In this document: positions 1 to 43,452 of the stretch, piece by piece
Layout of the letters: every line of letters begins with the position of its first letter
Numbering within the stretch: the first letter of the stretch is position 1
Assembly: GCA_018608435.1 (NCBI GenBank)
Contig: JABAZV010000018.1
Span: 35,298 to 78,749 of the forward strand
Direction of reading: 5' to 3'
Source: Patescibacteria group bacterium
Lineage (GTDB): Bacteria > Patescibacteriota > Minisyncoccia > Phycocordibacterales > UBA918
DNA length: 43,452 bases
Notes under the pieces: generated by a model
The model's database searches: none
What the model saw: only the letters and a program-made list of their open reading frames with translations
What the model was told of the DNA's origin: nothing
Made by a program: the position numbers and the translations under genes

Positions 1-1
1 C

Positions 2-223
2 AGGGGATGGAAATCACTAGAAAGTAGGAGGTTCTTTTTCTTTCTGTTGGCTGGAATATCAAATGAATTAGTGCGAGTTTCGTTAACTGTTGATCAGTGG
101 ATAGTATACAAACAATTCATACTTATAGTCTTTTTGATATTCGGTCTATATCAATTTCGGGTTACCAGTAAGCATCGTCTACCTGAAGCTGACAAATTGG
201 GGTTGCAAAAATTGTCTACTTAG
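2..223 (+). CDS. C-terminal part of a membrane protein (5' truncated by window edge)
   Basis: Open frame from base 2 with no start in the window: RGWKSLESRRFFFFLLAGISNELVRVSLTVDQWIVYKQFILIVFLIFGLYQFRVTSKHRLPEADKLGLQKLST*, with two hydrophobic stretches. Absent from the ORF track because it has no start codon. Confidence 0.6.
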   Translation, partial: RGWKSLESRRFFFFLLAGISNELVRVSLTVDQWIVYKQFILIVFLIFGLYQFRVTSKHRLPEADKLGLQKLST

Positions 224-280
224 CACAACCATTATAATTAATGTATGGAAACAATACAATTGGTACTCAACACTTATTAA

Positions 281-515
281 CCTGAATGGGCGCCGCCAGC
301 ATGGTTATTTGGCTCTGTATGGAGCGTGTTGTACGCAATAATTGCAATATCTTTTGGCTTCGTTGCGTATAAGTATTTTAAGGGAGCAATACATTGTTGG
401 TTTTGTTACCCTTTATTCTCAATTTATTTTTCAACTTTGCTTTTACTTCTCTTCAATTTGGTTTACAAAACAACCTCTTGGCTTCCGTTGATATTGTTCT
501 GGTTTTAGGTGCGAC
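281..515 (+). pseudogene. TspO/MBR family remnant (truncated and frameshifted)
   Basis: One frame reads PEWAPPAWLFGSVWSVLYAIIAISFGFVAYKYFKG (TspO-like PPxWxFGxVWxxLY). A shifted frame continues PFILNLFFNFAFTSLQFGLQNNLLASVDIVLVLGAT (TspO-like C-terminal helices). An in-frame TAA lies just upstream. Confidence 0.65.
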
Positions 516-585
516 AAGTTCGAACATTCTCCATCCAGCGGAGGAAAGATTAAAATATCCTAAGAAATACGGGTATTTTATTTTT
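516..585 (+). terminator. Box plus terminator composite element, copy a
   Basis: AAGTTCGAACATTCTCCATCCAGCGGAGG followed by stem TAAAATATCC/GGGTATTTTA and a T-tract. Confidence 0.6.
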
Positions 586-762
586 AAATCCATAACCTAA
601 GATGAAAGTTTGAAAATTGTTTTTTTCTTAATGAAAATAGTGAAACATATAAACGAGATTAGCCTCATAATTAATAATGAATACTAGAACTTATTGGCAT
701 TAAGTATTTATTCATATTTAAAGCTTCTTAATAAGTACCTTTGAGAGGGTTTGAACCTTTGA

Positions 763-768
763 TATAAT
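763..768 (+). promoter_or_regulatory. -10 box of a likely leaderless promoter
   Basis: TTGAGA - 16 nt - TATAAT, then only 6 nt to the ATG at 775. Confidence 0.55.
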
Positions 769-774
769 CGAGAT

Positions 775-1638
775 ATGATTAATCAGGAATTACTCGACTA
801 CATTCAATCAAGGGCTAAACAAGATGTCAGCAGAGAGCAAATTATTAAAGAACTTGAACTAGGCGGTTGGCAGATGCAAGATATTGAAGAAGGATTTAAT
901 ACTTTGCCAACGACATCAATTTCAGCCAATTCAACGTTATCTGATATCGCTCCAATACCTGCTACTAGTTTTTCTTGGAAAATAGAAGTGAGTTTGATAA
1001 TGGTAATAATTATTATTGGTGGAGGAATATATGTAGCAAGTAAAACACTAGGAGATACAGAAAAAGAATTTGAACTTTCTGAATCAACATTTATCAAGGA
1101 ATCTGAGGAGACAGATGTTTTGACTTCAGTATCAGAAGTGCCGGCAATAGTACTTGATGAGAAGCCTAATGAGTCTGAACCTTCTCAGGAAGTAGTTTAT
1201 GAAGAGTCTGTAGAAACTATAATTACTGAAACTCCAACAGCAGAAACTTTCACCACCGAGAAAGATGAAAAAGTTTTAAATCAGTTTAACTTAGTTATTG
1301 CCGAGAAAATAAAGTCTTGCGAGTCATACAGCGGACAATATATACACGTCTTTACTTCTGAAATACTACAGAGAGAAATTAAGGAGATTGACGGAGGGGT
1401 GTGTCGAATTGTGGAAGAGTGGCCGAATAATGGACAAATGGAGTGTAATCTCACAAAAAATCAAAGAGAGTCGATGTCTGCTTACTATACCCAAGTTGCT
1501 GAAGCAGAGTCTTTTCAAATAAATATGAATTCTTCTTCTGGCAGTGAGCCAGAAGGTGAATTTATTATAGACGGAAAGGTGGAACTTAAGTATCAAGAGT
1601 TACTATCAAATGGAGCTTGTGTCATTACTGGTTATTAG
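775..1638 (+). CDS. Single-pass membrane protein with N-terminal UBA-like ~45-aa domain
   Basis: 287-aa ORF. N-terminus MINQELLDYIQSRAKQDVSREQIIKELELGGWQMQDIEEGF, then one TM, a Glu/Thr-rich linker and a Cys-containing C-domain. Good promoter and downstream terminator. Confidence 0.85.
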   Translation: MINQELLDYIQSRAKQDVSREQIIKELELGGWQMQDIEEGFNTLPTTSISANSTLSDIAPIPATSFSWKIEVSLIMVIIIIGGGIYVASKTLGDTEKEFELSESTFIKESEETDVLTSVSEVPAIVLDEKPNESEPSQEVVYEESVETIITETPTAETFTTEKDEKVLNQFNLVIAEKIKSCESYSGQYIHVFTSEILQREIKEIDGGVCRIVEEWPNNGQMECNLTKNQRESMSAYYTQVAEAESFQINMNSSSGSEPEGEFIIDGKVELKYQELLSNGACVITGY

Positions 1639-1704
1639 ACACTTGTCATACTTACTACAGGCACTCCAGTAATCTCAATTAGACCTACTTTTACACAAAA
1701 CCAC

Positions 1705-1771
1705 AAGTTCGAACAGCTTCCACCCAGTGGAGCATAAGTACAAAAACACACCGAGGTGTGTTTTTGTACTT
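1705..1771 (+). terminator. Box plus terminator composite element, copy b
   Basis: AAGTTCGAACAGCTTCCACCCAGTGGAGCAT followed by perfect 17-bp stem AAGTACAAAAACACACC-ga-GGTGTGTTTTTGTACTT (1736-1771). Confidence 0.85.
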
Positions 1772-1841
1772 AGGCTGAGTAATGCGATTGGTTGTAGTGA
1801 TTTAAACGGTAAGCTGACACTAACGTAACAAGCTTTATATT

Positions 1842-4800
1842 TTACCAACTAAAGAAATTTGCTACCTTGCTAAAGAATCCTCCAGCGGTAGCTTTTTCAG
1901 TTTCTGTCTGGGGTGCTGGTTCGGGAGTTGGTGTAGGTTCAGGAGCTGGCGCTGGTTCAGGAATTTTCTGCGTATCTGGTTTAGGTGCAGGTAGAGGAGC
2001 TGGAGTGATAATCACTGGTTTGGGTTTAGGTGCTGGCTCTACATAAGTCAGGGTAGGTTTTGGAGCTTGGTAAGCAGGCTTAGTGGTGCTGATGCCGGCC
2101 ACTTGTGGTGCTGGTGTGGGGGTTGCTGGTATAGCGAGGCTTAACTTGTTTACCAAGTACGGCACCACGAAAGTGTATTCACGGCTAGTTGTCACGTCTG
2201 TCTCGTTTTCCGAACGAACTCGATAGCCATAAGATGTGCCTGGTTGTAGTCCTGTGATAATCATGTAGTGCGTCGTTTTCTTTTCAGGGAACATAAAACT
2301 AACACTTCGGTAGCCCAGATTTGGCTTGTTGATGTCGTACTGAGAAATCGCTTGGTAGGGTCCGTAGTAGATACGGCTGAGAGAAGAGGTTGACGTTTCC
2401 CACGCCATTAAAGCAGATGTTTGTCCGTCAGCACTGGGGAAGAAGGCTATGGTGGCGACGTTTCCTACCGCAAGGGCAATTCCGTTGATTTGCAGTTTGT
2501 AGACAGCGTCTTTGATGCTTAGTGATTCTCCTCCTGAAGCTTTTGTATCTTCGTCAAGATAGGCTTTGACACTAGCAGTATTAGTGTAAATACCTGAGGG
2601 GGTGTCTGCGTTGTAGTCTGTGGTGTATGTCAGCTTAATTTCTTCACCTGGAAGTATGGTGCTCAGGTCCCAAGACTGACTGTTTACTTCTGAACCAATC
2701 GGGTTGGTCAAAACATCAAACACTTCTGCATTGTAGGCATTGCCACCATTGTTGGTGACGGTGATGGTGTAATCGACAGAATCACCAGCGTTTATAATTT
2801 CACCCTCACTAACATCAGCTGTTTTGTTTATCGAGATCAGTGGTTGTGCGTCAGGGTCAACATCCATCACTTCTCGGTCGACTTTCTTTTTCTTGTTTTT
2901 TGAAGAAGACCCTCCACCTCCACTTCCGCCACCACCAGATGATGCTGGCGGGGTGATTGTTGGTGGGGTAGTGTCACCAGTAGTGTCAGTTTCAGTGTTG
3001 TCACTGCCTGAATCCGTACTGTCTGTGTACAAATACGAGCTTACGAGAGTTAGTAAATTATTGCTGAAGTCGTTGTCTCCAATGTCGCTGGTTACTTTGG
3101 CGTGAGCAGTAACGCTGCTGGTGCTTTGAGGGATGTTTGAGTCAACTGTTGCCCCAAGTGTTACAACGCGGCTAGCACCGGGAGCAACACTTCCTAGACT
3201 GACAGACTGATTGTTGCTGTTGTTAGTCTTGGCGTTTTCTAGCACTTGGTCTAAAACCACATTAGTTGCTATTTGGTCGCTGCTGTTACTGACGGTGTAC
3301 GTGTAGGTTAGGTTGTCATTTGGTCCAACTGGTCCGCTGTCGTTAACAACGCCAGTCAGGCCTAAGTCGGTTGAAGTGAAAGAGATGTTACCGTCTAAGT
3401 CACCCAAGATGTTGATCACGGCGTATGTCCAGTTGGTACCGATGACGTTGGTATTGGCAATGTTCATCACGTTTGCACTCGCAAACGCATCACCAGTTTC
3501 GATACTTCCAGTCAGACCGAGATTTTCGTTTTCTCCTGTGATTGCTCGTACTGTCAGAGTATTTTCTAAGTACAGTGCGTTGTTCTGGTTATTGATTTGG
3601 GCAGAATATGAGTCGATGTCATAGCCAAACATTTCTGATGGTGCAATTTCTGCGTCAACGTTGTAGATAATCAATCCGTCAGGCGTCCATTCCCAAGTGA
3701 GGCCATCAGGCAATCCTACTACTTCGCCATTCCAGTAGCCGTGGATACGTACGCGCAGGTAGAAAGAGTCACCGCCATAGGTGTTTGAGTTTACTTTGTT
3801 GAGTACGTTGGATTCAGTTTCCGACATACCAGTTACGATAGAAGAGTTAACGTCAGTTTCTGAGTCGTTATTTCCCGTCTGACCATACGTGTCTAGGTTG
3901 TTTTCGACTACAGCGTTGTTGGTGTTGGTGACAGAAATGTCTGCTGCTTCACCTTCTTCTAGTTGATTAAGACCGTTAGGCTGTGCAAAGTAGGATCTAA
4001 ACAAGTCTTCGGATGGCAAAATCAAATCGCCTTCAAGGTCGCCAATGGCGTTGAAGGTGAGTAGTTGATAGTTGGAGTCGATGATGTTGGTATTGATCAC
4101 ATTCATCACATTGACGCTCGCAAACGCGTCACCAGTAGTTATTTTGGCAGATAGGTTTCCGTCCGCTTCGTTGTACCCAGTCGTTGCTTCGACTATGGCT
4201 TGGTTAGTGACAGTGGCAGTGTTGATTTGTGACATGTTGTACACAACATCTTCCGCTGCACAAGAGAGCAGGCTACATGTACCAGTGTTGGTCAGGGAAG
4301 TAGCAGCTTCAGGGAAGAACGAGCTGGTGAGGTCTAGCGACTCACTTGGACCGAGAATTTTGTTTCCAAGATAAATCAATCCTTCGGAGTTAACAACATT
4401 AGTATTGATAATATTTGCGATATTGAACGCAGAAATAGCGTGTCCGGTTTTGATGGTAGCTTCAGTGGAAGCAATGGCGAGGTTTTCTCCGGTTGAAGAC
4501 AGAATGGCGCCTTCATTACTGACGATAGCTTCGTTGGTACCAGTAGCTATAAAAGTATAGAAATCTAGATCGCCGGAAGCTTCTGGAGTTAGTTCGCTGC
4601 GAACGTCGTTGGAGTTTGCGTCAGTGAACAGCTCAGCGCGGGCGGTAGCGATGCCGGTTTCAATCAAAGTTTTTCGACCAGTGCGCTGTATGTCACCAGT
4701 GACTTCATTATCCTCTGCTTCGTCTGGGTCGCCAATCAGACTGTCAGACTTTACTTCAACTGGGTCACCAGCCTCTGGTGTCACTTCACCATTTGCGCCA

Positions 4801-5294
4801 GCAGTACCTTCATTACCACCTCCACCAGAACTGCCAGTTTCACCAGTACTGTCTGGTGTTGGTGGGGTTGTGCTGGCTGTGTCGCCGTCGTTTGTGTCGC
4901 CGTTACCATCGGTTCCATCAGCGGTGTTGTCAGTTGATGTGCTGCTGTCACCATCTGTGCCACTTTCAGTTGAACTAGCGTTCCCTCCGTCTTCACTGAT
5001 GGGTGGGGTGGTTGAAGCGGTTGAAGTCGCTCTGTCATCCGCGTCGGCACCATTACCAGTATCGGCTGGGGTGCTCGTTCCGAAATCACCGGCTGAAACT
5101 GCCTGTGGGGGCTGGTTGTCGGCACCGTTAGCGGTAGATGATGCATTAGAAATGTCATCGCTTGAGGGGGTAGTTGACGCTGCTTCTTGTGCAAAGACAG
5201 CTGCAGGCATAGTGCTCACTAGCAGAGTAGCTACTACGAGGCCTGCAAAAAAACGGTATAGTTTTTTATCTAGTTTAAAATAGTTTGTTGACAT
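1842..5294 (-). CDS. Large secreted multidomain surface protein (DUF11-like repeats, FN3-like domain, Pro-rich C-terminus)
   Basis: 1150 aa. Signal peptide, T/S/D/G-rich region, four ~100-150-aa repeat units containing (I)xTGxAxxSxNxxNxxNTN, two DUF11-like domains, an FN3-like domain, a PAP/PEP-rich stretch, and C-terminus GGFFSKVANFFSW. Confidence 0.9.
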   Translation of the reverse strand: MSTNYFKLDKKLYRFFAGLVVATLLVSTMPAAVFAQEAASTTPSSDDISNASSTANGADNQPPQAVSAGDFGTSTPADTGNGADADDRATSTASTTPPISEDGGNASSTESGTDGDSSTSTDNTADGTDGNGDTNDGDTASTTPPTPDSTGETGSSGGGGNEGTAGANGEVTPEAGDPVEVKSDSLIGDPDEAEDNEVTGDIQRTGRKTLIETGIATARAELFTDANSNDVRSELTPEASGDLDFYTFIATGTNEAIVSNEGAILSSTGENLAIASTEATIKTGHAISAFNIANIINTNVVNSEGLIYLGNKILGPSESLDLTSSFFPEAATSLTNTGTCSLLSCAAEDVVYNMSQINTATVTNQAIVEATTGYNEADGNLSAKITTGDAFASVNVMNVINTNIIDSNYQLLTFNAIGDLEGDLILPSEDLFRSYFAQPNGLNQLEEGEAADISVTNTNNAVVENNLDTYGQTGNNDSETDVNSSIVTGMSETESNVLNKVNSNTYGGDSFYLRVRIHGYWNGEVVGLPDGLTWEWTPDGLIIYNVDAEIAPSEMFGYDIDSYSAQINNQNNALYLENTLTVRAITGENENLGLTGSIETGDAFASANVMNIANTNVIGTNWTYAVINILGDLDGNISFTSTDLGLTGVVNDSGPVGPNDNLTYTYTVSNSSDQIATNVVLDQVLENAKTNNSNNQSVSLGSVAPGASRVVTLGATVDSNIPQSTSSVTAHAKVTSDIGDNDFSNNLLTLVSSYLYTDSTDSGSDNTETDTTGDTTPPTITPPASSGGGGSGGGGSSSKNKKKKVDREVMDVDPDAQPLISINKTADVSEGEIINAGDSVDYTITVTNNGGNAYNAEVFDVLTNPIGSEVNSQSWDLSTILPGEEIKLTYTTDYNADTPSGIYTNTASVKAYLDEDTKASGGESLSIKDAVYKLQINGIALAVGNVATIAFFPSADGQTSALMAWETSTSSLSRIYYGPYQAISQYDINKPNLGYRSVSFMFPEKKTTHYMIITGLQPGTSYGYRVRSENETDVTTSREYTFVVPYLVNKLSLAIPATPTPAPQVAGISTTKPAYQAPKPTLTYVEPAPKPKPVIITPAPLPAPKPDTQKIPEPAPAPEPTPTPEPAPQTETEKATAGGFFSKVANFFSW

Positions 5295-5802
5295 AATTAA
5301 TTAACATGAGACTGATTGATAAAAGAGTTTTACTTATAAAGGACTGTTTGTCTTCGGCCACAGTAGTGTTTGGTGTACTTGAAGGTCCTTCATTGCTGTC
5401 TGGTTCGGTTTCGGTGCTCGGTGTTACCTTAGGTTCGAACAGGGGATCAGGGTTGTTACTAAGTGGTCTAGAGTTGTCGATATCTACCACATCGACTCCG
5501 TTGATGGTTGATTTAATCCGGATAGTACTGGTGCCATGACTAGTGATCACATCCGCCCCGTCTGCACCAGTCTGACCATTGGCGCCATCTTTACCATCCT
5601 TGCCTGACTGTCCATCAGCTCCATCCTGGCCATTCTGACCGTCTGCTCCACGGGTAGACTGGCCGCCACTATTGCTGGATGACATTACTACATTCGAAAT
5701 TACATCCGAGTCGGTTGCCGAGGCAGTGCTAGGTGCTCCCAAACTGCTTGCAAGTGTGAGCGCAATCAAGATGTATATTCTTTTATAAAATGTGGTTTTC
5801 AT
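5275..5802 (-). CDS. Secreted collagen-like protein with hydrophobic C-terminal segment
   Basis: 175 aa. Signal peptide, G-X-Y run GADGQNGQDGADGQSGKDGKDGANGQTGADGAD, C-terminal FISKTLLSISLMLINYVNKLF. Its 3' end overlaps the downstream adhesin start by 20 bp. Confidence 0.85.
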   Translation of the reverse strand: MKTTFYKRIYILIALTLASSLGAPSTASATDSDVISNVVMSSSNSGGQSTRGADGQNGQDGADGQSGKDGKDGANGQTGADGADVITSHGTSTIRIKSTINGVDVVDIDNSRPLSNNPDPLFEPKVTPSTETEPDSNEGPSSTPNTTVAEDKQSFISKTLLSISLMLINYVNKLF

Positions 5803-5842
5803 AATTTCCTCTATAAGGTCAGAATATGCTTCCGACCTTACC

Positions 5843-5874
5843 AGAGGATCTCTCTGGACTACAGAGAGACCTCT
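5843..5874. promoter_or_regulatory. Intercistronic hairpin
   Basis: AGAGGATCTCTCTG - GACTA - CAGAGAGACCTCT: 13-bp stem with one bulged A, between the Gly-rich and collagen-like genes. No T-tract on either side. Confidence 0.6.
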
Positions 5875-5893
5875 CTTGATTCGATTAGTTCTA

Positions 5894-7006
5894 CTAATTA
5901 CGAACTACTCGAGTCACATTTCGGTTCACAATGTTTGTTGCTCGGCTCCATGAATCAGCCCTTCCAGTGTTAACGGTTCCACCGTCTCCACCAGCTGCTC
6001 CATTTCCACCTTCGCCACCATCACCAGTGTTGCCACCAGCAGCACCTGTGCCACTGTCGCCGCCGTTTCCACCGTCTCCAGTAGCTCCGCCTTCACCACC
6101 AGCACCGCCGTTGCCAGCTCGTTGAGTGCCGTCAACTTCATCGGTTCCTAGTGAACTGGCGTCGCCACCTTCGCCACCATCGTTGCCGTTACCGCCTCCG
6201 CTAGTTGAACCACCGCCAGAGTCGTTAGTGCTTTCTCCACCATCACCAGCATCACTTCCGCCTTCACCGCCGTCAGCACCTTCGCCACCTCGACCACCTT
6301 TAGTAAGGTTGTCTCCTGAGTCGGCTTCAGATACAGCACGGTTATCAACTCGAGCTGACTCGTTGTCATTTTCCACTCGAGCTTCTGTAGTGTCGAGGTC
6401 AGCGTCACCAGCGTCACGTACGATGTCAGTGTCATTATTGTTGACGTCGTTATCGATTTCTGAAGTTGCTACTGCTTCACCAGAAGTGATGTCGCCACCA
6501 TCTCCACCCGCAGCACCGTTGCCACCAGTTCCGCCAGCACCAGTGTCGCCACCAGTTCCGCCGTCTCCGCTGTCTCCACCGTCTCCACCAGTACCAGTGT
6601 CACCACCGTTTCCAGAAGTACCACCGTTTCCGGCTTGCTGTAGAGCATCGGGTCCGTCTACGTCACCAGTAGCGTCACCTCCGTCACCTCCGTTTCCACC
6701 GTCTCCAGCATCACCAGTGTATCCTCCAGGTGATGTGTTTGTGCTGTCGCCGCCGTCTCCAGCGTTGTCGCCACCGTCACCTCCATTTCCACCACGTCCA
6801 CCTCGAGCTCCACGTGAAGTGTTTCCGCCAGTGTTTGATGTAGATAGAGCTACGTTTGTAACGTTAGCGTTGTTGTTGTTTTTCACTACGACAGTATCGT
6901 CTTCGTACGCTTGCGCCGGTACGGCTATTGCCCAGAGAGTCATAGCAGTTATCATAAGCACCGCTGATGTTTGCTTAAACGCAGTTTGCTTGTTTGTTGT
7001 TACCAT
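5894..7006 (-). CDS. Secreted glycine-rich repeat protein (two tandem halves)
   Basis: 370 aa. Signal peptide, then two similar halves with GGxGGDGGD-type spacers. The opposite strand holds only a Pro/Ser/Ala-rich shadow ORF. Confidence 0.88.
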   Translation of the reverse strand: MVTTNKQTAFKQTSAVLMITAMTLWAIAVPAQAYEDDTVVVKNNNNANVTNVALSTSNTGGNTSRGARGGRGGNGGDGGDNAGDGGDSTNTSPGGYTGDAGDGGNGGDGGDATGDVDGPDALQQAGNGGTSGNGGDTGTGGDGGDSGDGGTGGDTGAGGTGGNGAAGGDGGDITSGEAVATSEIDNDVNNNDTDIVRDAGDADLDTTEARVENDNESARVDNRAVSEADSGDNLTKGGRGGEGADGGEGGSDAGDGGESTNDSGGGSTSGGGNGNDGGEGGDASSLGTDEVDGTQRAGNGGAGGEGGATGDGGNGGDSGTGAAGGNTGDGGEGGNGAAGGDGGTVNTGRADSWSRATNIVNRNVTRVVRN

Positions 7007-7096
7007 AATGTTAATTAACTAATTTTTTAAATAAGCATCTTTTCTCACATGGAATAAAATGTTTCCAAAAAAGAAAGGGGATACGTGTTCTCGACC

Positions 7097-7126
7097 TTAT
7101 ACGGGTATGCAGTCATACCCGTATAA
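7097..7126. promoter_or_regulatory. Perfect 13-bp palindrome upstream of the surface operon
   Basis: TTATACGGGTATG-CAGT-CATACCCGTATAA, about 90 bp upstream of the 7006 start. No T-tract on either strand. Confidence 0.65.
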
Positions 7127-7201
7127 AGTAATCTTCCATAAACTGAAGAACACCAAATACAGATATATCTGCTTTTCAAGTTTTCAAGGTGTGCGAACAA
7201 C

Positions 7202-7230
7202 AAAAAACGCCGTTGATAAAACAAGGCGTT
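7202..7230 (-). terminator. Rho-independent terminator on the minus strand
   Basis: Minus strand: AACGCCTTG-ttttat-CAACGGCGTTTTTTG. Confidence 0.6.
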
Positions 7231-7451
7231 AGTAAAATTTACGGAGGGTGACTGCTGGTGTTAGTAATTTTGTGGAAATATGTCATGATAAAAACTACCC
7301 TAGACGCATGATTCCCACATCAGCGTTAGTGAAAATAATACACCCAGCAATAGTTTGGTGTCAATAATTTTGACTATCCTGATACAAAAAAAACTAGTGT
7401 CAACAGATACTGCGGGTTTTGGCGTGTTTTAAAAAGTACAAAAACAAAAAT

Positions 7452-7533
7452 AAGTCCAGTATTGAACCGACTCTCCGTGGGAAAGATCTCCTGATTAAAG
7501 AGAGATCGAGAAGGTCGGTTCAATACTGGACTT
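7452..7533. repeat. Long inverted repeat / candidate structured RNA
   Basis: Perfect 20-bp arms AAGTCCAGTATTGAACCGAC (7452-7471) and GTCGGTTCAATACTGGACTT (7514-7533), with nested GATCTC/GAGATC inside. Confidence 0.8.
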
Positions 7534-8140
7534 GTTTTCGTTCAGAAAACTATATCGAAAAAAATAATATGTCAAGAAAATTTTGTTTTTGCAGGCCATT
7601 TAATAGCGTATATTTTCCTATTCTGGGGCTGTAAACCTCGTTTTTTGATGACCGATGCAAACAAGATGATTATTTGTAATAAAATTTCCCTCAAAAAACT
7701 GTCGGTCATATTTTTGGCAAACGCGAAAACTTTTTGAGTTGATCCAAACAAAAGGAAGATGTTCTCAAAGGCATACTTGTCATGTTGTCGTTTAATCTCG
7801 CTAGATTAGATAATGATTTACAGACATATAAATTTGGATGAAATAAAGAAGAGGTAAACAAATACCCGTGTCAAAAGACGAGGATTTCCCACTCTTTTTA
7901 CAAAAAAATATTAACCAAAAATTGACCATATTATAAACGTCCGGACATAAATTATTTTCTGAACAGATTTTTAAGGAAGTGATTATTTCTTTTCTTGAAA
8001 CAGAATAAAAAAGCGACTAGTGTCGCCCTGAAGGTTATTGATATGGTTATTTCTGGACTCTTGTCAGAAATTTCTCCACTCTTCAAGTTGAAGAATTTTT
8101 AAACCAAGCCCTGGGCACATTTATAGCTATGGATAAGCAG

Positions 8141-8206
8141 ATATGAACATCCTCCACCCAGCGTAGCAGCAAAAAAGAGCCTTACTATTAAGGTTATTTT
8201 TTATTG
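8141..8206 (+). terminator. Box plus terminator composite element, copy c
   Basis: ATATGAACATCCTCCACCCAGCGTAGCAGC followed by AAAAAAGAGCCTT-actatt-AAGGTTATTTTTT. Confidence 0.6.
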
Positions 8207-8244
8207 CCTTTTAATGAAGTTTGACCTCTGGTATACTTTCTTCA

Positions 8245-8604
8245 GTGAAAGCTTTTTTGAAGCCAAATAAATACAAAGTTTCTTTATTCATAGTCCTATC
8301 AATTCCAGCCATCTATGTCTTCATTGGAGGATTTCTTTCTGTGTGTGCAATTTCTCCGTGCACACCCTCAGCAGAGGAACAGTTATACCAGATGTTTGAT
8401 TTCTTGAAATATTCCCCCACTGTACTTATCGGCTTCTTAACTGCCTTGTTGTTTTTTCCTCTGTGGCTTGTACTTCCTATAGAAAGCCTGCTGACGCTCG
8501 TGATTGTGTCTAGTTTTTTACTCGAATTAGCAACACTTTATTTACTTTCGTGTTGGGTAATCTTGACCTATAACAATAGAAAGTTATCTCAAAAAGCAAT
8601 CTAG
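8245..8604 (+). CDS. Small multi-pass membrane protein
   Basis: Three or more TM segments. The track start at TTG 8221 overlaps the promoter. GTG at 8245 lies 7 nt after TATACT (8232-8237) and is the more likely start. Confidence 0.7.
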   Translation: MKAFLKPNKYKVSLFIVLSIPAIYVFIGGFLSVCAISPCTPSAEEQLYQMFDFLKYSPTVLIGFLTALLFFPLWLVLPIESLLTLVIVSSFLLELATLYLLSCWVILTYNNRKLSQKAI

Positions 8605-8640
8605 CTTGTTACGTCAACACATCATACTTTTGCATGTAAT

Positions 8641-8711
8641 AAGTTCGACCAGCCTCAAAGGTCCGGAGCGGTGAAAAGTTTGTATAGGAATCACCCAAGT
8701 GGGTGGTTTTG
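8641..8711 (+). terminator. Box plus terminator composite element, copy d (degenerate)
   Basis: AAGTTCGACCAGCCTCAAAGGTCCGGAGCGG, then stem CACCCA-ag-TGGGTG followed by GTTTTG (8692-8710). Confidence 0.5.
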
Positions 8712-8737
8712 TATTGTGAGAGATGTATAATTCAATT

Positions 8738-9196
8738 ATGAAAATAATACCAAAAATTATTGGGGCGATTGTTGCACTAGCTATTGTGGTAGGGCTCGTA
8801 TTAATCTTAAGTAACAATCCACCACAAGAGACTGTTGTTTCAGAAGCTCCAGCTGCTGAAACTACTATAGATGGTCAAGAGTTCGTTGATAATCTTAAGC
8901 GAGGTGATTCTACATATGCGTTTGCAGAGATTGAGCTTAGCTATGATCATGTGGCGCCTGGTGAGTATAGTGAAATTTATGCCGCAGTTTCCAATATTGA
9001 GCCTGGAGAGGTTATCACCATCAGATTAGAGGGTGGTGCAGATCCAAGAGGAGAAAACAGTGTTCAAAAAGTTGTGGCAGATAAAAACGGAGTCGCCACC
9101 TTCACCTTTGAGATTTATCAGTACGGACCATACAATGCCTTCGTCTATACCGGTGATGATCCTCAAGGTGTTACTCGTCAAATTAGAGTTGAGTAG
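8738..9196 (+). CDS. Membrane-anchored secreted protein of unknown function
   Basis: N-terminal signal anchor MKIIPKIIGAIVALAIVVGLVLIL, then a beta-rich domain. TATAAT (8726-8731) overlaps the track start, so ATG 8738 (6 nt later) is preferred. Confidence 0.75.
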   Translation: MKIIPKIIGAIVALAIVVGLVLILSNNPPQETVVSEAPAAETTIDGQEFVDNLKRGDSTYAFAEIELSYDHVAPGEYSEIYAAVSNIEPGEVITIRLEGGADPRGENSVQKVVADKNGVATFTFEIYQYGPYNAFVYTGDDPQGVTRQIRVE

Positions 9197-9340
9197 AATT
9201 ATCTAAGCTTTGACAAGGTGAAGAAGAGTATATTTCCCCTAATCACATGTCAGAAAAATGCTGTTACCCAGAAGTCTCCTAGGTATAGGCAAAGCGAGAA
9301 GCACGTTCAATGAATTGGACGTTTTTGCTATACTGTATTT

Positions 9341-10009
9341 ATGAATTTAGACACTAAAAATATTTATACCAAACTGCTGGATTTTCTTGTGCCTTTCGGG
9401 CCATTTTTACGACGAGTTGAAAATTGCAGGCCTTTTTTGCATTGGAAAAATCTATTGCTATTTGTTATCCCTCGAACCTTCTTTATATATTGGCTGTTCT
9501 CTTTTGTCCCATATGTCGGGACGCTTATTTATATACTCTTACTTGTTCCATTGAGCGCAAAACTTCATATAAATACTTCAGGTGTTACTTCTTCTGAAGA
9601 AAGATATAAAATTTACCTCTGGTATTTCACCGCTGTCGTCATCGGTTTTGGAGGTATCTGGAACTTCATTGGACACACATTTTTGGCAGACAAAGTTGCA
9701 ACGGAAATTGGCTGGGCTATTGGAAGTCCGTTTCAGATAGAGCTGGCATTTTATACCCTTGGATCGGCTGTAGCAGCCCTCCTCGCCATCTGGATAAAGG
9801 GGCACATGATAACCTCTCTCGTAATAACAAAAGCTATATTTTGGTACGGGGCAGGATATGTGCATTTGCACGATGCTTTCATAAATCAAAACTATTCATA
9901 TCTAAATATTGGCCCTCCATTACTTGGCGACATAATACTCCCAACCATTTTTCTCCTTCTGCTTTACAAGGTATTAAAGACGGATCTTGCCAAGCCAGAG
10001 ACTGGTTAG
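9341..10009 (+). CDS. Multi-pass membrane protein, DUF6790-like C-terminal half
   Basis: ADKVATEIGWAIGSPFQIELAFYTLGSAVAALLAIWIKGHM resembles DUF6790. TATACT lies 6 nt before ATG. Confidence 0.75.
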   Translation: MNLDTKNIYTKLLDFLVPFGPFLRRVENCRPFLHWKNLLLFVIPRTFFIYWLFSFVPYVGTLIYILLLVPLSAKLHINTSGVTSSEERYKIYLWYFTAVVIGFGGIWNFIGHTFLADKVATEIGWAIGSPFQIELAFYTLGSAVAALLAIWIKGHMITSLVITKAIFWYGAGYVHLHDAFINQNYSYLNIGPPLLGDIILPTIFLLLLYKVLKTDLAKPETG

Positions 10010-10021
10010 TACTACTTTGAT

Positions 10022-10390
10022 ATGAAGATGAACCCCATCAATTTAACACTAAGATTTATGCTTGAAGTGTCAGCTCTTATTTCTGTTGGCTTGTGGGGAT
10101 GGAGATATAACAACGAATGGCACCACTATGTTCTCGTTCTACTGTTACCATTATTGTTGGCGATCGTGTGGGGAGTATTTAATGTTCCAGATGACCCAAG
10201 TCGAGGTGGAAATGCTCCAGTTGAAGTATCTGGGATTACTAGACTTGGTATAGAGTTTGCGATTTTTGGAATTGCCGCTCTAGCTTTATACAGTTTGGCA
10301 GATATAAGACTCACACTCATCTTTTTTGCAGCATTGGTTATTCATTATATTTTCTCATACCAAAGAATTATTTGGCTTTTGCAGGGGTAA
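10022..10390 (+). CDS. DUF2568 (YrdB-like) family membrane protein
   Basis: LTLRFMLEVSALISVGLWGW, WGVFNVPDDPSRGG and four hydrophobic segments match the DUF2568 layout. Confidence 0.75.
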   Translation: MKMNPINLTLRFMLEVSALISVGLWGWRYNNEWHHYVLVLLLPLLLAIVWGVFNVPDDPSRGGNAPVEVSGITRLGIEFAIFGIAALALYSLADIRLTLIFFAALVIHYIFSYQRIIWLLQG

Positions 10391-10418
10391 TGCACTATAG
10401 TTTTTTGATACTAAATCA

Positions 10419-10649
10419 ATGAAAATCTTTAATAAAAAAATCTGGAGAAGACACACGAACCCTTTAAGTGGCTGGACTCGGGTAATTGCTTTCTTTCTAA
10501 TTTTGGACACAAGACTGGTACCTCCTTCTGTTGTTGCTAGTTTTTTTGCGATTAACCCAATTCTTTTCCCTGAACCAAAAAGCAAAGACGGTTGGATGAG
10601 CAAGTCTATCTTAGGCGAAGAGTTGTGGACTAAAAAGGTTTCTGGCTGA
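10419..10649 (+). CDS. Short DUF6653-like protein, possibly truncated
   Basis: RRHTNPLSGWTRVIAFFLI and NPILFPEPKSKDGWMSKSILGEELW resemble DUF6653. The ORF stops at 76 aa, before the usual C-terminal half. Confidence 0.55.
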   Translation: MKIFNKKIWRRHTNPLSGWTRVIAFFLILDTRLVPPSVVASFFAINPILFPEPKSKDGWMSKSILGEELWTKKVSG

Positions 10650-10704
10650 AGGATTTCTTTATGCTGTCTGATACTCTAACAAATTCTGAACGTTGGGTGT
10701 GATA

Positions 10705-10741
10705 TTAAAAAAGGGCGCAGTGCGTGGTGCACGCTGCGCCC
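10705..10741 (-). terminator. Strong GC-rich terminator (minus strand)
   Basis: GGGCGCAG...CTGCGCCC stem followed on the minus strand by TTTTTT, just past the 71-aa ORF stop. Confidence 0.85.
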
Positions 10742-10746
10742 ATTGT

Positions 10747-10962
10747 CTATGCTGGTATTTCTTGACATTCAGGCGGCATAGATGGCGTCTGAATCATTTT
10801 TCGGGATGTAGCGGCAGTATACAGTCTCGTCGCTTCCGCCATTCTCATGATCTCCGCACAGGTTCTTTTCGGACAGTGATCGATCGACTCGGCTTCCTTG
10901 GCCATGGCGTAACTGGGTGCCAGAGCCGATAAGATGAACATAGCTATGAACAGATAGCGCAT
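10747..10962 (-). CDS. Small secreted protein
   Basis: 71 aa. Sec signal peptide MRYLFIAMFILSALAPSYAMAKEAES, three Cys in the mature part, upstream GGAGGT Shine-Dalgarno, strong downstream terminator. Confidence 0.75.
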   Translation of the reverse strand: MRYLFIAMFILSALAPSYAMAKEAESIDHCPKRTCAEIMRMAEATRLYTAATSRKMIQTPSMPPECQEIPA

Positions 10963-11058
10963 AGGATAAACCTCCGTTGAGTGCTAGAGAGTAGTAAGGT
11001 CACTCTCCTTAACCTTTGTTTACAGCGGCACAAATGTGTACATGCCTTGTAAAGGCAA

Positions 11059-11502
11059 TCAACCTTTTAAAACTGTACCACCAGATGACAAGATTTTCAA
11101 GTCTGAAACCAGAACGTTAAGATCTGTATTTGCCTTAATATAATATCGGTTAGCGCCAAGTGCCATAAGATTACTCCTGCTTACTTTTTCACTGTTATTT
11201 GAAAATATAATAACAGGAATTTCTTTAAGCGATTCGTCTGCTTTTAAGGTAGTAAGTATTTCTTCTCCAGACATACCTGGCAACATAAGATCAAGAATAA
11301 TAGCGTCTGGTCGATATTGCTGAGTTAAAGCCACAGCCTCCTTACCATCTGTAGTTGAGTAGGGAATGCAACCACTTTGAATGAGTTTTGTTGCAACAAG
11401 CTCGCTAATCATGGCATCATCTTCTACAATAAGAACTTTAATTTCACCTAATTCTTTACGTTTTAGTTCATCGAGTGCTTTATCTATTTTATTTTCACTC
11501 AT
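11059..11502 (-). CDS. Receiver-only response regulator
   Basis: KVLIVEDDAMISELVATKLIQSG...DAIILDLMLPGMSGEEIL...VIIFSN...YYIKAN: CheY-like acidic pair, phospho-Asp, Ser and Lys. No output domain. Confidence 0.93.
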   Translation of the reverse strand: MSENKIDKALDELKRKELGEIKVLIVEDDAMISELVATKLIQSGCIPYSTTDGKEAVALTQQYRPDAIILDLMLPGMSGEEILTTLKADESLKEIPVIIFSNNSEKVSRSNLMALGANRYYIKANTDLNVLVSDLKILSSGGTVLKG

Positions 11503-11523
11503 ATCATGTATTTTACTAATCTT

Positions 11524-12345
11524 TTATAAAGGAAATGAAAGGGTAAAGATAGATCCGTGTGGAATATTAGGTTTGTATGTAACTGTTCCTTGATGTTTTT
11601 CCATAATTCTAGCCACTATATACAACCCTAGGCCAGAACTGTTTGCATCTAATTTTTTAGCATTATTACAACGTGAAAACTTTTGAAATAATTTATCTAC
11701 CTCTTCAGGATCAATCCCAATACCAGTGTCAGAAACTTTAATATTTGCTGTATCCGCATTGTACAAAGTTACAATGTCTATTGTTCCGCCTAGTTGATTA
11801 TATTTGCTGGCATTATGAATGATGTTTGAAATCGCATCTTTCACAAGGCTAAAATCTGCATGTACGTGCTTTGAACTTTTAGAAAAATCTGTACTTATGG
11901 TAAGTGAACTGCGCTCAATTATATCAGAAAGCGAACCGATCACTTCGTTTACAGCATTTTCAAGATAAAAAGGTTCGTGAGACATTTGTAACTTTCCGTA
12001 ATCAAAAGCATCTATTACAAGCAAGTTGTTAACAAGAGACATCATATTTTTTGCCCCTAATTTTGCATTATCTAAAACGCGTAACTGAGCCTCATCCAAA
12101 GTAGATGAAATTGACTCACTTAGTATTTGAATAGCAAAAGTAACCGTTGTTAGTGGTGTCCGTAATTGATGGGCGGCAGTTGAGACAAACTCAGATTTTT
12201 CTTTCTCAAGATCTTTTAACTCATTGTACGCTTGTCGTAAGTCTAAATCTCGCTGCACAAGCATTTTAGATGTATTCTCGATAACCAATACAGTCTGTCG
12301 CAATTTTTCATTTTCTTTTCGCAATGATTCGAGTTCGTTATGCAT
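11524..12345 (-). CDS. Soluble sensor histidine kinase (coiled coil, HisKA, HATPase_c)
   Basis: EFVSTAAHQLRTPLTTV (H-box), NIIHNASKYN (N-box), VSDTGIGIDPEE (G1), SGLGLYI (G2). No TM segment. Confidence 0.95.
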   Translation of the reverse strand: MHNELESLRKENEKLRQTVLVIENTSKMLVQRDLDLRQAYNELKDLEKEKSEFVSTAAHQLRTPLTTVTFAIQILSESISSTLDEAQLRVLDNAKLGAKNMMSLVNNLLVIDAFDYGKLQMSHEPFYLENAVNEVIGSLSDIIERSSLTISTDFSKSSKHVHADFSLVKDAISNIIHNASKYNQLGGTIDIVTLYNADTANIKVSDTGIGIDPEEVDKLFQKFSRCNNAKKLDANSSGLGLYIVARIMEKHQGTVTYKPNIPHGSIFTLSFPL

Positions 12346-12354
12346 ATACGTCGA

Positions 12355-13554
12355 TTACCCAAGTAATACTATAACGATAGTTTCGTTATGATTAAGATTA
12401 TTACACATTTTTACATTGTAATTTGTATTATTTATAGGTGCTTGTTCAGCATATGTGTAGAAACCTGCTAAAGGTACGTCTTTCCCGATAACTTCCTGAA
12501 TGGCATCTATTTCTTTTTTTGCTTCATCACGGGATGCAAAAAGCGTGTTGCGCACGTGACAATTAAAAATAATCGCAGCTTTAGGTTCTGTCCCTAGTGA
12601 TTCTAGCGCTTGTTCAGCTGATAGTCGTGCTGCATCAACGGCGCTCTCACGAGTACCTATCATAAGCTGTACTTCAGAACCTTCTGTCACTTCTCCTCCG
12701 CAGGTTATTGACCCCGACGCATCTACATAAAATGGGGCACGTAATAGCATCTCGCCACTTGATTTATCAGTAACACCGAGTGGGTATGATAGTGCCAATT
12801 CAGCTAAGGTTACCTCCTTAAGCATTGCTGCTTTTTCTTTACCTAGAAATTCCTCGTACAATTCAATTGCAGGTTTTTCATCAATCTCATGAATAACTGT
12901 ACCGCTTATTTTGGTTATTTTTTTAGGAGCGCTTATGGGGTTCCATCCGTGTCTAACACCTACAGAATGTTTCAAAGCACCGCCTAAAACTATGGCTGAT
13001 ACTGCGGATGATAAAACTTTGTCATTTGCGTATTGAAAAGTTTGTACATACTTTCCATCATCTCCGGCAGAACCGCCAGCAACAGGAGTGCCTGGTAGTG
13101 ATTCTTGTAAGCCACGTAAAATTGCACTCGGATTTACCTTTAGTCCATCAGCAATCATCAGTGCAAGTTTTGGGTCAGTTGAAATTGATTGACTTAAAGC
13201 CGTGCCAAGTGCTGTGCCTTTCTGCTCAGGCTCTTCTTCGGCACCTGTTTCAAACGCTATTCCAACTTCAATATCGTCACTAAAGGATAGCAGCATGATT
13301 ACTATCGAAGGACTCATGCTTGGTCCATGCTGAGAAATTTCTCCTGCAGTAGAGCCTCCAAATAAAGTAATATCTTCACCTAAATGCTCTTGCGTTCTTT
13401 TAACCACGCTTTCTTGATCATACGTAGATGACGCAAAAAGTAACGCTAGCGACACATCTGCGCCATTTAATTGTGACTGCGCATCATTGATGGCTTGTGC
13501 CACAGCCACTTCCGAATCTGCACCAGCTGAAATACCAACTCCTGAAATTATCAT
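12355..13554 (-). CDS. FIST domain (FIST_N/FIST_C) sensory protein
   Basis: Layout typical of FIST proteins: GGSTAGEIS, LPGTPVAGGSAGDDGKY, SVGVRHGWNPISAPKKITKISGTVIHEIDEKPAIELYEEFLG, NCHVRNTLFA, LAGFYTYAEQAPINN. Confidence 0.9.
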   Translation of the reverse strand: MIISGVGISAGADSEVAVAQAINDAQSQLNGADVSLALLFASSTYDQESVVKRTQEHLGEDITLFGGSTAGEISQHGPSMSPSIVIMLLSFSDDIEVGIAFETGAEEEPEQKGTALGTALSQSISTDPKLALMIADGLKVNPSAILRGLQESLPGTPVAGGSAGDDGKYVQTFQYANDKVLSSAVSAIVLGGALKHSVGVRHGWNPISAPKKITKISGTVIHEIDEKPAIELYEEFLGKEKAAMLKEVTLAELALSYPLGVTDKSSGEMLLRAPFYVDASGSITCGGEVTEGSEVQLMIGTRESAVDAARLSAEQALESLGTEPKAAIIFNCHVRNTLFASRDEAKKEIDAIQEVIGKDVPLAGFYTYAEQAPINNTNYNVKMCNNLNHNETIVIVLLG

Positions 13555-13825
13555 ACCGAAATTTTATTAATATTAAAAAAATTATTTAGATATTAATTAT
13601 ACAGCACCGACAACATAAATTCTATTGCTGAACACAAAAGCAGACCCTTTCAGGTAGCACATTCCAACATCATTATCTTAAATCAAAATAGTAACTACCT
13701 AGACCTGGCTTGTTCTGTTTGTTTTATAGCTGGCTGGTTTTGGTGTGTTTTAATTAAAATCTAAGCAGGCAGATAATAGTTTTGCATCGCAAGAAGCATT
13801 AAATCGATATCATATTGAGTATAAT

Positions 13826-13890
13826 AAGTTTGAACATCCACTGCCCAGCTAATCAGCAAAAATACCTTTGTTTTACAAGGTTATTTTTAT
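13826..13890 (+). terminator. Box plus terminator composite element, copy e
   Basis: AAGTTTGAACATCCACTGCCCAGCTAATCAGC, then AAAAATACCTT...AAGGTTATTTTTA. It lies between two minus-strand genes. Confidence 0.55.
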
Positions 13891-14012
13891 TTACTAATCT
13901 TTTATATTCTTTAAAATACAAAGAAGTAGTTAGTGAGCAAGTGAGGTCGTGAATATGTCACCAGCCTTTCAAGTGAGATGTCGAGGATGTTTAGAGAGCA
14001 GAATAAACAAAA

Positions 14013-14639
14013 TTACAACTCACAAGTTAGTCCGCAACTCTCTGGGGGAGCGACGCCTCTCTCTGGGCAGGTGCCTGAGTAGATGCAGGCAGTGTCAGTG
14101 ATACTCATTAGAAGACTGCGGATTGTATCAGTGTCTTGCGTCGGGCCGTGGTAGATGAGGATTCGGTCTTCTTCTTCATTTACGTAATCAAAAGGACTCT
14201 CAATCCGTTCGTCGTTCACAAAGACCATTAGTTCTTCTGTGTCATCAGAGCAAAATTCTCGTTCGGTGTCGTCAGTAATGCAATCTTCGGTGAGCGCAAA
14301 GCCGAGTGATTCGAAAAAGTCTCCTAAGGTGACTCCGTGGTCATGACGGTGGATCACTTCGTCGTTGTTGTCGTGTAGGTGAACGTGGGCGTGGAGTATT
14401 TGCGCTGTTTTGGATTGATATTTGTCAGCAGATAAATCTACTTCAGCTCCGTCAAGGAAAAGCACGAAGTCGCTGTGGACGTGTACCTTATCTTCGTTGT
14501 CGGCGTAGCCAACTGGATGATTGCCAAGCGACATCATGTCATGGTCTTCTCCAAAAGGAAGGTCATTTAAAGCAAAGTAAAAGACAAAGACTCCAATCAG
14601 TAATCCTGCTACGAAAGCTGTAATTTCTTGTATTTTCAT
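14013..14639 (-). CDS. Membrane-anchored His-rich protein (candidate metal-binding)
   Basis: 208 aa. N-terminal TM, HVHSDFVLFLDG...LHAHVHLHDNNDEVIHRHDHGVTLGDFFESLG, Cys-rich C-terminus. Confidence 0.8.
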   Translation of the reverse strand: MKIQEITAFVAGLLIGVFVFYFALNDLPFGEDHDMMSLGNHPVGYADNEDKVHVHSDFVLFLDGAEVDLSADKYQSKTAQILHAHVHLHDNNDEVIHRHDHGVTLGDFFESLGFALTEDCITDDTEREFCSDDTEELMVFVNDERIESPFDYVNEEEDRILIYHGPTQDTDTIRSLLMSITDTACIYSGTCPERGVAPPESCGLTCEL

Positions 14640-14750
14640 AACAATAGATTACTTCATTTTTAGATTATCTTCCACCTTATTGATCTTACTCGTTTTTCAG
14701 CAATTCGGCCGCTTCCTGTACAGAAGCAGCTACTGTTTCAGCTTTCAGAA

Positions 14751-14785
14751 AAAGCTCACAGTCAGTTTGAATGACAGTGAGCTTT
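14751..14785. promoter_or_regulatory. Hairpin between two minus-strand genes
   Basis: AAAGCTCAC-A-GTCA-GTTTGAA-TGAC-A-GTGAGCTTT, one A/A mismatch. Confidence 0.6.
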
Positions 14786-14857
14786 AAATCTATAGCTGCA
14801 AATATTTTATCCGTCAACTAGCTCTGTTGCGTCGAAGGTTAATTGTTGTGAGATGTT

Positions 14858-15376
14858 TTAAGAAGTGCCGGCTTGCGTCTCGATAGCTTTAACAGCTTCG
14901 TTGAATGACTCAGATGTAAGTGATGCCCCTCCTACTCGTGAGAGTTGAATTTCGTCTAGCGACAGACCGAGCACTACTTCTTTGTAAGCTTCATCGAAAC
15001 CACTGTGGTTAGGTGTTTTTGGTGTTACTTCGCCATCCCATAGAATTGAAGCTTCAGTAACAATGTTGTCCTCCAACACAAGTGTTACGTCCATGGTGTG
15101 TTCGGTTCGACGTGGAGTGAAGTATGAAGTTTGAGCCGTGTAGCTACCATCAGCAAATTCTGTCGCATCTCCATCATCTCGTTCTGCGTCAGCTACTGTT
15201 TCGGGTTCTGTGCTAACTGCAGTTTCTGCTTCCGGTACAATGGGTGATTCTTCTTCAGGCGTTCTGACTTCTTCCGTTACTAGGATTACTTCTGATTCGA
15301 CTGCAGGATCAGATTGCATGACGGTGAATGCGACGACACCAATTACTGCAATAACAGCGGCTATAGTATAAGGCAT
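14858..15376 (-). CDS. FMN-binding domain protein, membrane-anchored
   Basis: N-terminal TM, acidic linker, then DGSYTAQTSYFTPRRTEHTMDVTLVLEDNIVTEASI...SRVGGASLTSESFNEAVKAI. GGASLTS resembles the SGA[ST]xT flavinylation motif of FMN_bind proteins. Confidence 0.88.
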   Translation of the reverse strand: MPYTIAAVIAVIGVVAFTVMQSDPAVESEVILVTEEVRTPEEESPIVPEAETAVSTEPETVADAERDDGDATEFADGSYTAQTSYFTPRRTEHTMDVTLVLEDNIVTEASILWDGEVTPKTPNHSGFDEAYKEVVLGLSLDEIQLSRVGGASLTSESFNEAVKAIETQAGTS

Positions 15377-15443
15377 AAGTTTGTAATTTTTCGTATAATT
15401 GAAAATAGTATAGTATAAATAAATAATTATTCATACTCTTTAT

Positions 15444-17012
15444 ATGGCACAATTTATTACATTATTATTTAAGTACCCCCAAGCCTTGGTCGACAAGATT
15501 GGTATGTACCGTACGGTTACACTAGCTCTTTATGGTATCGTATTTTGCTCGCTTGGTGCTGGCATTATTGGGTGGTTGCCTTATTCATTTGCAACTCAGC
15601 TAGTAGCCGTGTTAACCAGTATTTTCCTTGCGCTCGGTCTCAATCTTATCTTGGCAAAATTGTGGCGAGTGCACGCTAATCATGAGTCGGCGGTTATTAC
15701 TGCTCTTATTTTATTTTTCTTGTTTATCCCGCAGACGGATTTTTTTGATAATTGGCCGTTGTATGCAGCGGTGACTCTGGCTATTCTCTCTAAGTACTTG
15801 CTTGCTCCAAAAGGACAGCATATTTTAAATCCAGTGGCAGCCGGTGCGGTTTTGGTGGTGGTAGGAGTGTGGCTTACTAACCTTACTACTGGTAGCACAT
15901 ACAATACCGACATCTTTTCTTGGTGGGTGAGCAACCCTACTCTTTTTTGGCCAATTGTAATTCTCGGAAGCTTGGTGGTGATGAAAGTGCGTAAGTGGAC
16001 TCCAGTGTGGTGGTTCTTAGGAGTAAGCTTGATGGTTTTTCTGGTAGAAGAATATTTATTTTTTGGCGATAGTTTCAATGCATTCAATTCGACTGAACTA
16101 TTCTTATTTTCATGGCCAGCTCTCTTTTTAGCGTTCTTTATGTTGACCGAACCTTTTACTATGCCTCCAACCAAACGTACGCAAGCACTGTACGGCGCTC
16201 TCGTGGCGTTTCTTATGCATACCACGCTTTTTGTTGATTTGTTTCCGATGACACCTGAGCTTGCTCTAGTAATCGGCAATTTGGCGGTCCAGCCATTTCG
16301 CTTAAAGCAAAAGCTTGTCTTAAAACTAATCTCCAAACGTGAGATCGCAGAAGATATTTTTGAATTTGTTTTCACTAAGCCGGCAGGCTTCAAATTCAAG
16401 CCTGGTCAATACCTAGAATGGATGCTTCCTCATAAAGCTGACGGGCGAGGGGAGCGTCGATATTTTACGATCGCTTCTTCACCGACAGAAGACGTAGTGC
16501 GCTTGGCACTCAAGGTAATGGAGAATGGTAGTACCTATAAGAAGCAGTTGATGGAATTGGAGTCAGGGGCGACTGTTGTTTGCAGTCAGTTGGCCGGAGA
16601 CTTTCTTTTGCCAGAAGATACTAGCGAGAAACTGGGATTTATAGCAGGTGGAATTGGAGTCACGCCTTTTTCAAGTCATCTTAAATACATGTTTGATAAC
16701 AACCTCGAGTACAAAACCTCGCTACTATATTGTGTTAATACTGCGAGCGAACTAGCTTATAAAGAGGATTTTACTGAGTATCAATCGCAGATTTCACTCG
16801 AGTTAATTCCGGTGATCGCCAAGGAGGAGGTGTCAGGTTCAGCAGAGTCAGGCTTTGTTACAATCGATATGCTGAAGCGAAGAGTGCCTGATTATGCTGA
16901 CCGTCATTGGTATTTGTCTGGTCCACCAGGAATGGTGAACGCGTATGACGCACTGCTACGCAAAGCGGGCGTTAAGAAAATTACCAAAGACTTTTTCCCT
17001 GGTCTGGCTTAA
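15444..17012 (+). CDS. RnfD/NqrB-like membrane domain fused to an FAD/NAD(P)-binding oxidoreductase domain
   Basis: About 9 TM with KGQHILNPVAAGAVLVV and LTEPFTMPPTKRTQALYGALVAFL (NQR2_RnfD_RnfE-like). C-terminal ferredoxin-NADP reductase-type domain: KPGQYLEWMLP, RRYFTIASSP, FIAGGIGVTPFSSHL, WYLSGPPGMV. Confidence 0.9.
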   Translation: MAQFITLLFKYPQALVDKIGMYRTVTLALYGIVFCSLGAGIIGWLPYSFATQLVAVLTSIFLALGLNLILAKLWRVHANHESAVITALILFFLFIPQTDFFDNWPLYAAVTLAILSKYLLAPKGQHILNPVAAGAVLVVVGVWLTNLTTGSTYNTDIFSWWVSNPTLFWPIVILGSLVVMKVRKWTPVWWFLGVSLMVFLVEEYLFFGDSFNAFNSTELFLFSWPALFLAFFMLTEPFTMPPTKRTQALYGALVAFLMHTTLFVDLFPMTPELALVIGNLAVQPFRLKQKLVLKLISKREIAEDIFEFVFTKPAGFKFKPGQYLEWMLPHKADGRGERRYFTIASSPTEDVVRLALKVMENGSTYKKQLMELESGATVVCSQLAGDFLLPEDTSEKLGFIAGGIGVTPFSSHLKYMFDNNLEYKTSLLYCVNTASELAYKEDFTEYQSQISLELIPVIAKEEVSGSAESGFVTIDMLKRRVPDYADRHWYLSGPPGMVNAYDALLRKAGVKKITKDFFPGLA

Positions 17013-17052
17013 TTACTTAAGAGTTCTAACGAGAAATTAAATCATAAGCTGT

Positions 17053-17655
17053 ATGACTAAAATTATTCATGTTTCAGAAATTGATGAATACTTTGACGAA
17101 ATAATCTGTGTCTTTACTAACGGAGGGGTTGTTTTGTATCCAACCGATACACAGTATGCCTTAGGAGTTTTGGCAACATCTGAAGAGGGCACTAAGAAAA
17201 TAAACACAATCAAGAAAATAACAACCAACAAACCTGTTTCAGTTGTGGTTTCCGACATGGAAATGGTTGAGAGATATGTTTATGTAAACGACGAAGCTAG
17301 AATTCTAATGGAAAAGTATTTGCCTGGTCCTCTTACACTTATCCTTCCAGCCAAAGATAATGAGCTGGCGCAAAACATGGGCAATGAAAACAAAATCGGT
17401 ATCAGAATTCCCGACCGAGGTGATATTTTAAGGATTGTTAAAGAATTGAGCCTTCCGGTTACAGCGACCAGTGCAAACATTAGTGGGCAAGTGCCCGATG
17501 TTGACTGTAGGTCTATTTTAAGTGGTTTAGAAGGGATTGACTTGGCTATTGATGGCGGCGACTTGAAAGGGAAGCCGTCGACAATTGTTGAATTCTCAGG
17601 CTCAGATTTTAGTATAATCAGAAAAGGTGTGCTCGATTTGAGTGAACTTGAATAA
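17053..17655 (+). CDS. tsaC: Sua5/YciO/YrdC family threonylcarbamoyl-AMP synthase
   Basis: GGVVLYPTDTQYALG, KKITTNKPVSVVVSD, YLPGPLTLILPA, GIRIPD, PVTATSANISGQ. Confidence 0.93.
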   Translation: MTKIIHVSEIDEYFDEIICVFTNGGVVLYPTDTQYALGVLATSEEGTKKINTIKKITTNKPVSVVVSDMEMVERYVYVNDEARILMEKYLPGPLTLILPAKDNELAQNMGNENKIGIRIPDRGDILRIVKELSLPVTATSANISGQVPDVDCRSILSGLEGIDLAIDGGDLKGKPSTIVEFSGSDFSIIRKGVLDLSELE

Positions 17656-17798
17656 CATTATTACAATTCCAATTCGTTTAAGTTGTGAGGCAGGAACATT
17701 CCAAGGCTTTGCATTACACTGCAGGGCCTTATTTCTTATCAGACAGAGCTGTTTAACTGTTGCAGGCATTGCGTATTTTTTTGTTATAATAGTAGGGA

Positions 17799-20789
17799 AT
17801 GAAATACTTAATCTACACATTTGTGTTGCTGTTCTTCTCTGTAGGAGTAATTTTTACTCCTAGTGTAGTAACGACTGAAAGTAATGACCATTCTTTCCTT
17901 TGTAGTACTTTTGGTTGGTGCAATTCTCCAGAAAAAATTATGGTTTACACCGAAGATTCGGAGGTGTTTGCGATCGTACAAGCCACTGAAGCTGTAATTA
18001 TAGATGAGGTGCCATTAAATGAAAATGAATTGACCCTTAGTAGAGACTTGTCTTTAGAGACGAGTGGTGTTTCTGAGGTTAAGCTTGACAGTCGTTTGCA
18101 AGAAATAGTGGAGTATATAGACTCAAAGCCCTTGGTTTCGGTAACTAACCACTATGATTTTCCATACCTCCAAGCCACAGCTAATCGTGAGTATGTCGTG
18201 GAGTCTGTTGGTCGTCAGCAAGATTCCACCTCGCGTTCTATTCGTAGGGTCAAAGATGATATAGAAGAAGGCGGTTCTTTTAGCAGTCCGATTCTTAGTG
18301 ACGCGATCATTTCTGGCGCTAGTTATTCTACTGGTTTTTTTGGTTTTGGAACTACTACACCTAACGAGCTTTTGACCTTGGTTGGAGCAATGTATCTGGG
18401 TGAGTCAACGCCAGCGATTAGTGACAATCGTCTTTATAACTTTGGTGGTGATTTGTATTGGAACGGATCGGCTATTACTAGCTCCACTACTGCAAACTGG
18501 TCTGCTGCTGCTGGCGATGTCTTTCGTTTAACTGGTGGCGTTGGCATTGGTACTAGTACGATTACCGACACTTTTGTGGTAGACGGAACAGCTTCTTTCA
18601 CCGGCACGACAACGGCTCCGCTGGTCGATCGTGGTGGTTCAGTTTGTGATGTAAGGGCTTATGGTGGTGTGGGAGATAATTCTACCCTTAACGATGCAGC
18701 CATTGCCGCCGCCATCGCCGATTGTGGAGAAGGAGGAACAGTTTTCTTTCCGCTGGGAGAATTTCGCATTTCGCAACCCATCGTGCTTGATCGACCGGTG
18801 ACACTCCGCGGATCGTATTCACCGCGCTGGTCATATTCTTCAACACCACGCAGCTCAATTAGAGCGGATTTTGCCTCTTTTGCCGGCGCGGCTATGATTC
18901 ATGTGCGCGACCGATCAATCTCAGGCGAGACGAATGACAATAATGGAGGCAGGCTGGAGTACATTAGCCTTGACGGTGGTTCTGCTAGTACTGATGTTGA
19001 AGGTGTTTATTTTGAAGGCTTGGTGCGAGACTGGAAGTTGACTGATGTTGATATTTCGCAAGTAACAGGTAATGGTTTTGAGGCGGCTGTCGGTACAGGA
19101 AGCGGGAATCCGCGCGGTTTTACCATTCGCGGTCTTTCTATTTATAGTTCTGACGGGCACGGCTTTAGAGCGACGGCGTTAAATGATACTTATATAGACG
19201 ACCTTTTGTCGGTCGGTAACGCGTTAAGAGGTATCTATCTTTCGTCGATGGGAGAGACGAAGATTGCCAACTCAAGAGCCGTCTTTAATGGTTTAACAGG
19301 TCTTTATATTGACGGTGCGTCTAACAACGGCGGACTTTCTTTTACTGACTTTTCAACCGACCGTAACGATCGACATGGAGTGCGTATTTCATCAACTGGT
19401 ACTAGCACAATTATTTTCAATGGTTTGGTAACTAGACGAGATGGTCCAAATACCTCAGGCGGATCGGAAACTCCATACGCTGGCGTTGCTGTAATAGGAT
19501 CAACTACAAATAAAGTAGCTCCAGTGTTTATTTCTGGACTGGGGCAAGTAATAGGGGTTGATGATGTGGGAGCACCACCACTTTCACCAGAGACTGGTGT
19601 CAGGGTAACAAACTCGACTTATGTAAAGATCGATGGACAGCTTTGGGGTGTTACAGAGGCATGGCGAGATGATGGTGGTAACGATAATTTTATTATTGAA
19701 GATGATTCTATTTTAAAAACAGGTAATGCTGGTGCGCAGGAGCTATACGCTAATTCGAGTAAGTGGCAAGCTACTTCAACCAACGAACTGTTCTTTGGCA
19801 ATCGGGTAAGTATCGGTAGTACTACAGACTCGAGACTGTTTAATATCGTCGCCCCAAGCGACGTAGCTGCAAGAATGCGTGATACAACCAATGATGTAAC
19901 GATGGATATGCGGGTTGAAGATTTTCAGGCGTTTTTAGGAACAGTTTCAAATCACCAAGTTCGTTTTATGACCAACAACACATCGCAATTAACCATTGAT
20001 ACAAATGGTTATATTGGAATCGGTACTACATCGCCTGATGCGGTACTTGATGTCGTAGGTACAATTCAGTCATCCGCTTTACTTGGCGGTGCCACTAATT
20101 TAACTACTGACATCAACGGTAACATTATTCGCGATCCATCAGATCAACGTCTTAAGACGAATATTACTTCTATTGATAACGGTCTTGAACGGGTACTTTC
20201 GCTCCGTGGAGTTACTTATGAATGGAAAGATAAAGAGCGCTTCGGTGATCAGAAAGAGATTGGTTTTATTGCGCAGGAGGTAGACGAAGTCGTTCCAGAA
20301 GTTGTTCGTAAAGGAGGTGAATATTGGTCTTTGAACACACGCAACTTAGTAGCTGTCGTGGTAGACGCGATTCAAGAAATGTGGGATGTACTGACAGCAA
20401 CTAGAGCTGATGTAGAGCAGCTTGAAGACCGAGTTGAACATCTTGAGAGTCTACTAGAGATTTCGCTTGAAGAGCAAGAGATAAGTGAAGAAAAAGACAA
20501 CATAGAGGTACAAACAGAAGATGTTCCTGTCATAGAGAGTGATGAAATAACAATTGATGAAAGCGCTGCTGAATTATTGTCAGATAATGAAGAAGAAAAA
20601 GTCGAAGGTGCAGAAACTGATGAAGTAAATGTTGAAGTTGAGGAAACTGAAGCTCCTCAGTCTGAGTTTGTTAATGAAAATACAGCAGAAGAGGGGAATG
20701 AGGAGGATGAGAAAGAGGTTGAAAAAGACAGTGCAGAAACAGAAATAAAGACCGAAAACTTCATGACGACAGAAGTCCTGAATTTATAG
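17799..20789 (+). CDS. Secreted pectate-lyase-superfamily beta-helix protein with Peptidase_S74 domain and acidic tail
   Basis: VCDVRAYGGVGDNSTLNDAAIAAAIADCGEGGTVFFPLGEFRIS (Pectate_lyase_3 start). SDQRLKTNITSIDNGLERVLSLRGVTYEWKDKERFGDQKEIGFIAQEVDEVVPEVV (S74). Then coiled coil and a ~100-aa Glu-rich tail. TATAAT at 17785-17790. Confidence 0.93.
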   Translation: MKYLIYTFVLLFFSVGVIFTPSVVTTESNDHSFLCSTFGWCNSPEKIMVYTEDSEVFAIVQATEAVIIDEVPLNENELTLSRDLSLETSGVSEVKLDSRLQEIVEYIDSKPLVSVTNHYDFPYLQATANREYVVESVGRQQDSTSRSIRRVKDDIEEGGSFSSPILSDAIISGASYSTGFFGFGTTTPNELLTLVGAMYLGESTPAISDNRLYNFGGDLYWNGSAITSSTTANWSAAAGDVFRLTGGVGIGTSTITDTFVVDGTASFTGTTTAPLVDRGGSVCDVRAYGGVGDNSTLNDAAIAAAIADCGEGGTVFFPLGEFRISQPIVLDRPVTLRGSYSPRWSYSSTPRSSIRADFASFAGAAMIHVRDRSISGETNDNNGGRLEYISLDGGSASTDVEGVYFEGLVRDWKLTDVDISQVTGNGFEAAVGTGSGNPRGFTIRGLSIYSSDGHGFRATALNDTYIDDLLSVGNALRGIYLSSMGETKIANSRAVFNGLTGLYIDGASNNGGLSFTDFSTDRNDRHGVRISSTGTSTIIFNGLVTRRDGPNTSGGSETPYAGVAVIGSTTNKVAPVFISGLGQVIGVDDVGAPPLSPETGVRVTNSTYVKIDGQLWGVTEAWRDDGGNDNFIIEDDSILKTGNAGAQELYANSSKWQATSTNELFFGNRVSIGSTTDSRLFNIVAPSDVAARMRDTTNDVTMDMRVEDFQAFLGTVSNHQVRFMTNNTSQLTIDTNGYIGIGTTSPDAVLDVVGTIQSSALLGGATNLTTDINGNIIRDPSDQRLKTNITSIDNGLERVLSLRGVTYEWKDKERFGDQKEIGFIAQEVDEVVPEVVRKGGEYWSLNTRNLVAVVVDAIQEMWDVLTATRADVEQLEDRVEHLESLLEISLEEQEISEEKDNIEVQTEDVPVIESDEITIDESAAELLSDNEEEKVEGAETDEVNVEVEETEAPQSEFVNENTAEEGNEEDEKEVEKDSAETEIKTENFMTTEVLNL

Positions 20790-20836
20790 GTAGAAAGTTG
20801 ACATTTCACCATATAAATGGTACGATATTGAGGGCG

Positions 20837-20870
20837 AATTGAACCGGCGTTTACGTCGGTTTAATTTTTT
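20837..20870 (+). terminator. Terminator between S74 protein and GH26-like gene
   Basis: AATTGAACCGGCG-ttta-CGTCGGTTTAATT followed by TTTT. Confidence 0.85.
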
Positions 20871-20899
20871 GTTTTTCACAACTCAAAAAAGGTAATGGT

Positions 20900-22345
20900 A
20901 TGTTCATGCGTATCTTTAATTTAGCAGCGTTAGCGTTGCTTGTTTCTTTTGGCGCTCAAGCGTCAGGCGAAAAGCCGCAGGCTTGTCTTGCAAAAGATCA
21001 GGGTTTGACGGCTGCCGAGCACCGCTCTGTTATGAGCAAATATGGCATTAATTGTGCCAAGGTATACTATAGTCTTCTGGCTGAAGATAATCTCAAGGAT
21101 CCATATTCTTGGATCAAAAGAGAATATCTTGACTACGATATCGATGTCACAATGGTTCTTATTATAAATCCTAGGGAAGGTGAGGGTAATTTGCCCGAAC
21201 TTATCACCTCTGGGAAATATGATGATAAAATCAGAATTCTTGCGAAAAAGGTGAAGCAATCTGGTAAACAGATTAAGTTAAACCATATGCACGAACTCGA
21301 TGGCAGTTGGTACCCGTGGCAGTTCTACTACAAAGACAATTCTTTAGAGGAATCGCTAAACGCCTACATTCACATAGCGGAAATCTTCCGTGAGGTGGAA
21401 GCACCTGTTATCATGGAGGTTAATCTTAATCGCCGTGATGGCAAATCCAATTCTCCTCTGGGAGAAGCGGAGAAGTATCTGGGGATTTTAGATCCTCATG
21501 TAGATGCTTATGCAATCTCTACCTACAATCGCTGTGGCCTGAATCAGAATTATGCTGAGGAAAGGTCGTTTGCAGAAGAGTTTCGTCCTGCTTATGAGCG
21601 GCTTAGCGGGTTTACCGAAAAACCGATTAACATAGCTGAAGTATCCACCTCAGGTCTCTGTTCAGATGGTCGAAAAATTCCTTGGTTTGAAGCTATGTAT
21701 ATTTCTATAGCCGAGGAATTTTCAAGAGTTGAAGAAATCACTTTCTTCTTTGGTCAGTTAAAGCCTGGTCAGAGTGGTAGTGCAGTTAATGTGGATTGGG
21801 GAATCGTGCTCGATGAAGAGCGCGAAATGTTCCGTTCTCTTGTAACTGAAAATACTTCTTCTTCAGCTGTCGAGATAACTATAGAACAAACTGGTAGTGC
21901 AATCCCGCCAGCGGCAGAACCAAAACTTCGTCTGGGCTTTTCGTCTGACGAATGGGATTGGAATTATCGATATTGGGTTAGCCTTTTTGGCGAGCTTAAT
22001 GATGAACCGATTCCAGACTACGGTCAAACCGGCTTGTGGCTGCAGAGTATTACAGAAGTGTCTTACGATCAGTCGAAAGGCAGGTTTCGTCATGGTGTTT
22101 TTGGTCAATTGCGTGGATCAGCTAGTAATAACTGTGAACCGCGTTACTGGCAGTGTGTTCTTGGCTTAGGAGCGGGTTATCGCTTGGAGTTTAGACGTAG
22201 TAGTGAAAATCACTACAATACCGTTCAGTTAAGAGCATCGATTCGCTATGATCAACCATACAACGATGACACATTCGAGTCATCGAGAGAAGGTGATACG
22301 TATGGTTACGTCGGAGTGGTTGCTTTTGGTGGCGGAAAGCTGTGA
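20900..22345 (+). CDS. Secreted GH26-like glycoside hydrolase with beta-rich C-terminal domain
   Basis: Sec signal peptide ending FGAQASGE. LNHMHELDGSWYPWQFYYKD resembles the GH26 H-E-xNGxWYPW acid/base region. The C-terminal ~130 aa has alternating strand patterns. Confidence 0.75.
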   Translation: MFMRIFNLAALALLVSFGAQASGEKPQACLAKDQGLTAAEHRSVMSKYGINCAKVYYSLLAEDNLKDPYSWIKREYLDYDIDVTMVLIINPREGEGNLPELITSGKYDDKIRILAKKVKQSGKQIKLNHMHELDGSWYPWQFYYKDNSLEESLNAYIHIAEIFREVEAPVIMEVNLNRRDGKSNSPLGEAEKYLGILDPHVDAYAISTYNRCGLNQNYAEERSFAEEFRPAYERLSGFTEKPINIAEVSTSGLCSDGRKIPWFEAMYISIAEEFSRVEEITFFFGQLKPGQSGSAVNVDWGIVLDEEREMFRSLVTENTSSSAVEITIEQTGSAIPPAAEPKLRLGFSSDEWDWNYRYWVSLFGELNDEPIPDYGQTGLWLQSITEVSYDQSKGRFRHGVFGQLRGSASNNCEPRYWQCVLGLGAGYRLEFRRSSENHYNTVQLRASIRYDQPYNDDTFESSREGDTYGYVGVVAFGGGKL

Positions 22346-22431
22346 GGTTTGAACTTTCTTTCACAAAATGAGAAAGCTGTCAGGCGGGATCAAACTCGCC
22401 GTCAACTCTACTAAAACTAAAGGGGATGCTA

Positions 22432-23820
22432 ATGTTTAATGCTTGGTACGACTTATCGTACGTGGGTTTGACTCCGTACCTGATTTTGTACTTGATCGTT
22501 CAATCCCTCTGGCTCATTAAGTGGGCTGGAGCAAAATGGTACTTGTTTTTGTACCGGCGAAAGCTCATACATCAGTTTGAAGCTTGTGAGCGCCCTGTGA
22601 CCTCTTTGGTCACCTACGCTGGTGAGAAACCGGCGGATTTCACGAAGTGTCTTCGTACACTTCGTGAACAACAAGGTGTACCTGATCACAAGATTTACGT
22701 CATGATGGATCAGATGCATGATGTGTCTAAGGAGGCACGGGCATGTATACCGATCTGTGAGGAATATGCGACACGCATATACTTTGGTTCGCATTGTAAT
22801 AAGCGTTCAAATCTCAGACATTTGTTTTTTGCCGCTAAAGAAAATGGTGATCTCTCAAAGGTCGTTCATTTGGTTGATTCAGACACGATGTTTATGTCAC
22901 GAGATGTGCTGTATCAGTTGGTACAGCCGTTTGCAGATCCTTTGATTGGTGGAACTACTACCAATCAAAGAGGTTTAATTCGTGAGCGCCCGTGTGAGCG
23001 GGTGGCTGATCAGCTGGAGCATTTACGCTGTGAAAGATCATTTCCTTTCCTTAATTTAGGTTCTGGACAATCGTGTCTACCTGGTCGATCTATCGCATTT
23101 TTGACCGACGCGATTATGGAAGACATGGAAACGCTCGACGAGCGTTACTGGACGTGTCGCAAGCCTTCGCTGTCATCTTCGTTTCCTTATATTAGGTTTC
23201 AGAAGGTTGTGGTAAGAAGAAAGGCTGGGGATGATCGAGATTTGACCGACGCGGTGCACATGAAGGGGTATAAAACTCTTTATGTGTACGACGCTAAGGT
23301 AAAGACTGTGCTCCATGATACGTTTCGTAAAATGTTTCGGGCTTGGGCACGCTGGGGTACAACCAGTCAGGGTAGTTTTATCGACAACTTCTGGTGGTTA
23401 TTGCGTAACAGGCCATTGTCTTGGCTCAGTCAGCTGATCGACATGTTTATCTCGCATGTGGCCGTAGTTTTTTTCTGGGGCTTTGTGTGGAACTTGTTGT
23501 TCGGTGATACTGTACTGTACTTACCTGTATTGCTTGTTTATGTCGCTACAATTGTAGCGATTGCACTTAGTTTTGCTGGTAAAGGACTGGTTCACTACAA
23601 GCAGCATCCGGGTGATCTGAAGTATATATTCCATTTCGTTGGTGCTCTAACGGTTGGTGTACACATTCGTGTGATAACCATTTGGACGCGTTGGCTCGCA
23701 GGTTCGTGGGGTACGCGTGTGGGTGTTGATGACAGTGGTCATGAAAAATGGTTCAAAGAACATGAGTTCAGTGGTCCATATAGTGCCCATGTTTCTCACG
23801 CAAGACTTGACAATGTTTAA
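22432..23820 (+). CDS. GT2 processive glycosyltransferase (hyaluronan/cellulose synthase-like)
   Basis: VVHLVDSDTMF, AGDDRDLTDAVHMKGYKTLYVYDAKVKTVLHDTFRKMFRAWARWGTTSQGS, flanking TMs. SD AAAGGGG upstream of ATG 22432 (track start 22426). Confidence 0.88.
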   Translation: MFNAWYDLSYVGLTPYLILYLIVQSLWLIKWAGAKWYLFLYRRKLIHQFEACERPVTSLVTYAGEKPADFTKCLRTLREQQGVPDHKIYVMMDQMHDVSKEARACIPICEEYATRIYFGSHCNKRSNLRHLFFAAKENGDLSKVVHLVDSDTMFMSRDVLYQLVQPFADPLIGGTTTNQRGLIRERPCERVADQLEHLRCERSFPFLNLGSGQSCLPGRSIAFLTDAIMEDMETLDERYWTCRKPSLSSSFPYIRFQKVVVRRKAGDDRDLTDAVHMKGYKTLYVYDAKVKTVLHDTFRKMFRAWARWGTTSQGSFIDNFWWLLRNRPLSWLSQLIDMFISHVAVVFFWGFVWNLLFGDTVLYLPVLLVYVATIVAIALSFAGKGLVHYKQHPGDLKYIFHFVGALTVGVHIRVITIWTRWLAGSWGTRVGVDDSGHEKWFKEHEFSGPYSAHVSHARLDNV

Positions 23821-23884
23821 GTTGTAAATCATACTAAAGTATAGTATTCACATTCGTTCGATTGACTAAAGAGAGGTAGAGAAT

Positions 23885-24163
23885 ATGTCTACAAATGTAA
23901 GTAAAGATCTTGGTCAGCAGTTAGACCGAGAAAGCGACTGGACCAAAATGCTCCATCACTGGAGACTTTTGAATCAGTATTGGTGGGCTGCAAGTGACGT
24001 GAAACAGTACGCAATTCTGTGGGATGGAAGAAAGGTCACTATCAAAGATCCTCCAAGGTTTGGTCGCCACTTCTGGCGAGTTAAAATCGGAGAGAGTATC
24101 GAGAGAATATCTTCAGCTTCCATCAACCTTGTTTCAGGCTCACTCGTTGAGACTGGCAAGTAA
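23885..24163 (+). CDS. Small protein of unknown function
   Basis: 92 aa, SD GAGAGGT upstream, terminator downstream, Trp-rich. Confidence 0.65.
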   Translation: MSTNVSKDLGQQLDRESDWTKMLHHWRLLNQYWWAASDVKQYAILWDGRKVTIKDPPRFGRHFWRVKIGESIERISSASINLVSGSLVETGK

Positions 24164-24198
24164 GTAGTCAGCATCTGGCTGACACGTTCTTTCGCCCG

Positions 24199-24228
24199 AA
24201 AGCGGTAACCTCGGTTACCGCTTTTTTT
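24199..24228 (+). terminator. Rho-independent terminator
   Basis: AAAGCGGTAACC-tc-GGTTACCGCTTTTTTT. Confidence 0.93.
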
Positions 24229-24655
24229 AATTTCCACACAGCTTAAGTATTTTGTTATGATCTACTAAAAGTTTCTGTGGCAAAGACATGTAACGTTACG
24301 GAGGTAAATTATTTTATAATAGACTCGGCCTGCCTCCAATTGACTGTAAGAAGAGTTTCTGTACGTAGAGCGACAACAGTAAATCCTCGACTGTAATTTT
24401 ATTGAAAGATAGAGAAAACTGTTGAATATTATATGTTTATTCATGTGAATAAATTGTAAAGAAAAGTTGAGTGCGACTACAATAGAGATCTAAGTTCGTG
24501 TGGTGATTGAGGATATTGTCTAAGCTAAAAACAGTCTTGATATAACTGGATTTTATTGATTTATATTGCTGCGGTGCTTTTATGGATGCGCGGAAATCTG
24601 ACTTTATTAGAGTGATGATAGTCTTGCTCGTGGTTGTCGTGCCACTGGTTTTTTC

Positions 24656-25927
24656 TTGCCCAAGTTACTATTGTATTCAGCTAACAAAAGTGACGCAACA
24701 GCGGCTGAAAAATTATTGGTCCATTTGCCGGTAATAAACGAAGCTGCGTTTGTTGCCAGTTCTACAGCTGTTCAGCCAGCCGAAGGTAACTTGTTGTTTA
24801 ATCCTTCGCTTGAAATGGTCGACTTTGACAATGATTCTCTGGCCACTGGTTGGCAATCTCAGAAAGAAGGGGAGAGTGACACAAAGTTCACTAGACTTAA
24901 TTTCGGGCATACTGGTAGTAGTTCGCTAAAAGTCGAAGTGTCCAACCATGTAGACGGTGTTTCGTATTACCAATTCACACCGCTTGCAATCCTTGGTGGC
25001 GGGACATGTGATTATTCTGTTCGCTATCTTTCCAACACATACTCTGAAGTAAATGCGGTGTACGCGATGAATGACGGTTCGACAGAGTATCAGTATCTAG
25101 GAGTGTCTTATCCTTCGCCAAATGGCTGGAGTACGCTTACCACTCGCCTTGTGCCTCCCGAAGGCGCAGTTACTGTTAGTATTTACAACTTACTTTACAA
25201 CAACGGCACACTCATTACAGATGACTACGTCTTAACCAGAGCAACAGTCGTGCCGTTTGATCGACCAATGGTGACAATAACGTTTGATGATGCTTTTGAA
25301 AGTTTCTATGAAAACGCTTTCCCTTTATTTCAAAAATACCATATGGACGGGACGATTTACTTGGTGAGTAATGATTTTAAGGCCCCTCGTTTTATGAGTG
25401 TTAAGCAGATAAAGGAGCTGGAGGAACATGGGTTTGAAATCGGTTCGCATTCTGTGTCGCATGCGCATTTACCAGCCTTGTCGAGCAAAGAGCTTCGTTA
25501 TGAACTGGAAGAATCAAAACGCGTGATAGAGAAAAAGCTTGGACATCCAATCGAGGCTTTTGCAGCACCATATGGCGAGTACAACGATTTTGTTCAGGCT
25601 GAAATTATGAAAGTATATGATTCACACCGTTCAGTAGATGTAGGGTTTAATACTAAAGATAACTTAACCAAGAAAAATATTAGAGCCATGAGTGCTGTGG
25701 TAGATACAGAGCCAGAAACAGTTCTGGGTTGGGTTGACACTGCAATTGCAAACGGCGCTTGGTTATCATTGGTTTATCACGACATTGTCGAAGATGGTGG
25801 TATGTTCACCAATACTCCAGACCACCTAGAAGCAGTGCTTGCAGGTTTGGCTGCGCGCGATATTGACGTTGTGACAAATAAAGAAGCATTGGAATACATC
25901 GAATCAAAAAACCTGACCACCGACTAG
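24656..25927 (+). CDS. Polysaccharide deacetylase (NodB-like) with N-terminal CBM-like domain; signal anchor out of frame
   Basis: MVTITFDDAFESFYENAFPLFQKYHMDGTIYLV, EIGSHSVSHAHLP, AAPYGEYNDF. LLFNPSLE...TGWQ resembles CBM_4_9-type starts. See the frameshift finding. Confidence 0.9.
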   Translation: MPKLLLYSANKSDATAAEKLLVHLPVINEAAFVASSTAVQPAEGNLLFNPSLEMVDFDNDSLATGWQSQKEGESDTKFTRLNFGHTGSSSLKVEVSNHVDGVSYYQFTPLAILGGGTCDYSVRYLSNTYSEVNAVYAMNDGSTEYQYLGVSYPSPNGWSTLTTRLVPPEGAVTVSIYNLLYNNGTLITDDYVLTRATVVPFDRPMVTITFDDAFESFYENAFPLFQKYHMDGTIYLVSNDFKAPRFMSVKQIKELEEHGFEIGSHSVSHAHLPALSSKELRYELEESKRVIEKKLGHPIEAFAAPYGEYNDFVQAEIMKVYDSHRSVDVGFNTKDNLTKKNIRAMSAVVDTEPETVLGWVDTAIANGAWLSLVYHDIVEDGGMFTNTPDHLEAVLAGLAARDIDVVTNKEALEYIESKNLTTD

Positions 25928-25955
25928 AAAACCCTTTAAAATAAACAGGTAGCTA

Positions 25956-26267
25956 TTGACTTTAAGTCAGTTTTGTGATAGTAATTTGTGTTCATACAGA
26001 TTATTTTATATGTTGTTAGCCAAAAATACTCAACAGTCAGTGGTGGGTAATCTACCCAGTATCGCTCGTTTTACAGCCGCTATTATTTCAGCAACGTTTT
26101 TTGTTGGAATCATTGCTATTTTTAGTGTGTTTGCGCTCATGTTGATTTTTAGTTACTTCAACGACGTTGTATATGAAGTAATTTTTTTCTTTGTGATTTT
26201 GTCGATCGGAGTAAACATAGCAGTCCGGTCAATCATTTCCTCAACTATCGTATTTTATGGAGAGTAA
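25956..26267 (+). CDS. Small two-TM membrane protein preceding GT2
   Basis: 103 aa, two TM segments, 11-bp overlap with the downstream GT2. Positional analogue of PgaD only; no sequence-based assignment. Confidence 0.6.
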   Translation: MTLSQFCDSNLCSYRLFYMLLAKNTQQSVVGNLPSIARFTAAIISATFFVGIIAIFSVFALMLIFSYFNDVVYEVIFFFVILSIGVNIAVRSIISSTIVFYGE

Positions 26268-27633
26268 CAACGTTTCAAAACCGTTCTTTTTTCCGACCAA
26301 GTTAGTGGTTGTACTGACGGCGTACATATTGACAGGTTTTATTATTGCGGCCGCTTGGTTTGTTAAGCCTTCGGAATTCAATACTTTTCAGCCGTTGCGG
26401 TTGCTGATCATTATCTTTGCCAGCACGTTGCTAGCCAAGTACTTTTTCTACATGACCATTAGTCCACTAGAGTCTTTGCGGTCTTTTTATAGTAAAAAAT
26501 ATTGGAAAAAGAAACGGCCGCTTTATTATCCACGAGTTTCAGTAATTGTTCCTGCTTGGAACGAAGAAGTGGGAATCATCGCAACGATCGATTCTTTGCT
26601 GGCTAGCTCATATGAAAAACTTGAAGTCATTGTAGTTAACGACGGCTCTACTGATGGCTCAGATGAACTTATCAGGGCCTATTCAACTGAGATTCGGAAA
26701 AAGTTAAAAATTACTGGCAGCTATAAAAAAATCAGGTATCGTTATCAAAAAAATGCAGGTAAAGGAGCAGCCTTGAACAAGGCTATTAAGGTTGCCTCTG
26801 GCGATATTATTATTTCGATTGATGCAGATTGTTTGGTGGATAAGAACGCTATTTCAGCTTTTGTGCAACATTTTAGAAATCCGAAAGTAATGGGCGCTGT
26901 TGGGAACGTAAAGATTGGAAATACCTCGACGTTGCTTGGTACTATCCAAAGTTTGGAATTTTTGTTCTCGTTCTATTTCAAAAAGTGTGACTCTTTCCTT
27001 AACACTATTTATATTGTTGGCGGAGCTGCAGGCGCTTTCCGTAAAGAAGTCTTTGAGCAGATCGGCATTTACAATACAACCAACATTACCGAAGACATCG
27101 AGCTTTCAATGAGGATGCAAAACGCTGGTATGCGAATTGTCTATGCGAGCGACGCTATCGTGCATACAGAAGGTGCGAGCGATATGAAAGGACTCAAGAG
27201 TCAGCGATTGCGGTGGAAGCGCGGTCGGTTTGAAACCTTTTGGAATTATGTGCATATGTTTTTCAGCCGAAAAACACACCATAATAAACTTCTCAGCTTC
27301 TTGGTTTTGCCGTTGGCAATGTTTGCAGAGCTCCAGCTCTTGTTTGAAATACCTTTCGTGGTCTTTCTATATTTCTATTCCTTTGTTGCAACTGACTTTT
27401 CTTCTTTTATTTCAGGTATAATAGTCGTAAGTTCAATGTTCTTCTTTTTGATGGTCTTTGAAGATAAGAGCACTAGGCGTTTCAGTTTCTACATACTGGC
27501 GCCAGTAGGATGGTGTTTGTTTTATGTAATGACATATGTGGAGGCGAGTGCACTCATTCGTTCAATAGTTGGCCTTTTTAAAGGTGAGCGATTACATTGG
27601 CAGCGATGGGAAAGACAAGGTTTACAGAATTAA
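26257..27633 (+). CDS. GT2 processive glycosyltransferase (PgaC/IcaA-like)
   Basis: VSVIVPAWNEEVGIIATIDSLL, VVNDGSTDGS, ISIDADCLV, TEDIELSMRM, SQRLRWKRGRFE and TMs at both ends. Confidence 0.92.
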   Translation: MESNNVSKPFFFPTKLVVVLTAYILTGFIIAAAWFVKPSEFNTFQPLRLLIIIFASTLLAKYFFYMTISPLESLRSFYSKKYWKKKRPLYYPRVSVIVPAWNEEVGIIATIDSLLASSYEKLEVIVVNDGSTDGSDELIRAYSTEIRKKLKITGSYKKIRYRYQKNAGKGAALNKAIKVASGDIIISIDADCLVDKNAISAFVQHFRNPKVMGAVGNVKIGNTSTLLGTIQSLEFLFSFYFKKCDSFLNTIYIVGGAAGAFRKEVFEQIGIYNTTNITEDIELSMRMQNAGMRIVYASDAIVHTEGASDMKGLKSQRLRWKRGRFETFWNYVHMFFSRKTHHNKLLSFLVLPLAMFAELQLLFEIPFVVFLYFYSFVATDFSSFISGIIVVSSMFFFLMVFEDKSTRRFSFYILAPVGWCLFYVMTYVEASALIRSIVGLFKGERLHWQRWERQGLQN

Positions 27634-27650
27634 AATAATTACGGAACGAT

Positions 27651-29324
27651 ATGATGAATAAAACATGGAAGACGACAAGTGCCGGTTTGCTTGGAGTAGT
27701 AATGATGACGGTGGTGATTTTTGCTAGCCCACAATTTGTTGCGGCTGAAAATAACGTTATGGTCGCCACAGTGCAAAATGCCAGTGACGACGCAAGAAAT
27801 ATAAAAAATCGAAAGCACGGTGACATTAGTGCTGCCACGCACTATATGGGAAAGTTTGATGGAAAGACATATGTGCACGGTCTTCGGTTTGCAAATGTCG
27901 AACTGCCAATAGGTGCTAGAGTCATAGCGGCTGAGTTGCAGTTGTATTCGGCAGGTGGTGTTCAGGACGGAAAGGTGGAAGTGGTATTGCAGGCAGAAAC
28001 CGGTGCAGACTCAACCACATTTAGAGATAGGCATAATACCCCAGGAAGTCGCTCAGTAAGCGCAATGGCTTCACGACAAGTGCTTGATCAGGCAGATTGG
28101 TCAACTCAAGGATTTGGAGACACGATTGCGATTGATGTCAGTAACATTGTTGCTAATGCAGTAACTCAGGATGGATGGGAAAGTGGTAATGCCGTAACAA
28201 TCATCCAAGCATCCACTCCTGATTCGACTGGTTATGTGAGTTATTCTACGTATGATCGAGATGAGGCACGTGCGCCGCGTTTGATGATTACCTACAAAAC
28301 ATCAATCACAAACACGGTGGTTGATATGATCGACGATTTAACCGATACTATTCAAGTGCTTGAGCTAGAAATTGACGTACAAACTTCGCCGGACACAGTT
28401 GATGCTGGCGTAATGGCATGGATGTATCCAGGTCGACCAGCGTGTGTATCTTCGGATGAATATAGTGATGGACGGATAATAAACTTCCTCAAGCCAGAAT
28501 ACTTCACCGTGACTTCGGCTGGGCAAGTGAAATTGCTCGATGTTGCGTATGCTGGATGTAATGGTTTTTCACCAGAAAACGTTGCTTCAGTTCAGGCTAA
28601 TAGCGACTATTCGTTTGTGACGGTGTCAGCCGGAGGCGATAATGTAGAAGCGTTCTTCAACTCCTCACCAAGCAACCGATCTAACGCTATCAGCACATTT
28701 GTTTCGTTTGTGGTTGAAAATAACATGACTGGCGTTGAAATAGACTTTGAAGGTTATGGTGCGTGGAGTAGTGAAACATACTCTGGTTACAAAGCATTCT
28801 TGCAACAACTGGGTGATGAGCTGCACGCAGCGAACAAGCAATTGATGGTAGATATTCCACCGATTGGAACAACACTCGAGCAAAGCTACTATGAACTGAC
28901 ATATCAAGAAATGGCCGCGCTGCCGATCGATTACTTGGTCGTGATGGCGTACGACTATCAGTATGATTATGGAGCAGGGAAAGCAGTCGCTCCAAACGCA
29001 TGGGTTAGAGCAATTGTTGAGCACGCGCAAAAACACATTTCGGTAGATCGACTAGTGATTGGTTTGCCTTCATATGGTTACTACGGACGTGAGGGCTCAT
29101 ACGCGCTGACCATAACTGCAAGCGAGGTAGTGCGTGCAGCAGCCGGCAACACTTCGTTCAGTCGAGATGCACTATCTTATGAAATGAAAGGGACAAAAAA
29201 CGGCATATCATACGTTTACCAAGATCAAGAGTCATTAGACAAAAAACGAGCAATGATTGAATCGCTCGGCGTAAAGTTTATCTCTGTCTGGGCATTAGGT
29301 GGGAACGAATGGTTCTCGGAATAG
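27651..29324 (+). CDS. Secreted protein with DNRLRE-like N-domain and GH18-like domain
   Basis: Signal peptide, ~190-aa beta domain, then MTGVEIDFEGYG (GH18 DxE), LPIDYLVVMAYDYQYDY, RLVIGLPSYGY, FISVWALGGNEW. Confidence 0.88.
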   Translation: MMNKTWKTTSAGLLGVVMMTVVIFASPQFVAAENNVMVATVQNASDDARNIKNRKHGDISAATHYMGKFDGKTYVHGLRFANVELPIGARVIAAELQLYSAGGVQDGKVEVVLQAETGADSTTFRDRHNTPGSRSVSAMASRQVLDQADWSTQGFGDTIAIDVSNIVANAVTQDGWESGNAVTIIQASTPDSTGYVSYSTYDRDEARAPRLMITYKTSITNTVVDMIDDLTDTIQVLELEIDVQTSPDTVDAGVMAWMYPGRPACVSSDEYSDGRIINFLKPEYFTVTSAGQVKLLDVAYAGCNGFSPENVASVQANSDYSFVTVSAGGDNVEAFFNSSPSNRSNAISTFVSFVVENNMTGVEIDFEGYGAWSSETYSGYKAFLQQLGDELHAANKQLMVDIPPIGTTLEQSYYELTYQEMAALPIDYLVVMAYDYQYDYGAGKAVAPNAWVRAIVEHAQKHISVDRLVIGLPSYGYYGREGSYALTITASEVVRAAAGNTSFSRDALSYEMKGTKNGISYVYQDQESLDKKRAMIESLGVKFISVWALGGNEWFSE

Positions 29325-29349
29325 TCTTATTTTGATCGAATTTACAAAG

Positions 29350-29370
29350 CACCCGAAAGGGTGTTTTTTT
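29350..29370 (+). terminator. Rho-independent terminator
   Basis: CACCC-gaaa-GGGTG followed by TTTTTTT. Confidence 0.9.
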
Positions 29371-29517
29371 GGTAGTAATACTGCTTGGATGGTGGAATTT
29401 ATGCATCTTTGATTACAAATACTCTATGTGATTAAAATTAAACGTGTATCTCTCAAAAGATAAACACTTGTCGCCATAAAACGTAGCTTCAAGTGATAAT
29501 TCATTTATACAGGTAGT

Positions 29518-29640
29518 CATAGCAAAAAGAATAATTGCACTAAATTCAAAAAAGAAGAAGTCACCTCGTAAAAGTGAAAAACGTTTGTCTGTAAAAGATT
29601 AATGCTTGTAAATAAAGCGAGTTAGAGAAATAAAAAGTAG
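29518..29640 (+). pseudogene. Decayed duplicate of the 41-aa basic peptide gene at 30945
   Basis: AGAATAATTGCACTAAATTCAAAAAAGAAGAAGTCACCTCGTAAAAGTGAAAAACGTTTG aligns with the 30945 ORF. The start is lost and in-frame stops are present. Confidence 0.75.
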
Positions 29641-29880
29641 AGCAATTGTTTTGATTAATGGTTCAAGAGTAAAAAAGTACACCTGAAAATGTGATTGTTG
29701 TTATGCAAACATGATCTTTTCGATCAGTAAAATGGATGTGTTTTTGTTGCGCTTATTATAGGCAGTAACATTATGGTTTTTATCCCCGTCATGTTTCAAG
29801 TTGGTTCTGTTTATTTTTGATATAATAAGAATATGCGGTCGAGCTTTGCCACCACAACTACTTCTGACACAAATTAATAA

Positions 29881-29914
29881 AACAAAAAAACATTCAGATG
29901 AATGTGTTTTTTGT
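29881..29914. terminator. Bidirectional terminator
   Basis: AACAAAAAAACATTC-aga-TGAATGTGTTTTTTGTT. Confidence 0.75.
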
Positions 29915-29936
29915 TATTAGTGAGAATATAAATGGT

Positions 29937-30359
29937 TTACCCTAATTCTTTAATGGTTGCTACTAGGTCCTTTAAATCAGTTGAAGATTTTACAAAGTAC
30001 TTATCTGCGCCTAATGACAGTAAATTTTTTATGTCATCACGATTACTTTTATTTGAAAATACTATGACAGGGATAGAAGACAAATCTTCTTTCTCCTTTA
30101 GCTCTTTTAGTATTTCTTCTCCACTTTTACCAGGCAGCATCAAGTCTAAGATGATTATGCTGGGTTTATATTGTTCAGCCATAGCAATAGCTTCTAGTCC
30201 GTCTCCTGTGGTGTAGGGGATGCATCCTTGCGAAACAAGTATGTTTACAACTAATTCTTGAATCATTGCATCGTCCTCTATCATAAGCACCTTAATGCCC
30301 CCAAGCTCTTTTTTTTCCATAGAAGATAAAGCATCTTCAACTTTTTTTGATACAGACAT
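29937..30359 (-). CDS. Orphan receiver-only response regulator, paralogue of 11059-11502
   Basis: KVLMIEDDAMIQELVVNILVSQGCIPYTTGDGLEAIAMAEQYKPSIIILDLMLPGKSGEEIL, near-collinear with the first RR. Preferred start MSVSKK (30359). Confidence 0.92.
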   Translation of the reverse strand: MSVSKKVEDALSSMEKKELGGIKVLMIEDDAMIQELVVNILVSQGCIPYTTGDGLEAIAMAEQYKPSIIILDLMLPGKSGEEILKELKEKEDLSSIPVIVFSNKSNRDDIKNLLSLGADKYFVKSSTDLKDLVATIKELG

Positions 30360-30631
30360 AATTTTTTTATTTGATATTATTTTAACACGAAATCTTAATT
30401 CTAAAAGTATATTCAGATTCTTATATAGCAAGTACTTGTAAAAGAAGTTTAATTCTCGCTTGGATAGTGATTGGCGATTGGATGTCGCGAGATAAGAAGT
30501 TTGACTTTAGATCAATTATATCGTTCGTGAATTTAGACATTGGCAGCAAATAAACTTATTTTTTCTGACTTACGTAACTGTTCTTAAGAAAGTATAAATT
30601 ATGAAGATCTTTCACTAATAGGATTATTCTC

Positions 30632-30799
30632 ATGAGATATGATAAAAAAGATACTCAACAGTTACCATTTTTAAATAATATTAGATTGACCCTGTGGCAT
30701 TGGATAGTTTGCCGTTACAGATGGCGACACTATGATATAGATGGTGCGAAGTGCACTTTGTGCGACAGACGTGTTCATTTACATTCATACAATGATTAA
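30632..30799 (+). CDS. Small 55-aa protein with CxxC...HxH motif
   Basis: MRYDKKDTQQLPFLNNIRLTLWHWIVCRYRWRHYDIDGAKCTLCDRRVHLHSYND*. Too short for the ORF track. Confidence 0.5.
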   Translation: MRYDKKDTQQLPFLNNIRLTLWHWIVCRYRWRHYDIDGAKCTLCDRRVHLHSYND

Positions 30800-30944
30800 A
30801 TATTTCTGGAACTTTATCGTCTTTTGCGTAAAACGTTGGAGGGCGATTTTTTTGTTCTATTCTGTCAAAAGAAGTTGTTTCGCTATGTTTAAAGTGAAGC
30901 TTTAAAAAATTAGCATCAAATAAAATTTAATGTATACTGCAACC

Positions 30945-31070
30945 ATGTCAAATAGAATAATTGCATTAAGTCCAAAAAAGAAGAAGAAGTCTCCTCACAA
31001 AACTGAGAAGCGTTTGGCAATAAAGCGAGAAATGCTTGCAAAGAAGGCGAGTAAGAAAAAAGCCAAGTAG
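30945..31070 (+). CDS. 41-aa highly basic peptide
   Basis: MSNRIIALSPKKKKKSPHKTEKRLAIKREMLAKKASKKKAK*. TATACT 6 nt before ATG and a terminator downstream at 31110. Confidence 0.75.
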   Translation: MSNRIIALSPKKKKKSPHKTEKRLAIKREMLAKKASKKKAK

Positions 31071-31109
31071 AGCAGCTGTCTTTGTTTGTGGCTTAAGTAC
31101 TAATAAATA

Positions 31110-31131
31110 ACGCACTAAGGGTGTGTTTTTT
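31110..31131 (+). terminator. Rho-independent terminator
   Basis: ACGCAC-taag-GGTGTGT followed by TTTTTT. Confidence 0.7.
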
Positions 31132-31229
31132 GGTATTAAGAAAATATGCCTTTCTCATGCGATTAGTTCAATTGTTTTCATACGAGTAAAGTAAAGCCCT
31201 CAAAAGAGATTTTTGTTATACTGTTAGAT

Positions 31230-32450
31230 ATGAACGAAATTACCTGCCCGCATTGCCATAAAGTATTTGAATTAGATCAAACCGGTTACGCTGATATTTT
31301 AAAACAAATCAAAAACAAAGAATTCGATAAAGAACTGCACGACCGGTTGGAGCTTGCAGCCAAGGATAAAGAAAGTGCAATAAAGTTGGCTGAAGAAAAA
31401 ACTACGAATGAATTGAGGGTTAAGTTTTCTCAGTTAGATAAGAAACATGGTGAGGATGCAGCAAAAAAAGATGCGCAGATTAATGCGCTTGAGGCACAAA
31501 TTGCCGCGTCTTCAACTGAACAGCGGCTGGCTGTGGTTGAGGCAATGTCAGTAGTTGAGAAAGAGCGAGATACGCTAGCAAATGACCTGAAAAGTAAAGA
31601 TGCTGAAAAGCAGCTGCTGGAGTCTTCTTTGAAAGATAAATATGAAAGTGAGCTGAAAAGCAAGGATGAAATGATCGAGTACTACAAAGACATGAAAGCC
31701 AAGTTGTCTACCAAAATGGTGGGGGAGACGTTGGAGCTGCACTGCGAGACGGAATTCAATCGCTTGCGTGCAACGGCGTTTCAGAATGCGTATTTCGAAA
31801 AGGATAACGACGCGTCAGCTGGAACAAAAGGAGACTACATATATAAAGATATTGACGAAAACGGTACTGAGATTATTTCAATTATGTTTGAAATGAAAAA
31901 CGAAGGCGACGAAACGGCGACCAAGAAAAAGAATGAAGACTTCCTCGCCAAACTCGATGCTGACCGAGTCAAAAAAGGCTGTGAGTTCGCTGTGCTGGTT
32001 TCTCTGCTTGAGAGCGACAGTGAGCTGTACAACACTGGAATTGTAGACATGTCGCACAAGCATGACAAAATGTATGTTATTCGGCCACAGTTTTTTATTC
32101 CGATCATCACACTGCTTCGTAACGCTGCAATGAATTCGCTGCAATATAAGTCGGAGTTGGCTGTTGTGCGTTCTCAGAGTCTCGATGTGACAAATTTTGA
32201 ATCAGAGCTGAATGATTTTCGTGAATCGTTTGGGAATAGTTACCGCAAAGCTTCTGATCGATTTCAAGATGCTGTTTCAAGCATCGACAAATCAATTGAA
32301 CAATTACAGAAAACCAAAGACAATTTACTAAAATCAGAAAATCACTATAGAATTGCCAGTAACAAAGCTGATGAATTGTCGGTAAAGCGTCTGACTAAAA
32401 ACAACCCTACAATGCAAGCCAAGTTTGAAGCGTTGAATACTGAAGAGTAA
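31230..32450 (+). CDS. DUF2130 domain protein with N-terminal CxxC zinc ribbon
   Basis: CPHCHKVFEL, long coiled coil, MKAKLSTKMVGETLELHCETEFNRLR, GTKGDYIYKDIDENGTEIISIMFEMKNE. Confidence 0.92.
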   Translation: MNEITCPHCHKVFELDQTGYADILKQIKNKEFDKELHDRLELAAKDKESAIKLAEEKTTNELRVKFSQLDKKHGEDAAKKDAQINALEAQIAASSTEQRLAVVEAMSVVEKERDTLANDLKSKDAEKQLLESSLKDKYESELKSKDEMIEYYKDMKAKLSTKMVGETLELHCETEFNRLRATAFQNAYFEKDNDASAGTKGDYIYKDIDENGTEIISIMFEMKNEGDETATKKKNEDFLAKLDADRVKKGCEFAVLVSLLESDSELYNTGIVDMSHKHDKMYVIRPQFFIPIITLLRNAAMNSLQYKSELAVVRSQSLDVTNFESELNDFRESFGNSYRKASDRFQDAVSSIDKSIEQLQKTKDNLLKSENHYRIASNKADELSVKRLTKNNPTMQAKFEALNTEE

Positions 32451-32464
32451 TAGCGGTTGTTTTC
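32407..32464 (+). repeat. Direct repeat, copy 1 (3' end of DUF2130 gene)
   Basis: CTACAATGCAAGCCAAGTTTGAAGCGTTGAATACTGAAGAGTAATAGCGGTTGTTTTC. Confidence 0.9.
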
Positions 32465-32529
32465 CAGCAAACACTCATGTGTCATGCGGGTGATTTAGAG
32501 TTTTATGAAAGCAGGTTAAGATTTAATTT

Positions 32530-33615
32530 ATGAACGAAGCTTCTCCAATTAACAAATTAGAACACTCCGAAACATTTAACTCAGAGATTCTGTCTGATAT
32601 TGCGTCTGTGTATGGAATATCGACACTTAAGTATATAAGCTCTCCTGAAAAAGGCATTATTACAGAAAATGCTATTTTAGAAGACGACGAAGGAATTCGT
32701 TATTTTGTGAAGCTTTATCGACCGGAGAAAACGAAAGACACAGCGGGCATATACCGAGCAGCTGAGTTGGTGGCTGAAAATCCAGATATACCCGTTTCGC
32801 TCCCAATATCCATTGGCGGCTCGCACACCGCATCGATAGATGGCCGGTCGCTTGCGCTTTTTCCTTACATTGAACACCGAACTGAGTTTCCGCAGAACAA
32901 AGAAGAAGACCGCGTGCTGACGAGTAATATCGCAAGAAATTTAGGTCGTATCCATGCTATGCCTGTGCAGACTGATGAAGACATGATTAAGCCAATCAAG
33001 CGCTGGCAATCAGAAAGCGTTGGTGCTCGTGTAGAAGAATTGCAGCGATTAAAAGACCATATTGATAGTTTGTCAGACCTTAGTGATTTTGATTCGCAAG
33101 CTCTTGAGGTGATTGCTACAAAAACTCAACTACTTGAACAATTGCCAGACGTGTCTGGTGAGCAACAAGAATTGGCGATTTGTCATGGAGATTACCATGG
33201 TCACAATGTCTTATTTAACGAAGAGATGGAAGTTGTCGCAATCATAGACTGGGACAACGCTGGCTTAGCTGATCCGTATATCGACTTTCTGCAAACGTTT
33301 ATGACGAACGTGATAAACAAAAAATTTGATACTTATCAAACAGAAAGAAAAGAAAATGCACAAACATTCATAAAAAGCTACGTAGAAGGTGCTGGTAAAG
33401 AAATTGACACTGAGCGTCTCAAGGCATCTTACGGTTTGTTTATGCACCAGCGTATCGGTGCTGCTTGGCCTTTAAACCAACATTATTTTGACGATAACAC
33501 AAGGAATGACGACAGGCTGCAGAATACTTTGGATAAATCGATCGCGTATGCTGAGCACTATGATGAAATTCTATATTTTATCCTTTCAATCCTTCAGGAA
33601 ATTGAAACAGAATAA
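32530..33615 (+). CDS. APH-family phosphotransferase (homoserine kinase type II-like)
   Basis: AICHGDYHGHNVLFNEEMEVVAIIDWDNAGLADPYIDFLQTF (Brenner-type HGDxHxxN and DFG-like IDWD). Confidence 0.92.
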   Translation: MNEASPINKLEHSETFNSEILSDIASVYGISTLKYISSPEKGIITENAILEDDEGIRYFVKLYRPEKTKDTAGIYRAAELVAENPDIPVSLPISIGGSHTASIDGRSLALFPYIEHRTEFPQNKEEDRVLTSNIARNLGRIHAMPVQTDEDMIKPIKRWQSESVGARVEELQRLKDHIDSLSDLSDFDSQALEVIATKTQLLEQLPDVSGEQQELAICHGDYHGHNVLFNEEMEVVAIIDWDNAGLADPYIDFLQTFMTNVINKKFDTYQTERKENAQTFIKSYVEGAGKEIDTERLKASYGLFMHQRIGAAWPLNQHYFDDNTRNDDRLQNTLDKSIAYAEHYDEILYFILSILQEIETE

Positions 33616-33651
33616 TACTGGATGATTACAGTTGTTTGTAAAGTAATAGTT

Positions 33652-33710
33652 CTACAATAGAAAGACAAGTTTGAAGCGTTGAATACTGAAGAGGAATAGC
33701 GGTTATTTTC
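33652..33710 (+). repeat. Direct repeat, copy 2 (displaced DUF2130 3' end)
   Basis: CTACAATAGAAAGACAAGTTTGAAGCGTTGAATACTGAAGAGGAATAGCGGTTATTTTC. Two mismatches over the 3' 45 bp relative to copy 1. Confidence 0.9.
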
Positions 33711-33771
33711 TTAAAGTATGTTATCGTACCTCAACTAGTACGAGTTTTGTGCGTCTAATTAACAATTAAAT

Positions 33772-35355
33772 ATGCTGGAAAAACTATCTTCATACCTAAC
33801 GCCAAGTAACTGGCGACTTGATACGCTGTCTGGACTGACGGTGGCTTTGGCTTTGGTTCCTGAGGCGATTGCGTTTTCGTTTGTGGCCGGAGTAGAGCCG
33901 ATTGTTGGACTGTACGCTGCTGCAATGGTGAGTTTGATCGCTGCTTTGCTCAGTGGTAGGCCTGGGATGATTTCGGGTGCTACTGGAGCGCTTGCAGTTG
34001 TGATGGCCGAGCTGGTACGCAGTCATGGGGTGGAGTATTTGTTTGCCACGGTAATTTTGATGGGCTTTATTCAGTTGGTTATTGCTGTATTTAGGTTAGG
34101 TAAGTTTTCTCGCATCATTCCTTATCCGGTTATGTTGGGTTTTGTTAATGGTTTGGCGATTGTTATTTTCTTAGCCCAATTGCCGCAGCTGCAGTCGTTT
34201 ACGCCGGAAGGTCATTTTGGTTGGTCTCACGGAACTTGGTTGCCGCAAGCTGAACTTTTAACAATGTTTGGACTGATCGCCCTTACGATGGCTGTGATTT
34301 ATTTTCTTCCACGTTTTACCAAAGCAATCCCAGCATCACTCGCTTCAATATCACTGGTAACCATAATAGTCATACTGCTGGACATTGATACTCCGACGGT
34401 CTATGACATGTTGAAAGGTAATTCGCTAAGCGCAGGATTGCCGTCTTTTGGTATTCCTGACGTACCGTTTGGGCTTGAGACTCTAAAGATAATCTTTCCG
34501 TTTGCAATTGTTTTAGCTTTTATTGGGTTGGTTGAGTCACTCATGACCATGTCGCTTATTGATGAAAAGACTGATACTCGCGGGAAGAGTAATGTTGAAT
34601 GTTCCGCACAAGGTGTGGCTAATGTTGTGACGGGCTTTTTTGGAGGAATGGGCGGTTGTGCGATGGTTGGTCAAAGTATGATCAATATGGATTCTGGCGG
34701 GCGAGGGCGATTGGCTGGGATTGTGGCCGGGATAACTCTCTTTGGTTTTATCTTGTTTGCTGGATCGTTGATTGAAAAGATTCCGCTGGCGGCGCTCACT
34801 GGCGTTATGTTTATGGTTGTTTTGGGTACTTTTGCTTGGTCGAGTATTAGGGTGTTGCCTAGAATTCCTTTTTCAGATGCGTTTGTATTAGTGCTTGTTT
34901 CTATTACGACAGTGTTTTATGACTTGGCGATTGCTGTGATAGTGGGAATTGTTGTATCGGCTTTGGTCTTCAGCTGGAAACGTTCACAGAATATTCGCTC
35001 TAGAACATACGTCGACAAAGACGGTGTTAAACACTACGAGTTGAGTGGTTTGGTTTACTTTGCTTCCATCGAGAATTTCTCCAGAACTTTTACGCCGACT
35101 ACCGACCCCGCTTGTGTGGAAATCGATTTTGCAGAAGCGCGAATTCTTGATCATTCAGGCATCGAGGCACTCAATTCTTTAACCGAAAAGTACTTACAAG
35201 CTGGCACCACGCTTCATTTGCGTCATCTGAGTCATGACTGCAGAAGGTTGCTTAAAAACGCGGAAAAGGTAGTTAAAGTAAATGTTAAAGAAGATCCTGT
35301 TTATGAAGTGGCTGATGATGATCTGGATTCACAGGGCTTTGTTATTAAGGGTTAG
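33772..35355 (+). CDS. SulP family anion transporter with STAS domain
   Basis: LSGLTVALALVPEAIAFSFVAGVEPIVGLYAA, GATGALAVV, ECSAQGVANVVTGFFGGMGGCAMVGQSMIN, C-terminal STAS. Confidence 0.95.
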   Translation: MLEKLSSYLTPSNWRLDTLSGLTVALALVPEAIAFSFVAGVEPIVGLYAAAMVSLIAALLSGRPGMISGATGALAVVMAELVRSHGVEYLFATVILMGFIQLVIAVFRLGKFSRIIPYPVMLGFVNGLAIVIFLAQLPQLQSFTPEGHFGWSHGTWLPQAELLTMFGLIALTMAVIYFLPRFTKAIPASLASISLVTIIVILLDIDTPTVYDMLKGNSLSAGLPSFGIPDVPFGLETLKIIFPFAIVLAFIGLVESLMTMSLIDEKTDTRGKSNVECSAQGVANVVTGFFGGMGGCAMVGQSMINMDSGGRGRLAGIVAGITLFGFILFAGSLIEKIPLAALTGVMFMVVLGTFAWSSIRVLPRIPFSDAFVLVLVSITTVFYDLAIAVIVGIVVSALVFSWKRSQNIRSRTYVDKDGVKHYELSGLVYFASIENFSRTFTPTTDPACVEIDFAEARILDHSGIEALNSLTEKYLQAGTTLHLRHLSHDCRRLLKNAEKVVKVNVKEDPVYEVADDDLDSQGFVIKG

Positions 35356-35524
35356 TCTTAGAAGAGGGAGTGAGTGTGGCAAATGATGTTTCTGATCTTA
35401 TCTGCAGTGCCCCTGTTTCAAATTTTTAAGTACTAGTTGGGTCATGTTGTGGTAAGAAAACGCTTGTTCTTACGTCTTCTTGAAGACAAAAGATACACAG
35501 TTTTTGTGTATGTAATTTCTGCTC

Positions 35525-37315
35525 ATGAATAATTTAAAACAAAACGCACAATCAACTCAAAACAAAATCCCACAAACGCCAATAGCGTTTGTGTTGTATT
35601 CGGTACGACCGTTTATTTTTCCGGCTGTTCTGACGCTTGTGTTTGTTTTGTGTGCAAGCTTGCTGACAGTGAGTTTGCCTTATGTACTTAAGAACATTGT
35701 CGATGAAGCGCTTTTGGGAGCTGATGATGTTGTTGCGAGTGGGAAGGTGTTGTTTTGGGTGATTATGGTACCGGTGGTTTTGGCTGCGACCTATATTTTT
35801 TGGCGCTTGAGTGGATTTTTGGGAATGCAATGGTTGACTAAAGTTGAAGCTAGTGCGCATGAGAGTTTGTACGATTATGTGACTAAGCATAGTCATGGAT
35901 ATTTTTCTGATCATTTTGCGGGAGCTGTATCTAATAAAATTACTAATGCTGCCTCTGGGACATTTCGCCTGCTTGAGCAAACACTGTTGGGACATTTTCC
36001 AAACTTTGTGTCGTTTATTGCGTCTGGAATTCTTATCTTTATTACCAATATCGCAGCCGGCTTTATCTTTGTTGCTCTAATAGTGCTTTTGGTTCCGATG
36101 AATGTGTGGTTGGCAAAAATACGACGGCCGCTCGTGGTTGAATATTCTGAAGACAAATCGAAGTTTCGTGGTCAAGCCGTTGATTTACTGACTAACGCAT
36201 CAGCGATGCGGCAGTATTCCCGTCGTCCTTTTGAGCTTTCTGGCTTGCAACGACACATTGCGACAATGCGCGCTTCTGATTTGCGTCAGTGGAGAATGAG
36301 CGAATGGATACTATTGATCAATAATGTTGTGATTGTCGTAGCGTTGGGATCGATGATGTATTTCATGGCTACCTACTGGCAGCGTGGTGTGGTTTCGACT
36401 GGTGATTTTGTATTGGTTGTATCACTCGTGTTTAGCCTCAGCGGCACACTTACTTTCATTGGTAGCTCAATCAATCAGTTTGTTAGAATTTACGGAGAAG
36501 TAGAAGAGGGTTTGCGGGAAGTATTGCTTCCTCATGAAGTTGTGGATGAAGCAGGTGCCAGCGAGCTTGAAGTTAAACAAGCGAATATTGACTGGAAGAA
36601 TGTCACGTTTCAGTTTGATAGCAATACGGTGTTTAGTGATTTCTCCCTTTCTATTCCGACTGGACAACGAGTCGGCTTGGTCGGGCAATCTGGAGCAGGG
36701 AAGACGACTTTTGTGTCCTTGCTCTTACGCCAGCACGATATCTCTGCAGGCGAAATTATGATTGATTGTCAGAATATTGCTCATGTTACTCAAGATTCAT
36801 TGCGACAAGCGATTGCAATTGTGCCGCAAGAACCAGCTCTTTTCCATCGTTCCATTCGGGAAAACATTATCTATGGAAAGCTTGACGCAACTGAAGAGGA
36901 GGTAATTGCTGTGGCAAAAAAAGCTCAAGCGCATGAATTCATTACAGAATTGCCAGACGGGTATAACACGATGGTTGGAGAGCGTGGAGTAAAGCTTTCT
37001 GGTGGACAGAAACAAAGAGTAGCGATTGCTCGCGCAATGCTTAAAGATGCGCCTATTCTAGTGCTCGACGAAGCGACCTCTGCGCTCGATAGCGAAAGCG
37101 AAGTAGCGATCCAAAAAGCACTAGAGACTTTAATGGAAGGCCGAACAGTGATTGCGATCGCCCACCGACTCTCCACATTGCGAGAAATGGACCGTATTAT
37201 AGTGCTAAAAGATGGAGAAATTATTGAAGACGGAAATCATGACTCTCTGGCAACCGAAGGTGGAGTATATGAAAGATTGTGGAATCATCAGGCTGGAGGA
37301 TTTTTGGTTGATTAA
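35525..37315 (+). CDS. ABC transporter, fused permease/ATPase (MsbA/multidrug type)
   Basis: Six-TM exporter domain, Walker A GQSGAGKTT, LSGGQKQRVAIARAML, VLDEATSALD, H-loop AHRLSTL. Confidence 0.96.
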   Translation: MNNLKQNAQSTQNKIPQTPIAFVLYSVRPFIFPAVLTLVFVLCASLLTVSLPYVLKNIVDEALLGADDVVASGKVLFWVIMVPVVLAATYIFWRLSGFLGMQWLTKVEASAHESLYDYVTKHSHGYFSDHFAGAVSNKITNAASGTFRLLEQTLLGHFPNFVSFIASGILIFITNIAAGFIFVALIVLLVPMNVWLAKIRRPLVVEYSEDKSKFRGQAVDLLTNASAMRQYSRRPFELSGLQRHIATMRASDLRQWRMSEWILLINNVVIVVALGSMMYFMATYWQRGVVSTGDFVLVVSLVFSLSGTLTFIGSSINQFVRIYGEVEEGLREVLLPHEVVDEAGASELEVKQANIDWKNVTFQFDSNTVFSDFSLSIPTGQRVGLVGQSGAGKTTFVSLLLRQHDISAGEIMIDCQNIAHVTQDSLRQAIAIVPQEPALFHRSIRENIIYGKLDATEEEVIAVAKKAQAHEFITELPDGYNTMVGERGVKLSGGQKQRVAIARAMLKDAPILVLDEATSALDSESEVAIQKALETLMEGRTVIAIAHRLSTLREMDRIIVLKDGEIIEDGNHDSLATEGGVYERLWNHQAGGFLVD

Positions 37316-37372
37316 GTCTTTGTTAATATGGTCAGACGAAGAGACGTCTGTTTCATTCACGAAGTAAAAACT

Positions 37373-37401
37373 CAAAACCCAGCTCACAAAGCTGGGTTTT
37401 G
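37373..37401. terminator. Terminator between convergent genes
   Basis: CAAAACCCAGCT-cacaa-AGCTGGGTTTTG; A/T tracts allow use on either strand. Confidence 0.88.
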
Positions 37402-37422
37402 ATATTTGCTAAAAAGTCTTGT

Positions 37423-38505
37423 TTACTTTTTCTTTTCTTTCTTCTCTTTCACAGCGCCAAGGATTAGTTCTGGTGAAAAACCTTCAGCTACGATGCCGAA
37501 GCGGGCGTATGAGTAAAGAGCAACTTTGAATATCTCTGACAGGGTGGAAGTTACAACTGAAAGAACTATTGCAGATAAGAAGAAAAGTACTAGAATTATT
37601 ACATAAGTAATAATTCCTAATCCAAGTGATGCGCTAAGGAATAAGAGTAACCCGTGTGCAACAACTGTTCCCAGGAAGAGCACTATGGTTACTAGTCCTA
37701 AAGACAAGTTCATTATGATGGTTTCTCCCCAAGTCTTTTTAAACACTGAACCTGAGTTTTTAACAGACTGCCATACAGAAACGTTGTCGAGAAGTAATGT
37801 TGGGGCTATAAACATGGTAACTATTGCCCAAGCTGCACCGAGCAGACCGGCTGCTAGTTTGCCGAGTAGTTTTGATCGGTTTGAAATAAATTGCAGTACC
37901 ACTCCGACAGTACTGGCAAGTAGGCTCCAGATAAAAATTTTCCCACTAATATTCTTGGCTCGGTTCATACCTTCAGAAAAACCAATGTTGCCACCGTTAA
38001 TTCTTTCGTAGACTATCGCAGTCAAGCCAACTTTGAAATATGTAATGATGAAGTAAGCTATTACATAGTAGGCAAACAGCGCGACATAAAAGAGAAGATC
38101 GTTTTCTTCTTGAGCAAGAGCGCCGCTCAGCCACATGCCGACACCAAAGATTGCGCCAGCAATCATGAGAAGAAGTGAAGAAATCACAGGAAAGAGAATG
38201 ATTTCTTTGTCTTGCTTGAGTATATTTAACGATTGCTTAAACAATCGCCAGCTAGCTTTAAACCGCCCCATTTGCTTAACCGAAGCAATTGCTTCGTCTC
38301 TCGTCATGGTATTTTCTGAGCCTGATGTGTTTGCAGTGTTCGGTGTTGGTGTTGGTTGAGCTGAGGTAGATGTTTCGCCAGCAAAGGCTGCGCTTACATC
38401 ATCTTCAGCCCAGCCATTATTAATAAGCGCTTGTCTTATCGACGATTCACTTTGGCCGCTTTGTCGCTGAATACTAATATAGTCGATTAATTCTTGGGTG
38501 ATCAT
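37423..38505 (-). CDS. Multi-pass membrane protein with UBA-like N-terminus
   Basis: MITQELIDYISIQRQSGQSESSIRQALINNGWAEDDVSAAFAGE, linker, then ~6 TM (DUF6159-like architecture, uncertain). Confidence 0.85.
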   Translation of the reverse strand: MITQELIDYISIQRQSGQSESSIRQALINNGWAEDDVSAAFAGETSTSAQPTPTPNTANTSGSENTMTRDEAIASVKQMGRFKASWRLFKQSLNILKQDKEIILFPVISSLLLMIAGAIFGVGMWLSGALAQEENDLLFYVALFAYYVIAYFIITYFKVGLTAIVYERINGGNIGFSEGMNRAKNISGKIFIWSLLASTVGVVLQFISNRSKLLGKLAAGLLGAAWAIVTMFIAPTLLLDNVSVWQSVKNSGSVFKKTWGETIIMNLSLGLVTIVLFLGTVVAHGLLLFLSASLGLGIITYVIILVLFFLSAIVLSVVTSTLSEIFKVALYSYARFGIVAEGFSPELILGAVKEKKEKKK

Positions 38506-38646
38506 ATATTTGTGGTGGACTATTAATATATTAATTGTAACAGATGCGCGTGTTCTTTTGTTTAATATTCATGCTTAATTATGTTGCCTAAAGACATGGC
38601 AACTTGATTTTATGATTCATTGCCGTAAAGTATAAACAGATTGTAA

Positions 38647-39369
38647 ATGCAGGAGAAATGTATTATGCAAAAGATTGTATGGGGTGTGGGTATCTACTCG
38701 GTTATACTAACTGTTAGTTTGGTCGGCGGCTGCTTTTGTTGGATTCAGGTGGTTCGAGGTAAACTTATCATTACTGATAGAACAAAGCTGTTTGAAGCGA
38801 TAAAGAAAGGTCGACTGCTTATTGTGGCCAATCATCCTACTTTGCTCGAAACTGTTATTTTGCAGCTATTAATGTTCCCTCGAAAACTAGTGCATCCAAG
38901 AAGATATTTTATTTGGTGTGTGCCAAGCGCGAGTTTGTTTCGCAGTTGGTGGGGGAGATGGCTGTACAAGTCGGCGCGGTGTGTTGAGATTAATCGCAAT
39001 GATAAGTGTTCTCGCAGGCGAGCGTTGCGGAGTATATCAGCAAAACTTAAGTCTGGAGAAACAGTTTTGGTACACGGTGAAGCTGGTCGAACGAACGGTA
39101 AGCTGGCAGATTCGCCACTTATCAATCTAAACGGTCGCTACATGCGCGAAATGCTATTCCCAGCTGCTCGTATTGCCAGAATAGCTGAGGCTGATGTCTT
39201 ACCAGTGTGGTTTGAAATTCCTTTTTGGGAAAATAAAAATGATTTTAAGCAAGCGTTATGGTATTGGATTCGTTCTGGTGAAGTAATAACTATTCACATT
39301 GGGGATGTTTTAAAGTCGACAGACAATTTAACACAAGAGAATATACAGACTGCTATTATGGACGCATGA
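38647..39369 (+). CDS. PlsC-like 1-acylglycerol-phosphate acyltransferase, divergent
   Basis: NHPTLLE in place of NHxxxxD, VHGEAGRTNGK in place of FPEGTRS. ATG at 38665 is an alternative start. Confidence 0.75.
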   Translation: MQEKCIMQKIVWGVGIYSVILTVSLVGGCFCWIQVVRGKLIITDRTKLFEAIKKGRLLIVANHPTLLETVILQLLMFPRKLVHPRRYFIWCVPSASLFRSWWGRWLYKSARCVEINRNDKCSRRRALRSISAKLKSGETVLVHGEAGRTNGKLADSPLINLNGRYMREMLFPAARIARIAEADVLPVWFEIPFWENKNDFKQALWYWIRSGEVITIHIGDVLKSTDNLTQENIQTAIMDA

Positions 39370-39392
39370 GGAGCATTTGCTCCTCATTTTTA
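39366..39392 (+). terminator. Terminator overlapping the acyltransferase stop codon
   Basis: ATGAGGAGC-attt-GCTCCTCAT followed by TTTT. Confidence 0.85.
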
Positions 39393-39534
39393 GTGTAATT
39401 TTAATCTTAGCTCAAGACGTTTCCTCGAAGAAGAAGAGAGCTTTTTGATTAAAATTGTGCGTACGCTTGCAAATTAGCGGCTTAAGCAAAAACATAGTAT
39501 AATGGGAACATATCAGTAATTGATTGTGAATATT

Positions 39535-39849
39535 ATGCTCACTCTATACGTTACGCCACATAGCCCATTTTGCCACCGGGTTGAACAGATGGCAGATAAT
39601 CTAAAAATAACCTTGGAAAAGAAGGATGTTTCAGACGACAACTCTGCGCTAGCAGAGTTACTAGAAAAAGGAGGTAAGAAGCAGGTGCCGTTTTTGGTGG
39701 ATGATGAGAAGGGTGAGTCTATGTATGAAACCAGTGACATAATTGATTACTTGCGTACAAACTACGCTGGCTCTGGCGACGACAAAGCAGAAGCTGGTAA
39801 GCCGCGCATTCACATGGGAGATTCTACCTGTGTGTCGTGCGAAGGATAG
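39535..39849 (+). CDS. Glutaredoxin / GST-N-like protein
   Basis: MLTLYVTPHSPFCHRVEQMADNLKITLEKKDVSDDNSALAELLEKGGKKQVPFLVDDEKGESMYETSDIIDYLR, with C-terminal CVSCEG. Confidence 0.88.
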   Translation: MLTLYVTPHSPFCHRVEQMADNLKITLEKKDVSDDNSALAELLEKGGKKQVPFLVDDEKGESMYETSDIIDYLRTNYAGSGDDKAEAGKPRIHMGDSTCVSCEG

Positions 39850-39939
39850 AAAGCGTTTTGTGTCCAGTACTTGAGGGTGCTGGGCGATGCAAGAGTTTCT
39901 TGACTGAATGTTGTGTACCATAATTCTTGTGCCGCCGTA

Positions 39940-39991
39940 TCGCCCTGAAGGATTTATCCTTGGCGAATATTATTGGAGTTAACCAATATTC
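39940..39991 (+). promoter_or_regulatory. Two abutting hairpins in the 5' leader of the HPF gene
   Basis: TCGCC-ctg-AAGGAT-tt-ATCCTTGGCGA, then GAATATT-att-GG...CCAATATTC. GGAG lies in the second loop. Confidence 0.5.
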
Positions 39992-39993
39992 TT

Positions 39994-40362
39994 ATGGCTA
40001 TAGCAGAAGTAACCAACTACAAATTTAATGGTCTGAAGGAAGCAAAAAGGCTGACTGATGTCCTGGAGCAAAAGTATCAAGGTCTGGAGAAGTACTTACA
40101 CGGAACCGAATCAATTACTTGCGACGTCGAGTTTCAGAAAGTAGCACCAAACAAGAATGGTCAGGTGCATCAAGTGGTAATGAATTTACAGATAAACGGC
40201 ACGCTCTATCGAGCTGAAGCAACTGAAGAAAGCTTTGAGAAAGCGATTGATGAAGTACGTGATGAAATGGACAAAGAGCTCAGACGAGCGAAAGAAAAAA
40301 CAGTAACTCTGCATAGAGCAGCCGGCCGAGCAGCTAAAGAGAAGATGATGAGTGGTGTGTAG
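39994..40362 (+). CDS. hpf: Ribosome hibernation promoting factor (HPF/RaiA family)
   Basis: VEFQKVAPNKNGQVHQVVMNLQINGTLYRAEATEESFEKAIDEVRDEMDKELRRAKEK. ATG 39994 preferred over track start 39973. Confidence 0.88.
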   Translation: MAIAEVTNYKFNGLKEAKRLTDVLEQKYQGLEKYLHGTESITCDVEFQKVAPNKNGQVHQVVMNLQINGTLYRAEATEESFEKAIDEVRDEMDKELRRAKEKTVTLHRAAGRAAKEKMMSGV

Positions 40363-40371
40363 AGTGTGAAT

Positions 40372-40411
40372 AAAAACAATCGCAGTTTCAGGCTGCGATT
40401 GTTTTTTGTTT
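40372..40411 (+). terminator. Rho-independent terminator
   Basis: AAAAACAATCGCAG-tttcagg-CTGCGATTGTTTTTT. Confidence 0.93.
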
Positions 40412-40584
40412 GACGTTAAATCTTTTTATAAATGAGCAAAGCGTCGCTTTAAGTAAAATACATTTTTTAAAATTTACTATAAGACTCCTTCCTCAGTACT
40501 TTTAGTTGTCACTTCTTCATTCTTTGTTTCCGCGATTGCTTCGTCTACTGTTGTCTCTGGTTCAGTTTCTTCGTCGTATATATT

Positions 40585-41166
40585 CTAACTTTCTATTGCT
40601 CCGACAATCACTTCAATGGTTTTGGTTTCATACCAATCTTCACACTTTTCTTTGGCAAACAATGCTCCGCCTTTGCCAGTTTCTTTTGCTACTGCGCGTT
40701 GCACTCCGCGGCTGTTTGGGTCGTTTAGCAGGTCTTCTGTTTTGCGATAATTTGCGGCTATGGCTGGTGCTACTTTGCAATTATTTCTGCCACCGTGCGC
40801 AGCATCGTCGTTCTTATGATGGGCGGTGATTGTTATGCTGTATGCGCCTGGCGCTTCGACTGTCCATGGAATACTGTAGTTTGTGGAAGTCTCGCTGCCT
40901 GAACCTTTTAGTGGTTCTGGCCCGTAGATGAACTCTCCGTTAACTTCGCCCCAGTATTCAACAACGTTTAAATTGCCGTGAACTTCGTGAGTAATAGCAC
41001 CTTCAAAGTCGATGGTGAAAGGGAAGTAAGGGATATTAAGTACAGGTCCAGCTGGAGTTACGGGCTCACCACCGATGAAGTCTATGGTAACGGTTGGATA
41101 ATGCGCAATGGCCGGAAGCGCGATTAGTGCCAATAAAAAAATAGCGGTGCAGAAAAAATATTTCAT
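40585..41166 (-). CDS. Secreted protein of unknown function; in-frame coding-like extension past the TAG stop
   Basis: 193 aa, signal peptide MKYFFCTAIFLLALIALPAIA. After TAG the same frame runs 35 codons to a second TAG at 40477. Confidence 0.8.
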   Translation of the reverse strand: MKYFFCTAIFLLALIALPAIAHYPTVTIDFIGGEPVTPAGPVLNIPYFPFTIDFEGAITHEVHGNLNVVEYWGEVNGEFIYGPEPLKGSGSETSTNYSIPWTVEAPGAYSITITAHHKNDDAAHGGRNNCKVAPAIAANYRKTEDLLNDPNSRGVQRAVAKETGKGGALFAKEKCEDWYETKTIEVIVGAIES

Positions 41167-41316
41167 ATGGCTGTAATTTTAACATGACTTTATGTGGCTC
41201 TTGTGCGAAAAGCAGTTGGCGCACGTACTGGGTATGAGGTGGAACCAGTTTGAGTAACATTTTTAAATAGTTGCCTCGATCAGGTGACAGGTACAGGTCT
41301 TCAAAAAATATTCAAA

Positions 41317-41562
41317 CTATTTCTTATTAAAGTACAGTCTAGCTTTTTTAAACAGTGCAAAAAGAATTGTTACAATAGTTACGTCAAGAACAAGCCAAAA
41401 TAAATTAACCGGACGATAAGTGCAGCTGAGCTCAAAAGAAGACATGTCTGTATTGAGGTTTATACCAAGAGGGTTTATAATGCTGTAATGATAGGAACTA
41501 CTCCCGCAGTCGTCAGAAAAAACAAAGTACAAAAGTATTAATAATACAAGCTCTACAATCAA
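41317..41562 (-). CDS. Small two-TM membrane protein
   Basis: 81-aa ORF with hydrophobic segments at both ends and a Cys-containing middle. Confidence 0.5.
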   Translation of the reverse strand: MIVELVLLILLYFVFSDDCGSSSYHYSIINPLGINLNTDMSSFELSCTYRPVNLFWLVLDVTIVTILFALFKKARLYFNKK

Positions 41563-41623
41563 GATTACCTTTATTTTTTATTAGATTCAAACATACTTAA
41601 AGTATAGCAAACCTAATTATAGA

Positions 41624-42196
41624 ATGGATATTTTATTGTACAAGTCAACCATGTCGTATCTAAGCACAATCACTGACGAAGACGTCTTCTCAAACCCTCT
41701 GTTTAAAAAGCCAGAATATTTTAATCCTAGAGTGACTGTAAAGGCTATTGTGAAAAATAAAGAAGGGGAAATCGCATTGGTCACAAATGATGTGCATGGA
41801 ATATACTCATTGCCTGGCGGGGGAGCGGAATCAAAGAATTTGGAGAAAGAAATCAAGCGTGAATGTGCAGAAGAAATCGGATGCCTAATTGAGTTGGTTG
41901 GTAGGGTCGGTCAGACACACGAGTTTCGTAACAGAGAAGCAAAACAATATACGACTACCTGCTTTGTCGCTGAGGCAAAAAATAAACTAGAGAAAGACAC
42001 GAGAACTACAGACGAACAGAGTGTTGGTCTAAGGGTAGAATGGATTGAGACGGGAGCTGCAATAAGTATTTTTTCTACACAAAAAGAAGCTGTAAGAAAC
42101 GGAGATGTGAAGTTTTACAATACTGCCTTTAACATCTTGCGTGATGGAATTTTTCTTGAGACTTATCTTGCTGATGATAAGAATAACCCAAGATAA
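41624..42196 (+). CDS. Nudix hydrolase
   Basis: Nudix box GGGAESKNLEKEIKRECAEEIGCL. Possible later start at ATG 41651 (MSYLSTI). Confidence 0.92.
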   Translation: MDILLYKSTMSYLSTITDEDVFSNPLFKKPEYFNPRVTVKAIVKNKEGEIALVTNDVHGIYSLPGGGAESKNLEKEIKRECAEEIGCLIELVGRVGQTHEFRNREAKQYTTTCFVAEAKNKLEKDTRTTDEQSVGLRVEWIETGAAISIFSTQKEAVRNGDVKFYNTAFNILRDGIFLETYLADDKNNPR

Positions 42197-42394
42197 TAGA
42201 CGTTAAATCATCTAGGGGTTTCACAAAGGACAGTAGGCACAAAAATACGCTGTTATATCCAGCTTCTTAAAATGGGCACTAGGATGCTACTTATTCATTA
42301 TTCAGCAGCTAGAATGCAGGCATTTTCAGCCGGTTATGAAAGGGGGAGTTTGAACGAGTGTTTGGATTACACAGAGAAGACAACAACAAGAAAA

Positions 42395-42418
42395 GTCGCC
42401 CGAAAGGCGACCTTTTTG
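42395..42418. terminator. Terminator between convergent Nudix and methyltransferase genes
   Basis: GTCGCC-cgaaa-GGCGAC followed by CTTTTTG; A-tract on the other side. Confidence 0.85.
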
Positions 42419-42460
42419 TTAAAAGAAACCAAGCCTTTCAGTTGGCTAAAATCTGTGTTG

Positions 42461-43147
42461 CTAGAGCTTGTGCAAATACCCGATCCAGTATTGCCTCTTA
42501 TAGATACGGCCGCCTACGTGCGCGTAACCGCTTTTCTTTTCGAGTTTAATAATGTCAAAAAATGGGGAATAGTAATCTAAAAACTCTTCCTTACTTAAAA
42601 CCCTTTCTGTAATTCCGATGTGCGGCAGTTCGTAAGTGCCATGTTCAGACCCTGGGTTTTTTTTAAGAAGAAGCTTAGCGTTTTTGTCACCGTCGAGTGC
42701 AAGCAATCGCACAAAGAAATATCCCCCTGAAATCAATACTCTCGAAACTTCAGCCAAATACACTACGCGTTCAGCTTCATTAAGAGAATTTGATGACATG
42801 ATGTCGAGCGCAAGGTCGAACGAATTATCTTTAAATGGAAATATTTCACCAAAACTCTGCCGCAAAAAAGTCGCAGCAACTGCTTTTTCTTTTGCTCTTA
42901 TATTGGCAATACTAATGGCTGTCTCCGATATTTCTAAGCCATGAGTGATTGCGCCAAGTTCAGCTAAGAATAAACTATTTTTCCCTGTGCCAGAGCCGAG
43001 ATCGAGCACGCGCAATCCTTCGGTTTGTATTTTAGCGGTTTTTCTTAGGTATTTATAAAATCGCTTAAAATCATTCTGCGGCTCATCGCTGCCAGTAACA
43101 AGCCGATTACTTTTGTATTCCTCATCCCAAGCTTTAATTTGAGGCAT
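42461..43147 (-). CDS. SAM-dependent class I methyltransferase
   Basis: VLDLGSGTGKNSLFLAELGAITHGLEIS (motif I), LALDIMSSNSL. Start trimmed to ATG 43147 (MPQIKAWDEEY) because the track N-terminus overlaps the upstream reading frame. Confidence 0.92.
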   Translation of the reverse strand: MPQIKAWDEEYKSNRLVTGSDEPQNDFKRFYKYLRKTAKIQTEGLRVLDLGSGTGKNSLFLAELGAITHGLEISETAISIANIRAKEKAVAATFLRQSFGEIFPFKDNSFDLALDIMSSNSLNEAERVVYLAEVSRVLISGGYFFVRLLALDGDKNAKLLLKKNPGSEHGTYELPHIGITERVLSKEEFLDYYSPFFDIIKLEKKSGYAHVGGRIYKRQYWIGYLHKL

Positions 43148-43452
43148 GAATTTTAAGGTAATCTGAAAACGACATTGGTTTTTTGCCAGCTGGAGTGACG
43201 ATTGTGAGGTAGAGTTTGCCGGAAACAAATTCTGCCTTATTTACTTTTACCCGCACGTCATTATGTATAAAGTATGTGTCGCCAATTCCTGCAAAAGCGT
43301 TTATTTTAAGCCATATTTTGTATGCATCATTGCCGATCGGAAGATTGTTTATGTCGATAGTAATTTCGTTTTCGCCTTTTTCAAAGCGACTGCAATACGT
43401 AGCTTCTTCGTGGCTTTGTTCAGTGAGTGTGATTTCGCCTGCAAGGAAGCGC
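43134..43452 (-). CDS. C-terminal part of a beta-rich protein (5' end outside the window)
   Basis: Minus frame: AGEITLTEQSHEEATYCSRFEKGENEITIDINNLPIGNDAYKIWLKINAFAGIGDTYFIHNDVRVKVNKAEFVSGKLYLTIVTPAGKKPMSFSDYLKIHASN*. Overlaps the methyltransferase start by 14 nt. Confidence 0.7.
   Translation of the reverse strand, partial: RFLAGEITLTEQSHEEATYCSRFEKGENEITIDINNLPIGNDAYKIWLKINAFAGIGDTYFIHNDVRVKVNKAEFVSGKLYLTIVTPAGKKPMSFSDYLKIHASN

Follow-up and report, generated by a model that had tools for sequence, protein, structure and literature searches.

In the Fap system of Pseudomonas, every repeat of FapC contributes one cross-beta layer with a conserved Asn network, the linkers range from ~30 to 260 residues, and the partner protein FapB, encoded in the same operon, carries the same repeat (PMC12392863). 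Here we describe a locus from a Patescibacteria group bacterium in which one repeat unit is likewise common to the products of one operon, with the variable linker inside the unit. The locus lies in a 43,452-nt stretch of DNA (hereafter, the window), and the host genome measures 949 kb and is 98% complete. To our knowledge, the mode of attachment to host cells is unknown for most Patescibacteria. The original prediction, made from the sequence alone, held that three co-transcribed surface proteins share a unit of two motifs, the linker of which is replaced by Gly-rich or collagen-like inserts.

The operon and its surroundings

Three consecutive open reading frames on the minus strand encode a Gly-rich protein (7006-5894), a collagen-like protein (5802-5275, hereafter the middle protein), and an adhesin (5294-1842). 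Their coordinates and strand, as well as the motifs originally quoted, were confirmed. The first two genes are separated by a 91-bp gap, the second and third overlap by 20 bp, and these three unit proteins make up the entire content of the window operon. By eye, a hydrophobic signal-peptide-like segment was recognized at the N-terminus of all three products. When adhesin sequences were compared, the closest named relatives belonged to Candidatus Kaiserbacteria and Patescibacteria.

The three genes are likely to be co-transcribed, as originally predicted. A pattern scan, the total counts of which were near chance so that its matches lend weak support, returned no terminator-like sites on the minus strand within the three-gene run and one promoter-like site ~330 bp 5' of the Gly-rich gene:

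7335-7364, minus strand: promoter-like site upstream of the operon, TTGACA-18-TATTAT, 11/12 matches (pattern match only)

The ~330-nt leader between this site and the Gly-rich gene contains a 16-bp hairpin (7094-7129). Upstream of the operon, positions 7443-7542 hold a 29-nt inverted repeat (93% complementary, 42-nt spacer) without an Rfam match; an Rfam scan of the whole window gave no match either. A phage or plasmid origin was considered and rejected, as tblastn against phage and plasmid collections yielded zero matches. Elsewhere in the window, a 996-aa secreted protein (17799-20789, plus strand) has a C-terminal segment that by eye resembles the endosialidase chaperone (peptidase S74; DQRLKTNI...GFIAQEV), as in phage tail fibres. 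Two membrane proteins (775-1638, plus strand, and 37423-38505, minus strand) have a similar N-terminal segment, INQELLDYIQSRAKQDVSREQIIKELELGGWQMQDIEEGF and ITQELIDYISIQRQSGQSESSIRQALINNGWAEDDVSAAF.

The shared unit

A hidden Markov model (HMM) of the unit was seeded with the four units of the window adhesin and iterated over the adhesins of 17 genomes only. Its consensus is NTATITNNVEVTANTGENEATGGTASIETGDAYASANVVNVANTNIIN. This beta-arch unit comprises ~48 residues, namely a motif 1 strand, a TGxN turn, a short linker, and the motif 2 strands, and has a high content of N, T, A, and G. Within motif 1, conserved and variable columns strictly alternate (even columns 2.7-3.6 bits, odd columns 0.4-2.3 bits). 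The conserved positions are N, A, I/V, N, V, V/T, A, and T, of which N, A, I/V, and T share one face, a pattern expected of a sheet that buries one of its faces. The adhesin is composed as follows:

1842-5294, minus strand: adhesin of 1150 aa, consisting of half a unit, four units, DUF11, an Ig/fn3-like domain, and a Pro-rich tail (ORF, Pfam, unit HMM)
4605-4700, minus strand: N-terminal half unit with motif 2 only, aa 199-230 (HMM columns 15-46, 27.5 bits)
4389-4535, minus strand: unit 1, aa 254-302 (HMM 40.4 bits)
4077-4223, minus strand: unit 2, aa 358-406 (HMM 56.1 bits)
3774-3920, minus strand: unit 3, aa 459-507 (HMM 38.6 bits)
3438-3581, minus strand: unit 4, aa 575-619 (HMM 54.2 bits)
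2538-2837, minus strand: the better match of two Ig-like DUF11 stretches (PF01345; the full-length protein scores 51.3 bits, above the cut-off of 24.6)
2169-2426, minus strand: domain resembling fn3 and the N-terminus of purple acid phosphatase (PF16656, 33 bits)

The four recurrences proposed for the adhesin correspond to four full units; the additional half unit at aa 199-230 had been missed. This arrangement of half a unit followed by four units is conserved; in 59 of 70 loci, the first match begins part-way through the unit model. Several distant operons (L130, L136, and L141) have a first adhesin unit with a long insert between the motifs in place of the half unit. In the window's genome, full-length unit matches were found in this adhesin only, the split units of the Gly-rich protein being below the threshold of that search.

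The HMM also recognized the Gly-rich protein and confirmed two units in it. In both, motif 1 is separated from motif 2 (aa 45-66 and 159-194; aa 218-238 and 333-364):

5894-7006, minus strand: Gly-rich secreted protein of 370 aa with two units, first gene of the operon (ORF, split unit HMM matches, upstream homologue in 60/70 loci)
6809-6874, minus strand: unit a, motif 1, aa 45-66 (adhesin-trained HMM columns 1-22, 9.0 bits)
6494-6808, minus strand: insert 1, GGX-type with 3-residue periodicity (lag-3 Gly enrichment)
6419-6493, minus strand: unit a, motif 2, aa 172-196 (HMM match aa 159-194, 20.9 bits; AlphaFold2 strands)
6293-6355, minus strand: unit b, motif 1, aa 218-238 (HMM columns 3-23, 6.6 bits)
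5981-6292, minus strand: insert 2 (lag-3 Gly enrichment 1.28)
5900-5980, minus strand: unit b, motif 2, and a conserved C-terminal NRNVTRV(V)R tail (HMM 13.8 bits, aa 333-364; family alignment)

Although absent from the training of the HMM, the Gly-rich homologues contained the unit, split by the insert, in 17/17 cases. Motif 1 (columns 1-25) and motif 2 (approximately columns 16-48) gave separate matches in the expected order, in most proteins two times. The median score was 20.8 bits compared to a shuffled maximum of 8.5, and none of 1,700 composition-preserving shuffles reached the score of any of the 17 proteins. A profile-profile comparison of the window adhesin units with the Gly-rich flanks, from which the inserts had been removed by hand, gave E=4.4e-5.

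The middle protein required a larger family for its assignment:

5275-5802, minus strand: middle protein of 175 aa with one unit, a collagen-like insert, and a hydrophobic C-terminal segment (ORF; homologues in 43/70 loci)
5653-5706, minus strand: motif 1 (hhalign of the family to the adhesin unit, E=7e-8)
5551-5649, minus strand: collagen-like insert of 11 uninterrupted GXY triplets, aa 52-84 (sequence)
5479-5550, minus strand: variant motif 2, xIxTxVNGxVV (family alignment and hhalign)

With a set of close relatives, the comparison with the adhesin units supported motif 1 alone and weakly, and motif 2 was undetectable. With 45 homologues, hhalign aligned the family to the adhesin unit with E=7e-8 and a probability of 94.6 over columns 3-44, and thus both motifs of the middle protein are covered; the score was 38.5 versus a maximum of 9.1 among 60 column-permuted controls. 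The predicted succession of motif 1, linker, and motif 2 in the collagen-like protein was thus supported once the larger family was aligned. An HMM-HMM comparison between the adhesin units and the flanks of the inserts had been set beforehand as one of two refuting tests, and the similarity was significant for the Gly-rich as well as the middle protein. The results from the adhesin-trained HMM, the shuffles, and hhalign confirm the central claim that one beta-rich unit is common to the three products.

Profile searches revealed neither Pfam nor PDB sequence relatives of the unit, and neither the unit nor its arrangement is described by any Pfam or NCBIfam family, any solved structure, or any paper that we found. 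No equivalent system in CPR bacteria appeared in the literature searched, to which subscription journals were largely external. This agrees with the initial impression that the arrangement matches no described system.

Recurrence and expansion of the linker

The adhesin was present in 17 of the 80 genomes searched, i.e., the window's own, 13 of the same genus (out of 38 other genomes of that genus), and three of the same order. A further scan that took a single genome from every species, in part repeating genomes of the 80-genome search, yielded 78 loci, nearly all from Parcubacteria-type lineages. Among the 70 loci with more than 1.8 kb of upstream sequence, a Gly-type unit protein was encoded in 60, a middle protein in 43, and both in 41. 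The recurrence of homologous three-gene operons with the motif, named beforehand as a check, was thus observed, and the claim also passed the second refuting test, which looked for homologous operons lacking the motif. Of the 60 Gly-type operons, 19 do without the middle gene, which is therefore not obligatory; where present, its commonest spacing to the adhesin gene is -25, an overlap. In an even sample of the phylum, the unit was detected in 40/390 genomes from many families (E<=0.001). In one group of relatives (L030, L032, L033, L035, and L036), the operon lies, as judged by eye, between tsaD-like and valS-like genes, which is not the case for the window copy.

At the level of sequence, these comparisons demonstrate a new unit family in a recurrent operon of Patescibacteria that encodes two or three unit proteins, each starting with a signal-peptide-like segment. 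The finding has good support as a pattern of sequence and evolution, and it is apparently undescribed in the sources searched.

The linker between the two motifs was verified as the seat of the Gly-rich and collagen-like stretches. In adhesins it has a median length of 9 aa (7-11 for the middle 80%); in Gly-type proteins the median is 39 aa with up to 115 aa and 40% Gly. Pooling of 46 long inserts gave a Gly enrichment of 1.53 at lag 3 and 1.35 at lag 6. In the window protein, insert 1 (aa 64-172) reached a lag-3 enrichment of 1.52 compared to a shuffled maximum of 1.43, and insert 2 reached 1.28 compared to a shuffled mean of 0.99 (sd ~0.11). Distant operons from other families of the phylum encode small two- or four-unit proteins with short linkers (e.g., L130, L131, and L139), and in most middle proteins the motifs are joined directly or via a short linker. 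Consequently, the best reading of the long loops, whether Gly-rich or collagen-like, is that they are derived expansions. Lengthening of the linker with GGX or GXY sequence, as expansion rather than loss, is thus supported by the sequence comparisons, in line with the diversification by loop expansion initially suggested.

The collagen stretch is missing from most homologues of the middle protein. It marks a four-member clade with 100/100 support (the window, L038, L039, and L040) and recurs in L076. On the tree, two changes were needed for the collagen insert and 0/200 bootstrap trees had a single change, while the starred branches alone still allow one origin. The Pfam Collagen family (PF01391) scored 26.5 bits with the middle protein in the protein search (cut-off 27.2) and 28.2 bits in the genome search; the rest of the window's genome contained no other collagen-like match.

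Structure, possible assembly, and known systems

The AlphaFold2 (AF2) model of the adhesin repeat region, based on 53 sequences, was confident (pLDDT 89.6, pTM 0.86) and mostly beta; the connectors contain a small number of short helices. Each unit contributes one 22-residue strand corresponding to motif 1 and several shorter strands corresponding to motif 2 and the part following it. For the Gly-rich protein, the model was of low confidence (pLDDT 49.7), with strands at the predicted motifs (172-174, 178-188, and 191-197 for motif 2 of unit a) and none reliable in the inserts. Foldseek returned no significant match for the adhesin repeat model in the PDB, and nothing significant was found in a viral structure library. 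The best PDB matches were two functional amyloids built of stacked repeats, FapC (9nqd, E=0.11) and CsgA (E=0.48), both non-significant and with a TM of ~0.07; the rank is suggestive only, and a structural relationship with either is not demonstrated by these values.

With respect to anchoring, the C-terminus of the adhesin is a membrane-spanning-like segment in 25 of 78 homologues, and the homologue in L028 has a peptidoglycan-binding domain. A clear membrane anchor was not found in the window adhesin. A C-terminal LPXTG motif with membrane segment and basic tail is absent from all three window proteins, which carry no sortase signal; two sortase genes are present in the window's genome (G000:C12:36426-36827 and G000:C1:35929-36348). 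In the 78-locus survey, none of the middle proteins had a membrane tail and two Gly-type proteins were flagged for one, the small proteins being otherwise without such an anchor; in L040, the ORF call is extended by 36 residues at its N-terminus, which may place the signal peptide inside the stretch tested. A third unit protein occurs in the distant operons L134, L138, L139, L140, and L147. It ends in LPATG and a membrane segment in L134 and L139 and in a membrane segment in L147, which suggests another way of anchoring.

How could these proteins work together? Stacked on one another, the units may build a beta layer in which each supplies one rung and in which Asn, Ala, Thr, and Val are buried. 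The adhesin is the likely cell-bound member because of the membrane-spanning-like segments and the one peptidoglycan-binding domain among its homologues, and the rung at its far end would be left open. The Gly-rich and middle proteins, both small and secreted, could add to it by like-to-like rung stacking, giving a short mixed fibre or brush. Their inserted loops, Gly-rich in one and collagen-like in the other, would point out to the side, either as spacers or as helices that cross-link (polyglycine II or collagen-like). A role in attachment or surface coating would fit an episymbiotic lifestyle. The chances of this rung-stacking assembly we regard as about even, and the co-assembly of the three products into a fibre, as originally proposed, is plausible. 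Counted in its favor were the homology of the units, the conserved architecture and operon, the short distant linkers, the alternation in motif 1, the AF2 confidence, FapC and CsgA as top if non-significant matches, the precedent of FapC, and the membrane tails of adhesins. Counted against it were the non-significance of those same matches, the low-confidence Gly-rich model, the 19/60 operons without the middle gene, the lack of a significant link between half unit and middle gene (p=0.09), and the window adhesin without a clear membrane anchor. Complementation between the adhesin half unit and the middle protein was dropped, as this p value leaves a half-to-half pairing unsupported and the middle protein has its own motif 2.

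More tentatively, and with odds that we place somewhat on the lower side, the system may represent a previously undescribed, phylum-wide class of heteromeric Patescibacteria surface fibres. The proteins of one operon would co-polymerise via a common beta rung on an anchored adhesin, and the rung loop would be an evolvable slot that took up polyglycine-II-type and, apparently twice, collagen-type side helices.

Alternatively, the genes may have arisen by duplication and retain the unit as a stable, general-purpose beta module, with the adhesin binding the host cell and the small proteins released as matrix or decoys, all acting separately. The occurrence of units in proteins with different partners, the 19/60 Gly-type operons lacking the middle gene, and the greater resemblance of adhesin units to each other than to the split, weaker Gly-rich units point in this direction. 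However, gene order and tight coupling, with the commonest middle gene-adhesin gap of -25, are kept over very divergent lineages, which is typical of products acting together, and we consider separate action rather unlikely. Still less probable is a two-dimensional, S-layer-like coat in which the unit repeats form a cell-proximal lattice and the Gly-rich protein an abundant filler, with no fibre. Membrane tails on many adhesins, the peptidoglycan-binding domain of L028, and the LPATG and membrane-spanning C-terminus of the third unit protein (L134, L139) would suit such a coat, but its presence in a minority of genomes (40/390 of the phylum, 13/38 other genomes of the genus) is unlike a basic envelope layer. 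Finally, chance likeness among low-complexity secreted proteins rich in Asn, Thr, Ala, and Gly, suggested by the composition of the unit, is extremely improbable, as composition-preserving shuffles and column permutations never attained the observed scores, the order of motif 1, insert, and motif 2 is kept, and the AF2 fold of the adhesin repeats is confident.

For structural biologists, the unit constitutes a defined target: it is widespread and uncatalogued, its fold is predicted with confidence, no solved structure matches it significantly, and the parts of its operon are clear. It also offers a clean natural case of how loop insertion can make a glycine-rich or a collagen-like surface protein out of one small beta unit.

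Several known systems share individual traits with the window proteins. Like other DUF11/fn3 repeat surface proteins, the adhesin has two DUF11 stretches and an fn3-like domain, but these domains follow the new unit on its C-terminal side without overlapping it. The middle protein resembles the bacterial collagen-like surface proteins Scl, BclA, and Lcl in being a secreted surface protein with a short, uninterrupted run of GXY. It differs in that its triplets number only 11 and sit within the loop of a beta unit; scores of the window proteins with NCBIfam Scl2/SclB and Lcl were far below the cut-offs. Phage S16 gp38, snow flea antifreeze protein, and PE_PGRS are Gly-rich GGX proteins thought to form polyglycine-II bundles. 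They share GGX runs and the 3-residue periodicity with the window inserts, which differ in being nested in a shared beta unit, and the AF2 structure of which is not confident. Curli (CsgA/CsgB) consist of stacked beta-solenoid repeats and CsgA was the second PDB fold match (E=0.48), but the window unit is about twice as long, and the Pfam curlin repeat was neither among the families listed for the 53 homologues (E<=1) nor found in the three window proteins.

The Fap system differs in a FapC repeat of 38-39 residues with its own Gly/Asn/Gln motif, in linker variation between repeats rather than inside the unit, and in that the window system includes one multi-domain adhesin; profiles A4 and A6 searched against PDB sequences retrieved no FapC at E<=1 and E<=10. 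Common to both are operon-encoded partners with one repeat type, imperfect repeats, conserved Asn on a beta layer, and very variable linkers (PMC12392863). FapB/FapC is the closest functional analogue, with a likeness in possible working rather than family membership.
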